Shown here piece after piece: positions 1-64,000 of a stretch of 64,000 bases of DNA (its first letter is position 1; each line of letters begins with the position of its first letter). The stretch comes from Bacteroidales bacterium (GTDB taxonomy: Bacteria; Bacteroidota; Bacteroidia; Bacteroidales; P3), in NCBI GenBank assembly GCA_017647785.1, contig JAGCJW010000006.1, positions 62,001-126,000 on the forward strand, written 5' to 3'. The position numbers and the translations under genes were made by a program. Below the pieces are notes generated by a model that saw nothing but the letters and a program-made list of their open reading frames with translations, was not told the DNA's origin and did no database searches.

Positions 1-231
1 TGCGTTACTTTCTCCGCCTAATCGCTCTACTATTTGGTCGTAATTTTCAAAGTTTTTACTACCCGAAAACATTAAATGCTCAAAAAGATGTACAAAACCC
101 GTAGCATCGTCCTCCTCGTGCTTTGCTCCAATTTCATATAACAAATTAACAGCAACAAGAGTAGTGTTTTTGTCTTGATTAAACACTACTCTTAGTCCGT
201 TTTCTAATTGAAAAGTTTCAAAATTTATCAT
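1..231 (-). CDS. M16 family zinc peptidase, N-terminal fragment (runs off the left edge)
   Basis: The first 77 codons of a gene read leftwards from an ATG at 229-231 are visible; the rest lies outside the window. Residues around 50 read HLFEH, the inverted zinc-binding HxxEH motif of M16 (insulinase/pitrilysin) peptidases, followed by LMFSGS as usual in this family. The N-terminus NFETFQLENGLRVVFNQD is a typical M16 opening. No signal peptide is seen in this start. The gene begins 5 bases after the AddB stop and is probably co-transcribed with addAB. M16 proteins of Bacteroidota often occur as pairs or double-domain proteins; which applies here cannot be seen. Confidence 0.85.
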   Translation of the reverse strand, partial: MINFETFQLENGLRVVFNQDKNTTLVAVNLLYEIGAKHEEDDATGFVHLFEHLMFSGSKNFENYDQIVERLGGESNA

Positions 232-236
232 TATTT

Positions 237-2801
237 CTATTCGTCTCTTTCGTTTGAAGCCTCAAAATTACTACAAATTTCTTTGTAATCACAATAATTA
301 CAATTTTTTGTGCTTTCCCACTGCTTTTCTTTGTCGAAAATTTCCTCTAAGCACTTCTTTAAATTATTTTCATATTCATTGTAAATAGCATTGTTAAATT
401 CTGACACACTGCAATTACTGTCTTTGTGAAGCAAATGCGGATAAATTAACTGTGTATCTAAGACTTTGTAACCTTTTTTTTGTAATAAATAGGCGTAAAA
501 TAAGATTTGAAGTGCGTAAGCGTTCCTTTTTTCCTTTAAACTGCTGTCAAATAATTTTGGAATATTGTTATCAAATATTTTTTTCTTCTTACTTGTCTTG
601 TAATCTATAACTATATAATCTCCATCTTTGGTTGTATCTATTCTGTCTATGACTCCGTATAGGTTTAGAGCAAAACCATCTAAAAATATTTTAACTTCCT
701 CTATTTCTTTTTCCGCTTCTAAAAATTTATTATCGCTTTTGTAATATTTCTTTAATGCCTCTAAATATTTTACACACGTATCTTTTTCAGATTGTGTGAT
801 TACTTCTTTTTCATTATCTTTAAATTCTTCAAAAGCAAGGTTTACACAATCCGTTTCGACTAATGTGTATTCTGATTCTACAAATCTTTCTGCCGATTTA
901 TGAAATAGTCTTCCAAAGACTAAGTAAGAAATATCAGTCTCTTCGGGAGGGGTTAATTTTTTTATGTATTTGAAATAGAATTTGCGACCACAGTCAAGAT
1001 AAGTGTTTATCATGGAGGCTGAAAATCGCTTTTTCTTTAATTCTTCTAAGTCTTGGTCGGTTTTTTTGAAGAGATTTTCATAGTATAGATTAGTTTGCTC
1101 TTTCATTGGCAAAGAGATGTATTTTTCTTCAAAACAAATCGTGCTTTCAAATCGCAGTTGGAGTAAAAATCTTGTCATTTCCTTAATTTTTCCTCCTAAT
1201 CCAAGGGTGTTATATACAAAATCTAAATCTTTTCTATTTTGTAATAATCTGTAAAAGTAATAAGCAAAAACCGCAATCTTTTTCTTCTGGTCAATCAATC
1301 CAAAGGCATCTCTTACCGAAAGAGGAATAAAAGAATTTACATTGTTAATTTTAGGAATATATCCTTCGTTTGCCGATAAGACAAGTACGTGTTTAAAAGT
1401 TAAATTTCTACTTTCCAATAATCCCATTATTTGAATACCATCAGTAGCGTCGGATTCGAAAGGAATATGTAATCGTCTTAGTAAATACAATAAGGTTTTC
1501 TTCAAAAAATTGTTTTGTAAAAATTCTATTTTATTAAAAGATAAGGTGTCTTTAAAGTCGGAGAGTATTTTTATTACTCCGTAGCAACTTTGTATGATTT
1601 CGGTTTTGTGTTTTTTTTCTCCTTTTTCTTTAACGAATAAAGTCAATTCTTCTATCTGCTCTACGATAGATTTTTCTGCTTTTTGAATTTCGTCTATTTT
1701 TTCTTCGATTTCGTTAAATAGGGTAATATTTGCAAGAGGATAACCCATTGCAATGTTTACTTTTATTTCTTGATTGTTGATTTTATTAGGTAAAGAATTT
1801 AACACAAATGGTAAAAGGTTTTCGTTTCCAAGTATTATGGCGATTTCATTTTGCTTTAAATCATCTTTATACTTATTTTCTAAACTCTCAATCCAAGTTT
1901 TAATATAATAAGTGTTTTCTATTTCGTAAGAAGTTTTGATGAGGTTGATTTTTTCTTTATTTTTAGTAATAGAATTAAAGTTATTGTTAGCAAAATCTTG
2001 ATTATGAGGAAAATTAGTTAGATTTTTTTTCATAAAGATTCCTGCTTCTTGATAGTCGGAATTGGTGTAATATTCATCGTAATCCCAATAAAAATCTACG
2101 CAATATTCATCTTTTAAAACTCTAAAAATGTTTTCTTCACATTTATTAAGTACATTGAAACCTACTATTGCGAAATTTTTGTTACGAAAGCGGATTTCTC
2201 CATTTTCTATGCGAGATAAAAATTCTCTATAAATCATTCCAGAATATCCAATACCTTGTTGATATAGTTTTTCTTTGAAATGACAATAAATATCAAACAA
2301 ACAATTCCATATTTCTTTGAAATTATTTTTTAAATCAGTGTTTTGCTCAAAAATTGTAAAGAAATTATTTAATAATTCTTTTTGTTGTTCAGTTAGATAG
2401 TCAAAAGTGTTTTCTACCTCCTTATAATCTTCAATCAAACGAAAGACTTGTTTTGCATCAACAAGGTTTTTGTCAATGTCATCAAAGTCTGAAAGAATTA
2501 TTTTACCCCAATTATAAAAGATTTCAAAGGTTTCGTTATCGTTTTTTTTACAAATTTCTTTGTAAGAAAGAAATAATTGATAGATTAACGAAAATTCCTC
2601 TGCTGGTTTAAGCAAAGAATATTCTTGAACAAAGTCTGCAATGCTTTTACACTCAGGTTGCCAAAGGGTTTGTTTGTCTTGGAGTTTAAATTCTTGATTA
2701 AAATATTTTATTGCTCTTTTATTTGAAAATAATATTTGTAAATCAAGCAAGTAATCATTGCTATGCTTTTTTATATCTTGTGCTACTTTTTTTAGAAACA
2801 T
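237..2801 (-). CDS. addB: AddB-like PD-(D/E)XK exonuclease with Fe-S cluster
   Basis: This 854-residue protein is the nuclease-carrying partner of the AddA helicase in double-strand break repair. The C-terminal third holds the nuclease: GVIDRID followed by VIDYKTS, with D733 and K735 as the D-x-K part of the PD-(D/E)XK motif. Four cysteines, C604 in YLDCGRKFYF and C834, C837 and C843 in the tail, have the C...CxxC-x5-C spacing of the AddB/RecB-type iron-sulfur nuclease. The N-terminal part resembles a degenerate UvrD-like helicase with no clear Walker A motif. Its ATG overlaps the addA stop by one base (TAATG), which suggests translational coupling. An annotation as 'PD-(D/E)XK nuclease family protein' would be equally correct. 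Confidence 0.85.
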   Translation of the reverse strand: MFLKKVAQDIKKHSNDYLLDLQILFSNKRAIKYFNQEFKLQDKQTLWQPECKSIADFVQEYSLLKPAEEFSLIYQLFLSYKEICKKNDNETFEIFYNWGKIILSDFDDIDKNLVDAKQVFRLIEDYKEVENTFDYLTEQQKELLNNFFTIFEQNTDLKNNFKEIWNCLFDIYCHFKEKLYQQGIGYSGMIYREFLSRIENGEIRFRNKNFAIVGFNVLNKCEENIFRVLKDEYCVDFYWDYDEYYTNSDYQEAGIFMKKNLTNFPHNQDFANNNFNSITKNKEKINLIKTSYEIENTYYIKTWIESLENKYKDDLKQNEIAIILGNENLLPFVLNSLPNKINNQEIKVNIAMGYPLANITLFNEIEEKIDEIQKAEKSIVEQIEELTLFVKEKGEKKHKTEIIQSCYGVIKILSDFKDTLSFNKIEFLQNNFLKKTLLYLLRRLHIPFESDATDGIQIMGLLESRNLTFKHVLVLSANEGYIPKINNVNSFIPLSVRDAFGLIDQKKKIAVFAYYFYRLLQNRKDLDFVYNTLGLGGKIKEMTRFLLQLRFESTICFEEKYISLPMKEQTNLYYENLFKKTDQDLEELKKKRFSASMINTYLDCGRKFYFKYIKKLTPPEETDISYLVFGRLFHKSAERFVESEYTLVETDCVNLAFEEFKDNEKEVITQSEKDTCVKYLEALKKYYKSDNKFLEAEKEIEEVKIFLDGFALNLYGVIDRIDTTKDGDYIVIDYKTSKKKKIFDNNIPKLFDSSLKEKRNAYALQILFYAYLLQKKGYKVLDTQLIYPHLLHKDSNCSVSEFNNAIYNEYENNLKKCLEEIFDKEKQWESTKNCNYCDYKEICSNFEASNERDE

Positions 2802-5692
2802 TACTTAATCTCCTTTATTTCGTTACCAATAAACCACAAATAAGTTTTAATATTTTTATATCCCATTTCAGAGACTATTTTCTTGTATTCGTTTAGTTGT
2901 TTGCGATATTTATCTTCGTAATCTGTGTCTTCACTAAATTTATAATCAACAATAATTACTTCGTCCTTTCCAAACATAATTCTATCTATTCGTTTGGTTT
3001 GTCCGTTACAAAGAATTTCTTTTTCATTGTATGTTTTATAAGTGCCATCGAACCATTTATATTCTTTTGCCTCAATAAACATTTGCTCAATTATTGCTTT
3101 TTCTTCCTCAGGTAAAGACAAAGTTTCCAAATCCTTTTCTTCATAAATCTTAGAGCAAATACTATGTAGTGCAATTCCACGTTCTCTTTTTTCTTCTGAG
3201 GATTCTTCTGAGTTAAACTCAAAATAATCTTGCGCTTGTTTACTAAGAGAAAATTTTACTGCATCTTGCTTTTCAAAATTCGTATTCTTAATACTTGGAG
3301 TTATGTTTTCGCCTTTGAGAGAGAAAATATCCTTTTGTTCCGATTCTTCTTTGCTGATTTCTTTCTTTAAATCCTCATTTCCTATTATGAAACAATTCTC
3401 TGAATTACAAGAATAGTTATCTGACAGATAAGAAAGTAAATCTTCACTACAAAGATTATCTTTTGGTTTCTTAGATATAGTACATAAAGAGTGTTTTGGA
3501 CGAGTAAAAGCGACATACATAAGATTGTAAGTGTCTATTTTTTGATTTTCTTCTTCTATTTCAGCACTTTTAGAGTAGATAGTATCTTGTGTTTTCTTTA
3601 ATTCACTAAGAGTTGCTCGGAATAATTTCACAGGACAGTCTTCTTTGTAGTTATATTCCCATAATTTGTTTGTTTTATTTATGTATTGCCAATCAAAAAA
3701 TGGTATAATAACAATAGGGAATTCCAAACCTTTTGATTTATGTACGGTTAATAATTTTATATTCTTATCGTTTTCTTTTTCATTTCCATTGTTATCGTCT
3801 AGCAAAATTTTGAAATCTTTTAATTCGTCATTCCAATATTTTATAAAACCACTGATTTGTTGAGGTTTTTGTCCGCAAAATTCTGTTAATTTCTCATAAA
3901 AGGCAGAAATAAAGATGTCTTGTGTTTCTATCTTACAGATATTTATAATTGAATTTACAATATCTACTAGTGGAATATTTTTTGTGTCTATTGTTTTTAA
4001 GAGATTTATTGTGTTTTCTTCGTAACCATAAGTGCTCAATAGGTATTGAGAAAAGGCGTCTTTGTTGTTTGCAATCAAGCGAAGAGCAAAAATAATTGTT
4101 TTTATAGAGCGAGAAGTATTAAAAGTAAATGCGTCATCAGAAATAGGAGTTAAACCCTTTGATTTTAAATATTCTGCTGTTGTTACAAGTTTTAAGTTTG
4201 AACGAAATAAGAGCGCAATGTCGGAATGTTTAAATCCCTTTTCTATATAGTAGTTTATTTCTTCTATTGTTTTTTCTAATACATCTATGTCTTTACCTTC
4301 GTTTATGAAATGAAACTTTAGGAGTCCTTGTCCTATGTTATTTTTTGCTATTTGTTCTACTTTGGTTTCAAAGTTTATTTTTGTATATATTTTTTCTTTA
4401 AAGAATTTATTGTTGAATTTTACGATATTTTCATCTGTTCGCCAATTTTCGTTAAGGTTCTTTTCGTTATCTTTTTCCTCGTTTAAGAGTTCTGACATTA
4501 TTGTCCAATCTCCTTCATTCCAACGATAGATAGATTGTTTTAAATCTCCAAAAATAGTAGTGCTTCCTTGCTTACTACCACATTCGTTAGAGATAAATTT
4601 AAAGTTATTCCAAGATTGCTGTGAGGTGTCTTGAAATTCGTCAATCATAACGTGATTTATTTTCGCTCCAACCTTTTCATAGACAAAGGATACGTCATCT
4701 TCTCCTATCATCTCGGATAGTAAGCCAGCGGTTTCTTTCAATACGAAAAGGTTATCTTCTTTTAATGCTTCTGCTTTAAAGTTTTTTATGCTTTTTAGTA
4801 AGAGTGATTCATAAACTGAATTGATTTCTAATTTTGCTTTTAATGCTTTTGCTTTACCTCTCTCAAAAAATTCAACTATTTCATCATAAGAGTTTTCTGT
4901 TCCTTTCTTTCGTGCTTTTTTATTGAAAGGTTCCTCTTCTTTTACTAGTTTATAATTAGCGTTTACAAACTCTTTTTTTATGAAACTCTTAACGTTATAT
5001 TGTTTTTTAAAGTCTTCTATTTTTGAGTGTAATTCTTTTAGAAAATTATCATAGATTGCTTTTTGGTTTTTAACATATTTCTCTATTTCTTCAAAGTCTA
5101 TTGATTGATTTTCTATGTTTTCTCTTACGATTTGTTTGTTTAAGTCTTTGGATATATCTAATAAAATATTGTCATGTTTCCAATTCTCTCCCTCTTCCAA
5201 ACGTTTGTCGATAAGTTTCTCTACGTAGGGTTTTAATTGCTCAGAGTTGTTTACTTGTTTTATTGCTTTTTCTATATATTCTGTTTCATCTAAAATCACA
5301 TCGAAGCGACTACCAACTTTAACCTCTTTTGCAAGATTTTTTAGTACCTTTTGTAAAAAACTATCTATTGTTTCAATGTTGAAATAAGAATAATCGTGAA
5401 GAATTATTTTTAAAATATCGTTTGCTTTCTCTCTTATTTCTTTTTCACTCTTGTGGGTTTTGTCTTCAAGTTTAGGGATATATTTATTGGCGTAAGGTTG
5501 ATTGGTTGCTAATCCATAAAGGGTAGAAAGAATCCTTGTTTTCATTTCATTTGTCGATTTATTGGTGAAAGTAACCGCCAAAATATTCTTGAAAGAATAA
5601 GGATTTGTTAATAGTTTTTCAAGATATTCTACAACAAGATTAAATGTTTTTCCACTACCAGCAGAGGCTGAATAAATTTTAACTTGACTCAT
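2801..5692 (-). CDS. addA: AddA-like UvrD/Rep family helicase-nuclease
   Basis: A 963-residue superfamily 1A helicase. Walker A is SASAGSGKT with K15 near the N-terminus, Walker B is IDEFQDTS with D351, and motif VI-like sequence YVAFTRPKH lies in the second half. The C-terminus carries a RecB-type nuclease core, VIIVDYKFSED with D916 and K918, so both subunits of this pair appear to have nuclease domains, as in AddAB rather than RecBCD. The role is resection of broken DNA ends before RecA loading. It is the first gene of the minus-strand operon addA-addB-M16 peptidase, with a promoter element just upstream at 5708-5715. Confidence 0.9.
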   Translation of the reverse strand: MSQVKIYSASAGSGKTFNLVVEYLEKLLTNPYSFKNILAVTFTNKSTNEMKTRILSTLYGLATNQPYANKYIPKLEDKTHKSEKEIREKANDILKIILHDYSYFNIETIDSFLQKVLKNLAKEVKVGSRFDVILDETEYIEKAIKQVNNSEQLKPYVEKLIDKRLEEGENWKHDNILLDISKDLNKQIVRENIENQSIDFEEIEKYVKNQKAIYDNFLKELHSKIEDFKKQYNVKSFIKKEFVNANYKLVKEEEPFNKKARKKGTENSYDEIVEFFERGKAKALKAKLEINSVYESLLLKSIKNFKAEALKEDNLFVLKETAGLLSEMIGEDDVSFVYEKVGAKINHVMIDEFQDTSQQSWNNFKFISNECGSKQGSTTIFGDLKQSIYRWNEGDWTIMSELLNEEKDNEKNLNENWRTDENIVKFNNKFFKEKIYTKINFETKVEQIAKNNIGQGLLKFHFINEGKDIDVLEKTIEEINYYIEKGFKHSDIALLFRSNLKLVTTAEYLKSKGLTPISDDAFTFNTSRSIKTIIFALRLIANNKDAFSQYLLSTYGYEENTINLLKTIDTKNIPLVDIVNSIINICKIETQDIFISAFYEKLTEFCGQKPQQISGFIKYWNDELKDFKILLDDNNGNEKENDKNIKLLTVHKSKGLEFPIVIIPFFDWQYINKTNKLWEYNYKEDCPVKLFRATLSELKKTQDTIYSKSAEIEEENQKIDTYNLMYVAFTRPKHSLCTISKKPKDNLCSEDLLSYLSDNYSCNSENCFIIGNEDLKKEISKEESEQKDIFSLKGENITPSIKNTNFEKQDAVKFSLSKQAQDYFEFNSEESSEEKRERGIALHSICSKIYEEKDLETLSLPEEEKAIIEQMFIEAKEYKWFDGTYKTYNEKEILCNGQTKRIDRIMFGKDEVIIVDYKFSEDTDYEDKYRKQLNEYKKIVSEMGYKNIKTYLWFIGNEIKEIK

Positions 5693-5707
5693 ATTTGTTA
5701 ATTTTTA

Positions 5708-5715
5708 CAAAAGTA
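5708..5715 (-). promoter_or_regulatory. Putative -7 element for addA operon
   Basis: On the minus strand this reads TACTTTTG, matching the Bacteroidota -7 consensus TAnnTTTG, 16 bases before the addA start codon. No matching TTTG is seen at the expected 19-21 bp upstream distance, so the call rests on the -7 element alone. Confidence 0.45.
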
Positions 5716-5941
5716 CGAATATATAATAAAATGAGATAGGAAATTAAAATTTTTTTACGGCGTTTTCGTAAATTTTTATCAAGAAATATTTTACTAAAAT
5801 GGCGTTTTAATTTACTGATTTAAGTAATTGTAAATCACTTTGTTTGATAAATTGTTCTTTGCTTTGTTTAAAATGTCAGAAAAAAGCAGTAATTTTACAA
5901 CCAATTTCCTATTGAAAAAAATAATAACAAATAATACGGAT

Positions 5942-6799
5942 ATGAATATTTTTCAAGAAAAGCTACTATCAATGAGTGATAGTATGAAGAGGGCAAGTGA
6001 TAGAGTATGTCAATGTGAAATAGTTTCTCAATTAGATATTGATGTCTTAAGACAAAAAATGAGAGAAATGTATGATTTTCTTCTTAGCGCTGATTATGCG
6101 GAAACTCAAAATGAAGTTAAACAAGTAAAAGAAAAAGCTGTAGTAGAATTATCAGAGATTCCACCTGTTATAGAGATTGAACAAGAAGCGGAAAAGGTAG
6201 AAATAGAGATTGTTGAGGAAGAAAAAGAAGAAATCAAAGAAATAGAACTTGAGCTTGAAACAGAACTTGAACAAGAAGAAATAGTTGAACAGGGGGAAGA
6301 AAAAATAGAAGAAGAGAAAGAAATAAAAGAAGAACCTGTTAAAGAAGAGTCTATTGTTAAGAAAGAAGAGGTAAAAGTTGTTGAAAAAGAAATAGAATTT
6401 GATATAGAACCAGAGGCTCCAAAGACTTCATCTGTTTTGGATTATCTTCACAATAACATAATGAAAGATGGGGAAACTAAATCTTCTGCAAAGAAAGAGG
6501 AATATACAACGCTTGATTTATTTAAATCACAACCTTCAATAGCTGAATCATTTGAAAATAAAACACGTTCTGATTTACGTACAGCTATAGGTGTTGGTGA
6601 GAAGTTTATGTTTATTAATGATTTGTTTTCAGGAGATTTGACTGCATATACTCATTTTATCAATATGCTTAATGAAGCAAGTAGCTTGGAAATGTCAATG
6701 ATAATAATAGAAGAAAATAAAAATAAGAGAAAATGGTTGAAAAACTCATTGGCATATAGTACACTTGAAAATTTAGTTGAAAAGAGATTTAAAAAATAA
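5942..6799 (+). CDS. Conserved hypothetical protein with acidic central linker
   Basis: Unrecognised by function. From the ATG at 5942 the protein has 285 residues in three parts. A helical N-terminus (about 1-50) contains MSDSMKRASDRV. A glutamate/lysine-rich low-complexity stretch (about 60-150) looks like a charged flexible or single-helix linker. The compact C-terminus contains KFMFINDLFSGDLTAYTHF, which I recall as a conserved segment of uncharacterised Bacteroidales proteins. An upstream in-frame ATG at 5840 exists, but its extension is poor in charged residues and unlike the rest, so 5942 is preferred. It ends one base before gmk and is likely co-transcribed with it. A cell-envelope or scaffold role is possible, but nothing in the sequence proves it. 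Confidence 0.7.
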   Translation: MNIFQEKLLSMSDSMKRASDRVCQCEIVSQLDIDVLRQKMREMYDFLLSADYAETQNEVKQVKEKAVVELSEIPPVIEIEQEAEKVEIEIVEEEKEEIKEIELELETELEQEEIVEQGEEKIEEEKEIKEEPVKEESIVKKEEVKVVEKEIEFDIEPEAPKTSSVLDYLHNNIMKDGETKSSAKKEEYTTLDLFKSQPSIAESFENKTRSDLRTAIGVGEKFMFINDLFSGDLTAYTHFINMLNEASSLEMSMIIIEENKNKRKWLKNSLAYSTLENLVEKRFKK

Positions 6800-6800
6800 A

Positions 6801-7379
6801 ATGAATAAAGGCGTATTTATTTTTTCAGCCCCAAGTGGTAGTGGGAAGACTACTATTCTTAAACCCATATTAGAGAAAATGAAAGAGAGGTTCAGTTTCT
6901 CTATATCGGCAACTACTCGCCAACCAAGAGAGGGTGAGAAAGATGAGGTGGACTATTATTTTATTACCCCTGAGAAAATGAGAGAGCATATAGCACAAGG
7001 TGATTTTCTTGAATGGGAAGAGGTTTATCCAGGTAAATATTATGGAACTTTTAAGTCGGAGTTAGATAGGATTTGGAATCAAGGGAAATATGTAATTTTT
7101 GATATAGATGTGAAAGGTGGGGTAAATATAAAAAATATCTTAAAAGACAAAGCCTGTTCCATCTTTATAATGCCACCAAGTATAGAAGAACTAGAAAGAA
7201 GACTTAGAAATCGCAATACAGAGAGTGAAGAAACTTTAAAAGAAAGACTTTTGAGAGCAGAAATGGAGATTTCGCTCTCTGAAAACTTTGATTATGTAGT
7301 TTGTAATGACTGTTTAGACACCGCAATTTCAAAGGTTGAAAAAATAATATCAAAGCAAATAGAAACGTGGAACGCTTAG
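6801..7379 (+). CDS. gmk: Guanylate kinase
   Basis: Phosphorylates GMP to GDP with ATP in purine nucleotide metabolism. The 192-residue product has the P-loop FSAPSGSGKTT (K16), then SISATTRQPREGEKDEVDYYF with the GMP-binding Arg and Tyr residues, and the lid region with RLRNRNTESEE. Length is normal for the family. An in-frame ATG at 6777 lies inside the preceding gene; the start at 6801, one base after the upstream TAA, gives the standard N-terminus MNKGVFIFSAP. Confidence 0.95.
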   Translation: MNKGVFIFSAPSGSGKTTILKPILEKMKERFSFSISATTRQPREGEKDEVDYYFITPEKMREHIAQGDFLEWEEVYPGKYYGTFKSELDRIWNQGKYVIFDIDVKGGVNIKNILKDKACSIFIMPPSIEELERRLRNRNTESEETLKERLLRAEMEISLSENFDYVVCNDCLDTAISKVEKIISKQIETWNA

Positions 7380-7398
7380 AAATAAAAGAAGAAAAACG

Positions 7399-8025
7399 AT
7401 GACTAATAGAGAAAACTATGTTTGTATTTTACAACTCTTAAATTTTGAACAAATTTCCCTGGAAGGAGGAAAAGATTTGTTGAAAATAAGAATTGATAAT
7501 ATTGCAAATCAACTTAGAAAAATAAAAAACGAAATATCAGATTTAGAAATTCATTTTTTTGGAAATAAAATAATGTTTCTACTCAACTCTGCAACCACTC
7601 AATTTGAAAGATTTGTTGAGTTGATTATGGATTATACAAAACACTCATTGTTATTTGGTATTCCTCATAAAGCAATTATTTTTAAAGAAAACTCTATCTC
7701 TACATCTGAAAATAATGTTAATATTCATATTTCAAAAGAATATTTTTCTGCCCACACTCAATTAAATAATTTTGATTTGTCTTCGGTTTTAATTCATCAA
7801 GAACTATATGAAGAAAAATCTCAACTACTTTCAAAATATTGTGTTATTTATGATGGGAAAAGTGTGTTGAAATATGCTAAAAGACAGATTGCTCAAATTG
7901 CTTTGCTAGGAATGAAAAATAGTATTAACAATAGTTTTAATAAAATAGGAATAGACGACTTTTCTTCACCCCACTCAAAAATTCTAAATAATACTTTAAA
8001 GTTTGTTGATATACAAAACGTATAG
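7399..8025 (+). CDS. Hypothetical protein paired with SpoIIE phosphatase; possible cyclase-like fold
   Basis: I do not recognise this 208-residue protein. No signal peptide or membrane segment is visible. The pattern of a hydrophobic strand, FGNKIMFLL, then a long helix, then LLFGIPHKAIIFKENS is reminiscent of the strand-helix-strand order of class III nucleotide cyclase-like domains (GDS-type strand, then a 'G-x-P-x-R-G-A-I' strand). The metal-binding aspartates are not evident, so if related it is degenerate. The gene lies 19 bases after gmk and 6 bases before the SpoIIE-type phosphatase, which suggests co-expression and possibly a joint signalling role. That role is inferred from position only. 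Confidence 0.6.
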   Translation: MTNRENYVCILQLLNFEQISLEGGKDLLKIRIDNIANQLRKIKNEISDLEIHFFGNKIMFLLNSATTQFERFVELIMDYTKHSLLFGIPHKAIIFKENSISTSENNVNIHISKEYFSAHTQLNNFDLSSVLIHQELYEEKSQLLSKYCVIYDGKSVLKYAKRQIAQIALLGMKNSINNSFNKIGIDDFSSPHSKILNNTLKFVDIQNV

Positions 8026-8031
8026 TATTTT

Positions 8032-9225
8032 ATGGAGGTAAAAAATAAATTTCACGTCGAAACGGCATGTTTTCAAAAAAATCACAAAGGAGAATTTATT
8101 TGTGGTGATGTTTTTCTTTCAAAACGACTAAAGGAAGAAAATAGAACCCTTGCTGTTTTGGCAGATGGAATGGGACATGGAGTAAAAGCAAATGTACTTG
8201 CTACACTTACCTCAACTATGGCAATAAATTTTGCGGAAGAGCACAAAGATGCTCAAACTATTGCTAATATAATTATGGATACTTTACCTATTTGTAGTGA
8301 GAGAAAAACAAGTTATGCTACTTTCACAATAGTTGATGTTCATAATAGTGAGGTAAATATTTTGGAATATGACAATCCTCTATGTCTTATTATGAGAGGA
8401 GGAAATATATTTGAACCAGAATGGAATTGTCTATTACTTGAAAACGTTGATGGACAAGGACGTAGCCAAGAAATAATGACTTGTAGTTTCAGTCCAATGA
8501 AAGAAGATAGAATTATCTTTATTTCCGATGGAGTAACTCAATCAGGAATGGGTAATGATGATATGCTTTTGGGTTGGGGAAGAGATGCCTATGTTGAATA
8601 TGTAAAAGATACTATTTTAAAAGAACGTTATATTTCTGCCAATAAACTTGCACAAAGAGTAGTAAATAAGGCATACGCTAACGATAGGTTTTCTTCCAAG
8701 GACGACACAAGTTGTGCTGTTATTTATTTTAGAAATCCACGAAAAACTATAATAGCCACAGGTCCACCAAACGATATGAGTAAAGATGCGGAGTATGTAG
8801 AAAGAGTAAAGGGGTTTGATGGATATAAAATAGTAGCAGGAGCAACCACAGCAGAGATATTCTCAAAACATTTGGGAGTTGAAATAGTTGATGATTACGA
8901 AAATATGGATTCTTCTCTACCTCCAATGAGTAAAATGAAAGGACTAGATTTGGTAACCGAAGGGGTGTTAACTCTAAATAAAGTAATCACTCTTCTTACC
9001 AATGCCCCAGCAAATCCAAACTTTGGTAATGGTCCAGCTGATAGGATTGCAGAAAGTTTACTCAATAGCGATGAAATACATCTTTTGGTAGGTACGAAAA
9101 TAAATCCGGCACACACCTCTCTTGACTTACCAGTTGAGATAGCATTACGTAAAAGTGTAATAAAACGTTTGGTAGATGTGCTTGAAAAGAAATATATGAA
9201 AGACGTAATTGTTGAATATTTATAA
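8032..9225 (+). CDS. SpoIIE family (PP2C-type) serine phosphatase with extra C-terminal domain
   Basis: A 397-residue cytoplasmic protein. Residues 1-235 form a SpoIIE/PP2C phosphatase domain with the metal-binding aspartates in place: CGDVF (D26), LADGMGHG (D45), FISDGVTQSG (D166) and KDDTS (D224/D225). The last roughly 160 residues (IATGPPNDMSKDAEYV onward) form a second domain without a name known to me. From memory of the family, proteins with this exact two-part layout are found in strict anaerobes, often near [FeFe]-hydrogenase genes; no hydrogenase is present in this window. It probably dephosphorylates an anti-sigma-factor antagonist or similar partner, but no such partner gene is adjacent apart from the unknown 7399 gene. 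Confidence 0.85.
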   Translation: MEVKNKFHVETACFQKNHKGEFICGDVFLSKRLKEENRTLAVLADGMGHGVKANVLATLTSTMAINFAEEHKDAQTIANIIMDTLPICSERKTSYATFTIVDVHNSEVNILEYDNPLCLIMRGGNIFEPEWNCLLLENVDGQGRSQEIMTCSFSPMKEDRIIFISDGVTQSGMGNDDMLLGWGRDAYVEYVKDTILKERYISANKLAQRVVNKAYANDRFSSKDDTSCAVIYFRNPRKTIIATGPPNDMSKDAEYVERVKGFDGYKIVAGATTAEIFSKHLGVEIVDDYENMDSSLPPMSKMKGLDLVTEGVLTLNKVITLLTNAPANPNFGNGPADRIAESLLNSDEIHLLVGTKINPAHTSLDLPVEIALRKSVIKRLVDVLEKKYMKDVIVEYL

Positions 9226-9241
9226 AAAAAGTTTAATTTTG
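9211..9241 (+). promoter_or_regulatory. Promoter of the Sel1-repeat genes
   Basis: A -7 element TAATTTTG at 9234-9241 (consensus TAnnTTTG) is preceded at exactly 19 bp by GTTG at 9211-9214, one base from the -33 TTTG. It overlaps the end of the SpoIIE gene and lies 33 bases before the next start codon, so the Sel1 genes may be transcribed separately. Confidence 0.55.
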
Positions 9242-9274
9242 CCTTTTTAAATTAAAGAGAAAATAGATTTAGAT

Positions 9275-9856
9275 ATGATAAAAAGATTTTTAATTACCTT
9301 ATTTGCAATAGTTTTTGGATTAAATACTTTTGCACAAACTTTTATTAGAGACGCAGAACAAGGAAATCCTAATGCACAATATCGACTTGGAAAGATGTAT
9401 GAAAGAGCAGATAGAATGCCAAAAGATATTGCAAAAGCGATAGAATGGTATCAAAAAGCAGCAGAACAAAACCATCCAAAAGCGATAATGGCTTTGGCTG
9501 AGCTTTATTACTATGGAGTAGATGTAAAGCAAAATGCTCACCTTGCTTTTAAATATTTTAACTTGGCAGCCGAACAAAAAAATGCTGAGGCTTATTTTTG
9601 TCTTGGAGAGATGTATGAACAAGGAGTGGGAGTAGCAAAACACCTACCTACTGCGTACGAATGGTTTAAAAAAGCAGCAGATGAAGGAGGACTAGCAAAG
9701 GCACAATTCAAAATAGGTAAGATGTTATATTTTGGAGATGGAGTTAAAAAGAATATTGCACAAGGAGTAAACTATATTAAACTAGCCTTTAATAACGGAT
9801 TCCCAACTGCAATGCAATTCTGGAATGAAAATCAATTATGGCGTTACGAACAATAA
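9275..9856 (+). CDS. Secreted Sel1-repeat protein
   Basis: A 193-residue protein with an N-terminal signal peptide (about residues 1-21, ending FGLNTFAQ). It is followed by four to five Sel1-like repeats of about 36 residues, recognisable by the alternation of 'NAQYRLGKMYE', 'AIEWYQKAAEQ', 'AYFCLGEMYEQGVGV' and 'AYEWFKKAADEG'. Sel1 repeats build helical protein-interaction solenoids. It acts in the periplasm or at the envelope; the partner is unknown. The gene is followed after 8 bases by a second Sel1 gene, a tandem arrangement that suggests duplication. Confidence 0.88.
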   Translation: MIKRFLITLFAIVFGLNTFAQTFIRDAEQGNPNAQYRLGKMYERADRMPKDIAKAIEWYQKAAEQNHPKAIMALAELYYYGVDVKQNAHLAFKYFNLAAEQKNAEAYFCLGEMYEQGVGVAKHLPTAYEWFKKAADEGGLAKAQFKIGKMLYFGDGVKKNIAQGVNYIKLAFNNGFPTAMQFWNENQLWRYEQ

Positions 9857-9864
9857 ATAGTTAT

Positions 9865-10839
9865 ATGAAAAAAATATTATTAGGACTTTGTCTTTTAATT
9901 TGTTTTGGCATAGAATCACAATGTCAAAACCTTTTGTTAAAAGCAAAAAATGGAAATACAGAGGCACAATATGAACTTGCAACTCAATATTATAGAGGAA
10001 TAGGACAAATACAAAGTTACACTAACGCTTTTGTGTGGTATAAAAGAGCAGCAGAAAAGAATCATCTTGCTTCTTGTTATGCACTAGGAACGATGTATGA
10101 AGAGGGTAAGGGTTGTGCTCAAAACAAACGTTTAGCATTTAGTTATTATCTTCAAGCAGCAGAAAGAGGAAATGAACTCTCTCAATTAAAAGTTGCGAAG
10201 ATGTTTGATGAAGGAGAAGGAGTAATAGAAAATAAATCTCGTGCATACCTTTGGTATAGAATATGTGCTGAAAGAGGAGATGCTTTCTCTTGTAGAAGAG
10301 TAGGAGATTTTTACTTTGAGGGAGATGTAATACCAAAAGACTTGGTAGAAGCAAAATACTGGTATGAAAAAGCATCAGAACAAAACGAAGTTTACGCAAT
10401 GCAAAACCTTGCCTATATATACGTTATAGGACAAAGTATTGCACCTGATTACCAAAAAGCATCAAAACTAATTGAACTACCATTAGAAAAAAATCTACCA
10501 GTAGCGCAATACGTAAAAGGTGTTTTGTTGGAAAACGGATTTTATGGAGAAAAGAAAAGAAATGATGCTATAAATTGGTATAAGAAATCTGCTCTTCAAG
10601 ACTGTCCATACGCAAAAGAAGTAGTGGCAATAGACACCTACAACAGAACAGGAGAGATAAAAGATTTGTTATCAATAAAAAATATAGAACAATCTCAAAC
10701 CTACTATATCCTAGGAAAAGAGATGATAGATGGAAAAAAAATAAAGAAAAACCGTAAAAAAGGTTTAGAATACATCAAAAAATCAGCACAATTAGGAAAC
10801 AAGGAAGCAGAAAATTATTTGCAACCAAAGAAAAAATAA
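9865..10839 (+). CDS. Secreted Sel1-repeat protein (second copy, longer)
   Basis: Starting at the ATG at 9865 the product has 324 residues, with a signal peptide (MKKILLGLCLLICFGIESQC...). About seven Sel1-like repeats follow, such as 'AFVWYKRAAEKNH', 'AFSYYLQAAERGNE', 'AYLWYRICAERGD', 'AKYWYEKASEQNE' and 'AINWYKKSALQD'. A longer reading from 9838 would overlap the previous gene and put non-signal residues before the signal peptide, so it is rejected. It is co-directional with the shorter paralogue and only 7 bases before the phosphohexomutase gene. A role as an envelope scaffold or interaction protein is inferred from the fold only. Confidence 0.87.
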   Translation: MKKILLGLCLLICFGIESQCQNLLLKAKNGNTEAQYELATQYYRGIGQIQSYTNAFVWYKRAAEKNHLASCYALGTMYEEGKGCAQNKRLAFSYYLQAAERGNELSQLKVAKMFDEGEGVIENKSRAYLWYRICAERGDAFSCRRVGDFYFEGDVIPKDLVEAKYWYEKASEQNEVYAMQNLAYIYVIGQSIAPDYQKASKLIELPLEKNLPVAQYVKGVLLENGFYGEKKRNDAINWYKKSALQDCPYAKEVVAIDTYNRTGEIKDLLSIKNIEQSQTYYILGKEMIDGKKIKKNRKKGLEYIKKSAQLGNKEAENYLQPKKK

Positions 10840-10846
10840 CCCTTTT

Positions 10847-12550
10847 ATGATACAAATAGATAAAAACGCTACGATAAATGCAGAAAAATGGTTGAATACC
10901 ACCATAGATGACTCTGCAAAACAAGAAATTATTCGTTTAAGAGAAAGTAATGTAGAAGAATTTAACGACGCCTTTTACAGAACTTTGGAATTTGGTACAG
11001 GGGGACTAAGAGGCGTAATGGGTATTGGTACCAACAGAATGAATAAATATACCGTAGCGATGACTACACAAGGGTTCTGTAACTATATTCAAGAAAATAA
11101 CCCAGGAAAGAAAATCCGTACAGTAATCTCTTTTGACAGCAGAAATAATAGTAAAGATTTTGCTAAAATAACAGCAAGAGTTATGGCAGCAAATGGTTTT
11201 GAGGTGTTTTTGTTTGAAGATATACGTCCAACCCCTGAGTTATCTTTCGCTGTAAGAGAACTAAAAGCAGATGCTGGTGTAATGATTACCGCTTCACACA
11301 ATCCAAAAGAATATAACGGATACAAAGCATACTGGAACGATGGAGCACAATTAACCACTCCACACGATGAATTAGTTATTGAAAAAGTAAATGCTATAAC
11401 CGATTTATCACAAGTTAAAATACAAGATGATGATAAAAATATAATAATCATTGGAGAAGATATAGATAAAATATATCTTGAAAAAGTTAAATCTATATCT
11501 ATCAATGGAGATTGTATAAAAAAACAAAAAGACTTAAAGATTGTCTATACACCTCTTCATGGAACAGGTATTTCATTAGTTCCAAGAGCGTTGAAAGAAT
11601 ACGGATTTGAAAATGTAATCTGTGTAGAAGAACAATCCATTCCAAACGGAGACTTTCCAACTTGTGTTTCTCCAAACCCAGAAGATGTAGCAGCACTTGA
11701 AATGGGATTAAAATTAGCAAAACAACTTGACGCTGACATTCTATTGGCCACTGACCCTGATGCGGATAGAGAAGCAATTGCTTTAAAAGATAATAAAGGA
11801 GAATGGATAATATTAAATGGAAATCAAACAGCGAGTCTTTTAACCTATTATCTACTATCAGCGAATAAAAATGCTAACCTTTTAAAAGGAAATGAATATA
11901 TAATAAAAACAGTTGTAACAACCGATTTAATAAAACAAATAGCACAAGATTTCTCAGTAGAGTATTTTGATGTATTGACAGGATTCAAACATATTGCTTC
12001 AAAAATACGTGAAAATGAAGCGACTAAACGATATATTGGAGGAGGAGAAGAAAGTTTTGGATACCTAATAGGCGACTTTGTAAGAGATAAAGACGCTGTG
12101 TCTGCTTGTTGTATACTAGCAGAAATGGTTGCTTGGTTAAAAGAACAAAATACTTCACTATACGATTTCTTACTTGAATTATATAAAAAATATGGATTCT
12201 ATCACGAAAAACAAGTTTCCATCACTCGAAAAGGAAAAACAGGAGCGGAGGAAATAGAAAAAATGATGATGGATTTCAGAAACAACCCTCCAAAAACCCT
12301 TGATAATGATAAGGTTATAGAAATCATAGACTACTTACAAACAGAAAAAACTCTACTCCCAAAATCTAATGTACTGCAATATCTTTTGGAAAGTGGAAGT
12401 AAAGTCTCGGTTCGTCCAAGTGGAACTGAACCTAAAATTAAGTTCTATTTTTCTATCTCAATTCCAATGACTTGTAAAGAAGACTATGAAAAACTACTTA
12501 GAGAATCTAACGAAAAGATAGAAAGAATAAAAAAAGAAATTAGACTATAA
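10847..12550 (+). CDS. Phosphoglucomutase/phosphomannomutase family protein
   Basis: A 567-residue alpha-D-phosphohexomutase that interconverts hexose 1- and 6-phosphates. It shows GTGGLRG near residue 50, the active-site phosphoserine loop TASHNP with S150, the magnesium loop DPDADR (around residue 303), the sugar-binding loop GGGEESFG and the C-terminal phosphate-binding RPSGTEPKIKFY. The length and motifs fit the long Bacteroidota/Firmicutes PgcA-type enzymes, active mainly on glucose and mannose or ribose phosphates; substrate choice cannot be read from sequence. It is the last gene of its plus-strand run and is followed by a strong terminator. Confidence 0.93.
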   Translation: MIQIDKNATINAEKWLNTTIDDSAKQEIIRLRESNVEEFNDAFYRTLEFGTGGLRGVMGIGTNRMNKYTVAMTTQGFCNYIQENNPGKKIRTVISFDSRNNSKDFAKITARVMAANGFEVFLFEDIRPTPELSFAVRELKADAGVMITASHNPKEYNGYKAYWNDGAQLTTPHDELVIEKVNAITDLSQVKIQDDDKNIIIIGEDIDKIYLEKVKSISINGDCIKKQKDLKIVYTPLHGTGISLVPRALKEYGFENVICVEEQSIPNGDFPTCVSPNPEDVAALEMGLKLAKQLDADILLATDPDADREAIALKDNKGEWIILNGNQTASLLTYYLLSANKNANLLKGNEYIIKTVVTTDLIKQIAQDFSVEYFDVLTGFKHIASKIRENEATKRYIGGGEESFGYLIGDFVRDKDAVSACCILAEMVAWLKEQNTSLYDFLLELYKKYGFYHEKQVSITRKGKTGAEEIEKMMMDFRNNPPKTLDNDKVIEIIDYLQTEKTLLPKSNVLQYLLESGSKVSVRPSGTEPKIKFYFSISIPMTCKEDYEKLLRESNEKIERIKKEIRL

Positions 12551-12554
12551 AAAT

Positions 12555-12588
12555 AAAAAAGGGAGTTGAAATTTAACTCCCTTTTTTT
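12555..12588. terminator. Rho-independent terminator, probably bidirectional
   Basis: Stem GGGAGTT (12561-12567) pairs with AACTCCC (12575-12581) across a 7-base loop. It is flanked by an A-run on the left and a T-run on the right, so it can stop transcripts from the phosphohexomutase gene and from the convergent methyltransferase operon. Confidence 0.85.
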
Positions 12589-12674
12589 ATTCTTCGTTTC
12601 GCAAAAATATTTCTTTAAAACAATTTTTTCTTTCGGCCTTTTAGAAAATTATTTCTTCGTTTTATTAATCCTCT

Positions 12675-13205
12675 TTATTTTATTAAACAATATAGTTGCC
12701 AAAGAAAAATACCCGCCGAAACTGATACGTTAAAGGAGTGTTTTGTCCCAAATTGTGGAATTTCAACACTTTGGTGGCATAAGTCGATTACTTCTTGTTC
12801 AACTCCATCAACTTCATTTCCAAGTACGATAGCGATTTTTGTATTTTTTTCTAATTTTAGTTCGTCAAGCATTACACTATTGGTTGTTTGTTCTAGGGAT
12901 AATAGTGTCCAACCTTCTTCTTTTAGTTGTTTTACAATGGTTTGTGTTGATTCAACATATTCCCACGCAACGCTTTCTGTTGCTCCTAGGGCTGTTTTTT
13001 GTATTTCTCGGTGAGGTGGACATGGGGTTATTCCGCATAGATATATTTTTTCTATACGAAAGGCATCAGATGTACGAAAGATTGAGCCTATATTACTCAT
13101 ACTTCTGATGTTGTCGGCAATTATTATGAAAGGAAATTTGTTGGAAGTTTTGAATTCTTCTACACTCATTCTTCCTAGTTGTTCCATTGATAGTTTTTCT
13201 CTCAT
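12675..13205 (-). CDS. SpoU/TrmH family RNA 2'-O-methyltransferase
   Basis: A 176-residue SPOUT-fold methyltransferase that uses S-adenosylmethionine to methylate a ribose 2'-OH in tRNA or rRNA. The three SpoU motifs are visible: NIGSIFRTSDAF (motif 1), IAIVLGNEVDGV (motif 2) and IPQFGTKHSFNVSVSAGI (motif 3). There is no N-terminal substrate-binding extension such as that of RlmB, so it resembles the short TrmH/TrmL-like forms; the exact target base is not predictable. Its start overlaps the upstream GldN-like gene by four bases (ATGA). Confidence 0.88.
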   Translation of the reverse strand: MREKLSMEQLGRMSVEEFKTSNKFPFIIIADNIRSMSNIGSIFRTSDAFRIEKIYLCGITPCPPHREIQKTALGATESVAWEYVESTQTIVKQLKEEGWTLLSLEQTTNSVMLDELKLEKNTKIAIVLGNEVDGVEQEVIDLCHQSVEIPQFGTKHSFNVSVSAGIFLWQLYCLIK

Positions 13206-14146
13206 TTTTGGTTTTTATTATATATTCTTATTCCTAGTTGTGTGTAACCTTTTTCGTCTATTTGGTAAAGTGGCAGGTAGTATTGTATGTTTTTAAATAT
13301 TTCAAGGGTTTGTGGATTAATACTCCAATTTTCAGCTATTCGTAATGCTATTATGTCTTCGGGTAGTATGTCTGAATAGCTTTTCCTGATTTGTTCTTCT
13401 TCTGTTTGTTCATCGAAATAAACAAAGGTGTTTTCTAGAATGAATAGGTTTTCGATTTCTTTTTTTGTATTAAAGTCATCACCGTTTGTTTTAAAGACTT
13501 TTATTTCGTCTTTATTGATTTTTGAGAATAGACTTGTGGAGAATGGCATTTGTACAGGGTATTTCAGACTGTGTGCAGAGAGTACTGTGTCGGGTATGTT
13601 TAATAGTTCAGGGATTTTATTGTCAGGGTTTTCTTCGGGAAATATCCAAAATAGTGGTAGTTGAAGAGTGTCTGTTTCGTTTTCAAAGGATTTGTATCTT
13701 ACTAAGTATGGGCAATAGGCTTTGATTTGTTTACTTAGGGATATGTTTTTATAGTTATATGTTAGGAATTCTTCGAATTGATATGTGGATACAAATTTTT
13801 TGATGTAAGAGAAAATACTGTCTTTCCCTACTTCTATTCCAAAGTTGTCTTTTTCAAAGGCAATGATTGTTTTTATTACTGTGTCAAGTGTGATTTCTCG
13901 TTTTCTTTCGTCATAGATTTTTACTTTTTTATCTTTGACGGCTGAGAGTATTATGTCCGCAAGTTCTTCACGAAAGTAGCCTGTGAGGTGTTCGTATTTA
14001 ACGGGGTTAAGTATTTTGTTTATTTCCCATTGTGGGTTGAAGACTCCTACTTTATGGAATTCATGTTCAATGGCGTATTCACCATAGCTTTGGGCTTTTG
14101 CTCCAAAACTGATTGTTAGAAATAAGATTAAAATTATTTTTTTCAT
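13202..14146 (-). CDS. GldN/PorN-like secreted protein (copy 2)
   Basis: A 314-residue protein with a clear signal peptide (cleavage near AKAQS, residue 20). After about residue 60 comes ADIILSAVKDKKVKIYDERK, similar to the GldN segment 'LFDAIxxGKLxAYD'. Later DIIALRIAENWSINPQTLEI matches the GldN pattern of a Trp-containing strand pair followed by a conserved 'I-x-x-I/Y-x-P' end. GldN/PorN forms the periplasmic ring of the type IX secretion system. Here it is not in a gldKLMN cluster but next to a paralogue, so this is a family-level assignment. It sits 2 bases downstream of that paralogue and overlaps the methyltransferase gene. Confidence 0.5.
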   Translation of the reverse strand: MKKIILILFLTISFGAKAQSYGEYAIEHEFHKVGVFNPQWEINKILNPVKYEHLTGYFREELADIILSAVKDKKVKIYDERKREITLDTVIKTIIAFEKDNFGIEVGKDSIFSYIKKFVSTYQFEEFLTYNYKNISLSKQIKAYCPYLVRYKSFENETDTLQLPLFWIFPEENPDNKIPELLNIPDTVLSAHSLKYPVQMPFSTSLFSKINKDEIKVFKTNGDDFNTKKEIENLFILENTFVYFDEQTEEEQIRKSYSDILPEDIIALRIAENWSINPQTLEIFKNIQYYLPLYQIDEKGYTQLGIRIYNKNQK

Positions 14147-14148
14147 AA

Positions 14149-15177
14149 TTAATTTTCTTTACGGATATAAAACAATGGATAGAAACCTCTGAATGAATTG
14201 TCGTTACCGGTTAATCGTATAACGGGTGCAAAGTAATTGATTTGTTTTCTGAAACATAGGTTTTCTAAATCAAATGTCCATTTTTGTCCAAAGCGAAAAT
14301 AGTCTATGTGTTCTCCCATGTATTTTATTTTGACAATGGTGTCTTTTTCAATGGTGTTATACATGGAGTCTTCTGTTACAAGGGTTTCTCTCGTTTGATA
14401 TTCTAATTGTTTTAGTATTTCAACTTTGTTGAAGGCTGTAGAGGCTGATGGTGAGTCATAGGTGTTTATTTGCATGTTTTCAGCTTTTGATATAAGCATA
14501 TCTAGAAATGGTATGGAGTATTCTGCTTCTAGGTGATTGAGCCACCATTGGTAAGGTGTGGTATTGTAAATAGGTATGGTAAATTCTATGTTACTTGATA
14601 CTACAACTTCATCGGTTGTTTTGTTGTTTTTTAATGGTTTTATCCAACCTAAAGGGTATGAAAAGTGTTCTTGTATTTTTAAATCTTCATCGTCAAGTAT
14701 AATACTGTCCATTGTGAATATTGGTTGAAAAGCTGTGACTTCACTTCTTATCAGCATTGTTTTTGTGTTATACCACCAGCGTTCTTCAAATTGTATTTTT
14801 CTTATGTTGTTTTCAATTAATTTTTGAGTTTCTTCTGGTGTATATTCTTTATTGAATTTTTCTTTTAATGTTTTTGCAAGTAGGTTGGAAATTGAATCAT
14901 AAGAAAGACTATCTTTATCGTTTATATAGAAGAATAGTTTTTTGTCTTTTGATTTTGCAACTATTTTATCAAAAGCTTGCCACCAAAATCTTTTGTCTAT
15001 AATGAAATCATATTTAATAGAGTCTTTTTCGGAAGAGGATTGTATTTCTGCAATCATAATAGGAACGCTGTAAACAATCTTCATGGATAGTAGTTTCTCT
15101 TGACTGTATGAGTTTTGACTTAAAAAGATAAGGCAAAATAATACAATTAAATAATTTAGTTTGTTTTTATTTTTCAT
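14149..15177 (-). CDS. GldN/PorN-like secreted protein (copy 1)
   Basis: A 342-residue protein with a signal peptide (LNYLIVLFCLIFLSQNSYSQ). Two segments follow the GldN strand pattern: IRKIQFEERWWYNTKTMLI ending in AFQPI, and IDYFRFGQKWTFDLENLCF ending in YFAPVI. The first is preceded by a 'TPEETQKLIENN' helix, as seen in GldN. The same two-part layout occurs in the next gene, so the two are probably ancient duplicates. It overlaps the upstream IPExxxVDY-type gene by 11 bases. A T9SS-related periplasmic role is inferred from similarity and from the T9SS cargo in this window; an unrelated secreted family remains possible. Confidence 0.5.
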   Translation of the reverse strand: MKNKNKLNYLIVLFCLIFLSQNSYSQEKLLSMKIVYSVPIMIAEIQSSSEKDSIKYDFIIDKRFWWQAFDKIVAKSKDKKLFFYINDKDSLSYDSISNLLAKTLKEKFNKEYTPEETQKLIENNIRKIQFEERWWYNTKTMLIRSEVTAFQPIFTMDSIILDDEDLKIQEHFSYPLGWIKPLKNNKTTDEVVVSSNIEFTIPIYNTTPYQWWLNHLEAEYSIPFLDMLISKAENMQINTYDSPSASTAFNKVEILKQLEYQTRETLVTEDSMYNTIEKDTIVKIKYMGEHIDYFRFGQKWTFDLENLCFRKQINYFAPVIRLTGNDNSFRGFYPLFYIRKEN

Positions 15178-15742
15178 AATTTTTTAAATCTGCAATATAA
15201 TTATCAATAGAGAATAATAAACTTTCAAGTGTTTCTGAAGTAAGAGATTGATTGCCTTGTGTAAATGTTTTGTAGGAAGAGGATACGACTTGCTCTCCAA
15301 ATAAGTCCATTTGCACTGTTTGTGTGGTTTCTAATGGTAAAAACTCTCCTTGGGTAATTTCACTTTCCATTAATTTTTTTAGTAATTCTTCAGCTACTTT
15401 TTTATTGTCTTTACCTACAATTACTATGATACTAGTGAAATCTTTCCAGTTACTGATTAAGGTATTATTGTTACTATTTTTTGTGTTTATCAATATGATT
15501 TTGCAAAATTTATCTTTGTAATCGCAATAGTAGGTTGTGAATTTATCATTGTTCTTTGTATTGTCTTTCCATATGTAAAAATCTTCACTTTTTACGAACT
15601 TATATTTCGTAAATCTGTTTATACGAGCAACAAAGGTAAAATCATGGTATTCTGATACAATGCCCAATATACTCAATTCATCTTTTTCTAATGAGCAACC
15701 ATAATCTGTAGGATTGATTGTAAATATAGTTTTTGCTTTCAT
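15167..15742 (-). CDS. IPExxxVDY family-like protein
   Basis: A 191-residue cytoplasmic protein without signal peptide. The opening DELSILGIVSEYHDFTFVARIN fits the 'LIGIxSxxxDYxLxWxLN' start that I recall for the Bacteroidota IPExxxVDY family. The central CKIILINTKNSNNNTLI matches the 'LIxNxxxxxxLIPE' region and DFTSIIVIVG the 'VDYFLIIRG' strand. The literal IPE and VDY letters are not conserved, so the match is partial. Its function is unknown. In many genomes this family lies near housekeeping genes such as pyk; here it leads an operon with two GldN-like genes. Promoter elements lie immediately upstream. Confidence 0.55.
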   Translation of the reverse strand: MKAKTIFTINPTDYGCSLEKDELSILGIVSEYHDFTFVARINRFTKYKFVKSEDFYIWKDNTKNNDKFTTYYCDYKDKFCKIILINTKNSNNNTLISNWKDFTSIIVIVGKDNKKVAEELLKKLMESEITQGEFLPLETTQTVQMDLFGEQVVSSSYKTFTQGNQSLTSETLESLLFSIDNYIADLKNYEK

Positions 15743-15760
15743 AAAAGACTAATTTTTCTG

Positions 15761-15768
15761 CAAATTTA
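15761..15768 (-). promoter_or_regulatory. Putative -7 element for the IPExxxVDY/GldN-like operon
   Basis: Minus-strand TAAATTTG matches TAnnTTTG, 18 bases upstream of the start codon. No clear -33 TTTG lies at the right distance. It is back to back with the pruA promoter; the two control regions are only 11 bases apart. Confidence 0.45.
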
Positions 15769-15779
15769 CTGCTTTTTCT

Positions 15780-15810
15780 TTTGACAAGATTAAAAAAACA
15801 TATATATTTG
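15780..15810 (+). promoter_or_regulatory. Promoter of pruA
   Basis: TTTG at 15780-15783 and TATATTTG at 15803-15810 are separated by exactly 19 bp, a full match to the Bacteroidota sigma-ABfr consensus. Transcription should begin near 15817, giving a leader of about 45 bases before the ATG at 15862. Confidence 0.8.
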
Positions 15811-15861
15811 CACAAATTAAAGTTAATAAAAAAAAATAACATTTTTAATACCCATAAAGTT

Positions 15862-17490
15862 ATGAACAATTCGACATTTTTCTTTATGCAGCCAAAGAAT
15901 GAACCTGTTTTATCATACGCCCAAGGTTCAAAAGAAAGGGAATTATTAAAACAAGAGTTGGAAAAGCAATACAATCAATGTATAGAAATTCCTATCATAA
16001 TAAATGGACAAGAGATAAGAACAGGAAATGTAGCTGAGGTTGTAATGCCATCGGAACATTCACATGTTCTTGCAAAGTTTCATAAAGCAGATAAAGAAAC
16101 AGTACAAAAAGCCATTGATGCAGCACTTGAAGCAAGAAAAAAATGGGAAAATGTTCATTGGATAGAGCGTTGTAGCATTATGTTAAAAGCAGCAGAATTG
16201 TTAGCAGGTAAATATCGTTATGTTATCAACGCCTCTACTATGCTGGGACAAGGTAAAAATCCTTTCCAAGCAGAAATAGACTCAGCGTGTGAGACAATAG
16301 ATTTTCTTCGTTTCAACGTTCACTATGCCTCAAAGATTTATGCGCAACAACCATTAAGTGATAATAGCGCAATCAATAGATTAGAATATAGAGGATTGGA
16401 AGGTTTTGTTTATACAATTTCTCCATTTAACTTTACTTCTATTGCTTGTAACCTTAATATATCTCCTGTTCTTATGGGTAATGTTACGGTTTGGAAACCA
16501 GCAACAACAGCAGTTCTTTCAAACTACTATTTAATGAAAATCTTACAAGAAGCAGGCGTACCTGATGGAGTAATAAACTTTGTGCCAGGAGATGGTGGAG
16601 TTATCTCTGATGTATGTTTTTCTTCAAAGGATTTAGCAGGTATTCATTTCACAGGTTCAACTCGTACATTCAATAACTTTTGGAAACTAATAGGAGAAAA
16701 TATAAACAATTATAGAACATATCCTAAAATAGTGGGAGAAACAGGAGGAAAGGACTTTATCTTTGCTCATAAGTCTGCCAATCCACAAGAATTAGCAGTT
16801 GCGATAGTAAGAGGTGCTTTTGAATATCAAGGACAAAAGTGTTCAGCAGCGTCACGAGCTTATGTTCCAAAAGAAATATGGGAAGAAACTTTCTCTTACA
16901 TTAAAGAAATGACAAAAAAGATAAAAGTATCTTCATCAATGGAAATGGGAAGTTTTATGAACTCAGTAATAGATGAAAAATCTTTTGATAACATAGCACA
17001 ATACGTAGAAAGAGCAAAATCTTGTTCTGATGCCCAAGTGGTTTTAGGAGGAGGATGTGATAAGAGCGTAGGATATTTCATTTCTCCAACTATAATTCTT
17101 ACCTCAAATCCTCATTACGAAACAATGGAGACAGAACTCTTTGGCCCAGTGATTACAATCTATCTATACGATGGAGATAAATATGAAGAAACCTTAGAAT
17201 TATGTGATAAGACCTCTCCATACGCTCTTACAGGTTCAATCTTTGCTCACTCACGTTACGATATAGAAACAGCAATGAATAAATTAAGATATAGTGCTGG
17301 TAACTTCTATATAAATGATAAACCAACTGGAGCTGTAGTTGGTAATCAACCATTTGGAGGAGCAAGAGCATCAGGAACTAACGACAAAGCAGGTTCAGAA
17401 CTCAATCTATATCGTTGGGTGTCTCCACGTTGTATAAAAGAAACTTTAGTTCCACCTACAGATTTCACTTATCCGTTTATGGATATTTGA
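15862..17490 (+). CDS. pruA: L-glutamate gamma-semialdehyde (delta-1-pyrroline-5-carboxylate) dehydrogenase
   Basis: A 542-residue aldehyde dehydrogenase that oxidises glutamate semialdehyde/P5C to glutamate with NAD+ in proline breakdown. Catalytic residues are E293 in GETGGKDF and C327 in GQKCSAASRAY. The cofactor-binding segment HFTGSTRTFNNFW and the C-terminal NQPFGGARASGTNDKAG are typical of the P5C dehydrogenase branch. A longer in-frame reading begins at 15781, but the perfect promoter at 15780-15810 lies inside it, so the ATG at 15862 is the start. No proline dehydrogenase gene is adjacent. It is followed by a bidirectional terminator. Confidence 0.92.
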   Translation: MNNSTFFFMQPKNEPVLSYAQGSKERELLKQELEKQYNQCIEIPIIINGQEIRTGNVAEVVMPSEHSHVLAKFHKADKETVQKAIDAALEARKKWENVHWIERCSIMLKAAELLAGKYRYVINASTMLGQGKNPFQAEIDSACETIDFLRFNVHYASKIYAQQPLSDNSAINRLEYRGLEGFVYTISPFNFTSIACNLNISPVLMGNVTVWKPATTAVLSNYYLMKILQEAGVPDGVINFVPGDGGVISDVCFSSKDLAGIHFTGSTRTFNNFWKLIGENINNYRTYPKIVGETGGKDFIFAHKSANPQELAVAIVRGAFEYQGQKCSAASRAYVPKEIWEETFSYIKEMTKKIKVSSSMEMGSFMNSVIDEKSFDNIAQYVERAKSCSDAQVVLGGGCDKSVGYFISPTIILTSNPHYETMETELFGPVITIYLYDGDKYEETLELCDKTSPYALTGSIFAHSRYDIETAMNKLRYSAGNFYINDKPTGAVVGNQPFGGARASGTNDKAGSELNLYRWVSPRCIKETLVPPTDFTYPFMDI

Positions 17491-17537
17491 TAATTGGGTA
17501 GCAAAAACAAAGAAATGAATTGTGAAAATAAAATAAA

Positions 17538-17574
17538 AAAGAGTTGAATCTTGATTTTATAGATTCAACTCTTT
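17538..17574. terminator. Bidirectional rho-independent terminator between pruA and ssb
   Basis: A 13-base stem, AAAGAGTTGAATC (17538-17550) with GATTCAACTCTTT (17562-17574), closes an 11-base loop. A-rich left and T-rich right flanks let it serve both convergent genes. Confidence 0.85.
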
Positions 17575-17597
17575 ATGTTTTTCTATTTTTTAACTAT

Positions 17598-18083
17598 TTA
17601 AAATGGTAAATCTCCTAATTTGTTTAAATCGTTATCTTCAGCAAGAAGTTTAGAAATGTTTAAATCGTTATCATTTGTTTGGAATTGTTCCTCTAGCAAA
17701 GAGTCATAAATAACATCTGTATTGTTATCGTCATTTGCATTTGATTGGTAGATGTGTGCTCTATTCAATATTTTGAAATTTTCTGCGACAATTTCAACAA
17801 CTCTTTTTTTGTTACCGTCCTTATCTTCTCTCATTCGAGATTTTATTCTACCTTCAATATAAAGGTGAGTTCCTTTTTTCAAGAATTTTTCAGCAACTTC
17901 AGCTAATCCTCTCCAGCAAATAATATTATGCCATTCGGTTTCTTCTATTTTTGTACCATCTTTCGTTTTATGAGTTTCTGTTGTTGCCAAAGAAAAAGAG
18001 GCTTTTTTTACATCATCAAACGATATTATTTCTGGGTCTTTCCCCAAATTACCAATTAAAATAACCTTGTTTACTCCTATCAT
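17598..18083 (-). CDS. ssb: Single-stranded DNA-binding protein
   Basis: A 161-residue OB-fold protein that coats single-stranded DNA in replication and repair. The N-terminus GVNKVILIGNLGKDPEI, the HNIICWRGLAEVAEKFLKKG block and LYIEGRIKSR are classical SSB motifs. A disordered Asn/Asp-rich linker leads to the acidic tip LNKLGDLPF, the protein-interaction tail. An in-frame start at 18134 would add 17 residues unlike any SSB and would include the promoter, so the ATG at 18081-18083 is used. The gene is divergent from lysS. Confidence 0.92.
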   Translation of the reverse strand: MIGVNKVILIGNLGKDPEIISFDDVKKASFSLATTETHKTKDGTKIEETEWHNIICWRGLAEVAEKFLKKGTHLYIEGRIKSRMREDKDGNKKRVVEIVAENFKILNRAHIYQSNANDDNNTDVIYDSLLEEQFQTNDNDLNISKLLAEDNDLNKLGDLPF

Positions 18084-18105
18084 AACTTTCCTTAATTTTA
18101 TGTTG

Positions 18106-18135
18106 CAAATATACAATAAAGTTTTAATAAACAAG
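18106..18135 (-). promoter_or_regulatory. Promoter of ssb
   Basis: Minus-strand TATATTTG (18106-18113) matches the -7 consensus, with a weak CTTG (18132-18135) 18 bp upstream in place of TTTG. It supports the short ssb start at 18083, about 22 bases downstream. Confidence 0.55.
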
Positions 18136-18152
18136 AAAAATCTCTTTTATGT

Positions 18153-18183
18153 ATTGTTTTTCTCTTGTTTTTCCTTAATTTTG
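18153..18183 (+). promoter_or_regulatory. Promoter of lysS
   Basis: TAATTTTG at 18176-18183 preceded at 19 bp by ATTG (18153-18156), one base off the -33 consensus. The lysS ATG follows 31 bases later. Confidence 0.65.
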
Positions 18184-18214
18184 CAGTTTAATCAAAAATA
18201 TAATTTGTAGAAGT

Positions 18215-19936
18215 ATGAGTTTGGAATTAAGCGAACAAGAGTTGTTGAGAAGACAAGCTACTGAACAAATGCGAGAATTAGGTATAGAACCTTATCCTGC
18301 AGCTTTGTATGAAGTTAATGCAAAAACAACAGAAATTTTAGATAAATTCCCTTCGGACAATTCTTTGTTTCAAGAAGTGAGTATTGCGGGTAGAATAATG
18401 AGCAGAAGAATAATGGGTGCTGCTTCATTTGTTGAAATACAAGATTCTTGGGGAAGAATACAATTGTATGTTAAAAGAGATGAAATATGTCCTGATGAAG
18501 ACAAAACATTGTATAATACTGTCTTTAAAAAACTTTTAGATATAGGAGATATTATAGGGGTAAAAGGATATGTTTTCGTTACACAAATGGGTGAAATATC
18601 TATTCACGTAAAGGAACTCACTGTTTTGAGTAAGTCGATTAAACCATTGCCTATTGTTAAGGAAAAAGATGGTGTGGTTTATGATGCTTTTACAGATACA
18701 GAACAACGTTATCGTCAACGTTATTTAGACTTGATAGTAAATCCAAACGTAAGAGATGTTTTTGTAAAACGTACAAAAATACTTAATACAATCAGAGATT
18801 TCTTTAATTCATTCGGTTACATAGAAGTAGAAACACCTGTTTTGCAATCAATACCAGGAGGAGCTGCAGCACGTCCGTTCATAACTCACCACAATACTTT
18901 GAATATTCCTTTGTATTTAAGAATTGCAAATGAGTTATATCTTAAGAGATTGATAGTAGGAGGTTTTGAAGGAGTGTATGAGTTCTCAAGAAATTTCCGT
19001 AATGAGGGGATGGATAGAACTCATAATCCAGAGTTTACTTGTTTGGAAATTTATGTTGCGTACAAGGATTATTTCTGGATGATGGATTTCACTGAACAAA
19101 TGATAGAAAATGTTGCACTTGCATTGCATGGACAAACAAAGGTTCAATTAGGAGATAAAGAAATTGATTTCAAACGTCCTTTTGCAAGAGTATCTATGAG
19201 AGATGCCATAATGGAACATACAGGATATGATATATATAAAATGGAAGAAGAAGATTTAGTTGTAGCTTGTAAAGAAATGGGAATAGAGGTTGATGCAACT
19301 ATGGGTAAAGGTAAACTTATAGATGAAATATTTGGGGAAAAATGTGAGCATCATTACATACAACCAACATTTATTTACGATTATCCAAAAGAAATGTCTC
19401 CTTTGACTAAAAAGCATAGAAGTATAGAAGGCTTGACAGAAAGATTTGAGTTGTTCGTAAATGGTAAAGAGTTAGCTAATGCTTATTCAGAATTAAATGA
19501 CCCAATTGATCAGTTGGAAAGATTCCAAGACCAGTTGAAATTACAAGAAAGAGGAGATGATGAGGCAATGTATATAGACTATGACTTTGTTAGAGCATTG
19601 GAATATGGTATGCCTCCAACATCAGGAATGGGAATAGGTATAGACAGATTATGTATGTTTATGACAAATTCTCCGTCTATTCAAGACGTTCTTCTTTTCC
19701 CACAAATGAAACCTGAAAAGAAAGCATCAGTTTCTACAGATGAACAATTCATAGAACAAGGTGTTCCTGCAGAATGGGTAGCTGTTTTAAGGAAAGCAGG
19801 TATCAATAAGATAGAAGATCTAAAAGCAGCTAATGTTAATAAACTATTTAATGATTTAAATGGTTTAAGAAAGAAAAATAAATTAGACATTCCTGCTTTG
19901 AAATTAGAAGAGCTTACAGCTTGGATTGAAAAGTAA
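18215..19936 (+). CDS. lysS: Lysyl-tRNA synthetase (class II)
   Basis: Charges tRNA-Lys with lysine. The 573-residue protein has the N-terminal OB-fold anticodon-binding domain (SIAGRIMSRRIMGAASFVEIQD) and the class II catalytic core: motif 1 around FGYIEVETPVLQSIPGG, motif 2 RNFRNEGMDRTHNPEF and motif 3 GMGIGIDRL. After motif 3 there is a tail of about 70 residues (EWVAVLRKAGINKIEDLKAA...), absent from E. coli LysS but, from memory, usual in Bacteroidota. It resembles a small helix-hairpin-helix unit. Its promoter is back to back with that of ssb. Confidence 0.96.
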   Translation: MSLELSEQELLRRQATEQMRELGIEPYPAALYEVNAKTTEILDKFPSDNSLFQEVSIAGRIMSRRIMGAASFVEIQDSWGRIQLYVKRDEICPDEDKTLYNTVFKKLLDIGDIIGVKGYVFVTQMGEISIHVKELTVLSKSIKPLPIVKEKDGVVYDAFTDTEQRYRQRYLDLIVNPNVRDVFVKRTKILNTIRDFFNSFGYIEVETPVLQSIPGGAAARPFITHHNTLNIPLYLRIANELYLKRLIVGGFEGVYEFSRNFRNEGMDRTHNPEFTCLEIYVAYKDYFWMMDFTEQMIENVALALHGQTKVQLGDKEIDFKRPFARVSMRDAIMEHTGYDIYKMEEEDLVVACKEMGIEVDATMGKGKLIDEIFGEKCEHHYIQPTFIYDYPKEMSPLTKKHRSIEGLTERFELFVNGKELANAYSELNDPIDQLERFQDQLKLQERGDDEAMYIDYDFVRALEYGMPPTSGMGIGIDRLCMFMTNSPSIQDVLLFPQMKPEKKASVSTDEQFIEQGVPAEWVAVLRKAGINKIEDLKAANVNKLFNDLNGLRKKNKLDIPALKLEELTAWIEK

Positions 19937-19949
19937 ATAGAAACATTTT

Positions 19950-21533
19950 GTGGAACCAAAGGGAAGAAAACTTTTAATTGTACTCCTTGTAGTATTGATA
20001 ATTATAGGTATAGGTGATTTATTAATGCCAAAGATTATCAATGTTTCCGATTTAGGACAAAGTAAATTGGATTATGTTGTTAATTTGATTAATTCTCAAT
20101 ATGTAGATGATGTAAATATAGATTCTTTACAAGATGCAGCAATTAGAAGTTTTCTAGAAGATTTGGACCCTCATTCTGTTTATATTACGGCAGAAGAGAT
20201 AGCAAAAGAAAATGAACAATTAAGAGGTAATTTTGATGGAATAGGAGTTCAGTTTAGAATTATTGAAGACACTATCGTCGTAGTTCAACCTATAGCACAA
20301 GGTCCTTCTCATAAGGCAGGAATAATGCCAGGAGATAGAATAATAGAAGTTAATGATTCTGTTGTTTGTGGCAAAGGAATTACTAATGAAGATGTTTTTA
20401 AACTCTTAAAAGGCAAGAAGGGTACAAAGGTTAAGTTGGGAATTAAGCGTCATAACATAGAGAAAAATTTGCAATTTACTGTTAAGAGAGATGCTATTCC
20501 TATTTATAGTGTAGATTATAGTGGAATGATAGATTCTTCTATAGGATACATAAAGCTATCCCAATTCTCTGCAAATTCTTATCAAGAGGTTCATGAATCT
20601 TTAATTAAATTAAAAGAGCAAGGAATGAAGCAATTGATATTTGATTTAAGAGGAAATGGAGGAGGGTATTTAGACCAAGCAATAAGTATTGTAGATGAAT
20701 TTTTGCCAAAAGATGATTTGATTGTATTTACAAAAGGTAGAGCAAAAGGACGTCAAGATTATTTTGCTACATCAAAAGGCGAATTTGAAAATGGCAAAGT
20801 AATAGTTCTTATAGATGAGATTTCAGCTTCTGCTGCAGAGATTGTATCTGGCGCATTGCAAGATAATGATAGAGGATTAATAATAGGAAGAAGGACATTT
20901 GGCAAAGGTTTAGTGCAAGAACAAAAAGAATTAATCGATGGTTCTGTTGTTAGACTTACAGTTTCTCGTTATTATACTCCAAGTGGTAGATGTATTCAAC
21001 GTCCATATACTTTAGGTGATACTGAAAAGTATTATACTGATTTCATAGAGCGATATGCCAATATGGAAAATAATACAGATACTATTTCTCATGCGGATTC
21101 TTTGAAGTATAAGACAAAGAAAGGTAGAACGGTTTATGGGGGAGGTGGAATAGAACCTGATGTAGAGTTGTCATATAATCTTTATAAGAAGAGTGAGTCC
21201 TATACAAATTTATTGAAAAAGGGACTTATTTATAAATATTGTTTTGATTTTTTAGATAAACATAGAGAAGATTTTGTAAAATATAAAAATGGAGAAGATT
21301 TCTTAAATAGATTTGAAATTTCACAGTCTTTATATCAGCAGATGATAAATTTCGCACAAGGACAAGATGTGAAAGTAAATACTCTTACAAATGATGAGAT
21401 AAAAGAAATCAAACTGTTAATGAAATCATATTTAGCACAAAATCTATATGGCGAAGAATATTTTTATAAAATTTATCTTGAAATAGATGAGGATATTAAA
21501 AAGAGTTTGCCATATTTTCAGAAGAATAAATAA
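19950..21533 (+). CDS. S41 family C-terminal processing peptidase (CtpA/Prc-like)
   Basis: A 527-residue serine protease of the envelope. It begins with a GTG codon at 19950. A single N-terminal membrane anchor (KLLIVLLVVLIIIGIGDLL) is followed by a PDZ domain (about residues 85-165, SHKAGIMPGDRIIEVND) and the tail-specific protease core. The catalytic Ser-Lys dyad is S294 in ISASAAEIVSG and K319 in TFGKGLVQ, 25 residues apart as expected. A C-terminal extension of about 150 residues follows the core. Such proteases trim or degrade periplasmic proteins from the C-terminus. The gene sits 13 bases after lysS and leads into purM. Confidence 0.9.
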   Translation: MEPKGRKLLIVLLVVLIIIGIGDLLMPKIINVSDLGQSKLDYVVNLINSQYVDDVNIDSLQDAAIRSFLEDLDPHSVYITAEEIAKENEQLRGNFDGIGVQFRIIEDTIVVVQPIAQGPSHKAGIMPGDRIIEVNDSVVCGKGITNEDVFKLLKGKKGTKVKLGIKRHNIEKNLQFTVKRDAIPIYSVDYSGMIDSSIGYIKLSQFSANSYQEVHESLIKLKEQGMKQLIFDLRGNGGGYLDQAISIVDEFLPKDDLIVFTKGRAKGRQDYFATSKGEFENGKVIVLIDEISASAAEIVSGALQDNDRGLIIGRRTFGKGLVQEQKELIDGSVVRLTVSRYYTPSGRCIQRPYTLGDTEKYYTDFIERYANMENNTDTISHADSLKYKTKKGRTVYGGGGIEPDVELSYNLYKKSESYTNLLKKGLIYKYCFDFLDKHREDFVKYKNGEDFLNRFEISQSLYQQMINFAQGQDVKVNTLTNDEIKEIKLLMKSYLAQNLYGEEYFYKIYLEIDEDIKKSLPYFQKNK

Positions 21534-21542
21534 TAATTAATT

Positions 21543-22712
21543 ATGAATACAGATAAATACACATTAAGAGGAGTGAGTGCATCAAAAGAAGATGTACATA
21601 ATGCGATAAAGAATATTGATAAGGGTTTATTCCCAAAGGCATTCTGTAAAGTTGTTCCTGATATTTTAACAGGAGATGAGGAGCATTGTATTGTTATGCA
21701 CGCAGATGGTGCAGGAACTAAATCTTCTCTTGCTTACGCTTATTGGAAAGAAACAGGAGATATGTCTGTTTGGAAAGGTATTGCGATAGATTCTATTGTA
21801 ATGAATATTGATGACCTTTTATGTGTAGGTATAACAGATAATATTTTACTTTCTTCAACTATTGGAAGAAATAAACAATTAATACCAGGAGAGGTTATTT
21901 CTCATATAATAAATGGTACTGAAGAGTTTTTGGCTCAATTAAGAGATTTGGGTGTTGGAATTTATTCTACAGGTGGAGAAACTGCTGATGTTGGTGATTT
22001 AGTTAGAACTATAATTGTAGATAGTACCGTTACTGCTAGAGCAAAACGTTCTGATATTATATCTAACCATAATATTAAACCAGGTAATGTTATTGTTGGT
22101 TTAGCATCTTTTGGACAGGCTACCTATGAAGATGAATATAATGGAGGTATGGGTAGTAATGGTTTAACATCAGCAAGACATGATGTATTCAACAAAACTA
22201 TAGCAAATAAATATCCTGAAACTTACGATAGTTCATTAGATAATTCTGTTGTTTATTGTGGAAATCTTGATTTAACATCAGAAAGTAAAGTTGCAGGTAT
22301 TACAGCAGGTAAATTGGTATTATCTCCAACAAGAACATACGCTCCTATTATTGCAAGAATATTAAAGGAATATCGTCATAAAATAGATGGTTTAGTTCAT
22401 TGTAGTGGTGGTGCTCAAACAAAAGTGTTACATTTCTTAAATGATGATAGTTGTGTTATAAAGGATAATCTATTCCCTATTCCACCATTGTTTGAAATGA
22501 TTCAAGAACAATCAAAAACAGAGTGGAAAGAAATGTATAAAGTCTTTAATATGGGACATAGAATGGAAATTTATACTGATGAACAAACTGCATTAGAAAT
22601 AATCAATATAAGTAAATCATTCAATGTTGATGCACAAATAGTAGGACGTGTTGAAAAATCTGACCATAAGACAGTCAAGATAAATAGTCCTTACGGAGAA
22701 TTTATATATTAA
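21543..22712 (+). CDS. purM: Phosphoribosylformylglycinamidine cyclo-ligase (AIR synthase)
   Basis: Closes the imidazole ring in purine synthesis (FGAM + ATP to AIR). The 389-residue protein has the PurM fold markers VMHADGAGTKSSLAY, MNIDDLLCVG, TGGETADVGDLV, GMGSNGLTSARH and the C-terminal SGGAQTKVLHF. It is longer than the E. coli enzyme (about 345 residues), as in the Bacteroidota branch often labelled 'AIR synthase related protein'. It lies 9 bases after the S41 protease and 10 bases before a LutA-like gene. No other purine genes are nearby. Confidence 0.85.
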   Translation: MNTDKYTLRGVSASKEDVHNAIKNIDKGLFPKAFCKVVPDILTGDEEHCIVMHADGAGTKSSLAYAYWKETGDMSVWKGIAIDSIVMNIDDLLCVGITDNILLSSTIGRNKQLIPGEVISHIINGTEEFLAQLRDLGVGIYSTGGETADVGDLVRTIIVDSTVTARAKRSDIISNHNIKPGNVIVGLASFGQATYEDEYNGGMGSNGLTSARHDVFNKTIANKYPETYDSSLDNSVVYCGNLDLTSESKVAGITAGKLVLSPTRTYAPIIARILKEYRHKIDGLVHCSGGAQTKVLHFLNDDSCVIKDNLFPIPPLFEMIQEQSKTEWKEMYKVFNMGHRMEIYTDEQTALEIINISKSFNVDAQIVGRVEKSDHKTVKINSPYGEFIY

Positions 22713-22722
22713 AAGGTAGTTA

Positions 22723-23442
22723 ATGAACCTTAGTGTTTTTATATCTTGTTGTGTAGATCAGTTTTCTCCTCAAACAGCAAGGAATTTAATAAGATTGCTT
22801 GAAGGTTTAGGATATAATGTTAATTATCCTCTTGAACAAACTTGCTGTGGTAAGGTATTGTATGAAAATGGTAATTGGGAAGAAGCAAAACTGTTAGGAG
22901 AAAAATTTATAAACGATTTTAAAGATAGTGATTATATTGTAGGCTGTTCTGCATCTTGTGTTGGGTATATAAAAAACAACTTTGGAAAACTATTTTTTAA
23001 TTCTACATATCATAATTTGTATAAAACACTTAAAAACAAAATAATGGATGTAAGTGAATTTTTGTGTGATGTTGATAAGACTATGTCTTTTGATGCAGTC
23101 TTTCCATATAAGGTTCACTTACATTCTAATTGTCATTCTTTAAAAGAATATAATCTTGAAAAGCAAACAAGACAGATTTTAAAGTCTGTAAAAGACATTA
23201 TACTTTTAGAAGAAAATTCTTATAAGTTTTGCTGTGGACATGGTGGTAATTTATCAATATATAATCCTGTAGTAAGTCAAGCATTAGCAGAACAAAAATT
23301 AAAAACAGTTTTAGAGGAAGGTGCAGAATTTATAGTAAGTAATGATTTGAGTTGTTTGCAACATCTTCAAGCACAAATTGACAAAAACAAGTATCCATTA
23401 AAGACTATTCATCTTGTAGATTTATTGATGTATAACAAATAA
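22723..23442 (+). CDS. LutA-like (Fe-S)-binding protein with two CCG domains
   Basis: A 239-residue cytoplasmic protein made of two cysteine-rich CCG domains. The first carries SCCVDQF and TCCGKVLYENG; the second SNCHSLKEY and FCCGHGGNLSIYN. This is the architecture of LutA/YkgE, a subunit of the lactate utilisation complex LutABC, and of heterodisulfide reductase-like B subunits, where the cysteines bind iron-sulfur clusters. Neither lutB nor lutC is adjacent; the neighbours are purM and radical-SAM genes. The substrate is therefore uncertain. Confidence 0.82.
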   Translation: MNLSVFISCCVDQFSPQTARNLIRLLEGLGYNVNYPLEQTCCGKVLYENGNWEEAKLLGEKFINDFKDSDYIVGCSASCVGYIKNNFGKLFFNSTYHNLYKTLKNKIMDVSEFLCDVDKTMSFDAVFPYKVHLHSNCHSLKEYNLEKQTRQILKSVKDIILLEENSYKFCCGHGGNLSIYNPVVSQALAEQKLKTVLEEGAEFIVSNDLSCLQHLQAQIDKNKYPLKTIHLVDLLMYNK

Positions 23443-23444
23443 TT

Positions 23445-24407
23445 ATGGAAACATCTAAATACGTTTGGGGGCATAATAGACCATTTAATGCTTATTCTAA
23501 TTATTTTAAGCAAAAGTTTGGACAAAGACTACAGAAATTATCCATAGATGCAGGTTTTACATGCCCTAATAGAGATGGAAAAATTTCCTTTAATGGTTGT
23601 TCTTTTTGCGATAATAATGCTTTTAATCCTTCTTATTGTCAAAAAACAAAATCTATATACCAACAAATAGAAGAAGGAATAGAGTTTCACTCTTGGAGGT
23701 ATAAGAATGTAAAAAATTACCTCGCTTATTTTCAAGCATATTCTAATACATACGCTCCATTAGATATTTTAAAGCAAAGATATTCTGAGGCATTATCTCA
23801 TCCTCAAGTAATAGGGCTTGTAATAGGAACACGTCCTGATTGCGTAAATGATGAAATATTAGATTATCTTTCAGAATTACAAAAAGAGCATCATATAATT
23901 GTAGAATATGGCATAGAAAGTTGTTATGATAAAACCTTGGAAAGAATTAATAGGGGACATAATTTTGAGCAAACAAAACAGGCAATAGAAAAAACAGCAG
24001 AAAGAGGTATAACAACAGGAGGACATATAATATTTGGATTGCCAGGTGAAACTGTTGAAATGATGCAAAAAGAAGCAGAGATACTAAGTACACTTGCTTT
24101 ACATTCAGTAAAATTTCATCAATTAATTTTAGTTAAAAACACTCCTATATTAAAGGATTACGAACAAAATCCTCAAGATTTCAAATTTATGAAATTTGAA
24201 GAGTATAAGGAGTTTATGATAGATTTTTTAGAAAAACTCTCACCTAATATTGTAATAGAACGCTTTGCGGGAGAAGTCCCTCCAAGATTCCAAGCAGGAG
24301 GTTCAAATTGGGAACTTTTGAGAAATGAAACTCTTGTAAGCAAAATAGAACAAAGAATGATAGAAAGGAATACCTATCAAGGAAGATTATACAATCCCGA
24401 AATATGA
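23445..24407 (+). CDS. TIGR01212 family radical SAM protein (YhcC-like)
   Basis: A 320-residue radical S-adenosylmethionine enzyme. The Fe-S cysteines are in FTCPNRDGKISFNGCSFCDNN, a C-x(n)-CxxC arrangement characteristic of the YhcC/Elp3-like branch rather than the common CxxxCxxC. GIESCYDKTLERINRGH and GGHIIFGLPGET are typical downstream motifs. The biochemical role of the YhcC family is not settled. It starts 2 bases after the LutA-like gene and overlaps rlmN by four bases (ATGA), so the two radical-SAM genes should be translated together. Confidence 0.88.
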   Translation: METSKYVWGHNRPFNAYSNYFKQKFGQRLQKLSIDAGFTCPNRDGKISFNGCSFCDNNAFNPSYCQKTKSIYQQIEEGIEFHSWRYKNVKNYLAYFQAYSNTYAPLDILKQRYSEALSHPQVIGLVIGTRPDCVNDEILDYLSELQKEHHIIVEYGIESCYDKTLERINRGHNFEQTKQAIEKTAERGITTGGHIIFGLPGETVEMMQKEAEILSTLALHSVKFHQLILVKNTPILKDYEQNPQDFKFMKFEEYKEFMIDFLEKLSPNIVIERFAGEVPPRFQAGGSNWELLRNETLVSKIEQRMIERNTYQGRLYNPEI

Positions 24408-25447
24408 AAGAAAAGCAAAAACTTTTTGGTAAAACATTAGAAGAATTAAAACAAATTTGCCAAGAATTATCCTTACCTTCTTATGCAAGTAAACAAATTG
24501 CAGATTGGTTATATAAGAAGCAGATAAGTTCAATAGACCAAATGACTAATTTGTCTGTTGTCGCAAGAGAAAAACTTAAAGAATATTATGATTTTGGACT
24601 AACTCCATATTTAGAATATGTGTTGTCTATAGACGGAACTAAAAAATACTTATACAAATACGATGAGGTTTCTTACGTAGAAGCAGTGATGATTCCTGAC
24701 AAAGATAGATACACTTTATGTGTTTCTACTCAGGTGGGTTGTAAAATGAATTGTCAATTCTGTGCAACAGCTCGTCAAGGATTTAAAAGAAATCTTAGTT
24801 CTAATGAAATTCTTAATATAATAAGGTCAATAGACGAATATTCTCAATTAACAAATATTGTCTATATGGGTATGGGAGAACCATTAGACAATTACGATAA
24901 TTTAATCAAAAGTATAGAGGTTTTAACATCTTCATGGGGAATGGCAATGAGTCCTAAACGAATTACCGTTTCAACTTGTGGATATTTGCCAAAACTAAAA
25001 GATTTCTTAGATAATACACAAGTACATTTAGCAATAAGTCTTCATAATATAATTCCTAATGAAAGAGAAAAAATAATGCCAATAGAGAAGGCTTATAAAA
25101 TAGAAGATGTATTAGTATTATTAAAACAATACGATTGGACAGGACAAAGACGTCTTACATTTGAATATATAGTTTTTAAAGATTTAAATGATGAATATAG
25201 ACATATCTTTTCTCTTGTTAATCAATTATCCGACATGGAATGTAGGGTGAATTTAATTCGTTTCCACACAATACCTGACACAATCTTCCAACAAGCAGAT
25301 GATAAAGAAATGATAAAAATAAGAGAACTATTAACTTCAAAAGGTATTACGGCAACAATAAGAGCATCAAGAGGGGAGGATATACTTGCTGCTTGTGGGC
25401 TATTATCTACAAAAAAAATCAGTGAAAAAAGTTCAGTAACTAACTAA
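24404..25447 (+). CDS. rlmN: Dual-specificity 23S rRNA/tRNA adenine-C2 methyltransferase
   Basis: A 347-residue radical SAM methyltransferase that methylates A2503 of 23S rRNA and A37 of some tRNAs. The cluster motif is C113-KMN-C117-QF-C120 within VGCKMNCQFCATARQGF. MGMGEPLDNYDN, and C331 in the tail (RASRGEDILAACGLL), correspond to the other catalytic elements. The length is normal. It ends the purM-containing run; a new promoter for the M6 protease begins right after its stop. Confidence 0.94.
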   Translation: MKEKQKLFGKTLEELKQICQELSLPSYASKQIADWLYKKQISSIDQMTNLSVVAREKLKEYYDFGLTPYLEYVLSIDGTKKYLYKYDEVSYVEAVMIPDKDRYTLCVSTQVGCKMNCQFCATARQGFKRNLSSNEILNIIRSIDEYSQLTNIVYMGMGEPLDNYDNLIKSIEVLTSSWGMAMSPKRITVSTCGYLPKLKDFLDNTQVHLAISLHNIIPNEREKIMPIEKAYKIEDVLVLLKQYDWTGQRRLTFEYIVFKDLNDEYRHIFSLVNQLSDMECRVNLIRFHTIPDTIFQQADDKEMIKIRELLTSKGITATIRASRGEDILAACGLLSTKKISEKSSVTN

Positions 25448-25450
25448 ATT

Positions 25451-25481
25451 TTTGCAACTTGTAAAAAAAGTATTATTTTTG
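25451..25481 (+). promoter_or_regulatory. Promoter of the M6 protease gene
   Basis: TTTG (25451-25454) and TATTTTTG (25474-25481) are separated by exactly 19 bp, a perfect consensus promoter. The ATG follows 22 bases downstream of the -7 element. Confidence 0.8.
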
Positions 25482-25503
25482 CGAGTTATTAATAATTAAA
25501 AGT

Positions 25504-28500
25504 ATGAAGAAAATTTTTTTAATAATTAGTTTATTATTAGTTTGTCTAACTAATAATTTATTTGCTGTAGTAGCATATCCACATCCAATAAATTATACAC
25601 AAAGTGATAACACTCAATTAACTCTTAGTTTAAGAGGTGATGAAAAGGTAAGTTGGGGTAAAACAACAGATGATTACACCTTGATGAGAGCGAAAAATGG
25701 GGATTGGGTTTACGCTATACCAAATGGTAATGGTGGTATGCAACCTTCAGGTATGATAGCACACAACCCAACTCAAAGAACGGCGGAAGAAAACGCCTTT
25801 TTGGCAAATTTAGATAAAGGATTGTTTTACTCAGAAGAGCAAATATCTTATCTAAAACAACTATGGGACATAAATGATGACTTTCAAACAAGAACGAAAG
25901 CAGCAATAGGTTCCGATACAGCGCAAGCTGTTTTAGAAACCTATAAAATGGTAGTAATTTTGATGAGTTATAATAATTATCCTTTTACTACACCAAAACA
26001 AGAAATAGAAAATCTATTCAATCAAGTAGGATACTCTTCAAATGGACACCAAGGTAGTGTGCATGATTATTTTACAGCAACATCTTTTGGCAAGTTAAAT
26101 GTTGAGGCAACTGTAGTAGGTCCATACACAACTGCATTTGATTTAGGTTATTATGGAGAAAACTATTCTGGGGGAGGAGATATGAGAGCAAGAGAATTAA
26201 TAGCAGAAGCTGTTGATTCAGCAGATTTAGAAATAAATTTTGCAGAATACACTAATGGTCCAGGCAGTTATGTGTCTTGTGTTTATGTAATATATGCAGG
26301 GTTTGCAGAATCAAGTGGAGGAGCAGCTAATACAATTTGGCCACATCGTTCAGCAGTCTATCCACCAATAGAAAAAGACGGAGTAAATATATATGACTAC
26401 GCTTGTTCTTCAGAAAAGAATGGCACTGAATATTATCCAGAACCATTAGTTATAGGAACTATATGTCACGAATTTTCACACGTTTTAGGATTACCAGACT
26501 TTTACGATACAGACTATAGCGAGAATGGAAGTTTTTCTCACCATGAAAGTTGGGATTTAATGTGTAGTGGAAACTATAATAATGGTGGAAAATGCCCTCC
26601 TATATGGAATGCATATCAAAGGTCTACAAGAAACTATACAACTATAGAAGAACTAACAATACAAGGCAATGTTACGTTACAACCATTAATTACAGATAAT
26701 GTTGCATACAAATTAAGTTTTAGTACAAATGAATATTTCATATTAGAAAATAGACAACAAATCTATTGGGATAAATATTTACCAGGTCATGGTATGTTAA
26801 TATTCCATGTAAATAAAAATGCATCAGGATGGTCAAATCATTGTATAAATTGTAATCCAAACAATCCAGGATTTGACTTAGAAGAAGCAAACGGTTCAGG
26901 TTGGAGCGTTTCGTCTGCTTCAAACCCATTCCCTGGAACAGCGAATAAAACAGAATTCTCAGATACATCAACTCCAAATAGTAATTCTTTCCAAGGAGTG
27001 CCTCTAAATAGACCTATAATGAATATAACTGAAAATACTACCACAAAAAATATTAATTTCGTATATGGACCAATCAACTCAAATAGACCAACTGTTTTAA
27101 CAACAAATGTAGATGCAATAGAAGATACAATAGAAGTTGGTTTAACAGTAAATAACTTTAACTCAAACATTGTAGAAACAGGTATTTGTTATAGTACAAC
27201 AAATGTTTTACCAACAGAAGCTAATGATGCAAAAATTACAACAACTACTCCACAAAGTACAGCTTTATTGAGTATAACATCATTATCACCAGATACCGAA
27301 TATTATGTTAGAGCGTATGCTAAAACATCATCAGAAATAGGATATGGAGAAGTTATAAAGGTAAAAACATTATGTTCAGCAATTAATGATTTCCCTTATC
27401 ATGAATCATTTGAAGATTTATCTTCACTTATTTGTTGGTCACAAGAAACAGACGAATATGTTGATAATGCTTGGATAATTATAGATTCAGCATATACATC
27501 AGGAGCAATAGCAACTCCAAAAGAAGGAAATAGTTGGGCAATAATAAAAAGTGATAGAACTTCTGGTTCACAAAAAACAACACTAGTATCAAGTCCAATA
27601 GATGTTACAATGCTTGAACAACCAGTATTATCATTTTCATATACTCAAAAAATAAAAAATAATAAGAAAGACCTATTAAAAATAAAATATAAAACCTCTG
27701 CACAAGATGAATGGCATGAATTGGCTTCTTACACAGCAAGTGTTGATACTTGGACAGAACAAATTATAAACTTGCCAACAAATGAAAATTTCGTAATTAT
27801 AGGATTTGAAGCAGAGGTAAAAGGAGCTTATGGAGTAACATTAGATGACGTGAAGATATGTGATGGGGACCAAACAGCTTATCCACAAGTACAAACAATA
27901 TCCGTAACTTCAGTAACTGATGAGAGAGCAACTGTATCTGCAAAATTAGATTCTCATGGAAATAATAATGTTCATACATTAGGAATATGTTTAGCTACAC
28001 ATCCATTACCAACAATAGAAGATTCAGTAATATTGACAAGTACAATCAATCAAGAAATCTTTACTATAGATCTATTGAACTTAATATCTAATACTACATA
28101 TTATGTTAGAGCATTTGCAAGAAACAATGGTCATATTGATTATGGAGATACATTGAGTTTTGTAACAGAATGTGCAAGAATTGAAAACTATCCATTCTAT
28201 GTAAATGTACCAGAAATACAATCATGTTTAGACATAAATACTTCTTGGAACTATGATTCTGAAACATCAATCTATACATTTACTTCTCAACAACAATCTG
28301 CAACAGCTAAATTAATATTACCAATACTAAACATGGCAGATAGAGAAGCAACATATATAAGTTTTGATAGAAAGCAACTAACTTTAAATGCAGGTACTGA
28401 TGTTTTAAGAATCCTTTATAAAAATGACATATCGGCAGAATGGACAGAATTAATAACATACAATGAAGCTACAACAGATTTCCAAAGAGATTCAATCCTA

Positions 28501-29736
28501 TTGACAAATCTATCTTCTAACTATTATCTTGCATTTGAAGGGTTATCAAATCTTTCATCAATAGAATTAAAAGATATAATAGTTTATGCTACATATCAAT
28601 TACCAATAATAGAAATAGAACAATCTACAAGTACGCATAATTCAATCTCACTTGCAGCAGAAGTAATATATCAAGGTGTTAGTGAAGTAACTGATAGAGG
28701 ATTCTGTTGGGGAACAACACCAAATATAGATATTAATACACCAACAACTATTCATCTTGGTAGTGGAATGGGTGAAATATCAACAACGATAAATAACTTA
28801 GAAGAGAACACAGTTTACTATGTAAGAGCATTTGCAACAAATAGCAATGGAACTTCATACACATATCCACAAGAAATAAGAACACAACATACACCTATCT
28901 TCAATAATACAATAGGTGATGATCAAACAATATGTGAAGGAACTGTAGCAAACATATTAGTAGGTTCATTACCAACAGGAGGAGATGGTGAAAACTATAC
29001 TTACAAATGGATAATGAGTACAGATATGCAAACTTGGACAGATGCTAATATAGGTTCTGATTATACAACACAAAGCTTAGATATGCGACAACTATTTGAT
29101 ACTACATATTTTAGAAGAATAGTATATTCAACTTATGTATCAGATACAAGTAATATGGTAAGTATAAATGTTCATAAGGCAACTAAACCTGGTAATGTAT
29201 TTGTTGCATCAAGTTCTATTCCTTTAGGAGAAAGTGTGGAATTGCAACTAAGAGCATCTTATGGAGAAGTTCTTTATTGGGAATATAAAAAACCAGAATT
29301 TAACTGGTTGCAAATAGATAACACAGAAGGAATTAAAATTATCAATCATCAACCAGATCAAATGGGAGCTTGGAAATATAGAGCAGTTGTTCAAAGTGGA
29401 GTATGTCCATCAAAAATCTCTGGAGAAGGAAATCTAACTGTAACAGAGGGAGTAGGATTAGATGATTTATCACAACAATTAACAAATATCAAGCTTCTTC
29501 CAAATCCATCAAAAGGAATAGTGAATTTAGCTATAAGCACTCCTACAAATCAAAATGTAACAATAGAAGTTTATGATATGCAATCTCGTAAAGTATATGT
29601 TCAAGAAAATGTAACATTACATTCACTTTCACAAACAGCACTTGACCTTACACATCTAACAAACGGAACATATCTAATTAAACTAACATCTTCAGACAAT
29701 TTTGAATGGACAGAAAAATTGATAATCTATAAATAA
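25504..29736 (+). CDS. M6 family metalloprotease with T9SS type A sorting domain
   Basis: A 1410-residue secreted zinc protease. Order: signal peptide (1-21); M6 protease domain with zinc motif H322-EFS-H326-VLGLPD; three fibronectin-III-like/Bacteroidota repeat units starting near residues 527, 792 and 1032, each ending in TxYYVRA(Y/F)A; adhesion-like segments between them (ENYPFYVNVPE...); an Ig-like region around 1140-1310; and the C-terminal T9SS type A domain from about 1331 (LLPNPSKGIVNLAIS, LTHLTNGTYLIKL). The product is expected on the surface or in the medium, where it degrades protein. It has its own promoter and is followed closely by nadC, with which it may share a transcript. Confidence 0.93.
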   Translation: MKKIFLIISLLLVCLTNNLFAVVAYPHPINYTQSDNTQLTLSLRGDEKVSWGKTTDDYTLMRAKNGDWVYAIPNGNGGMQPSGMIAHNPTQRTAEENAFLANLDKGLFYSEEQISYLKQLWDINDDFQTRTKAAIGSDTAQAVLETYKMVVILMSYNNYPFTTPKQEIENLFNQVGYSSNGHQGSVHDYFTATSFGKLNVEATVVGPYTTAFDLGYYGENYSGGGDMRARELIAEAVDSADLEINFAEYTNGPGSYVSCVYVIYAGFAESSGGAANTIWPHRSAVYPPIEKDGVNIYDYACSSEKNGTEYYPEPLVIGTICHEFSHVLGLPDFYDTDYSENGSFSHHESWDLMCSGNYNNGGKCPPIWNAYQRSTRNYTTIEELTIQGNVTLQPLITDNVAYKLSFSTNEYFILENRQQIYWDKYLPGHGMLIFHVNKNASGWSNHCINCNPNNPGFDLEEANGSGWSVSSASNPFPGTANKTEFSDTSTPNSNSFQGVPLNRPIMNITENTTTKNINFVYGPINSNRPTVLTTNVDAIEDTIEVGLTVNNFNSNIVETGICYSTTNVLPTEANDAKITTTTPQSTALLSITSLSPDTEYYVRAYAKTSSEIGYGEVIKVKTLCSAINDFPYHESFEDLSSLICWSQETDEYVDNAWIIIDSAYTSGAIATPKEGNSWAIIKSDRTSGSQKTTLVSSPIDVTMLEQPVLSFSYTQKIKNNKKDLLKIKYKTSAQDEWHELASYTASVDTWTEQIINLPTNENFVIIGFEAEVKGAYGVTLDDVKICDGDQTAYPQVQTISVTSVTDERATVSAKLDSHGNNNVHTLGICLATHPLPTIEDSVILTSTINQEIFTIDLLNLISNTTYYVRAFARNNGHIDYGDTLSFVTECARIENYPFYVNVPEIQSCLDINTSWNYDSETSIYTFTSQQQSATAKLILPILNMADREATYISFDRKQLTLNAGTDVLRILYKNDISAEWTELITYNEATTDFQRDSILLTNLSSNYYLAFEGLSNLSSIELKDIIVYATYQLPIIEIEQSTSTHNSISLAAEVIYQGVSEVTDRGFCWGTTPNIDINTPTTIHLGSGMGEISTTINNLEENTVYYVRAFATNSNGTSYTYPQEIRTQHTPIFNNTIGDDQTICEGTVANILVGSLPTGGDGENYTYKWIMSTDMQTWTDANIGSDYTTQSLDMRQLFDTTYFRRIVYSTYVSDTSNMVSINVHKATKPGNVFVASSSIPLGESVELQLRASYGEVLYWEYKKPEFNWLQIDNTEGIKIINHQPDQMGAWKYRAVVQSGVCPSKISGEGNLTVTEGVGLDDLSQQLTNIKLLPNPSKGIVNLAISTPTNQNVTIEVYDMQSRKVYVQENVTLHSLSQTALDLTHLTNGTYLIKLTSSDNFEWTEKLIIYK

Positions 29737-29744
29737 AAAACATC

Positions 29745-30596
29745 ATGTTGGAACAATATAAACAACATATAATATCACATATACAATTAGCATTAGCAGA
29801 AGATGTAAGAGAAGCTGATCATTCTTCTTTGTCATGTATCTCTGCAGGTACACAAGATAAAGCTAAATTAATAGCAAAACAAGATTGTATAATTTGTGGT
29901 ATAGATGTAGCAAGATTAGTTTACCAAACAGTAGATTTAAATATTCAGTTCACTGCTTTCAAGAAAGACGGAGATAAAGTCAAGAAAGGAGAAATTGTTT
30001 TCAAAGTAGAAGGAGAAGCTACTTCAATACTTACAGCAGAACGTACAGCACTTAATTATATGCAACGATTAAGTGCTGTATCAACGCGAACTAATTATTA
30101 TAAAACTCTTGTAGCAGGAACATCAGTGCAGTTACTTGATACAAGAAAAACCACTCCTACAATGCGTATATTAGAAAAGTATGCAGTTAAAACAGGAGGA
30201 GGTGCTAATCATAGGTTTGGTCTATATGATATGATAATGTTAAAAGACAATCATATTGACTTTGCAGGAGGTATAACTGCAGCTATAGACAAAGTTCATG
30301 CATATTTAAAAGAACGTTCTCTTGATTTAAAAATTGAAGTAGAAGTAAGAAACTTTACAGAATTAGAAGAAGTCTTAACAAAAGGGGGAATCAATAGAAT
30401 AATGTTAGATAACTTCACTGTAGAAGACACAAAGAAAGCAGTAGAACTAATAAACCATAGATACGAAGTAGAAAGCTCTGGAGGAATTACAGAAGCTACC
30501 ATACTTGATTATGCAAAGACAGGTGTAGATTATATATCTGTAGGAGCATTAACTCATAAAATAGATAGTATAGACTTAAGCCTTGTTGCAGAATAA
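29745..30596 (+). CDS. nadC: Nicotinate-nucleotide diphosphorylase (carboxylating)
   Basis: Converts quinolinate and PRPP to nicotinate mononucleotide in NAD synthesis. The 283-residue protein shows LAEDVREADHSS, TAERTALNYMQRLS, LLDTRKTTPTMRILEKYAVKTG, the GGGANHRFGLYD loop and LKDNHI, and ends with SSGGITEATILDYAKTGVDYISVG. No nadA or nadB is adjacent. It lies 8 bases behind the M6 protease gene and 3 bases before the YihY gene. Confidence 0.95.
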   Translation: MLEQYKQHIISHIQLALAEDVREADHSSLSCISAGTQDKAKLIAKQDCIICGIDVARLVYQTVDLNIQFTAFKKDGDKVKKGEIVFKVEGEATSILTAERTALNYMQRLSAVSTRTNYYKTLVAGTSVQLLDTRKTTPTMRILEKYAVKTGGGANHRFGLYDMIMLKDNHIDFAGGITAAIDKVHAYLKERSLDLKIEVEVRNFTELEEVLTKGGINRIMLDNFTVEDTKKAVELINHRYEVESSGGITEATILDYAKTGVDYISVGALTHKIDSIDLSLVAE

Positions 30597-30599
30597 GTA

Positions 30600-31649
30600 A
30601 TGACACGACCAGCAAATAGATATTTTAGAAAAATATTATATTGGCGTCCCGTTAGAACTTTATTGCACTATTCACGACTCTTAATTCTACCAGGATTTCA
30701 AGGTATACCGCTATTTGATGTTGCGATATTCTTTACTAAGGGATTAACAAAAGGAGCAATCAACCAAAGAGCTTCAGCTGCTGCCTTTCGTTTTGTAATA
30801 GCAATATTCCCATTACTGCTATTTTTCTTTACCCTTCTACCATATTTTGACACACAATACTACTCAGAACAGATATTTTCTTTTCTCAAAAACACACTCC
30901 CATTGGACATTTATTTGCCAATAGAAAGTACACTTAATGAAATTCTCAACAGAAAATATAATGGATTGATGTCAATAGGTATCATAACCTCAATATACGC
31001 TGCTTCAAGTGGAATAAATGCTATGATACTTTCTTTTAACACTTCACACCATCACTCTATAGAAAAACACAAATGGTGGAAACGCCGTTTGATAAGCATG
31101 ATAATGGTAGTTTTTTCAGTAATAGGAATAATAATAGTTTTAACTCTTTTAGGAGGTTTTAAGCTATTTATTAATTACTTATTATCAGCAAATATTATTA
31201 ATTCAAGTCTGCAAATCATCTTTCTTAAAGTGTCAAAATGGATAATAGTAATCTCTATGATATATTTTGCATTTGCAGCTTTGTATTACTATTCATTAGA
31301 GTCAAAGAAAGGATACAAGTTCTTCTCAGCAGGAGCAAGCCTTGCAACAATATTATTTCTTGTAAGCACAGAGGCTTTTATATTATACATAAAATTCTTC
31401 CCTCTTTATAATGCACTATATGGTTCAATAGGAGTTCTAATACTATTATTCTTATGGATATATATTAGTTGTTTCTCTATACTTATAGGATTTGAACTTA
31501 ATGCGAGTATATCCGATGCTTACAAAGAAAAGCATGGAGAAAACGCTCTTTCAATTTCAAGAACAGCTATTACAACAAATCCACAAAAGAAAGTCAAAAG
31601 ACTAATAAATAAAATAATAATTAAGTATAACAAATATAATAAAAAATGA
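30600..31649 (+). CDS. YihY/virulence factor BrkB family membrane protein
   Basis: A 349-residue inner-membrane protein with about six transmembrane helices (for example FRFVIAIFPLLLFFFTLLPYF, MVVFSVIGIIIVLTLLGGF, VLILLFLWIYISCFSILIG). The conserved opening GAINQRASAAAFRFVIAIFP and the late YGSIGVLILLFLWIYISC are family signatures. Family members are predicted transporters or envelope proteins of unsettled function, formerly mislabelled ribonuclease BN. Its TGA overlaps the next ATG by four bases, coupling it to the aminotransferase gene. Confidence 0.88.
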   Translation: MTRPANRYFRKILYWRPVRTLLHYSRLLILPGFQGIPLFDVAIFFTKGLTKGAINQRASAAAFRFVIAIFPLLLFFFTLLPYFDTQYYSEQIFSFLKNTLPLDIYLPIESTLNEILNRKYNGLMSIGIITSIYAASSGINAMILSFNTSHHHSIEKHKWWKRRLISMIMVVFSVIGIIIVLTLLGGFKLFINYLLSANIINSSLQIIFLKVSKWIIVISMIYFAFAALYYYSLESKKGYKFFSAGASLATILFLVSTEAFILYIKFFPLYNALYGSIGVLILLFLWIYISCFSILIGFELNASISDAYKEKHGENALSISRTAITTNPQKKVKRLINKIIIKYNKYNKK

Positions 31650-32872
31650 AAATACCATTTTCTCCTCCATACATAGACCAAGATGTTATAGATTCGGTAA
31701 CAGAATCTTTGCACAGCGGTTGGATTACTACAGGTCCAAAAGTAGCAGCTTTAGAATCAGAATTAACAACTTATCTAAAGGCTAAATCAGTAGTATGTGT
31801 TAATTCGTGGACTTCAGGAGCTACACTTGTTTTAAGGTGGTTAGGAGTAGATAAAGATGATGAGGTAATTGTACCAGCTTACACTTATTGTGCAACAGCA
31901 ATGGCAGTTATGGAAGCAGGAGCAAGACCTGTAATGGTGGATATATCTTCTAAAGACTTGACTATAGATGTTGAAAAAATAAAACAAGCTATTACACCAA
32001 AGACAAAAGCTATCATAACAGTTGATATAGGAGGTTGTCCTTGTCAATATGATAAAATAAGAGAACTACTTGCAGAAGAAGAAATACGAAAACAATTTTC
32101 AGCAAAAACAGAAGTACAAGAAAAACTAAACAGAATACTTTTAATTTCAGACTCTGCTCATGCCGTTGGAGCAGAATATCAGGGTAAAACAATAACTCAA
32201 TGGGTTGATGTCAGTGTACAATCTTTCCACGCAGTTAAAAATATAACATCAGCAGAAGGCGGTGCAATATGTTTAAATCTACCTGAAAAAATGGGAGATG
32301 CGGAAGAATTAAGAAAATACTTTAAGCTGATGACACTAAACGGACAAACTAAAGATGCCTTTACAAAAAATCAAGCTGGAGCATGGCGTTACGATATTGT
32401 AGATTTTGGTATGAAAATAAATTTACCCGATATAAATGCTGCAGTTGCTTTAGCTCAATTAAGAAAGTATGATTACTTATTAGAAGAAAGAAAAAGAGTA
32501 TTTGAATTATATCATAAACTACTAAGTGAATACCATTGGGCTATATTACCACCAAAATCTAATAATAACTTTAAGTCAATTTATCATTTATTCCCATTAA
32601 GAATAAAACCTATAACAGAGCAACAAAGAAACCAAATAATAGAAAATCTATCCAAAAAAGAAATAGCAACAAATGTACACTATATACCAATGCCTGAACT
32701 AACTCTTTTCAAAAATATGGGATATAAAATACAAGACTACCCACAAGCATTTGATGCCTATACAAGAGAAATCACGCTACCACTTTACCCACAACTAACA
32801 AACCAACAAGTAGAGTACATAGTGAGAAATCTTGTGGAAGAATATTATTCAGTATTAAATAAAAACCAATAA
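31646..32872 (+). CDS. DegT/DnrJ/EryC1/StrS family aminotransferase
   Basis: A 408-residue PLP enzyme that usually transaminates a nucleotide-linked keto sugar. It has SGWITTGPKVAALE at the N-terminus, the cofactor-binding SWTSGATLVLRWLG and VPAYTYCATAMAVMEAG, and the Schiff-base lysine K198 in SFHAVKNITSAEGGA. The C-terminal half (YIPMPELTLFKNMGY) resembles PglE/ArnB-type enzymes. It overlaps the following phosphoglycosyl transferase by one base (TAATG), and the pair probably builds an aminosugar-containing surface glycan. The remaining enzymes of such a pathway are not in the window. Confidence 0.88.
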   Translation: MKIPFSPPYIDQDVIDSVTESLHSGWITTGPKVAALESELTTYLKAKSVVCVNSWTSGATLVLRWLGVDKDDEVIVPAYTYCATAMAVMEAGARPVMVDISSKDLTIDVEKIKQAITPKTKAIITVDIGGCPCQYDKIRELLAEEEIRKQFSAKTEVQEKLNRILLISDSAHAVGAEYQGKTITQWVDVSVQSFHAVKNITSAEGGAICLNLPEKMGDAEELRKYFKLMTLNGQTKDAFTKNQAGAWRYDIVDFGMKINLPDINAAVALAQLRKYDYLLEERKRVFELYHKLLSEYHWAILPPKSNNNFKSIYHLFPLRIKPITEQQRNQIIENLSKKEIATNVHYIPMPELTLFKNMGYKIQDYPQAFDAYTREITLPLYPQLTNQQVEYIVRNLVEEYYSVLNKNQ

Positions 32873-33450
32873 TGAAAAGATTATTTGATATAATAGCCTC
32901 CTTATTTGGATTAATAGTACTCTCTCCAATACTAATACCAATAGCATTATGGGTAGGATTATCCAGTAAGGGAGGAGTCTTCTATATGCAAATTAGAGTA
33001 GGCAAAAACAACAAAGACTTTAAACTCTATAAGTTTCGTTCTATGCGAGTAAACTCTGACAAACAAGGATTACTCACAGTAGGTAGCAAAGACAATAGAA
33101 TAACTAAAGCGGGCTATTTTATAAGAAAATATAAAATAGATGAATTACCACAACTTCTAAATGTCTTGAAAGGGGATATGAGTTTTGTAGGGCCAAGACC
33201 AGAGGTTAGACGTTACGTAGAAATGTATAACGAAGAACAAAAACAAGTTCTAAAAGTAAGACCTGGCATAACCGACCCTGCTTCTATTAAATACAGAAAC
33301 GAGAATGACCTGTTATCTAAGGCTGAAGACCCAGAACAATACTACATTACTAACATAATGCCTGACAAACTCCGAATAAATATAGATTATATCAATAATA
33401 GAACATTTCTAAAAGATATAAAGATAATCTTTCAGACAATATTCGGATAA
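32872..33450 (+). CDS. Bacterial sugar transferase (monotopic phosphoglycosyl transferase)
   Basis: A 192-residue enzyme that moves a sugar-phosphate from a nucleotide sugar to undecaprenyl phosphate at the inner membrane. One hydrophobic re-entrant helix (IIASLFGLIVLSPILIPIAL) is followed by the core LYKFRSMRVNSD, KIDELPQLLNVLKGDMSFVGPRPE and VRPGITDPASIKY. The small size without the N-terminal multi-helix domain matches the PglC-like class. It ends the nadC-YihY-aminotransferase run. Which sugar it uses cannot be deduced; the neighbouring aminotransferase suggests an amino- or diaminosugar. Confidence 0.9.
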   Translation: MKRLFDIIASLFGLIVLSPILIPIALWVGLSSKGGVFYMQIRVGKNNKDFKLYKFRSMRVNSDKQGLLTVGSKDNRITKAGYFIRKYKIDELPQLLNVLKGDMSFVGPRPEVRRYVEMYNEEQKQVLKVRPGITDPASIKYRNENDLLSKAEDPEQYYITNIMPDKLRINIDYINNRTFLKDIKIIFQTIFG

Positions 33451-33517
33451 ATGAATCTTTAATTAATATTTAAACTACATTTAAACAGATTTGTTTTTTC
33501 AAAGAATCGCATTATTA

Positions 33518-33614
33518 TCTCTTTGTGAAAATGAATTTTCTTCAAGAGATAATTCATTTTCTTAAAGAGAAAATAGATTTTCACAAAGAGAAAACGATTT
33601 GAAAATCTATTTTC
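33518..33614. repeat. Cluster of overlapping, competing inverted repeats
   Basis: Three perfect inverted repeats are interleaved: 33518-33532 with 33577-33591 (15 bp), 33527-33537 with 33551-33561 (11 bp) and 33569-33583 with 33600-33614 (15 bp). Because they share bases, only some can form at once. No open reading frame of note is present. It lies between the sugar transferase gene and the terminator. Confidence 0.75.
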
Positions 33615-33631
33615 ATTTTATTAATTCAAAG

Positions 33632-33669
33632 AAAAAAAGTCCGAAAGCTTAATCTCTCGGACTTTTTTT
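33632..33669. terminator. Bidirectional rho-independent terminator
   Basis: A 13-base stem (33632-33644 with 33657-33669), core AGTCCGA/TCGGACT, has a 12-base loop. The A7 and T-run ends allow termination of both convergent operons. Confidence 0.85.
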
Positions 33670-33695
33670 TAAGACTTTTTAATTTAGAGTCTATC

Positions 33696-34967
33696 TTATT
33701 TCTTTTTATTTACCATTATATCTAATATCATATTGTCCATTTCGTCCATAGCATAACGGCCTATTTTGCCAAGATTGTTAATAGAACGATCTATGCAACC
33801 CTCAGCAATTCCGTCTGTGTTATCTACAACGACATTATTCATTGCTAACAAAATAGAATCAAAGGCAGAGTTAAGACCTACAGAAACTTTTAATGCGCAA
33901 CTTGGTTTTGCTCCATCGCATGCCATTCCTGTTATTGTGTTTATCATATTGCGTATTGCGTAGCAAATTTGTAGAAGGCTTCCTCCTTGAAGATAAGTTA
34001 TCCCTGCTGCTGCTCCCATAGATGCATTTACTATTCCACATAATGCAGATAGTCTTCCTATCTTATTTTTGATGTAAATAGACATTAAATGAGAAAGAGT
34101 TAAGGCTCTTATTATTTCTTCTTTGCTTTTGTTTGTCAATACTCCAAATTCATAAACAGGCATTGTGCAAGTTATTCCTTGATTACCGCTACCTGAATTG
34201 CTAAATACAGCAAGTGTAGCTCCGTCCATTCTTGCATCTGCTGCTGCACATGTGCGAGCTATGACTTCTTTTCTTATATCTCCATTAGCAGTTTCTTTAA
34301 TTTGTTTGCCAATGTTAAGTCCGTACTTGTTAGTTAAGCCCTCTTGAGATATTTTACTATTTACTTCTGCTGTTTGATAAATCCATTCCAAGAAACTAAT
34401 ATCGCTTTGAGTAGCGTAGTCATAGATTTCTTGTGCAGAAATAGTGTCTATTATGCTATTTGTATTTGCAGTTTCTGTAGTTTGTTCTAAGTTTTTGTGA
34501 AGTAATATTTCTTTGTTTCTTTGTAGATGTATGTAGTTTAAGTGGTTTTGTGCTATTATGACTTTTGAAAAACTATTGTTTTTACCGAAACAACGACATT
34601 CTATGTAAAGTTTTTCATTTGTTTGAGCAAGGTCTATTTTTAATTCGTGAGTTTCAAGCCATTGTTTTGCTATTTCAACGTTTTCTTTTGCGTTTTCTAA
34701 TACTTGCAATTCTTTTTCGCTTTCTCCACAAACAACCCCTAATGATATAGCTATTGGAAGTCCTATCATTCCTGTGCCAGGTATTCCTACTCCCATAGCG
34801 TTTTTAAGTACGTTTTTAGAGAGTAGCATTTCAATTTCTACAACTTCATCTTCAAGAAGTTCTTTTGCTTTTGCTACTGATAGAGCAACGGCTACAGGTT
34901 CTGTGCAACCAACTGCTAATACAATGTTTTGTTGCATTAGCTCTCTAATGCTTTCTTGTCTTGTCAT
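33696..34967 (-). CDS. L-cysteine desulfidase / UPF0597 family (CyuA-like)
   Basis: A 423-residue enzyme of the serine dehydratase alpha-subunit superfamily, UPF0597/YhaM branch. It probably degrades L-cysteine to pyruvate, ammonia and sulfide with a [4Fe-4S] cluster. Visible are NIVLAVGCTEPVAVALSVAKA at the start, GIPGTGMIGLPIAI, NSGSGNQGITCTMPV, RLSALCGIVNASMGAAAGI and MACDGAKPSCALKVS, with conserved cysteines as possible cluster ligands. It is the last gene of an envelope operon starting at surE, an unexpected place for amino-acid breakdown. Related members have been described as L-serine ammonia-lyases, so the substrate should be taken as likely, not proven. Confidence 0.83.
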   Translation of the reverse strand: MTRQESIRELMQQNIVLAVGCTEPVAVALSVAKAKELLEDEVVEIEMLLSKNVLKNAMGVGIPGTGMIGLPIAISLGVVCGESEKELQVLENAKENVEIAKQWLETHELKIDLAQTNEKLYIECRCFGKNNSFSKVIIAQNHLNYIHLQRNKEILLHKNLEQTTETANTNSIIDTISAQEIYDYATQSDISFLEWIYQTAEVNSKISQEGLTNKYGLNIGKQIKETANGDIRKEVIARTCAAADARMDGATLAVFSNSGSGNQGITCTMPVYEFGVLTNKSKEEIIRALTLSHLMSIYIKNKIGRLSALCGIVNASMGAAAGITYLQGGSLLQICYAIRNMINTITGMACDGAKPSCALKVSVGLNSAFDSILLAMNNVVVDNTDGIAEGCIDRSINNLGKIGRYAMDEMDNMILDIMVNKKK

Positions 34968-34978
34968 AGCTTTATGCT

Positions 34979-35560
34979 TTATTTTTTAGAATATATCTTT
35001 TCTAATATTGCAGCTCTGTATTTTTCTGAGTATTCTTTTGAGAATGTTTCAAAGTCCATATTTTTAATATAGCCTTCTCCTATGTATACTATTACTTTTT
35101 CAAATTCTGCTGGTGGATAATATCCAGGTACAACTGTAATTACATTAAACTCCTTATCCAAAATAGAGAAAGAAGGGTAGGATAGACGATTGTTTAATAG
35201 ATAGTATGCAAGTTGATGAACAGTCTTTCTTTTTGCATTTGGATCATAATTAGGATTTTGGTAAGTTTTACCATTTATTGTTACTTCTTCTTTTTGTTCT
35301 GCATCAAATTTTGATGCCACAAAATAGTGATTCATTAATTTTGCTATTAAAGTATCAGAGAATGTATCCTTATCCATACGTTTGCACCAACCACACCAAT
35401 CAGTGTAACAGTCAATGAAATATTTTTTTTCTGCATTTGCTTTTTTAGCCATTGCTTTTTCTGCTTTTGTTATGTCTAACCATTCTATTTTCTCTTGTGA
35501 AAATGATATTAGACTAAATGCTACAAATGCTAAGCTTAAGATAATTTTTTTACTTTTCAT
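34979..35560 (-). CDS. Secreted thioredoxin-fold protein
   Basis: A 193-residue exported protein. After a signal peptide (LSLAFVAFSLISFSQ) comes a thioredoxin-like domain with active site DWCGWCKRMDKDTF, of the DsbD-gamma/'thioredoxin_7' type, and a cis-proline region SYPSFSILDKE. It probably reduces or exchanges disulfides in the periplasm. It is 11 bases before the cysteine desulfidase-like gene and 17 bases after the SpoIID gene, within the surE-lpxB operon. Confidence 0.85.
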   Translation of the reverse strand: MKSKKIILSLAFVAFSLISFSQEKIEWLDITKAEKAMAKKANAEKKYFIDCYTDWCGWCKRMDKDTFSDTLIAKLMNHYFVASKFDAEQKEEVTINGKTYQNPNYDPNAKRKTVHQLAYYLLNNRLSYPSFSILDKEFNVITVVPGYYPPAEFEKVIVYIGEGYIKNMDFETFSKEYSEKYRAAILEKIYSKK

Positions 35561-35577
35561 ACGAAATTGTTTTTTAA

Positions 35578-36723
35578 TTATTGTTTTATTACTTTTACTC
35601 CTTTGAAATAGTGTTCTATTACTTCCCAGTATTCATATCCTTCTTCACACATTTTTATTGCTCCTTCTTGACTCATGCCCACTCCGTGACCATAACCTTT
35701 TCCTGTAAGCTTTACTTCTCCTCCCCATTTTTGTACATTGAAGTAAGTAGATTTTAAGTTGAAGTCTTTTCTTACTGTTGTGAGAGGTATACCTAAAATT
35801 TCAGTTTTTCTTCCGCTTTCTTGAGAAAAATTAATTAATGCATCTTCTATTTCTTTACTTTTTATGTTTAGACCTTTTCCTTTGAAATAGTTTAACCAAT
35901 CTCTTAGTTTTATATATTTCTCCCATTGATAATTTTTACATTCAACAGAGAAACTATCTTCTACACTAACTAAATAAGGGACTTCTTTTCCCCATACGTC
36001 TTTTGCATTAACAGTTGTTCCTCCTGAATTTGAGTGAAAAAGTGTTTCTATTATATTGCCTTCAGAATCTATTATTATTTCACCTTTACTTTTATAGGCA
36101 CCTTCAGTTACTTCTTTCTTGTTAGCGCGAGTTTTATACGCTTGACAGTGAACACCATCGCATAGATTATAACCTTCATTTGAGTGCTTTTCAAGATTAT
36201 TCATCATATAATTTCTACAACATATAGCTTGTATTTTAAAGAAATCAATATTTGTTGTAGCCCCCCATGTTTCGCTCTGTACGACTCCTGCTAAATAGTT
36301 ATCAGGTTTAACTACATTAATAATGAAAAGAGAATTGTTTTTACTTGTAATCTCCAAGTTGTCTTCATATCTCCTTTCTGTTATTTGAGGTTTTATTGGA
36401 GCAATTTGAAAAAAGGCTTTCAATCCTGTTGCTATTAGATTAATTTTTGATGTTTTACTGATGGTGCTATCATTGATTTTTATTTCAAGACTTCCATCTA
36501 AATCTTTAATTTTTACTTTGGCAGTTTTGTTTACTTTAATTTTTTCGCCTTTATCTGTTTCTATGTAGTATTGACCGAAAGAAGGAACAAATAGTACTTC
36601 TTCTATTTGTTTGTCACTAAAGATTCTTATTCTTACATTATCTATATTGCTCGCTGTATTTTGTGCTTTACATATAGATAGGGTGGTGAATAATAAACTT
36701 ATTATTAAGAGTACTTTTTTCAT
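35578..36723 (-). CDS. SpoIID/LytB domain protein
   Basis: A 381-residue exported protein with signal peptide (VLLIISLLFTTLSICKAQ). The SpoIID domain occupies the second half: YLAGVVQSETW, KIQAICCRNYMMNNLEKH, CDGVHCQAYKT and the ending GKGYGHGVGMSQEGAIKM. SpoIID is a lytic transglycosylase in sporulators; in Bacteroidota, which do not sporulate, related proteins probably cut or remodel peptidoglycan. Its ATG overlaps the lpxB stop by four bases. Confidence 0.88.
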   Translation of the reverse strand: MKKVLLIISLLFTTLSICKAQNTASNIDNVRIRIFSDKQIEEVLFVPSFGQYYIETDKGEKIKVNKTAKVKIKDLDGSLEIKINDSTISKTSKINLIATGLKAFFQIAPIKPQITERRYEDNLEITSKNNSLFIINVVKPDNYLAGVVQSETWGATTNIDFFKIQAICCRNYMMNNLEKHSNEGYNLCDGVHCQAYKTRANKKEVTEGAYKSKGEIIIDSEGNIIETLFHSNSGGTTVNAKDVWGKEVPYLVSVEDSFSVECKNYQWEKYIKLRDWLNYFKGKGLNIKSKEIEDALINFSQESGRKTEILGIPLTTVRKDFNLKSTYFNVQKWGGEVKLTGKGYGHGVGMSQEGAIKMCEEGYEYWEVIEHYFKGVKVIKQ

Positions 36724-37853
36724 TTTTTTGAGGTTATATCTTCTATTATTGATTGTGCAATGGCAGATGAAGCTCCACTATCGCCTAATATGTTTTTTAA
36801 CTTTCTAAACATATATTGCATTTGCTCTCTATGGTTTTCGTCAAAGCAGATTTTTTTAAATTCTTTCTCTAATTGATTTTCGTTCCATTGGTCTTGCAGA
36901 AGTTCTACTACTGCTTTTTCTTTTAGTATAATGTTTACTAAAGATATGTATTCTATTTTTACTAAATATTTGGCTGCAATAAATGAAAGAGCATTTGCTT
37001 TGTAACAAACTACTTCTGGAACTTCAAAGAGTGCTGTTTCAAGTGTAGCAGTTCCTGATGTTACAACTGCTGCATATGAATTGTTAAGAAGTGAATAAGT
37101 TTGATTGTAGATTAGTTTTACGTTTGTTCTTTCACCTATTAAAGACTTATAAAATTCTTCATTATGTGTACTTACTCCTGCTATTACGAAATCAAATTCT
37201 GTGTATTTATCAACTAATGAAAGTTGTATCGGTAGCATTTTTTTGATTTCTTGAGTTCTTGAACCAGGAAGAAGAGTTACTATAGGTTTTTGTCCTAGTC
37301 CGTGTCCTTCTAAGAATTTTGTTTTATCTGCATGTGTTGAGTAATCGTGTATCTCGTCTAATAATGGATTGCCTTTGTATTCTACTTCCATAGAATGTTT
37401 AGCATAGAACTCTTTCTCGAAAGGTAGTATGACATATAGTTTTTCTAATATCTTCTTCATGGTTTTTATTCTGCCCTTTTTCCACGCCCACACTTGAGGA
37501 GAGATATAGTAATAATTCTTTATGCCGTTTTTATGTGCGAATTTTGCCATTCTTAAGTTGAAACCAGGATAATCAACAAGAATTAAAGCATCTGGTTTCC
37601 AAGATAAAATATCTTTTTTGCAAAGAGAAAGGTTGCCTAATACGGTTTTAAGATTAAGTAAAACTTCTACAAAGCCCATAATTGCTAAGTCTTTTATGTG
37701 TTTTACTAAACAACTTTGATTAGATTCGGCTATCATTCTATCTCCTCCCCAGAAACGAAATTCGGCATTTTCATCTTTTTGCTTTATTTCTTTCATTAAG
37801 TAGGATGCGTGTAAATCACCTGAATGTTCTCCAGCTATTATGTAATATTTCAT
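36720..37853 (-). CDS. lpxB: Lipid-A-disaccharide synthase
   Basis: Joins UDP-2,3-diacylglucosamine and lipid X to form the lipid A disaccharide. The 377-residue protein starts YYIIAGEHSGDLHASYLM and shows FWGGDRM, MGFVEVL, LVDYPGFNLRMAKFA, YYISPQVWAWKKGRI, KGNPLLDE, LLPGSRTQEI and TSGTATLETALF, all family hallmarks. It lies in an operon with surE, as is common in Bacteroidales, with a small membrane protein gene between. It is part of the outer-membrane lipopolysaccharide pathway together with waaA at 45823. Confidence 0.95.
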   Translation of the reverse strand: MKYYIIAGEHSGDLHASYLMKEIKQKDENAEFRFWGGDRMIAESNQSCLVKHIKDLAIMGFVEVLLNLKTVLGNLSLCKKDILSWKPDALILVDYPGFNLRMAKFAHKNGIKNYYYISPQVWAWKKGRIKTMKKILEKLYVILPFEKEFYAKHSMEVEYKGNPLLDEIHDYSTHADKTKFLEGHGLGQKPIVTLLPGSRTQEIKKMLPIQLSLVDKYTEFDFVIAGVSTHNEEFYKSLIGERTNVKLIYNQTYSLLNNSYAAVVTSGTATLETALFEVPEVVCYKANALSFIAAKYLVKIEYISLVNIILKEKAVVELLQDQWNENQLEKEFKKICFDENHREQMQYMFRKLKNILGDSGASSAIAQSIIEDITSKK

Positions 37854-37867
37854 AGGCTTATCATTGT

Positions 37868-38158
37868 TTAAAAACTAAAATTAAAACTTCCGATAAAGTT
37901 TAGAAAATATACTAAAAGGCAGAATCCAAAAACTAAAATTAGTATTAATCCTTTTAGTGATTTAGAGTATTGTTTTTTCGCATAGTATCTTAATAAAAGG
38001 ATATCAGGAACAAAGGCAAATAAGAATAGGGTAGCATTGTCGTTAAGAGATAAATTTAAAGAATATATGATCAGGTAGATTATTCCTATTGATATTCCAC
38101 AAATTAATAATGATAATATTAGCCCTGTCCAGAAATTATCTTTTTTCAACATTTTCAA
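37868..38158 (-). CDS. Small hypothetical membrane protein between surE and lpxB
   Basis: A 96-residue protein of unknown function with three predicted transmembrane helices (ILSLLICGISIGIIYLIIYSL, TLFLFAFVPDILLLRYY, GLILILVFGFCLLVYFLNFI). Its start overlaps the surE end by 23 bases; an in-frame Met two codons later is also possible. Conserved placement between surE and lpxB would suggest a link to lipid A or envelope synthesis, but nothing in the sequence shows it. Confidence 0.72.
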   Translation of the reverse strand: MKMLKKDNFWTGLILSLLICGISIGIIYLIIYSLNLSLNDNATLFLFAFVPDILLLRYYAKKQYSKSLKGLILILVFGFCLLVYFLNFIGSFNFSF

Positions 38159-38915
38159 ATCTATTTTTTATTTTATTTAATGCTTTGTATGCTGTGAAAT
38201 CTACTTGCATAGGGACTATGCTTGCATAAGATTGTTGCATTGTATTGTAGTCTGCTTCTGATGAAGAATCTTGACAATGATATGTTCCACTTAACCAAAA
38301 ATAAGGTTCTCCATGTGGTGTTTTGTATTCTACAAATTCTTCTTCCCAATATGCTTTTGCTTGATGGCAAACTTTTGTACCTTTGATTTCTCCAACAGGG
38401 AAATTAACGTTTAGACAAATGCCCTCTTCTAATCCGTTTGTAAGTACCTCTTGACATATTTTTGTGATGATATTTTCACAGAAAGAAAAATCAGCTTGTT
38501 TATCTGCTGTATCTATTGAAAATCCTACGCTGGGAATATGTTCTGCACAACCTTCAAAAACAGCTGCCATTGTGCCAGAATAAATAGTGTTGATAGACGC
38601 ATTGCTTCCGTGATTTATTCCTGAAACTAATAAGTCAATCTTTCTATCTTTTAAAATTCTATTTAAAGCGATTTTAACGCAATCAACAGGTGTTCCATCT
38701 AATATATAACCTTCATAACCTTCTGTTACTTCCATTTGTTTTAATTTTAGTGGAGCATTAGAAGTTATTGAATGAGATTTACCAGACATTTCTTCTTTTG
38801 GCGCTACAACTACTACATCTCCTAATTGTTTCATTAGTCGTATTAGTGTACTTATGCCTTTAGAAAAGTAACTATCATCATTAGTTATAAAAATCAATGG
38901 TTGCTTCTTATCCAT
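38136..38915 (-). CDS. surE: 5'/3'-nucleotidase SurE
   Basis: A 259-residue nucleoside monophosphate phosphatase. The N-terminal metal site is PLIFITNDDSYFSKGI, followed by VVVAPKEEMSGKSHSIT, DGTPVDCVKIAL and the LVSGINHGSNASINTIYSGTMAAV block, all standard for SurE. In-frame ATGs exist at 38945 and 38930, but a minus-strand -7 element lies at 38943-38950, so transcripts begin after it; the ATG at 38913-38915 gives the normal N-terminus. It heads the six-gene envelope operon. Confidence 0.92.
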   Translation of the reverse strand: MDKKQPLIFITNDDSYFSKGISTLIRLMKQLGDVVVVAPKEEMSGKSHSITSNAPLKLKQMEVTEGYEGYILDGTPVDCVKIALNRILKDRKIDLLVSGINHGSNASINTIYSGTMAAVFEGCAEHIPSVGFSIDTADKQADFSFCENIITKICQEVLTNGLEEGICLNVNFPVGEIKGTKVCHQAKAYWEEEFVEYKTPHGEPYFWLSGTYHCQDSSSEADYNTMQQSYASIVPMQVDFTAYKALNKIKNRFENVEKR

Positions 38916-38942
38916 ATTACATTTAATCATAAATATAATTGG

Positions 38943-38950
38943 CAAAGATA
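38943..38950 (-). promoter_or_regulatory. -7 element of the surE-lpxB operon
   Basis: Minus-strand TATCTTTG fits TAnnTTTG, 27 bases before the preferred surE start. No TTTG at the usual distance is seen. It rules out the longest in-frame start. Confidence 0.5.
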
Positions 38951-39001
38951 CAACAAAGAAACGAATTTTGTATATTTAATTACAAATTTGAGTTTTTTTA
39001 A

Positions 39002-39009
39002 TATCTTTG
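39002..39009 (+). promoter_or_regulatory. -7 element of the gtrA-like gene
   Basis: TATCTTTG, the same octamer as the divergent surE element, 18 bases before the ATG at 39028. No good -33 match is found. Confidence 0.45.
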
Positions 39010-39027
39010 CCAACTAATTTTTTTGAA

Positions 39028-39501
39028 ATGTTTACCAAGTTAATATCTTATCCTATTAGATTCTTACAAAAAATAGAGAACAAGTTTATTAGATTCCTTT
39101 TTGTTGGAGTTATTAATACTATGTTCGGTTATGGATTATTTTTGTTGTTTATTTGGTTTGGAATGCACTATTCTATAGCACTATTGTTTTCTAATATTCT
39201 TGGTATTTTATTTAATTATAAAACAACTGGTTATATTGTATTCCAAAATAAAAGTAACAGACTACTATTGCACTTTTTTTTGGTTTACGGTGTCGTATAT
39301 TTATTTAACTTATTAGAATTATACCTTTTAGATAAATCAGGTCTTTATGAATTTGTTTTGTCTTTAGAATTCTTGGATTTTTTAGATACTTTACCTCTTA
39401 ATCCAGAAAAAATAGGTGATGCAATGGGACAAGCAATTACTTTATTGCCCAATGCTATTTTGTCTTTTTTATTGAATAAGATTTTTGTATTTAAGCAGTA
39501 G
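39028..39501 (+). CDS. GtrA family membrane protein
   Basis: A 157-residue protein with four transmembrane helices and the GtrA opening KFIRFLFVGVINTMFGYGLF, then SNILGILFNYKTTGYIVF with the conserved aromatic-rich end. GtrA proteins are thought to flip or assist transfer of lipid-linked sugars used to decorate surface glycans. A TTG at 39007 in frame would extend the protein but overlaps the -7 element, so the ATG at 39028 is used. The last 11 bases overlap the convergent NlpC/P60 gene. Confidence 0.85.
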   Translation: MFTKLISYPIRFLQKIENKFIRFLFVGVINTMFGYGLFLLFIWFGMHYSIALLFSNILGILFNYKTTGYIVFQNKSNRLLLHFFLVYGVVYLFNLLELYLLDKSGLYEFVLSLEFLDFLDTLPLNPEKIGDAMGQAITLLPNAILSFLLNKIFVFKQ

Positions 39502-40279
39502 TTATATATCTGTTTATTTGAAATAGGGAATGTGAATAGATTTTGTCTTCTTCTCTTATTATTCCTTTTTCATCTATTTTATCTATTCTTACAAAGCCTG
39601 AAGCATGTATTATTTCTTTGTTTGATAGTAGTATTCCTACATGGACTATTTTCCCTGTTGGTGAATTAAAGAATGCTAAATCACCTGCTTGTGCTTGTGA
39701 TAAATGATTTATTTTTACTCCTTGCGTGATTTGCATAGAGGCATCTCTTAAAAGATTTATATCAAATAGCTTAAATATTGTTTGAGTAAATCCTGAACAA
39801 TCTATTCCAAAAATACTTTTACCTCCCCATAAGTAAGGAGCTCTTTCGAAAAGCCGCGTTGTTTCATTGAGTTTAGAAATAGAAAATTTATAATGAGGAA
39901 CTAATTCGTCGTTTTCAAGTTCTATTTTATAGTAATTTATTCTATAAGATTTAGAAAGTAATCTACAGCCCAATGGAATGTTTAAATAGTAAGTTTGAAA
40001 AGTCTTTATGTTTTGTATTTTTACTCTTGTCAGTGGTTTGTGTGTATAGAGAGGTTTTGACTTAGTATGTACAAAATATTCTTCTTGTGTTATTTCAACA
40101 TATTGTTTTTTATTTATCCACCCTTCGTATCCATCAAAAGTTAGTTTAATAAAGCTCCATTCTTCTATTTCTTTTAATATTATGAAGGTGTCTCCAAAGA
40201 TTAGTTGACTTACTTGTTCAGCTGTTTCTTTTGGCTGGCTTCTTAGAGGAATTACAGACAATAAACTTACTCCAAACAT
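39491..40279 (-). CDS. NlpC/P60 family (C40) peptidoglycan hydrolase
   Basis: A 262-residue protein with SH3b-like repeats in the first half (DTFIILKEIEEWSFIKLTFDGYEGWI) and a C40 peptidase domain in the second. Catalytic residues are the Cys in FGIDCSGFTQ, the His in IVHVGILL and a following His in IIHASG. It probably cleaves D-Glu-meso-DAP bonds in muropeptides. No typical signal peptide is visible at this start (MFGVSLLSVIPLRSQ is short and only weakly hydrophobic), so a cytoplasmic role in recycling imported muropeptides is possible. It is 5 bases after the DUF4294 gene. Confidence 0.87.
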   Translation of the reverse strand: MFGVSLLSVIPLRSQPKETAEQVSQLIFGDTFIILKEIEEWSFIKLTFDGYEGWINKKQYVEITQEEYFVHTKSKPLYTHKPLTRVKIQNIKTFQTYYLNIPLGCRLLSKSYRINYYKIELENDELVPHYKFSISKLNETTRLFERAPYLWGGKSIFGIDCSGFTQTIFKLFDINLLRDASMQITQGVKINHLSQAQAGDLAFFNSPTGKIVHVGILLSNKEIIHASGFVRIDKIDEKGIIREEDKIYSHSLFQINRYITTA

Positions 40280-40284
40280 ATTTG

Positions 40285-40869
40285 TTAGATTTTTTTTGTT
40301 TCTATCGCAAATATGATTCTTTCTATTATTCTATCTTCCGAATTGTTTACAGGATCATATTTGGAGCGTAGATTGTATCCAAATAATTTCCCAAGTGTTT
40401 GATAAAACGCTGCTCTAAAACTACCTCTTAAGTCTTTTACTAAAGCATAAGAGTCACTGCCGGTTTCTCTATCAATTAATCGTATTAATATTTTACCTTG
40501 AGCTTTATTTAGTTTCTTTAGTTTAGGACCAAATTTATTCTCAATATCACTTTCTGCTTGTTTCATTATTTTTTTTCTTTGAGAATCATTTTTGGCAGAT
40601 TTAAGGATAATAGTATAACTATCCAAAAGTCTTCCAGCTTCTTTTGCATAAGGATAGACTTTTTTGACGTTATTGATTAGTTTTTTATACTTTCTTTTTT
40701 CTGCTTCGGTAAGAGGACATACATATCCTGTGACTTTAACAGTGTTTAGATAAGCCATTGGAATAGTATCTCCTTGATAAATTGTCCCGAAAACTACATG
40801 CCCATCATTTACTTGTGATTTTACACAGTAACTAAAAAGGATAAATAGAAGAATTATACTTTTTTTCAT
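40285..40869 (-). CDS. DUF4294 family secreted protein
   Basis: A 194-residue protein of unknown function restricted, as far as I recall, to Bacteroidota. A signal peptide (SIILLFILFSYCVKSQ) is followed by a helical domain with NNVKKVYPYAKEAGRLLDSY, KFGPKLKKLNKAQGKILIRLIDRETGSDSY and the aromatic-rich AAFYQTLGKLFGYNLRSKYDP. It is separated from clpX by one base, and co-transcription with clpX is likely. A role in the periplasm is inferred from the signal peptide only. Confidence 0.82.
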   Translation of the reverse strand: MKKSIILLFILFSYCVKSQVNDGHVVFGTIYQGDTIPMAYLNTVKVTGYVCPLTEAEKRKYKKLINNVKKVYPYAKEAGRLLDSYTIILKSAKNDSQRKKIMKQAESDIENKFGPKLKKLNKAQGKILIRLIDRETGSDSYALVKDLRGSFRAAFYQTLGKLFGYNLRSKYDPVNNSEDRIIERIIFAIETKKI

Positions 40870-40870
40870 T

Positions 40871-42112
40871 TTATAATATTTCTTGATGCTTTTCTATTTG
40901 TGTTTGTGCATATTTTTTTGTGATGGTAAATTCTTTAGTTTTGCCACCAGGCAATTCAAACATTAATTCCATCATAACACTTTCAACAATACCTCTCAGA
41001 CCTCTTGCTCCAAGTTTGTATTTTTCTGCAATCTCAACAAAATAATCTAAAGCATCTTCTTTGAAACTTAATTTTACTCCATCTATTTCAAGAAGCTTTG
41101 TGTATTGTTTTATTAAGGAGTTTTTAGGCTCGGTAAGTATTCGTTTAAGAGCAGTTTTGTCTAATGCATCTAGATGCGTTAGTACAGGGAAACGACCGAT
41201 TAATTCAGGAATAAGTCCAAAACTTTTCAAATCTTGAGGTTGGACATATTTCATTAGATCTTTTTCGTCTATTTTTTTTCTTTGATCAGAAGCAGAATAT
41301 CCTATTGCATTAGAGTTAAATCTTGCTGCGATTTTCTTTTCTAAAGAATTAAAAGCTCCAGATGCAATAAATAAGATGTTCTTTGTATCAACTTGAATAT
41401 ATTTTTGGTCAGGGTGTTTTCTCCCTCCTTGAGGTGGTACGTTTACTATTGTTCCTTCTAATAGTTTTAATAAAGCTTGTTGAACACCTTCTCCACTAAC
41501 ATCTCTTGTTATTGAAGGATTATCGCTTTTGCGTGCTATTTTATCTATTTCATCTATGAATACAATTCCTCTACAGGCTTTCTCTACATTGTAATCTGCT
41601 GCTTGAAGTAAGCGGGTTAAAATAGTTTCAACATCTTCCCCTACGTATCCAGCTTCAGTTAAAACAGTAGCATCTGCTATACAGAAAGGAACATCTAATA
41701 AACGTGCAATAGTTTTTGCTAAAAGAGTTTTTCCTGTACCTGTTTGACCAACCATTATTATGTTGGATTTTTCTATTTCTGTATCATCTGTTTTTGCATT
41801 ATCAGAGTGATAGTATTTTAATCTTTTGTAGTGATTATATACCGCAACAGAAAGAACTCTTTTTGCATCATCTTGATCAATTACATATTGATCAAGATAC
41901 GCTTTTATTTCTGCAGGAGTCTTTAGTTTGTAATCATCAATCTCTTTTTGATTCTTTTTAAATTTTTGCTCTTTTGCAATGTCGTTTAAAGCATTTGCAC
42001 AATCTATACAAACTCCTTGCAAACCAAGTTCAGAGTTAATCATCAAAGGAACTTGGTCTTCACTTCTCCCACAAAAAATACAATATATATTATTTGATTT
42101 TTTCTCCTTCAT
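40871..42112 (-). CDS. clpX: ATP-dependent Clp protease ATP-binding subunit ClpX
   Basis: The unfoldase that feeds proteins to ClpP. The 413-residue protein has the N-terminal zinc-binding domain ([13 protein letters not shown] ... [10 protein letters not shown], four cysteines), Walker [14 protein letters not shown], Walker [14 protein letters not shown], the pore loop region and sensor [21 protein letters not shown]. clpP is not adjacent, unlike the common clpP-clpX order. It lies 23 bases after the MFS transporter gene. Confidence 0.96.
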
Positions 42113-42135
42113 TTTGAACTTTTATGTTGTTTGAT

Positions 42136-43380
42136 TTACTTCTTACCAAGTTTATGTCCCCACATAGCAAAGTAGAATATAATAGCATAACAAGGTAGCA
42201 TCATAATATAAGGGAATTGTCTGTCTCCTCCTAATAAATCTACAAAACTTCCATATAATAAAGGAAGAATTGCTCCCCCTGCTATAGCCATAATTAGTAA
42301 TGCTGATGCTAAAGCAGTATGAGAACCTAATTTGTCAATAGACAAAGGCCAAATGCTAGGCCACATCATTGCATGAGCAAAACTTAATAGGATTATAAAT
42401 ACTATAGAAATCATGCCATTTGTGATTATTGCAAAAGTTGCAAAAACAAATCCTAAAATGGCAGATAAAGCCAAAGCCTTAGCTTGATCTATATGTTTAG
42501 GAACTAGGAATATTCCTAAAATATATCCAATCGTTAAAGCAATCAAACTAAAAGTTCCTAACATAGGTGCAACTGCTTTAGAAATACCTTGAGTTTCTGC
42601 ATATAATCCTAAAGTGTCTATAGCAATAACTTCAACTCCTACATATAAGAATAGTGTAAATACTCCTAACCAAAGATAAGGTATTTTGAATATAGATTTG
42701 TGTGTTTTTTCTCCTTGTGTTTCATCTTCATTTTCCACTTCTGGTAATTTAGCTAATTTAACCATTAAAGCTAAAAGACATAAAAGAGTAGTTATAACTA
42801 TATATGGAGTTTTTATTCTTATAGCTAATAAGTCAAGTTGAGCATCTTTTTCAGCTCCTGTAAGTTGAGCTATTTCTTTTGTCATATCGTCCATTCCAGA
42901 AAATAGAATGCTACTAAGAAGTAAAATGCCTATCATTCCTGCACACTTATTAAACAATCCCATAATAGACATTCTTTTTGCGGCAGATTCAATAGGACCA
43001 AGAATTGTAACGTATGGATTAACTGCAGTTTGAAGTAAGGCTAAACCAGTTCCCTGAATAAATAAACCAATTAAAAACATCATATAATCTCTACTTTGTG
43101 CAGCTGGAATAAATAGAACAGAACCTATAGCCATAACTAATAAACCAAGACTCATTCCTTTTGCAAAGCCTGTCTTTTTTAATATCCAAGAAGAAGGGAT
43201 TGACATTACAAAATAAGAAATATAGAATGCAAAAGTTACCCAATAAGCTTGAGAGTCTGGAAGTTCACAAGCTGTTTTTAAGAATGGAATTAATAAACTA
43301 TTCAACCATGTTACAAAACCGAACACAAAATACAATAAGCCAATGATTGAAAGGCTGAACATGTAATTATTTTTTTTCAT
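42136..43380 (-). CDS. Sugar MFS transporter (FucP/GluP-like)
   Basis: A 414-residue inner-membrane permease with about 12 transmembrane helices. It has FFLIK-like family features: YFVFGFVTWLNSLLIPFLK near the start, QGTGLALLQTAVNPYVTILGP, SIMGLFNKCAGMIGILLLS and MWPSIWPLSIDKLG. These belong to the fucose:H+ symporter family, which in Bacteroidota also transports glucose, galactose or N-acetylglucosamine. The substrate is not determinable here. A -7 element at 43401-43408 suggests its own promoter inside the end of tamL. Confidence 0.9.
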   Translation of the reverse strand: MKKNNYMFSLSIIGLLYFVFGFVTWLNSLLIPFLKTACELPDSQAYWVTFAFYISYFVMSIPSSWILKKTGFAKGMSLGLLVMAIGSVLFIPAAQSRDYMMFLIGLFIQGTGLALLQTAVNPYVTILGPIESAAKRMSIMGLFNKCAGMIGILLLSSILFSGMDDMTKEIAQLTGAEKDAQLDLLAIRIKTPYIVITTLLCLLALMVKLAKLPEVENEDETQGEKTHKSIFKIPYLWLGVFTLFLYVGVEVIAIDTLGLYAETQGISKAVAPMLGTFSLIALTIGYILGIFLVPKHIDQAKALALSAILGFVFATFAIITNGMISIVFIILLSFAHAMMWPSIWPLSIDKLGSHTALASALLIMAIAGGAILPLLYGSFVDLLGGDRQFPYIMMLPCYAIIFYFAMWGHKLGKK

Positions 43381-43400
43381 ATCAATTAAATTTAAACGTG

Positions 43401-43408
43401 CAAAGATA
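43401..43408 (-). promoter_or_regulatory. -7 element upstream of the MFS transporter gene
   Basis: Minus-strand TATCTTTG, 20 bases before the MFS start codon and immediately beside the tamL stop codon. The -33 element is not evident at the standard distance. Confidence 0.45.
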
Positions 43409-43412
43409 ATAA

Positions 43413-45821
43413 TTAAAAAGGATATCCAATACCAAATTGTAATTGTAAATCTTGCAATTCAGTATCTTTTATTACCCATCTTTCTTCTATTGGTTTAGAA
43501 GGATCATGTAATTTCATGGCTAAATCCAAACGAATAATAAGAAATTGAATATTTAATCTTAATCCTAATCCTCCACCAATTGCGAACTCTTTATAAAAAT
43601 CATTAAATTCAAATTTACCACCTTCAAATCCTTTTTGCTCATTTATAGTCCAAATATTACCTATATCAATAAATGTTGCTCCTTCAAAAATTCCACTAAT
43701 AGGAAATCTATACTCTAAATTTCCACCGATAGCAATATCACCAGCGCGATCAAATCTTAATTCTGATTGAGTAGAAGAGCTACTTCCAGGGCCTAATTCT
43801 CTTAGTTGCCAAGCTCTATTGTTATTTGCTCCACCAGCAAAAAAGCTTTTTTCATAAGGAAGACTATTTGCATTTCCGTAATAATATCCATAACCTGAGA
43901 AAAATCTTGCCACAAGACTACTTTTTTTGTTTAGATAGAAATATCTTATAAAATCAAAATCTGCTCTTACATATTGTGAGTAAGGAATATTTAAGATTTC
44001 GTATTCTCCATTAGCGTTTTTAGTCTGATTAAAAACATTACTCAATAGGTATAAAAGATTACCTGCTGCTTCTATGTTTGTTCTTATATAATTGAAGTCT
44101 TTTCTTTTATCAATATCTTGTCCGTTATAAGTAAAACCAAATCTTGTATCCATAACCATGTGATCAGTCATTTGATACTGGATTCGTTTATCTAATGTTT
44201 GAATAAAGTTGTTGTATGTTTCATCAGTTATTTCTAAATCAACATAGTTTATCTCCAGCGGAATAAAAGAAAATAAATTATGATTGTTTGTACGCCAAGA
44301 GTATTCGTAATTTACGGTTGAAATATTTCTGTCAAAATAAGTTCTTTTTTGAATATTATACGCTATTCTTAAAGACGTGTGTGGTCTAAAATTCATGGAA
44401 TAAAAGTTAGTGCTGAAAGGAGCTAAGAAACGAGGTAATTCAATACCCATATCGACACCAAACTCAAAAGCATTAAAGAAATTCCATTTGTTAGATTCTT
44501 GTTGTGAAAAAATATCGCTACGAACTTCCGCAGCTAATTTTATATTTGTTGAGAAAATTTCTGCCCCTTTAAAAAGATTATTATGAGAAAAACCAAAGTT
44601 AATTTCAGAACCAAGAGTAGATGTGTTTTGTATGTTCATACTATTACTTGCATTTGAGAAATTAAACTCAAATGAGCTTGTTAAGTTTACAGGTTTAGCC
44701 ATAGAAAGTTTTATTAAGCAATCTAAGGATAATGTATCTGCTTTAGGATTTGTGTTAGTTGGAAAAAAAGAAATATCTATGTACTTGAAATTTTGTAATT
44801 GAGATAAAGCAGAGAAAGTGTTTTTTGAAAGAAATGGTGAAAAAAGATTGTTCTTTTGTATTAATATACTTCTTACAATAGGTTTATCCTTAATAGATTG
44901 ATGATTACTTCTTATAAAGTAAAGACTACTACTTTTGGATTTTTTTGTTTGTTTATGAAAAACTAATGAAGTGTCAATAGGAGGAGTGTAAAGAGATGAA
45001 GTAGAAGGATAATAGTCAGGATAAACAAATACATTATTTATTTTGTATGGTTTATGTGTTGTCTCAATTATGCTATCGTTTTCTTGATAAAAAGGGGATG
45101 TTATAACCAATTCTATATTTAAAGAGTTTGATTTGAGATTTGTATCAATAGCAAATTCTATATAGTTTTCACTAAAAGCAAAGTACCCTTTTTCTCTTAG
45201 ATTGTTATATATATCTGTTCTAACTCTTTTTAATATATCTTCATCATAATAATCGCCTTTTTTTATTTGTTCAAGACTTTTGATGTTATGAATTTCCTCT
45301 TTTATTAAACTATCTTTTGAATAAATTGAAAAGTTATTAATCTTATAGCGTTCAGGAATATTTACTAAATAGATTACATTACGTCTTGTTTTGTATGTTG
45401 TCCAAGGTGCATACCATCTGCGTACTAATCCTAAACTATCTTTGAGCATTGCATTAAAAACACCTTTGGATTGAAGGTATATTCTCATATCTTCAATGGA
45501 GTTCTTTGTGAGTTTTTTGTTGATTTCCACAGGCTTAGAACCTAATGTTCTAAATAATCCTCTTGATAAAAAATTTATAGAATCTTTATCTCCTGTCTCT
45601 GAAAGAGAATAAAAATACATGCCCCATTTAACTCCAAGAAATCTACTATTAGGATCTTGCTTGATTAAGTTTTTTAAGTCTGATTTTTCTATTAAATCAC
45701 TATTACAAATTAGTTTGTTATTAGATAAAAGATATGAATCTTCTTTTATGAACTTAGAAGGTGCACAAGAGTAGGCAATAGATACGAGTAGTAAAAGGTA
45801 TATATATTTTTTAAGTTTCAT
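43413..45821 (-). CDS. tamL: TamL-type BamA/TamA family outer-membrane lipoprotein
   Basis: An 802-residue Omp85-superfamily protein. A lipoprotein-like signal peptide (LLLVSIAYSC) is followed by POTRA-like domains (about residues 110-260, RTDIYNNLREKGYFAF) and a C-terminal 16-strand barrel. Barrel features include FFAGGANNNRAWQLRELGPGS (the conserved 'G-x-N-x-x-R/RG' region), IAIGGNLEYRFPISG and the terminal LQFGIGYPF with a final Phe. In Bacteroidota the lipidated TamL replaces TamA and works with TamB in envelope assembly; no tamB gene is adjacent. It starts one base after waaA. Confidence 0.88.
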   Translation of the reverse strand: MKLKKYIYLLLLVSIAYSCAPSKFIKEDSYLLSNNKLICNSDLIEKSDLKNLIKQDPNSRFLGVKWGMYFYSLSETGDKDSINFLSRGLFRTLGSKPVEINKKLTKNSIEDMRIYLQSKGVFNAMLKDSLGLVRRWYAPWTTYKTRRNVIYLVNIPERYKINNFSIYSKDSLIKEEIHNIKSLEQIKKGDYYDEDILKRVRTDIYNNLREKGYFAFSENYIEFAIDTNLKSNSLNIELVITSPFYQENDSIIETTHKPYKINNVFVYPDYYPSTSSLYTPPIDTSLVFHKQTKKSKSSSLYFIRSNHQSIKDKPIVRSILIQKNNLFSPFLSKNTFSALSQLQNFKYIDISFFPTNTNPKADTLSLDCLIKLSMAKPVNLTSSFEFNFSNASNSMNIQNTSTLGSEINFGFSHNNLFKGAEIFSTNIKLAAEVRSDIFSQQESNKWNFFNAFEFGVDMGIELPRFLAPFSTNFYSMNFRPHTSLRIAYNIQKRTYFDRNISTVNYEYSWRTNNHNLFSFIPLEINYVDLEITDETYNNFIQTLDKRIQYQMTDHMVMDTRFGFTYNGQDIDKRKDFNYIRTNIEAAGNLLYLLSNVFNQTKNANGEYEILNIPYSQYVRADFDFIRYFYLNKKSSLVARFFSGYGYYYGNANSLPYEKSFFAGGANNNRAWQLRELGPGSSSSTQSELRFDRAGDIAIGGNLEYRFPISGIFEGATFIDIGNIWTINEQKGFEGGKFEFNDFYKEFAIGGGLGLRLNIQFLIIRLDLAMKLHDPSKPIEERWVIKDTELQDLQLQFGIGYPF

Positions 45822-45822
45822 A

Positions 45823-47043
45823 CTAATTGGATTTTAAGTGACTTATTATTTTTTCACAAGCGCCTGTTTTATCCTCTACATATTTTTTAGCTGAGTTACA
45901 AGCTCTATTGTAAATTTCATTATCTATTAGAAGTGTGCTTAGGATATTTTTTAACTCATTTGCATCACATATACTATAAGCTGCTTTTAAATTTATTAAA
46001 TCAACAGCTTCTTGAAATTTATGATAATTTGTTCCAAAACAAATTGGCTTACCAAATGTTGCAGCTTCCAATGTATTATGAATTCCAACTCCAAATCCAC
46101 CACCAATATAAGCTATGTCGCAATATTGATATAGATTAGATAAAATTCCTATACAATTTATGATTAATACATTAGATTGTTTTGTGTTTTGAGATAATTC
46201 TGAATATAAAATAGAATTAGGGAATAATTCTTGTATTTCATTGATATGAGATTGAGCAATCACATGAGGAGCTATTATTAATTTTATATTCATTCCTTTT
46301 GTTGCTTGGGCAATAATTTTTTCATCAGGTAACCAAGAACTACCTGCTAAAATTATTTTTTCCTCTCCATTACAAAATTCTTCAATGTCAGGGAAACGTT
46401 TTGCATTATTGGCAATGGTCATTACTCTATCAAATCTTGTATCTCCACTTATTGTTACATTTGAATAACCAATAGTGTTCAACAAGCTTTCAGTTTCTTT
46501 ATTTTGTACAAAGAAATGCTCAAAATGTTTTAATTGTTTGCTAAACCATTTTCCGTACCAAGTGAAGAAATATTGGTTATTCCTTAGAATCAAAGAAACT
46601 TGAAATAACCTTCTTCTCTTTAAGGCAGAGATATAATTATACCAAAACTCATACTTCACAAAGAAAACTAAATCAGGATTAACTAAATCTACAAATTTTT
46701 TTGCATTTCTTTTTGTGTCATTAGGAAGATAAACAACCCAATCGGCTAAAGGTGTATTTTTTATTTGTTCATAGCCAGATGGTGAATAGAATGATAATAA
46801 TATTTTATAGTTTTGGAATTGTTTTTTTACTTCTTCAATTAAAGGACGTCCTTGTTCAAATTCTCCAAGTGAAGCACAATGAAACCAAGCTATATTTTCA
46901 TTAGGATTAATATTAGATAACTTCGCAAAACACTCCCTTTCACCTTTTAACATTGTCCTTATTTTTTTGTTAAAAGGTGCAATTAAGTTAAGAATTATAA
47001 TATAAATATAGATGAATAGATTATATAAAAAGTTCATTTTCAA
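45823..47043 (-). CDS. waaA: 3-deoxy-D-manno-octulosonic acid (Kdo) transferase
   Basis: Attaches Kdo to lipid A. The 406-residue GT30 glycosyltransferase has an N-terminal membrane anchor (NLFIYIYIIILNLIAPF), IAWFHCASLGEFEQGRPLIE with the catalytic Glu, WVVYLPNDTKRNAKKFVDLVNPDLVFFVKYEFWYN, the FVQNKET motif, ISGDTRFDRV and the C-terminal nucleotide-binding AYIGGGFGVGIHNTLEAA. It is part of the LPS inner-core pathway with lpxB. It lies between an outer-membrane protein gene and tamL, all closely spaced. Confidence 0.93.
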   Translation of the reverse strand: MKMNFLYNLFIYIYIIILNLIAPFNKKIRTMLKGERECFAKLSNINPNENIAWFHCASLGEFEQGRPLIEEVKKQFQNYKILLSFYSPSGYEQIKNTPLADWVVYLPNDTKRNAKKFVDLVNPDLVFFVKYEFWYNYISALKRRRLFQVSLILRNNQYFFTWYGKWFSKQLKHFEHFFVQNKETESLLNTIGYSNVTISGDTRFDRVMTIANNAKRFPDIEEFCNGEEKIILAGSSWLPDEKIIAQATKGMNIKLIIAPHVIAQSHINEIQELFPNSILYSELSQNTKQSNVLIINCIGILSNLYQYCDIAYIGGGFGVGIHNTLEAATFGKPICFGTNYHKFQEAVDLINLKAAYSICDANELKNILSTLLIDNEIYNRACNSAKKYVEDKTGACEKIISHLKSN

Positions 47044-47046
47044 TAA

Positions 47047-47832
47047 TTAGTAGTAAATTTTATCGGAATCCCTACCATAAAAAGGGAACATCCATCCAAA
47101 TTTTAAAGTAAACATCCCATCGTGATAAAGATTGTTGTCACCTCTTCTCAAATCAAATTGATAATTTCTTGTCATTTTAGTAAACGCATTATCAATTTGC
47201 ACACCTAAATAGAAGTTTACAAAGTTTTTCTTACTCATTTGGATGTATCCTAAAAATACAGAAGCCATAGCGCCTCTCATTTGTCTATCATAACCATAAG
47301 CATAGACACTATCTATTTGAGGAGCTTGTGTAAGGGTTGGTTGATAAATTATTTGATGTTGAATAAATCCTAAACCAGCAGTTAGCATTAATCCAGAATT
47401 AGGGTTAGAAAACCAAAGAGGTATTACTTTTCCTCCAAAGATAGAAAGGCTTAGATTTCTATTATAAGCAACTACCCCAGCATTAGTACCATCTTTCCCT
47501 ATAACAAAAGGGTCTGATGTGTTTACTAGCATATCTGCTAAAATATCATTTTTGATCTTTACATTGTCTGAACCAAATTGAAAACCGAATTCACAATAGT
47601 AAATCCAATTTTTTTCAGTCTTCCAACCTAAATTTACATTTGTATTTAAGAAAGAATAATATCTGTTTCCCATTTCTCCATAAGGAAAGGTCCACCCTGC
47701 AGACGCTGTGAAAAAAGGAGTACTTATTGCAGTATCTTGTCCTATTATTTCCTCTCTTCTTTCTTGTGCATTAATCAAAGTACAGAAAGATATACTTAAT
47801 AAAAATGTTATAATAGTAAGTTTTTTCATCAT
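47047..47832 (-). CDS. Hypothetical secreted beta-rich (outer-membrane barrel-like) protein
   Basis: A 261-residue protein with a signal peptide (LTIITFLLSISFCTLINAQ) and alternating strands with aromatic girdle residues (FTASAGWTFPYGEMG, WIYYCEFGFQFGSD, NFVNFYLGVQIDN), ending in LKFGWMFPFYGRDSDKIYY. This fits a small outer-membrane beta-barrel of about eight to twelve strands, although the end is not a canonical terminal Phe. It is similar in style to proteins often found near LPS genes in Bacteroidales, but I cannot name a family. It is 3 bases upstream of waaA. Confidence 0.75.
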   Translation of the reverse strand: MMKKLTIITFLLSISFCTLINAQERREEIIGQDTAISTPFFTASAGWTFPYGEMGNRYYSFLNTNVNLGWKTEKNWIYYCEFGFQFGSDNVKIKNDILADMLVNTSDPFVIGKDGTNAGVVAYNRNLSLSIFGGKVIPLWFSNPNSGLMLTAGLGFIQHQIIYQPTLTQAPQIDSVYAYGYDRQMRGAMASVFLGYIQMSKKNFVNFYLGVQIDNAFTKMTRNYQFDLRRGDNNLYHDGMFTLKFGWMFPFYGRDSDKIYY

Positions 47833-47842
47833 TATTTTAAAT

Positions 47843-49525
47843 TTATTGTTTTATGAAAATGATTCTTTGTTTTATTTTTTTTGTTTCAAGAATAAAAATA
47901 TTAATTCTTGATTTCAATTTACTAATATCAAGAGTCGTTATACCTTTTTCAAGATTACCAGATAAGAATGAACGACCTTCTGTGTCTAATATTGTATAAC
48001 TAGCAGGTTCATTTGAATTTACATATAGTTTATCAAAACATGGGTTAGGATAAACAAAAAAATCTTGTTTGAAATCATTACTAATACCTTCAATAGATGT
48101 TGAAGTAGGGGATAGATTTATAGTTTTGAATAAAGTAGTAGAATTATCTTCTATTGTGATGTTTATTATAGTGTCGTTGTAACCTTCGGCTTCAATTTTA
48201 ATATCATAATTACCCGTTAACAAAGGTCTAAAGAAATAACCATCTACATTTGAAGATACAAAAGAGTTTTCATCATCTAAACCTAAAACTTTAATTTTTG
48301 CAGAAGTTATTATTTGATTATTTGTGTTATCTCTTATTATGCCTTCAATACCATTTAAAGTGTTTTTTATATAATTAAGGAGAGGAAATTTTAAATAGTT
48401 CCAATACGATGGCAATAAGTTAGAAGATGGCTTTTTTTCAGTGCTTATCTCCAATGTTAAGTCTCTTGTTCCAGAGTAATAGTTGAGCCAATCTTGGTAA
48501 GAACCATAAATAGGATACCAATCTGCACCATGAATAACACCACTGCTACATACGTCTGTAAAATAGCTGTTCCCCGCAATATTTCTCGTTTGACTGACAA
48601 ATTGCTGACAGTTATTAATAAACCAATTCTTATCTGGGTGTTGCCTTTGAAACGATTGCCAAGAATCCCATGGATAATTACAAACCTCAGCTCCAGTATG
48701 AATATTTACTGATAAATCAAAATTTTCTTCTTGCGAGTATTGCATCAAATTTAATGTCTCTATTTGATGTTCTTCTCCGTCTGGATTTGAACCTAACAAA
48801 GGATTAGGAAAGTTTCTGTTTAAATCAATATAATTGGCATTGTAACGAGTGGAATTATTAATATTGTTATTTCCTCCCGCATACATTCCGTCAGGATTAA
48901 GTAAAGGAGAAATATAAATTTGAACATTAGATATTATGCTTTCTACAAGAGTGTCTGTTTGGAAATTATTAAGTAGATAATCAGCTAAACGTAACAACAT
49001 AACACAGCCTAGAGGCTCATCACCATGAATTGTTGATGCGTAAAAGAATTTAGGATTGTGAGAATTTTCTCCATTATGTATTTTTAGGGCTAGAAGCAAT
49101 TTATTATTCTTGCTAAAACCGATAGTGTCTAAACTGCATATTTCAGGGAATTCTTCTACAAAAGAATGCATTAAGTCTACATAAACTTGATAGGATGGGT
49201 AACAATTCCATTCTTTCATTTGCTCTACAGAGATTGCAACTTGTAAAGCTTTTTCGGTTTCTGTACTTTCAAATAATCTGTAATCAAGACCTAATGTGAG
49301 GAAATTATGAAATTCTTTATTGTTTACATAAACTAAGTATTCATTATTTATTTTACGATCTATACTTGTAAAACTTGATAATTTATTTACATTTTTATCA
49401 TCAATTTTTACTAATATCTTAGCCTCTCCATAGAGGTTTAATATGTTGCTTACTTTGTTATATTCTTGACAATAACAAGCAAGAGTAAAACACAAGCATA
49501 AAACAATAATAATACACTTCCTCAT
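47843..49525 (-). CDS. Secreted M14 zinc carboxypeptidase with T9SS sorting domain
   Basis: A 560-residue exported enzyme. Signal peptide CIIIVLCLCFTLACYCQ; M14 domain about residues 85-370 with zinc ligands in ASTIHGDEPLG (HxxE) and the later His in VNIHTGAEVC, and the catalytic Glu region RDLTLEISTEKKPS. A carboxypeptidase-regulatory-like domain (GIIRDNTNNQIITSAKIKVLG) and a C-terminal T9SS type A sorting domain (FFVYPNPCFDKLYVNSNE) follow. It trims C-terminal residues from peptides outside the cell. An in-frame ATG at 49591 lies beyond the promoter and inside the terminator, so the start at 49525 is used. It heads the waaA-tamL gene run. Confidence 0.88.
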   Translation of the reverse strand: MRKCIIIVLCLCFTLACYCQEYNKVSNILNLYGEAKILVKIDDKNVNKLSSFTSIDRKINNEYLVYVNNKEFHNFLTLGLDYRLFESTETEKALQVAISVEQMKEWNCYPSYQVYVDLMHSFVEEFPEICSLDTIGFSKNNKLLLALKIHNGENSHNPKFFYASTIHGDEPLGCVMLLRLADYLLNNFQTDTLVESIISNVQIYISPLLNPDGMYAGGNNNINNSTRYNANYIDLNRNFPNPLLGSNPDGEEHQIETLNLMQYSQEENFDLSVNIHTGAEVCNYPWDSWQSFQRQHPDKNWFINNCQQFVSQTRNIAGNSYFTDVCSSGVIHGADWYPIYGSYQDWLNYYSGTRDLTLEISTEKKPSSNLLPSYWNYLKFPLLNYIKNTLNGIEGIIRDNTNNQIITSAKIKVLGLDDENSFVSSNVDGYFFRPLLTGNYDIKIEAEGYNDTIINITIEDNSTTLFKTINLSPTSTSIEGISNDFKQDFFVYPNPCFDKLYVNSNEPASYTILDTEGRSFLSGNLEKGITTLDISKLKSRINIFILETKKIKQRIIFIKQ

Positions 49526-49531
49526 ATTTTG

Positions 49532-49539
49532 CAAAGATA
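49532..49539 (-). promoter_or_regulatory. -7 element directly abutting the M14 gene start
   Basis: Minus-strand TATCTTTG ends only 6 bases before the ATG at 49525. A weak CTTG lies 18 bp upstream. If used, the transcript would have almost no leader. Confidence 0.45.
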
Positions 49540-49560
49540 AAGAAAAAAATATAAAAACAA

Positions 49561-49604
49561 GGAAAAAGAGTCGTTGAACACTAAAATTCAACGACTCTTT
49601 TTCC
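49561..49604. terminator. Bidirectional rho-independent terminator after rnfE
   Basis: A perfect 18-base stem (49561-49578 with 49587-49604; core AGAGTCGTTGAA/TTCAACGACTCT) has an 8-base loop. It follows the last rnf gene on the minus strand. Confidence 0.88.
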
Positions 49605-49617
49605 TCTTATGTTAATT

Positions 49618-50208
49618 TTATTGTTGTTTAGATTTCAATTTATTAACCAATGCGATTAAATATCCTAATGCTATGAATGCTCCAGGAGCAAGAACGAATA
49701 TTAAGATTCCGTCAGCATCTCCTATAAATTTCATTCCGAAAATAGAGCCTGAACCTAATACCTCTCTAACTATACCTAAGATTGTTAAACCGAGAGTGAA
49801 TCCAAGTCCCATTCCGATTCCGTCAAACATAGAGTTTACAACGTTGTTCTTGCTTGCAAAGGCTTCTGCACGTCCTAAAATCAAACAGTTTACAACAATC
49901 AACGGAATAAACAATCCTAAACTTTCGTAAAGTGAAGGTAAATATGCTTGCATACATAGTTGCAATACTGTTACGAAAGAGGCAATAATTACAATGAAAG
50001 CAGGGATTCTCACTTTGTCTGGAACAAGATTCTTTAATAATGAAATCGCAATATTACTCAATATTAAAACGAATGTTGTGCATAATCCCATACCCATACC
50101 GTTTATTGCAGAGGTTGTAGTTCCTAATGTAGGACACATACCCAATAATAAACAAAAAACAGGGTTTTCTTTTATGATACCATTTATTATAATCTTAAAC
50201 TTATTCAT
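49618..50208 (-). CDS. rnfE: Rnf electron transport complex subunit E
   Basis: A 196-residue integral membrane subunit with six helices. It has ENPVFCLLLGMCPTLGTTTSA near the N-terminus, PLIVVNCLILGRAEAFASKNN and the E-type signature DGIGMGLGFTLGLTILGIVRE, which distinguishes it from the homologous RnfA. Each carries one half of a membrane-embedded iron-sulfur site (Cys in GMCPTL and VNCLILG). A longer reading from 50250 overlaps rnfG and is rejected in favour of the ATG at 50208. It is the last gene of the operon; the terminator at 49561-49604 follows, with no rnfA. Confidence 0.93.
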   Translation of the reverse strand: MNKFKIIINGIIKENPVFCLLLGMCPTLGTTTSAINGMGMGLCTTFVLILSNIAISLLKNLVPDKVRIPAFIVIIASFVTVLQLCMQAYLPSLYESLGLFIPLIVVNCLILGRAEAFASKNNVVNSMFDGIGMGLGFTLGLTILGIVREVLGSGSIFGMKFIGDADGILIFVLAPGAFIALGYLIALVNKLKSKQQ

Positions 50209-50212
50209 AGTC

Positions 50213-50812
50213 TTATTTGTTTTGTTGTTTTTGATATTCCATAAATACATTGTAAGCAGTTTTTACAGAAGCTAAAAATGCTCTTGAAGTAATGGTTGAT
50301 GCTGTGATTGCATCTATTTCTCCTCCGTCTTTGCTTACTTTGAAACTTTCTTCTGATGGATTCTTACCTCTTATGTCTTGTTTGTTTCTTGCAGTCTTAA
50401 ACCAAGAAGTTGCTTTTTCTCCTAATCCTGGTGTTTCGCTCATTGATAATATTGCATAGTTTACAATCTTACCCTCAGCATCAAATCCAACCATAGATTT
50501 TATTTGTCCACCATATCCGTTGTTATCAAAAGTTTCCACAGCCACTGCAATAAGCTTATCGTTCTCAAAAGCAGGATATATAGTGAACTTTTCTGAATAA
50601 GAATCTATTGAAATCTCTACAGGATTTCCTATTTTCATATTGGCATTTGTAGGTAATACTTCTTTGATAGCATTAGTTTTCTTTTCTTCTGCAGCTTTTT
50701 CAATTGGGCTTTTCGTCAATACATAAACACTTCCAAGAATTGCAGAAGCTCCAAAAGAGATAATGGCTAAGGACATTACCATATTTTTTAATGAAGAATT
50801 TAATTTTGCCAT
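50213..50812 (-). CDS. rnfG: Rnf electron transport complex subunit G
   Basis: A 199-residue subunit with one N-terminal transmembrane helix (LAIISFGASAILGSVYVL) and a periplasmic FMN-binding domain. ETPGLGEKATSWF and GGEIDAITASTITSRAFL include the Ser/Thr-rich motif whose threonine bonds FMN covalently. The ATG at 50812 (MAKLNSS) is used rather than one at 50842, which would extend into rnfD. It sits in the order D-G-E, as in other Bacteroidota. Confidence 0.92.
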   Translation of the reverse strand: MAKLNSSLKNMVMSLAIISFGASAILGSVYVLTKSPIEKAAEEKKTNAIKEVLPTNANMKIGNPVEISIDSYSEKFTIYPAFENDKLIAVAVETFDNNGYGGQIKSMVGFDAEGKIVNYAILSMSETPGLGEKATSWFKTARNKQDIRGKNPSEESFKVSKDGGEIDAITASTITSRAFLASVKTAYNVFMEYQKQQNK

Positions 50813-50831
50813 AATTCTATAGTTTTTATTA

Positions 50832-51764
50832 TTAATAACCAAATCTCTTTGGTTTACACATCTTGTTAATTAAAGGAGTAAGTGCATTCATAATCAATAT
50901 TGCGAAAGAAACTCCCTCAGGCATTGGTCCGAAACAACGGAATATGATTGTAAGTAAACCACAACCAACACCAAATATTATTTGTCCTGTTTTTGTAATT
51001 GGACTTGTAGCCATATCGGTCGCCATAAAGATAGCACCAAGCATAAGTCCACCAGCAAGAATGTGAGTTGTAGGATCAACAGTGATTCCTGCCAAATAAA
51101 GAATGCCAGCAAATAGCCAAGATGAAGCAATGAAAGAAATAGGAATATGCCATGTGATAACTTTTCTCAAAAGCATAAATAAACCTCCAAGAATGATAGC
51201 AATCGCTGAAACTTCTCCGAAACTTCCACCAGTTGCTCCAATAAGAGTATCCATCAACTCAGGGGTTTGTCCATTTTTTATTAAAGACAAAGGAGTAGGT
51301 CCTGTTAAAGCATCTACTGTTTTTGCAGTTGGCCATTCAGACATTGCAACATTTGTTGGGAAAGAAAGGAATAAGAAAACTCTACCTACTAATGCAGGAT
51401 TAAAAGGATTCTTTCCTAATCCTCCAAAGGTCATCTTACCAATGCCTATTGCAACTAATGCTCCTATTATAACAATATAGAAAGGAATATTTGAAGGCAA
51501 ATTAAAAGCCAAAAGCATACCAGTGATTACGGCTGAACCATCTGAAATTGTTTGCTCACCTTTTAATAGGAATTTTTGAATTAACCATTCAAATAATATA
51601 CAAGCAGCAACAGATACTGCGGTTACTGCTAATACTCTAAATCCGAAAAAATACACTCCAACTAATAAAGCTGGGATTAGTGCAATAACTACGCTCCACA
51701 TAATACTTTGTGTGGTATCTTTGCTTTGAACGTGTGGAGATCCTGAAACTTTAAGTAATGCCAT
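50832..51764 (-). CDS. rnfD: Rnf electron transport complex subunit D
   Basis: A 310-residue membrane protein with about nine helices. SPHVQSKDTTQSIMWSVVIALIPAL is the typical cytoplasmic entry. GIGKMTFGGLGKNPFNPALVGRVFL is the NqrB/RnfD signature. LTGPTPLSLIK carries the threonine expected to bind FMN. MATDMATSPITKTGQIIFGVGCGLL follows near the C-terminus. It is part of the ion-translocating core. Between it and rnfC lies an unrelated secreted protein gene. Confidence 0.93.
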   Translation of the reverse strand: MALLKVSGSPHVQSKDTTQSIMWSVVIALIPALLVGVYFFGFRVLAVTAVSVAACILFEWLIQKFLLKGEQTISDGSAVITGMLLAFNLPSNIPFYIVIIGALVAIGIGKMTFGGLGKNPFNPALVGRVFLFLSFPTNVAMSEWPTAKTVDALTGPTPLSLIKNGQTPELMDTLIGATGGSFGEVSAIAIILGGLFMLLRKVITWHIPISFIASSWLFAGILYLAGITVDPTTHILAGGLMLGAIFMATDMATSPITKTGQIIFGVGCGLLTIIFRCFGPMPEGVSFAILIMNALTPLINKMCKPKRFGY

Positions 51765-51786
51765 CTTTTATATTTTTGTTATTTTG

Positions 51787-52290
51787 TTAGTTTTGAAATT
51801 CAATACTCTCTATTATATTGATAAAGACTTCTTTGTCTAATTCGTAATTCTCATCATCTTGTGCCATTGCAAGGAAAATAAAAATTTGATCTTCTATCTT
51901 TAAAAAAGAAAAAATACTATTTACTTTCACATCATTCAAAAGATAAGTAACCTCATACATACACTCATCTTGCTCTTGATTGTGCTCAATTATAGCAAAG
52001 TCTGAGTATAAATCCTTCATATCTTCTAAATTGATAGCTTTGACAAATTCCTCTAAACTGCCATCTTCCCACAGTGCACTACTTATTTGAAGATGAGTAT
52101 GTATTAAAGAATTTTGATTGTTTTTATATATAGTTATCGTTCCATTCTCTTGGTCCTCTTCCAACTCCCAACCATTAGGATATTGTACAGAATAGCCATT
52201 GTCAAGATTGTGATAAATTGCATTTTCTTGACAGAAAAGACCACTACAAATAAAACATATAACAAATAAGACAAACAATCTCTTTATCAT
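51787..52290 (-). CDS. Hypothetical secreted protein inside the rnf operon (PsbP/DUF1795-like)
   Basis: A 167-residue protein with a signal peptide (LFVLFVICFICSGLFCQ). The mature part begins DNGYSVQYPNGWELEEDQ, reminiscent of PsbP/DUF1795-type folds ('F-x-YP-x-GW'). It continues with ISSALWEDGSLEEFVKAI and ends in a 'NIIESIEFQ' helix-strand common to that fold. Function is unknown. It lies 22 bases upstream of rnfD and 8 bases downstream of rnfC, in the same direction, and so is almost certainly co-transcribed with the Rnf genes. It could be an accessory or assembly factor, or an unrelated insertion. Confidence 0.75.
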   Translation of the reverse strand: MIKRLFVLFVICFICSGLFCQENAIYHNLDNGYSVQYPNGWELEEDQENGTITIYKNNQNSLIHTHLQISSALWEDGSLEEFVKAINLEDMKDLYSDFAIIEHNQEQDECMYEVTYLLNDVKVNSIFSFLKIEDQIFIFLAMAQDDENYELDKEVFINIIESIEFQN

Positions 52291-52298
52291 ATCTTGAT

Positions 52299-53630
52299 TT
52301 ATTTTTTGCTTCTTGCTCTACGAAGTGCTCCTATCTTACTCTTAGCAACTCTTATAATATCAAGCAATGGTTGTCCTGCAGGGCAAGTGAATAAACAACT
52401 ACCACATTCTATGCAGTCCATAGCACATTCCTTTTCTGCCTCTTCCCATCTTTCTTGTTTTGCAAGCAATGAAATTTGAATAGGCTCCAATCCCATCGGA
52501 CAAGCAGAAACACACTTTCCACAACGCAAACAATTTGTTGTTTTCTTTCTGCTTGCTTCAGCCTCTGTCATAACAAGAATACTTGAAGTAGTCTTTGTTG
52601 TAGGAGCAGATAAATCCATCATAGCTTTACCCATCATAGGACCACCATTTATTACTTTTCCTGTATTTTCTGGCAATCCTCCACAATAATCTATTATGGA
52701 TTGGATAGAAGTACCAACTCTAACTAAAAGGTTGCGATTGTTTTCAACAGCTTTGCCTGTAAAGGTCAAAATATTGTCTATCAAAGGACGATTTTTTTGA
52801 ACCGCTTGATAAATAGCAAAAGCAGTACCAACATTATTTACAACACAACCAACCTCTATTGGAAGTTTACCACTTGGGACCTCTCTTTTAGTTAAAGCAT
52901 ATATAAGTTGTTTTTCAGCACCTTGTGGATATTTAGTCTTTAAAGCAACAACCTCTGTTCCTGGGTACTTATTTATAATAGTTTTCAAAGCATTGATAGC
53001 CTTTGGCTTGTTTGTCTCGATTCCTATCTTTGCTTTGTTTATATTCAAAGCCTTTTTCATGATTTCGACTCCTATCAGAACTTCCTCTGTGTGTTCTAAT
53101 AACAATCTATTATCAGAAGTCAAATAAGGTTCACATTCTGCCGCATTTATAATCACATAATCTACATGCTTATCCTCAGGAACCATATATTTAACATGAG
53201 TAGGGAAAGCAGCTCCTCCTAAACCAACTATTCCTCTATCTTTAATTCTTTCTATTATTTCTTGAGAAGAAAGTTTAATATCTTGAACTATATCTTCTGA
53301 TGTGTCAATATCTTCACACCACTCGTCTTCTTCTACATCTATATAGAAAGCAGGTTTTTTATATCCGTTAAAATCTGTTGCTACATCTATCTTTGTAATC
53401 ACACCTGTATAAGGAGAGTGAGTGTTAGCACAGATAAAAGCTTCTGCTTTGGCTAATAATTGACCTGTTTTTACTCTATCTCCTTTTTGTACAACAGGAG
53501 TAGAAGGCGCCCCTAAATGCTGACTAACAAAAACAACAGCCTTTTGTTGTAATGGAAATAATTCAATAGCGTTTTCTGATGCTAATTTATTTTCTTGTGG
53601 GTGAACTCCACCTAATCGAAATGTATTCAT
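52299..53630 (-). CDS. rnfC: Rnf electron transport complex subunit C
   Basis: A 443-residue peripheral subunit that binds NADH and FMN. VFVSQHLGAPSTPVVQKGDRV begins the biotinyl/lipoyl-like domain. The FMN/NAD-binding region includes GIVGLGGAAFPTHVKY and INAAECEPYLTSDNRLLLEH. Two ferredoxin-type motifs follow: CLRCGKCVSACPMGLEP and CIECGSCLFTCPAGQP. It accepts electrons from RnfB by way of the other subunits and reduces NAD+. It is 18 bases after rnfB. Confidence 0.95.
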   Translation of the reverse strand: MNTFRLGGVHPQENKLASENAIELFPLQQKAVVFVSQHLGAPSTPVVQKGDRVKTGQLLAKAEAFICANTHSPYTGVITKIDVATDFNGYKKPAFYIDVEEDEWCEDIDTSEDIVQDIKLSSQEIIERIKDRGIVGLGGAAFPTHVKYMVPEDKHVDYVIINAAECEPYLTSDNRLLLEHTEEVLIGVEIMKKALNINKAKIGIETNKPKAINALKTIINKYPGTEVVALKTKYPQGAEKQLIYALTKREVPSGKLPIEVGCVVNNVGTAFAIYQAVQKNRPLIDNILTFTGKAVENNRNLLVRVGTSIQSIIDYCGGLPENTGKVINGGPMMGKAMMDLSAPTTKTTSSILVMTEAEASRKKTTNCLRCGKCVSACPMGLEPIQISLLAKQERWEEAEKECAMDCIECGSCLFTCPAGQPLLDIIRVAKSKIGALRRARSKK

Positions 53631-53648
53631 AATCTTTCTACTGGCTAA

Positions 53649-54485
53649 TTAGAGGTTTTCTTCTTTCTTAATAGGGAAATTAACTGCATGAATTGCACCT
53701 GTTGGACATTCTGCAACACATTTCCTACATAGTTTACACTTGTTAAAATCTATGTATGCTACATTATTGTTTATGCTAATTGCTTCAAAAGGACAAGCCT
53801 TTGCACATTTACCACAACCAATACATGCTGCTTCACAATTCTTCTTTGCAGCAGCTCCTTTTTCTTGATTTATGCAACTAACAAAAACTCTACGAGAATT
53901 TTTACCTTTGTTTCTTAATTCAATCACAGAACGTGGACAAGTCTTCACGCAAGCTCCACAAGCTACACATTTTTCTTCATCTACCTCAGGTAATTTAGTT
54001 TCTGGATTGATATGTATTGCATCAAAACTACATGCCTTAACACAATTTCCAAGTCCTAAACAGCCATTAGCACAGCCTCCTTCGCTTGAAAAAGTCATGT
54101 GAGCGAAAAGGCAGTTGTCAAAACCTTCAAAATTTGCCTTTGCTTGAGTGTTACATTTTCCACCATTACATCTTACAACGGCAATCTTAGGTTCAGAAGC
54201 TTCTACTGAGAGATTCATAACTTCTGCTATTTCGTTCATAGTGCTTGCTCCACCAACAGGACAAAATTTATTTTCTAAACTTTCATTTTTTACTATTGCT
54301 TCTGCTAGTGCTCTACAACCAGCATATCCACATCCACCACAGTTAGCACCAGGCAATTTTTCACAAACAGTATCTATACGAGGGTCTTCGTAAACTTTAA
54401 ATTTTTGGGCAACAAAGTATAGTATTATAGCAGCAACTGCCCCTATGATGCTCAAAGCTAAAATCGCATAAATAATTGAACTCAT
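53649..54485 (-). CDS. rnfB: Rnf electron transport complex subunit B (ferredoxin entry)
   Basis: A 278-residue iron-sulfur protein. One N-terminal membrane helix (IYAILALSIIGAVAAIILYFV) is followed by the ASC/Fe-S domain LPGANCGGCGYAGCRALAEAI and several ferredoxin motifs: CANGCLGLGNCVKAC, CVACGACVKTCP, CIGCGKCAKACPF and CKLCRKCVAECPTGAI. This subunit takes electrons from reduced ferredoxin. It is the first gene of the operon, with promoter elements at 54524-54554. Confidence 0.95.
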   Translation of the reverse strand: MSSIIYAILALSIIGAVAAIILYFVAQKFKVYEDPRIDTVCEKLPGANCGGCGYAGCRALAEAIVKNESLENKFCPVGGASTMNEIAEVMNLSVEASEPKIAVVRCNGGKCNTQAKANFEGFDNCLFAHMTFSSEGGCANGCLGLGNCVKACSFDAIHINPETKLPEVDEEKCVACGACVKTCPRSVIELRNKGKNSRRVFVSCINQEKGAAAKKNCEAACIGCGKCAKACPFEAISINNNVAYIDFNKCKLCRKCVAECPTGAIHAVNFPIKKEENL

Positions 54486-54523
54486 AATATCTTTTTGTTA
54501 GTAAATAATAATTTTTCAATCTA

Positions 54524-54554
54524 CAAAGTTACATTTTTTTATTTAATCTGCAAT
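54524..54554 (-). promoter_or_regulatory. Promoter of the rnf operon
   Basis: Minus-strand TAACTTTG (54524-54531) with ATTG (54551-54554) exactly 19 bp upstream, one base from consensus. The rnfB start codon lies 38 bases downstream of the -7 element. Confidence 0.65.
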
Positions 54555-54775
54555 TTATTTACAGGAAAAATGTTTTATAAAGTTTTGGAGCTATTATTTC
54601 TTATTTGATAACTAGAAAGTTAAGATTTTATTTAAGTTTTAAAAATATTCCAAAACTCTTTCTATGATTGCTTAATTTGTCTTTTGAAAAACATTCTATA
54701 TTATTTTAAAAAAATAATAACTCTCAATAATATAATAAAATTTATCAAGAGTTATTTAGAGGGTTTAGTATAAAA
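54555..54775. other. AT-rich intergenic stretch between the rnf and 2-oxoacid oxidoreductase operons
   Basis: No open reading frame of note. A short inverted repeat AATAACTCT/AGAGTTATT (54716-54724 and 54748-54756) is present with a 23-base loop and no T-run; its meaning is unclear. Confidence 0.5.
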
Positions 54776-54811
54776 AAACAATCCGTTACCCAAAAAAGTA
54801 ACGGATTGTTT
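54776..54811 (-). terminator. Terminator of the 2-oxoacid:ferredoxin oxidoreductase operon
   Basis: A 14-base stem (54776-54789 with 54798-54811; core CAATCCGTTAC/GTAACGGATTG) has an 8-base loop, followed on the minus strand by a T-run. It lies 21 bases beyond the gamma-subunit stop. Confidence 0.85.
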
Positions 54812-54831
54812 GTAATTTTTATAGTTCTTGA

Positions 54832-55383
54832 TTATAGAACGTGTACAGCTTCTAGTATATCCTTTCCTTTAGCAACTGCATCAAGGTTTACAGGAATTAA
54901 CTTATGGTGTCTTTCAGGAAGAGAGTGTTTTAAACCTTCTTCAATGAATTGTTCTGTAACTACAGGTTTTATTTTCAAGAAACCACCAAGAACCATCATA
55001 TTGAATACTTTTGCCATTCCCATTTCAACACTTTTTTCTGTTGCAGGAATTTTGTATATATTGATGTCTGTTCTTGTAGGAGGATTGATAATTCCGTTTG
55101 GATCATAGATTAATAAACCTCCTGGCTTAACTGAATTTTCAAATTTATCTAATGATTGTTGGTTAAGTATGATTGCTGTATCAAATTGGCTGATAATAGG
55201 AGAAGATATTCTGTCATCAGATATGATAACAGATACGTTTGCAGTACCTCCACGCATTTCAGGGCCATATGATGGCATCCAACTTACTTCTTTTCCTTGC
55301 ATTGCTCCTGAGTAAGCAAGTATTTTACCCATAGATAAAACTCCTTGTCCTCCGAAACCTGCTATGATTATTTCTTCTGTCAT
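54832..55383 (-). CDS. korC: 2-oxoacid:ferredoxin oxidoreductase, gamma subunit
   Basis: A 183-residue subunit with the gamma-family start EEIIIAGFGGQGVLSMGKILAYSGA, WMPSYGPEMRGGTANVSVIISD and later KVFNMMVLGGFLK. It completes the alpha-beta-gamma-delta complex that oxidatively decarboxylates a 2-oxoacid to an acyl-CoA while reducing ferredoxin. It is the last gene of the operon and is followed by a terminator. Whether 2-oxoglutarate (Kor) or branched-chain 2-oxoacids (Vor) are used cannot be told from sequence, so the symbol is provisional. Confidence 0.85.
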   Translation of the reverse strand: MTEEIIIAGFGGQGVLSMGKILAYSGAMQGKEVSWMPSYGPEMRGGTANVSVIISDDRISSPIISQFDTAIILNQQSLDKFENSVKPGGLLIYDPNGIINPPTRTDINIYKIPATEKSVEMGMAKVFNMMVLGGFLKIKPVVTEQFIEEGLKHSLPERHHKLIPVNLDAVAKGKDILEAVHVL

Positions 55384-55403
55384 TGTTATACGTTTTTTAT
55401 GGG

Positions 55404-56231
55404 TTATTTTACAGATTTCAACTCTCTGATTACTTTACTATCTTCAGGGTTGTACTCTCTTACTATTTGACCTTCTAATTTTATGTCTCCCAAAACATAT
55501 TTAGGGAACATATTTTGACGCATCCATTCGTTAGCTTGAACAGGAGTCATCTTCCAACCAGAGTTACATGTAGAAACAAATTCTATGAATTGTGTTCCTT
55601 TTTTAGCAGCTTGGTTTTCGAAAGCTTTTCTAACAGCAGCTTTTGCTTTTCTAACATCAGCAGGAGTAGATGCACTTTGACGAGTTACATAATATGTCCC
55701 TGGAAGTTGAGCAACTAATTCAGTGATTTGTAATGGCCATCCGTTTAAATCAACTCTACGTCCATAAGGAGTAGTAGCAGAAGGCATACCTACCAATGTT
55801 GTAGGAGCCATTTGACCACCTGTCATACCATATATTGCATTGTTAACAAAGAATATTATGATATTTTCTCCACGGTTACAAGCGTGAATAGTTTCAGCTG
55901 TTCCTATAGCAGCTAAGTCACCGTCACCTTGATAAGTAAAAGTGTGGTGATCTGGGTGTAATCTTTGAATAGCAGAAGCAAGAGCAGGAGCTCTACCGTG
56001 AGCTGCTTCAACAAAGTCTACATTAAAATAATTGTATGCTAATACAGAACATCCAACAGGAGCAATACCTATTGCTTTATCTTGAATGCCCATTTCTTCT
56101 ATAACTTCTGCAATTATTCTGTGGATTGTTCCGTGAGGACAACCTGGACAATAGTGCATAATTACATCAGTAAGAACATCTGTTTTTTTGTAAACAAGAT
56201 TTTCTGGTTTTACTATTTCTTCGTTAAACAT
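55404..56231 (-). CDS. korB: 2-oxoacid:ferredoxin oxidoreductase, beta subunit (TPP-binding)
   Basis: A 275-residue thiamine-diphosphate subunit. HYCPGCPHGTIHRIIAE near the N-terminus, GIAPVGCSVLAYNYF, ALASAIQRLHPDHHTFTYQGDGDLAAIG (the GDG...N cofactor motif, continuing to FVNNAIYGMTGGQMAPTT) and FIEFVSTCNSGW are family markers. The mix of features matches the 2-oxoglutarate/branched-chain class rather than pyruvate. It lies 4 bases behind the alpha gene. Confidence 0.9.
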   Translation of the reverse strand: MFNEEIVKPENLVYKKTDVLTDVIMHYCPGCPHGTIHRIIAEVIEEMGIQDKAIGIAPVGCSVLAYNYFNVDFVEAAHGRAPALASAIQRLHPDHHTFTYQGDGDLAAIGTAETIHACNRGENIIIFFVNNAIYGMTGGQMAPTTLVGMPSATTPYGRRVDLNGWPLQITELVAQLPGTYYVTRQSASTPADVRKAKAAVRKAFENQAAKKGTQFIEFVSTCNSGWKMTPVQANEWMRQNMFPKYVLGDIKLEGQIVREYNPEDSKVIRELKSVK

Positions 56232-56235
56232 AATC

Positions 56236-57321
56236 TTAGCCCTTAATTAATTTGTTTTCCAATGCTTCTACTACTTCTTGAGGTGTAGGAATTATACCAC
56301 CATAACGTCCAAAGTATTCAACAGGACATTTAAATTCAGAAGCAAGTTTTACATCATACACCATTTGACCTGCTGACATTTCAACAGTAAGTATACCTTT
56401 TACTCTTTGTGCCAATGCTTTGATTGGTTGTGTTGGGAATGGGAATAATGTAATAGGTCTTAATAAACCAACTTTTATACCTTTATCTCTTGCAATTTGA
56501 ACTGCTTTGTGTGCAATACGAGCACAAGAACCATAAGCTACAAAAACATAATCTGCATCTTCACACATTATTTCTTCGTACAAAGTATCGTTCTTTTCCA
56601 TTTCACGATATTTAGCTTGGAAACGATGGTTATGTTTTTCTTGTTTTGCTGAATCAAGTTCCAAAGAAGTAACTATATTGTGATCTCTTGAAGCAGGTTT
56701 TCCAAAAGCTGCCCAAGGTGCGTTCTTTGCAATTTCTTCGTCTGTCCAACGAGGAACATAATCTCCTACATAAACTTTTTCCATCACTTGTCCAATAGCA
56801 CCATCAGAAAGAATCATAACTGGATTTCTATATTTGAATGCTATATCCCAAGCTTTGAAAACAAAGTCGTACATTTCTTGAACACTTGCTGGTGCAAGAG
56901 TATATAATTGGTAGTCTCCGTGACCACCACCTTTTACTGTTTGGAAATAATCTGCTTGTGAAGGTTGAATTGTTCCTAATCCTGGACCACCTCTCATCAC
57001 GTTAACTAACAAACATGGTAATTCTGCTCCTGCAAGGTAAGTAACACCTTCTTGCATCAAAGACATTCCTGGAGAAGAAGATGATGTCATAACTTTTTTA
57101 CCTGTTGCTGCACCACCATATACCATATTGATTGAGGCAACTTCACTTTCTGCTTGTAAAACGACCATTCCTGTCTTTTCCCATGGCATTTCAGCCATTA
57201 GGTGTTCCATAACCTCAGATTGTGGAGTGATAGGATATCCGAAATAGCCGTCACAACCGGAGCGAATTGCGGCTTCCGCAATTGCTTCGTTACCTTTCAT
57301 TAATTTTAACTCTTTTGCCAT
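56236..57321 (-). CDS. vorB: 2-oxoacid:ferredoxin oxidoreductase, alpha subunit (VorB/KorA-like)
   Basis: A 361-residue alpha subunit, of the type usually named 3-methyl-2-oxobutanoate dehydrogenase subunit VorB. It has LMKGNEAIAEAAIRSGCDGYFGYPITPQSEV, VVLQAESEVASINMVYGGAATGKKVMTSSSSPG and NVMRGGPGLGTIQPSQADYF. KVGLLRPITLFPFPTQPIKAL belongs to the C-terminal transketolase-like domain. It works with the ferredoxin-like delta subunit encoded immediately upstream. Substrate assignment remains open between valine-derived 2-oxoacids and 2-oxoglutarate. Confidence 0.88.
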   Translation of the reverse strand: MAKELKLMKGNEAIAEAAIRSGCDGYFGYPITPQSEVMEHLMAEMPWEKTGMVVLQAESEVASINMVYGGAATGKKVMTSSSSPGMSLMQEGVTYLAGAELPCLLVNVMRGGPGLGTIQPSQADYFQTVKGGGHGDYQLYTLAPASVQEMYDFVFKAWDIAFKYRNPVMILSDGAIGQVMEKVYVGDYVPRWTDEEIAKNAPWAAFGKPASRDHNIVTSLELDSAKQEKHNHRFQAKYREMEKNDTLYEEIMCEDADYVFVAYGSCARIAHKAVQIARDKGIKVGLLRPITLFPFPTQPIKALAQRVKGILTVEMSAGQMVYDVKLASEFKCPVEYFGRYGGIIPTPQEVVEALENKLIKG

Positions 57322-57341
57322 TTCTTATAAAGTTTTTTTAT

Positions 57342-57560
57342 TTATAACTTTGCTTTGTAAACTGTTATAACACCATCAGGACATACCATGCCACAAGATG
57401 CACATCCTATGCAATCTCCGTTTACCATTTCGGCATAATTATAACCCTTTACATTTACATTCTTTGATAGAGCGATAACTTGTTTTGGACATACAGAAAC
57501 ACATACTCCGCAGCCTTTACAACGCTCAACATCAACTACAATTGCTCCTTTTATTGCCAT
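57342..57560 (-). CDS. 2x[4Fe-4S] ferredoxin-type delta subunit of the oxidoreductase
   Basis: A 72-residue protein with two cluster motifs, CKGCGVCVSVCPKQVIAL and CIGCASCGMVCPDGVI, and a short N-terminal MAIKGAIVVDVE. It carries electrons from the TPP subunit to ferredoxin. A longer in-frame ATG at 57635 sits in the -33 promoter element, so the ATG at 57558-57560 is the start. It is the first gene of the four-gene operon. Confidence 0.92.
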   Translation of the reverse strand: MAIKGAIVVDVERCKGCGVCVSVCPKQVIALSKNVNVKGYNYAEMVNGDCIGCASCGMVCPDGVITVYKAKL

Positions 57561-57605
57561 TGCTATTATGTTTTTAATGATTAAAATAATTATTATTTCA
57601 GTCTC

Positions 57606-57636
57606 CAAAATTATAACTTTATTTCCAATTAGCAAA
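57606..57636 (-). promoter_or_regulatory. Promoter of the 2-oxoacid:ferredoxin oxidoreductase operon
   Basis: Minus-strand TTTG (57633-57636), 19 bp, then TAATTTTG (57606-57613): a perfect consensus. The leader before the ferredoxin-like gene is about 40 bases. Confidence 0.8.
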
Positions 57637-57871
57637 ACGATTTGAAATTAATTTGTTTTTAATGTATAAAATGAACAGCTTTTTTGATGAATTGTTTTTG
57701 TTGAAAATTTAACAAAGCTAATTTGTCAGATTACTTAATCTATATTAAAAATGTGTGAATTTCTTTCTTGAAAAGAATTAATTAAATTCAAGATTTATGT
57801 TTTTTACTTCAGGAATCATTATCGCTAAATTCAAGAATTATTTTACCAAAAACACTTTTTTTATTTTTTAA
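57637..57871. other. Intergenic region between divergent ferredoxin-linked operons
   Basis: About 235 AT-rich bases with no open reading frame. It separates the two perfect promoters of the oxidoreductase operon and nifJ and could hold shared regulator sites; a 'CAAGATTTATG'/'TCAAGAATTA' pair of similar words is seen but no clear palindrome. Confidence 0.4.
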
Positions 57872-57902
57872 TTTGAAAGTCTAAAATATTTTTGTAGTTT
57901 TG
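57872..57902 (+). promoter_or_regulatory. Promoter of nifJ
   Basis: TTTG (57872-57875) and TAGTTTTG (57895-57902) at exactly 19 bp. The nifJ ATG follows after a leader of roughly 43 bases. Confidence 0.8.
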
Positions 57903-57951
57903 CAATTTGTTGAAAATTAAAAATATTATTATTACTTAATACAATACAGCA

Positions 57952-60900
57952 ATGGCAAAAGAAAAGAAATTTTTGACTTGCGATGGTAATCAGGCTTGTG
58001 CTCACGTTGCATATATGTTCAGCGAAGTAGCAGCAATTTACCCTATTACACCATCATCACCAATGGCAGAATATGTTGATGAATGGTCAGCAAATGGTCG
58101 CAAAAACATTTTTGGAGAAACAGTAAAATTAGTTGAAATGCAATCAGAAGCAGGAGCTGCTGGTGCATTACACGGTTCTTTACAAGCAGGTGCTTTATCT
58201 ACAACATTCACTGCATCACAAGGATTGTTGTTGATGATACCTAATATGTATAAAATAGCGGGAGAATTACTTCCTGGCGTATTACACGTAACAGCAAGAA
58301 CAATTGCTGCTCACGCTCTTTCAATTTTCGGAGATCACTCTGACGTTTACGCTTGCCGTCAAACAGGTTTTGCAATGCTTTCTTCTGCTTCTGTACAAGA
58401 AGCTATGGATTTAGCAGGAGTTGCTCACCTTTCAGCAATCAAAGGAAGAGTTCCATTTATGCACTATTTTGATGGATTCCGTACATCTCACGAAATTCAA
58501 AAAATAGAAGCCTTAGAAACAGAAGATATGGCTGCTTTGGTTGATCAAGAAGCATTGAGAAATTACAGAGAAAATGCCTTGAATCCAGAACACCCTGTTA
58601 CAAGAGGTACAGCTCAAAACCCAGACGTATTCTTCCAAGCAAGAGAAGCATGTAATCCATACTATGAAGCATTACCTGAAATAGTAGCAGATTATATGGA
58701 AAAAATCTCTAAATTAACAGGAAGAGATTACAAACCATTCAACTACTATGGACCAGCAGATGCTGAAAACGTAATAGTAGCAATGGGTAGCGTTTCAGAT
58801 ACAATAAAAGAAGTTATAGATTACCTTGCTAAGAAAGGTGAAAAATTAGGATTGGTAACAGTACACTTATATCGTCCATTCTCTAAAAAATACTTCTTTG
58901 AAGCATTACCAAAAACTGCAAAAAGAATTTGTGTGTTAGATCGTACAAAAGAAGCAGGTGCTAACGGAGATCCATTATACTTAGACGTTGTTGAAGCATT
59001 TGCATCTTGCTCTTGCACAGAAAAACCAATGGTTATTGGAGGTAGATATGGATTGTCTTCAAAAGATACAACACCAGCACAAATCCTTTCAGTAGTAGAA
59101 AACCTTAAATCAGCTAACCCAATGAACCAATTCACAGTTGGTATAGTTGATGACGTTACAAATCGTTCTTTACCAATGTTACCAGAAGTTTCAATGGCAA
59201 CAGAAGGAACATTTGAAGCTAAATTCTACGGATTAGGAGCAGATGGTACAGTAGGAGCAAACAAAAACTCTATCAAAATCATCGGAGACAACACAAACAA
59301 ATATTGTCAAGCATATTTCTCATACGATAGTAAGAAATCAGGAGGATTTACTTGCTCTCACCTTCGTTTCGGAGACAATGTAATTCGTTCACCTTACTTA
59401 GTAACAACACCAGACTTTGTTGCTTGCCACGTGTTCAACTACATGAATATGTATGAAGTATTAAAAGGAATCAAACCAAACGGAACATTCTTATTAAACT
59501 CAATGTTCTCAGCAGAAGAAACTGTTGAAAGATTAAGCAGCAAGGTTAAAAAAGAATTAGCAGAAAAGAATATCAACTTCTACATAATCAACGCAACAAA
59601 GATTGCAGAAGAAATAGGATTAGGAAACAGAACTAACACAATTCTTCAATCAGCATTCTTCAAGATTGCAGAAGTAATACCTTACGAAGTTGCAGTTACT
59701 GCAATGAAGAAAGCAATCGACAAATCATACGGCAAGAAAGGTGAAAACATCGTTAAGATGAACTACGCTGCTGTTGATAAAGGAGGAGAAGTTATAAAGA
59801 TAGAAGTTAAGAAAGAATGGGCTGATGCTTGCACATGCGGTTGCAACTGTGGAGAAGCAGCAGACAGACCAGAATTCATAAAGAACGTAGTAGATGTAAT
59901 CAACGCACAAGAAGGAGACACATTACCTGTAAGTACATTTGTGGGAAGAGAAAACGGAACATTCCCATGTGGTACATCACAATACGAAAAGAGAGGAATC
60001 GCAGCACACGTTCCAGCATGGAATCCAGAAAACTGTATCCAATGTAACAAGTGTTCATTAGTATGTCCTCACGCAGCAATTCGTCCATTCGTATTCACAG
60101 CAGACGAACTTGCAAAAACAGGAAATCCTGAAACTATAAAAGCAATAGGAAAAGAATTTGAAGGAATGCAATTCCGTATGCAAGTTTCTCCGCTTGACTG
60201 TACAGGTTGTGGAAACTGTGTTGATGTATGTCCAGCTAAGACAAAAGCTCTTACAATGGAACCATTACACACACAAATGGAAGAAGCAAAAACTTGGGAC
60301 GTTGTAAGCAAAAACGTAACATACAAATCTAACCTAGTAGAAGTAGGAAAGAGCATAAAGAATTCTCAATTTGCACAACCATTATTTGAGTTCTCAGGAG
60401 CATGTGCAGGTTGTGGTGAAACTCCTTACATCAAATTGATAACTCAATTGTTCGGAGAAAGAATGATGGTGGCAAACGCAACAGGTTGTTCTTCAATCTA
60501 CGGAGGTTCTTGCCCATCTATGCCTTACACAACTAACGCAGAAGGAAAAGGACCAGCTTGGGCTAACTCATTATTTGAAGATAACGCAGAATTTGGTTTA
60601 GGTATGGCTACTGCAACTCGTAAAATGAGAGACAGAGTAGAAGACCTAATGAGAAAAGGCTTAGCATGCGATTGCTGTACAGCAGACCAAAAAGCATTAT
60701 TCCAACTTTGGATAGACAATAGAGAAAACGCAGAAATCACACAAAAAGTTTACAACTCACTTGTTCCAACATTAGGACAATGCGGTTGCGATATATGCAA
60801 AGACTTAGAAGCAAACAAACAATTCATTGTTAAGAAATCACAATGGATATTTGGTGGCGACGGTTGGGGATATGACATCGGATACGGTGGACTTGACCAC

Positions 60901-61497
60901 GTTATCGCATCAGGCGAAGATGTAAACATCTTAGTAGTAGATACAGAAGTTTACTCTAACACAGGAGGACAAGCATCAAAAGCAACACCTGTAGGAGCTA
61001 TAGCTAAATTTGCAGCATCAGGAAAGAGAATTCGTAAGAAAGACCTTGGTATGATAGCAACAACATACGGATACGTTTATGTTGCACAAGTATCAATCGG
61101 AGCAGACCCTGCACAATACTTAAAAGTATTAAAAGAAGCCGAAGCTTACAATGGACCATCTCTAATCATAGCATACGCACCTTGTATCAACCACGGAATC
61201 AAGATAGGTATGGGAAAAACACAAGAAGAAGGAAAACGCGCAGTTGAATGCGGATACTGGCACTTGTGGAGATACAATCCAGAACTTGCAGCAGAAGGAA
61301 AGAATCCATTTACATTAGATTCAAAAGAACCAGATTGGAGTAAATTCCAAGCATTCATCGATGGTGAAGTACGTTACAACTCATTGAAGAAAGCATTCCC
61401 AGAAGAAGCAGCACAATTATTTGCAGCCTCAGAAGAAAATGCAAAATGGCGTTACGAATCTTACAAGAGAATGGCAACAATGGATTGGAATAAATAA
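57952..61497 (+). CDS. nifJ: Pyruvate:ferredoxin (flavodoxin) oxidoreductase
   Basis: A single-chain 1181-residue PFOR that converts pyruvate and CoA to acetyl-CoA and CO2, reducing ferredoxin. Domain order: alpha-like (YPITPSSPMAEYVDEW, TFTASQGLLLMIPNMYKIAGEL), a middle gamma-like domain (KSGGFTCSHLRFGD), a two-cluster ferredoxin domain (C695-IQC-NKC and C750-TGC-GNC), and a C-terminal TPP domain (GACAGCGETPYIKL, FGGDGWGYDIGYGGLDHV, TEVYSNTGGQASKATP). The length is standard. Codons are noticeably richer in C-ending forms than in many neighbours, in keeping with high expression. It has a consensus promoter and a strong terminator. Confidence 0.97.
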   Translation: MAKEKKFLTCDGNQACAHVAYMFSEVAAIYPITPSSPMAEYVDEWSANGRKNIFGETVKLVEMQSEAGAAGALHGSLQAGALSTTFTASQGLLLMIPNMYKIAGELLPGVLHVTARTIAAHALSIFGDHSDVYACRQTGFAMLSSASVQEAMDLAGVAHLSAIKGRVPFMHYFDGFRTSHEIQKIEALETEDMAALVDQEALRNYRENALNPEHPVTRGTAQNPDVFFQAREACNPYYEALPEIVADYMEKISKLTGRDYKPFNYYGPADAENVIVAMGSVSDTIKEVIDYLAKKGEKLGLVTVHLYRPFSKKYFFEALPKTAKRICVLDRTKEAGANGDPLYLDVVEAFASCSCTEKPMVIGGRYGLSSKDTTPAQILSVVENLKSANPMNQFTVGIVDDVTNRSLPMLPEVSMATEGTFEAKFYGLGADGTVGANKNSIKIIGDNTNKYCQAYFSYDSKKSGGFTCSHLRFGDNVIRSPYLVTTPDFVACHVFNYMNMYEVLKGIKPNGTFLLNSMFSAEETVERLSSKVKKELAEKNINFYIINATKIAEEIGLGNRTNTILQSAFFKIAEVIPYEVAVTAMKKAIDKSYGKKGENIVKMNYAAVDKGGEVIKIEVKKEWADACTCGCNCGEAADRPEFIKNVVDVINAQEGDTLPVSTFVGRENGTFPCGTSQYEKRGIAAHVPAWNPENCIQCNKCSLVCPHAAIRPFVFTADELAKTGNPETIKAIGKEFEGMQFRMQVSPLDCTGCGNCVDVCPAKTKALTMEPLHTQMEEAKTWDVVSKNVTYKSNLVEVGKSIKNSQFAQPLFEFSGACAGCGETPYIKLITQLFGERMMVANATGCSSIYGGSCPSMPYTTNAEGKGPAWANSLFEDNAEFGLGMATATRKMRDRVEDLMRKGLACDCCTADQKALFQLWIDNRENAEITQKVYNSLVPTLGQCGCDICKDLEANKQFIVKKSQWIFGGDGWGYDIGYGGLDHVIASGEDVNILVVDTEVYSNTGGQASKATPVGAIAKFAASGKRIRKKDLGMIATTYGYVYVAQVSIGADPAQYLKVLKEAEAYNGPSLIIAYAPCINHGIKIGMGKTQEEGKRAVECGYWHLWRYNPELAAEGKNPFTLDSKEPDWSKFQAFIDGEVRYNSLKKAFPEEAAQLFAASEENAKWRYESYKRMATMDWNK

Positions 61498-61560
61498 TCC
61501 AATTAAAGATTCATAAAAAACAAAAGGGAAATCCTCAAAGGATTTCCCTTTTCTTATTTC
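61486..61560. repeat. Direct repeat copy 1 (end of nifJ plus its terminator)
   Basis: These 75 bases match 62562-62636 at roughly 85-90 % by eye, including the shared start TGGAATAAATAATCCAA and the terminator hairpin. The repeat begins inside the last codons of nifJ. Confidence 0.75.
61522..61552 (+). terminator. Rho-independent terminator of nifJ
   Basis: Stem AAAAGGGAAATCC (61522-61534) with GGATTTCCCTTTT (61540-61552) and loop TCAAA, followed by a T-rich tail. Confidence 0.87.
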
Positions 61561-61584
61561 TTTTTATTAAAAAAAAGAGTTTTT

Positions 61585-61614
61585 TTTGGGGGGGGTAAAA
61601 AATACTTATCTTTG
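61585..61614 (+). promoter_or_regulatory. Candidate phase-variable promoter with a G8 tract in its spacer
   Basis: A T8 run (61580-61587) joins a G8 run (61588-61595), forming TTTG at 61585-61588. The -7 element TATCTTTG lies at 61607-61614, so the spacer is 18 bp and most of the G-run lies in it. The perfect promoters of this window have 19 bp. Slippage of one G would restore that distance. Confidence 0.6.
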
Positions 61615-61639
61615 CACTCTAAAATAAATATTAAATATC

Positions 61640-62569
61640 ATGAAAAAAACACTTGTTTTGATTGTAATGCAATTTGCATTGATAATCTCAGTTTCTTTGA
61701 AAGCACAAACACAATCTTACGAATATGTCCCTATTGTTAAAGAAGGTTTACAAATATGGACAATAGATAGAGAGTATGGTCAGTATAATGAGCAGTATAG
61801 TTATGAAAGATTAGCTTTAACAGAGCAAGATACAATCATAGATGGCAAGTCGTATAAGAAACTTTACTCTTTTACAGAGCGAGAGTTTAATATAGAAACA
61901 GCAACCTTTGTTTGTGGGATAAGAGAAAATGAAAACAAACAAGTTTTTGTAGCATCATATCATAATCAACAGGAGTTTTTACTATATGATTTTTCTTTAA
62001 CAGAAGGAGATTCTATACTTGCAGAAAGTAATGGTGAATATGATCTCTATTTTAATGTAACAGATGTTGATACTATTGATTACAATGGAGTGGAGAGAAG
62101 AAAAATCACTTTGCAATTTTACAATTACGCTTGGGTTACTTGGATTGAGGGGATTGGAAACATAGAAGGATTGTTAATGGATTGGAGAAGTTACACTATG
62201 GCAATGGATCCTATGCCTAATGTACGTTTACGTTGTTATGAACACAACGAAGAATGTTTGTATTCCGACTTTTCTTTTAATGAATCTATATATGATTGCT
62301 ATACACCTTTATACACAGGACTTGAAAACAATGAATTTGAAAGAGAAGTTTCTATTTACCCCAACCCAGCCAAAGATTATTTCTTCATAAATTCATCTGC
62401 CCCTATCAAACAATTGATTATTTGTAATCTTTTAGGACAAAAACTAAAAGAATACAACACCTCAGAAATAACATCTTCAATAGATATTATAGGATTGAAT
62501 AAAGGAGTGTATGTTGTAAAGATTTATACAGATAAAGCAGTGTTTTCTCAAAAGATTATAGTGGAATAA
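61640..62569 (+). CDS. Secreted protein with T9SS type A sorting domain
   Basis: A 309-residue protein with a signal peptide (TLVLIVMQFALIISVSLKAQ). The middle region is beta-rich and unnamed, with YKKLYSFTEREF, QFYNYAWVTWIEGIGNIEGLL ('WIEGIG' is a recurrent phrase in Bacteroidales T9SS cargo) and several cysteines. The last 75 residues are a T9SS type A domain (VSIYPNPAKDYFFINS, LIICNLLGQKLKEYN, IGLNKGVYVVKIYTDKAVFSQKIIVE). It is expected on the cell surface or released; its activity is unknown. The gene is single, with its own unusual promoter and terminator, and lies between two copies of a 75-base repeat. Confidence 0.85.
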   Translation: MKKTLVLIVMQFALIISVSLKAQTQSYEYVPIVKEGLQIWTIDREYGQYNEQYSYERLALTEQDTIIDGKSYKKLYSFTEREFNIETATFVCGIRENENKQVFVASYHNQQEFLLYDFSLTEGDSILAESNGEYDLYFNVTDVDTIDYNGVERRKITLQFYNYAWVTWIEGIGNIEGLLMDWRSYTMAMDPMPNVRLRCYEHNEECLYSDFSFNESIYDCYTPLYTGLENNEFEREVSIYPNPAKDYFFINSSAPIKQLIICNLLGQKLKEYNTSEITSSIDIIGLNKGVYVVKIYTDKAVFSQKIIVE

Positions 62570-62636
62570 ATAATCCAACCAAAGAATCATAAAAACAAAT
62601 AGGGAAATCCTCAAAGGGTTTCCCTATTTTTATTTC
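62562..62636. repeat. Direct repeat copy 2 (end of the T9SS gene plus its terminator)
   Basis: Second copy of the repeat at 61486-61560. It begins inside the last codons of the T9SS gene, but in a different reading frame from that in nifJ, so the similarity is at DNA level and not due to related proteins. Confidence 0.75.
62597..62629 (+). terminator. Rho-independent terminator of the T9SS cargo gene
   Basis: AAATAGGGAAATCC (62597-62610) pairs with GGGTTTCCCTATTT (62616-62629), with one T-G wobble and loop TCAAA. It is a near copy of the nifJ terminator. Confidence 0.85.
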
Positions 62637-62709
62637 CACAAAACTTCTTCTCTGATTTCATCAAACTTTATTTCGTAGCTGTAAGTTCTAAAAGTTTTGA
62701 AATAAAGTC
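62630..62709 (-). pseudogene. Frameshifted C-terminal remnant related to the gene at the right edge
   Basis: Read on the minus strand, the end translates as SYEIKFDEIREEVLWK-stop, nearly identical to the last residues of the gene cut by the right edge (GYEIKFDEIREEILWK-stop). The first 45 bases of the two copies (62630-62674 and 63920-63964) differ at only two sites. Upstream, the alignment continues (DFISKLL versus EFITRLF) but needs a one-base shift, so the frame is broken. No start codon or body of the gene is present. It appears to be the decayed 3' end of a paralogue. Confidence 0.65.
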
Positions 62710-62752
62710 TTCGCATTCTCAAAATAGTCGGCTATTATACTTACTTAATCAT

Positions 62753-63832
62753 TTACTTTGAATAAACATGATAGAAAGTTTCCACATGTTTAAGAAAATC
62801 TTGGAATTTTTGTTTGTATATTCCGGAGTTTGCCCATTGAGAATACACTGCAACTTCTGTTCCGTTATTTAAGATAATAGAATCTTTTGTAAAAAAGCGA
62901 CCTTCATCTTTTCTTTCTTTTACAAAGTCTATAGGGCGTATAATTCCACATTTGCGATTAATACTTAAATAAGAGGGAAATCGTTCTTCTAATTCTTCCA
63001 AAGTTATATTTGGATGCTCTGATATATATTGTTTAACTACAGCTAAAACAAATGGTCCAACTCCATAATAGTTAATTCCATCTAATGAAAAAACCTCTTT
63101 TGCATATTCTTTATTAGTGGTTTCAATTTCCGGCTTCTTTATTTTTTGCTCAGTGCGATATGATTGTTTTCTTTCTATTTTAATTGTTAGTTTTTCTAAC
63201 TCGCATTCTAAAGCTTTTTCTTCAAATCCTTCTTTGAGGAACTTTTCTTTAATTAAGGTAACGATGTTTTTGTTAGCATCGCTACTAAAAAAGAATTCAT
63301 TAAAACGCTCTTGTAAATTATTGCGAGCTATAATTTGATTATAGTATTCTTTGCAGGAGTCTTCTAAGGAAGTTATATCAAATTTTTCGTATGAAAGCAT
63401 TTCACAAAATATACTTCCATTAACATCGCCTTCACGAAATTCTACCTTGAAAACACAGATAGGATTATCTAAATCATTAGGAGTGTCATAGTATAATTGG
63501 ATATTTTCGCCTATGTATAAACCAATATTTAATTTTAATTGACGCATATAAGACATCAATTGAGATTCTTGTTTAATATTACAAGTATTGTTTGGGCGTT
63601 TAATTTCAATAGGTAAAACTGGAATGCCATTTTTATAAAGTACAATATCAGGTCTTATGGAATTGTTATTTCCGATTGGGATTGTTACTTGGGATTGCAT
63701 GGTTTTATTAGAACTTCTCCAACCTAAAAATTTTAAACAATTTTCAATCTCTTGTTGATATTTAGTTTCTGTTGAATTACATTTTATATATGGTTGTAGT
63801 GTTGTAACTATTTCAATCCAATTTTCATTCAT
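62753..63832 (-). CDS. Protein with type I restriction HsdR-like N-terminal nuclease domain
   Basis: A 359-residue cytoplasmic protein. The N-terminal part (about 15-140) resembles the HsdR N-terminal nuclease domain: YQQEIENCLKFLGW, then RPDIVLYKNGIPVLPIEIKRPNN, which holds the D...E-x-K part of the PD-(D/E)XK motif, and QLMSYMRQLKLNIGLYIGENIQLYY. The centre (about 190-235) is charged and helical. The C-terminal part (about 245-359, SLDGINYYGVGPFVLAVVKQYI ... GTEVAVYSQWANSGIYKQKF) is a separate domain I cannot name; it may bind DNA. There is no helicase motor. It may act as a stand-alone defence nuclease, but this is inference. Confidence 0.75.
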   Translation of the reverse strand: MNENWIEIVTTLQPYIKCNSTETKYQQEIENCLKFLGWRSSNKTMQSQVTIPIGNNNSIRPDIVLYKNGIPVLPIEIKRPNNTCNIKQESQLMSYMRQLKLNIGLYIGENIQLYYDTPNDLDNPICVFKVEFREGDVNGSIFCEMLSYEKFDITSLEDSCKEYYNQIIARNNLQERFNEFFFSSDANKNIVTLIKEKFLKEGFEEKALECELEKLTIKIERKQSYRTEQKIKKPEIETTNKEYAKEVFSLDGINYYGVGPFVLAVVKQYISEHPNITLEELEERFPSYLSINRKCGIIRPIDFVKERKDEGRFFTKDSIILNNGTEVAVYSQWANSGIYKQKFQDFLKHVETFYHVYSK

Positions 63833-63879
63833 AACTGTATCTTACTTTGTTAATATAAACATTAAATGTTTTATTAATG

Positions 63880-63887
63880 CAAAGGTA
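63880..63887 (-). promoter_or_regulatory. -7 element of the HsdR_N-like gene
   Basis: Minus-strand TACCTTTG fits TAnnTTTG, 47 bases before the start codon. No clear -33 element at the expected distance. Confidence 0.4.
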
Positions 63888-63919
63888 TTTATTTTATCTG
63901 AAATTAACGAAGATTTACA

Positions 63920-64000
63920 TTATTTCCACAAAATCTCTTCTCTGATTTCATCAAACTTTATTTCATAGCCGAAAGAATTGAAAAGCCTTGTGATAAACTC
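63920..64000 (-). CDS. C-terminal end of an unidentified gene (runs off the right edge)
   Basis: The last 26 codons of a minus-strand gene are visible, ending in the residues GYEIKFDEIREEILWK before a TAA at 63920-63922. That this is coding is supported by its nearly identical counterpart at 62630-62674, where the two base differences fall as E-E-V versus E-E-I, a conservative pattern. The family cannot be told from this short piece. It lies upstream of the HsdR_N-like gene in the same direction, with 87 bases between. Confidence 0.6.
   Translation of the reverse strand, partial: EFITRLFNSFGYEIKFDEIREEILWK

Follow-up and report, generated by a model that had tools for sequence, protein, structure and literature searches.

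In Neisseria meningitidis porA, as reportedly described by van der Ende in 1995 (a reference listed in PMC5084427), a poly-G tract lies between the -35 and -10 elements and its length sets the spacing of these elements. Spacing tracts also occur upstream of core promoters, as with the TAAA repeats of Neisseria nadA and the poly-C tract of Bordetella fim. In Bacteroides, invertible promoters provide stochastic transcription of surface genes by site-specific DNA inversion (reviewed in PMC11868660), and surface variation in Bacteroidales has so far been described mainly via this route. Homopolymer phase variation in Bacteroidales was not found in the literature searched, a weak negative because the search covered open-licence papers only. 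In Campylobacter, poly-G of at least 7 is the cut-off for phase-variable tracts, and switching has been shown at 8 or more (PMC6321876).

The window analyzed here is a stretch of 64,000 nucleotides from a Bacteroidales genome (G000; 1.94 Mb in 42 contigs). It contains a G8 homopolymer inside the predicted promoter of a gene for a type IX secretion system (T9SS) cargo protein. The features of this region are as follows:

57952–61497, + strand: nifJ, pyruvate:ferredoxin oxidoreductase, the upstream gene (TIGR02176, 1924 bits)
61522–61552, + strand: terminator-like hairpin in the interval between nifJ and the T9SS gene
61580–61587, + strand: T8 tract immediately preceding the G tract, read from the sequence
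61585–61588, + strand: predicted -33 element TTTG at the T/G junction, from the pattern scan and spacing statistics
61588–61595, + strand: G8 homopolymer, supplying the final base of TTTG and 7 of the 18 spacer positions, read from the sequence
61589–61606, + strand: promoter spacer GGGGGGGTAAAAAATACT, 18 bp, with 7 G after TTTG
61607–61614, + strand: predicted -7 element TATCTTTG (TAnnTTTG, Bacteroidetes primary sigma factor)
61640–62569, + strand: predicted promoter target, a 309-aa exported protein with a T9SS type A C-terminal sorting domain

The initial annotation had described a T8 run followed by G8, with TTTG at their junction and an 18-bp spacer. On re-reading, each of these elements was recovered as described, with 7 further G past the TTTG. 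The perfect TTTG-19-TAnnTTTG promoters listed for the window are likewise present (+9302, +15780, +25451, +53002, +57872 and -57636). A pattern scan of the whole window returned G8 as the sole G/C run longer than 6, the remaining G runs being at most 5 long. The claim that G8 is the only such run thus stands within the window but not genome-wide, where further G/C runs of at least 7 exist. The -33 TTTG and -7 TAnnTTTG elements match the consensus of the Bacteroides primary sigma factor (PMC7366714), and 25 bases separate TATCTTTG from the ATG at 61640. A homopolymer of at least 7 G/C therefore occupies a core promoter as in the porA type, with G8 between TTTG and TATCTTTG. Because the terminator-like hairpin follows nifJ, a promoter of its own is expected for the T9SS gene.

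The spacing of these elements was assessed in 464 kb of the window's own genome, which served as the background sample for spacing and run statistics. In this sample, 97 TAnnTTTG boxes were found 20–120 bases ahead of predicted starts. The TTTG-to-TAnnTTTG spacer could be read in 16 cases and was 19 bp in 11 of them, with single cases at 17, 18 and 21 bp and two at 20 bp. The window promoter is the sole case with a spacer of 18. The proposal that its spacer is off-optimum against a sharp preference for 19 bp is thus upheld. Given this preference, 8 G leave the window promoter one base short, and 9 G would restore a spacer of 19. In statistical terms, tract length here sets a spacing with a defined optimum, as in the porA type, the optimum of 19 being drawn from frequencies. 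From the same frequencies, we infer that a 9-G promoter would be stronger than an 8-G one.

The assignment of the downstream gene as T9SS cargo was confirmed. The ORF at 61640 matched TIGR04183 (E = 2.2e-14; 53.2 bits against a curated cut-off of 23) and PF18962 (E = 4e-13), and its N-terminus resembles a signal peptide. The genome also encodes the T9SS translocon, with SprA_N (E = 6e-165) detected within a 2396-aa frame. No close relatives of the window protein were found in the genome-contig search. A G tract was absent upstream of homologous genes in G024, G008, G009, G020 and others, including homologues from another genus, so the tract is not characteristic of this family of genes.

The T9SS gene and its promoter sit between two direct repeats:

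61486–61560, + strand: left copy of a 75-bp direct repeat, comprising the nifJ 3' end and terminator, 88% identical to 62562–62636
62562–62636, + strand: right copy of the 75-bp direct repeat, overlapping the T9SS gene's stop codon

The right copy is nearer to the nifJ 3' flank of the sister species, and other genes follow nifJ in G004 and G003. Given this arrangement, the window T9SS gene resembles an insertion specific to the species, placed at a variable site. A second direct-repeat pair (83% identity; 62630–62711 and 63920–64000, running on to 64002 in contig C42) encloses the next gene, an HsdR_N-type ORF on the minus strand (62753–63832). Two neighboring genes are thus each enclosed by direct repeats.

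Genome-wide, 13 distinct G/C runs of at least 7 were counted. Six intergenic runs of at least 8 were present in the genome against about 0.025 expected, the expectation coming from a first-order model fitted to intergenic sequence (0.006 such runs per 464 kb). The gene caller was a simple one and probably counts too little DNA as intergenic, by a factor too small to matter for this enrichment. In the 464-kb sample, intergenic run lengths were bimodal, with 27 runs of length 4, two of length 5 and none of length 6, followed by runs of 7, 8 and 9. The window G8 tract is therefore beyond chance occurrence. Seven of the 13 runs are intergenic tracts in promoter regions, comprising the window tract and the following six:

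C5: G7, ahead of a T9SS cargo gene
C19: C9 on the gene strand, ahead of a T9SS cargo gene
C23:22135: G8, ahead of a T9SS cargo gene
C23:50205: C9
C38:63464: G8, ahead of a small lipoprotein gene
C42:142770: C9

An eighth intergenic tract (G7, in C40) is left unassigned. The other five runs overlap ORFs; four are in frame, and the fifth, in an acyltransferase gene, is at a frame break. A dispersed AT-rich intergenic repeat around TTCTTTGTTTT occurs in dozens of copies in G000, G003, G004 and G005, for example upstream of C23:50205.

A signal peptide or lipobox was predicted for the gene after every promoter-type tract (7/7), and likewise after one G6 tract. The export predictor is crude, labelling 34% of all genes as exported; at that rate, seven out of seven would arise with a probability of 5e-4. 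T9SS cargo genes lie behind four of the seven tracts (window, C5, C19 and C23:22135), compared with about 2.6% of all genes by a crude count. Long tracts are thus both over-represented and tied to surface genes.

The layout of the window promoter recurs at two other sites. At C38:63464, the promoter reads T8 G8 TAAAAAA GTTG TATATTTG with a spacer of 18, its T8G8TAAAAAA being identical to that of the window. At C25:27145, it reads TTTG6 TAAAAAAAAGTG TATCTTTG with a spacer of 17. The genes at these two sites encode paralogous small lipoproteins. The pattern TTTG6-N6-18-TAnnTTTG gave three matches in the window genome and none with the reversed-pattern control, and 24 matches across 246 other genomes of the order. 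A scan of 84,980 species for the exact layout returned 48 scattered matches with no clear taxonomic focus. Elsewhere, tracts are placed at -33, or C-oriented 44–50 nt before the -7 element, or just past -7. The simple spacer model fits directly only the window site and its two relatives, most other promoter tracts lying at or upstream of -33.

This variety of placement bears on the main rival to slippage, in which poly-G and the following TAAA stretch form a fixed cis-regulatory element of conserved length, for instance a regulator site for exported-protein genes. TA follows seven of the eight long intergenic tracts in the window genome and all five clear cases in the related genome G002, and is rarer after short runs (15/121 after G3, 5/27 after G4). 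The tract-then-TA signature appears in either orientation to the gene, including the C-oriented tracts 44–50 nt upstream of -7. Across the genus, TA(A/T) almost always stands 3' of long G tracts in both orientations. A tract of C9 in the promoter of an outer-membrane-protein gene is also conserved across species, being present in both G000 and G004 with flanks 86% identical. Nevertheless, the tracts vary in length (6 to 13) and in position, some lying upstream of -33 and others as far along as just past -7, and GGGGGTAAA occurred nine times against six for the reversed control, the excess consisting of the long tracts themselves. With GGGGGTAAA barely above its control, there is no population of short-core sites. 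We regard a fixed element as unlikely. A fixed short binding motif, GGGGGTAAA, had been considered as the main idea and was dropped for want of clear enrichment over the reversed control.

Tracts of this type also occur in sister species. In G002, promoters of secreted-protein genes carry G10–G13 tracts. Two paralogous G002 promoters, whose 5' flanks can be aligned through the tract, have G12 and G13, and their downstream spacer differs too. In G003, a G9 tract precedes TAACTTTG by ten bases and lies ahead of the gene for a short exported protein judged similar by eye, and G005 has a C8 tract ahead of another exported protein. Long G tracts in the promoters of exported-protein genes thus form a genome-wide and genus-wide set. 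The short exported proteins L094 and L096 (G002) and L067 (G003) are 73–83 aa long with a C-terminal hydrophobic segment and a basic tail; each has a G9–G13 promoter tract and is followed by the gene of a large secreted protein.

Comparison between species also bears on another reading, in which the homopolymer of this AT-rich promoter is neutral or drifts slowly, with fixed and somewhat weak transcription from the 18-bp spacer and incidental length variants. Tract lengths are equal in both orthologous pairs that can be compared across species, C9/C9 at the outer-membrane-protein promoter and C7/C7 in the acyltransferase gene. MutS is encoded in the genome, a point that also speaks against slippage, and species differ through the gain and loss of tracts; at the C5 and C19 loci, the orthologous sister-species promoter has no tract. 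The abundance of long intergenic G tracts, far above the composition model, and their concentration upstream of exported-protein genes argue the other way. We likewise regard neutral drift as unlikely.

That the tract length is an artefact of assembly or sequencing appears very improbable. Some sequencers have trouble with poly-G, and tracts of this kind are break points in the assemblies of relatives. In G001, which is close to G002 and comprises 250 contigs, four contig ends lie 6–35 nt from three orthologous tracts. It is unlikely that these ends fall there by chance; they may reflect length heterogeneity or poly-G sequencing dropout. Nevertheless, T8G8TAAAAAA was assembled a second time in the window genome, at C38:63464, and at orthologous sites independent assemblies give matching tracts.

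Several tracts of the genus lie within genes. The acyltransferase-3 gene (C38:5750 in G000, L011 at about 1501; L287 in G004) is split into two frames at C7, and its second part is still conserved. It was tried as a contingency gene in the OFF state and set aside on finding C7 and the same frame break in the sister species, so it is no proof of slippage. The break in both species could mean that both genes are off, or it could represent programmed slippage. A glycosyltransferase family 4 gene in G002 (C15:42610, L098 at about 2011) has its frame broken at a G11 tract, and an M42 peptidase gene of the genus has a frame break at a G8 tract. In G001, the HsdS type I restriction specificity gene (C28:5331, L064 at about 1501) carries an in-frame G9 between its two target recognition domains. 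Glycosyltransferases and HsdS are gene classes known for simple-sequence phase variation.

Poly-G as a trait of the whole family was also considered. G9 runs are present in 93 of 101 genomes of the family. At 20 tract loci (43–59% GC) in three genomes of the large genus g3, no promoter or exported-gene pattern was found, and the family-wide idea was rejected on this lack of a tie to promoters or exported genes. Some g3 tracts lie at contig ends. The promoter-tract pattern is a property of the AT-rich genus from which the window comes.

Taken together, the most likely reading of G8, with a probability somewhat above even, is that slippage varies the promoter as in meningococcal porA. Under this reading, replication slippage would alter the number of G in the tract and with it the distance between TTTG at -33 and TATCTTTG at -7, the elements predicted to be read by the Bacteroidetes primary sigma factor. 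The altered spacing would raise or lower transcription of the T9SS cargo gene at 61640. The sequenced cell, with 8 G and a spacer of 18, would represent the weak state and a 9-G variant the stronger one. Slippage at the window tract, its effect on expression, its reversibility and its selective advantage are all presumed here. G8 is near the lower length limit for high-rate slippage; it reaches the Campylobacter threshold. Slippage-changed spacing is the simplest account of both the anatomy and the association with exported proteins. The phase-variable promoter put forward by the initial annotation is thus plausible and partly supported, being favored by the placement of the tract, the spacing, the cargo gene, the wider tract set, the two promoters of like layout, the G12/G13 pair and the coding tracts at frame breaks or in HsdS. 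The equal lengths of orthologous tracts, the presence of MutS and the tract-free promoters of orthologues and homologues count against it, and the change in length is itself a prediction.

A broader proposal is held more tentatively, at a little under an even chance. Dispersed poly-G tracts that have the GnTA(A/T) signature in common may serve the genus as contingency loci in the promoters of genes for T9SS cargo and further exported proteins, slippage tuning the -33/-7 spacing, beside coding tracts in glycosyltransferase and HsdS genes. If correct, promoter homopolymers at T9SS cargo genes would add a second, slippage-based route to surface variation in Bacteroidales. The idea is directly testable on existing metagenome reads, and the tract could be used to quantify how tightly the Bacteroidetes primary sigma factor depends on a 19-bp spacer.

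As in porA, the poly-G tract of the window lies within the spacer of a promoter that serves a surface-protein gene. Unlike porA, the promoter is of the -33 TTTG/-7 TAnnTTTG type with a preferred spacing of 19, the product is T9SS cargo, and length variation is predicted. The C-oriented tracts 44–50 nt upstream of -7 resemble the nadA and fim arrangement, whereas the window tract sits within the core spacer. Similar to the phasomes of Campylobacter and Neisseria, G/C tracts of at least 7 are tied to surface, glycosyltransferase and restriction genes, with a threshold of 7–8 G (PMC6321876). The genome has 13 tracts, compared with 5–81 phase-variable genes per Campylobacter genome, and about half of its tracts are of the promoter type, whereas 77% lie within ORFs in Campylobacter (PMC6321876). 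The Bacteroides invertible promoters belong to the same order and likewise vary surface genes, whereas the model proposed here is based on homopolymer length and invokes no inversion. If true, these would be porA-type promoter tracts, an already known kind, in an order noted chiefly for promoter inversion.
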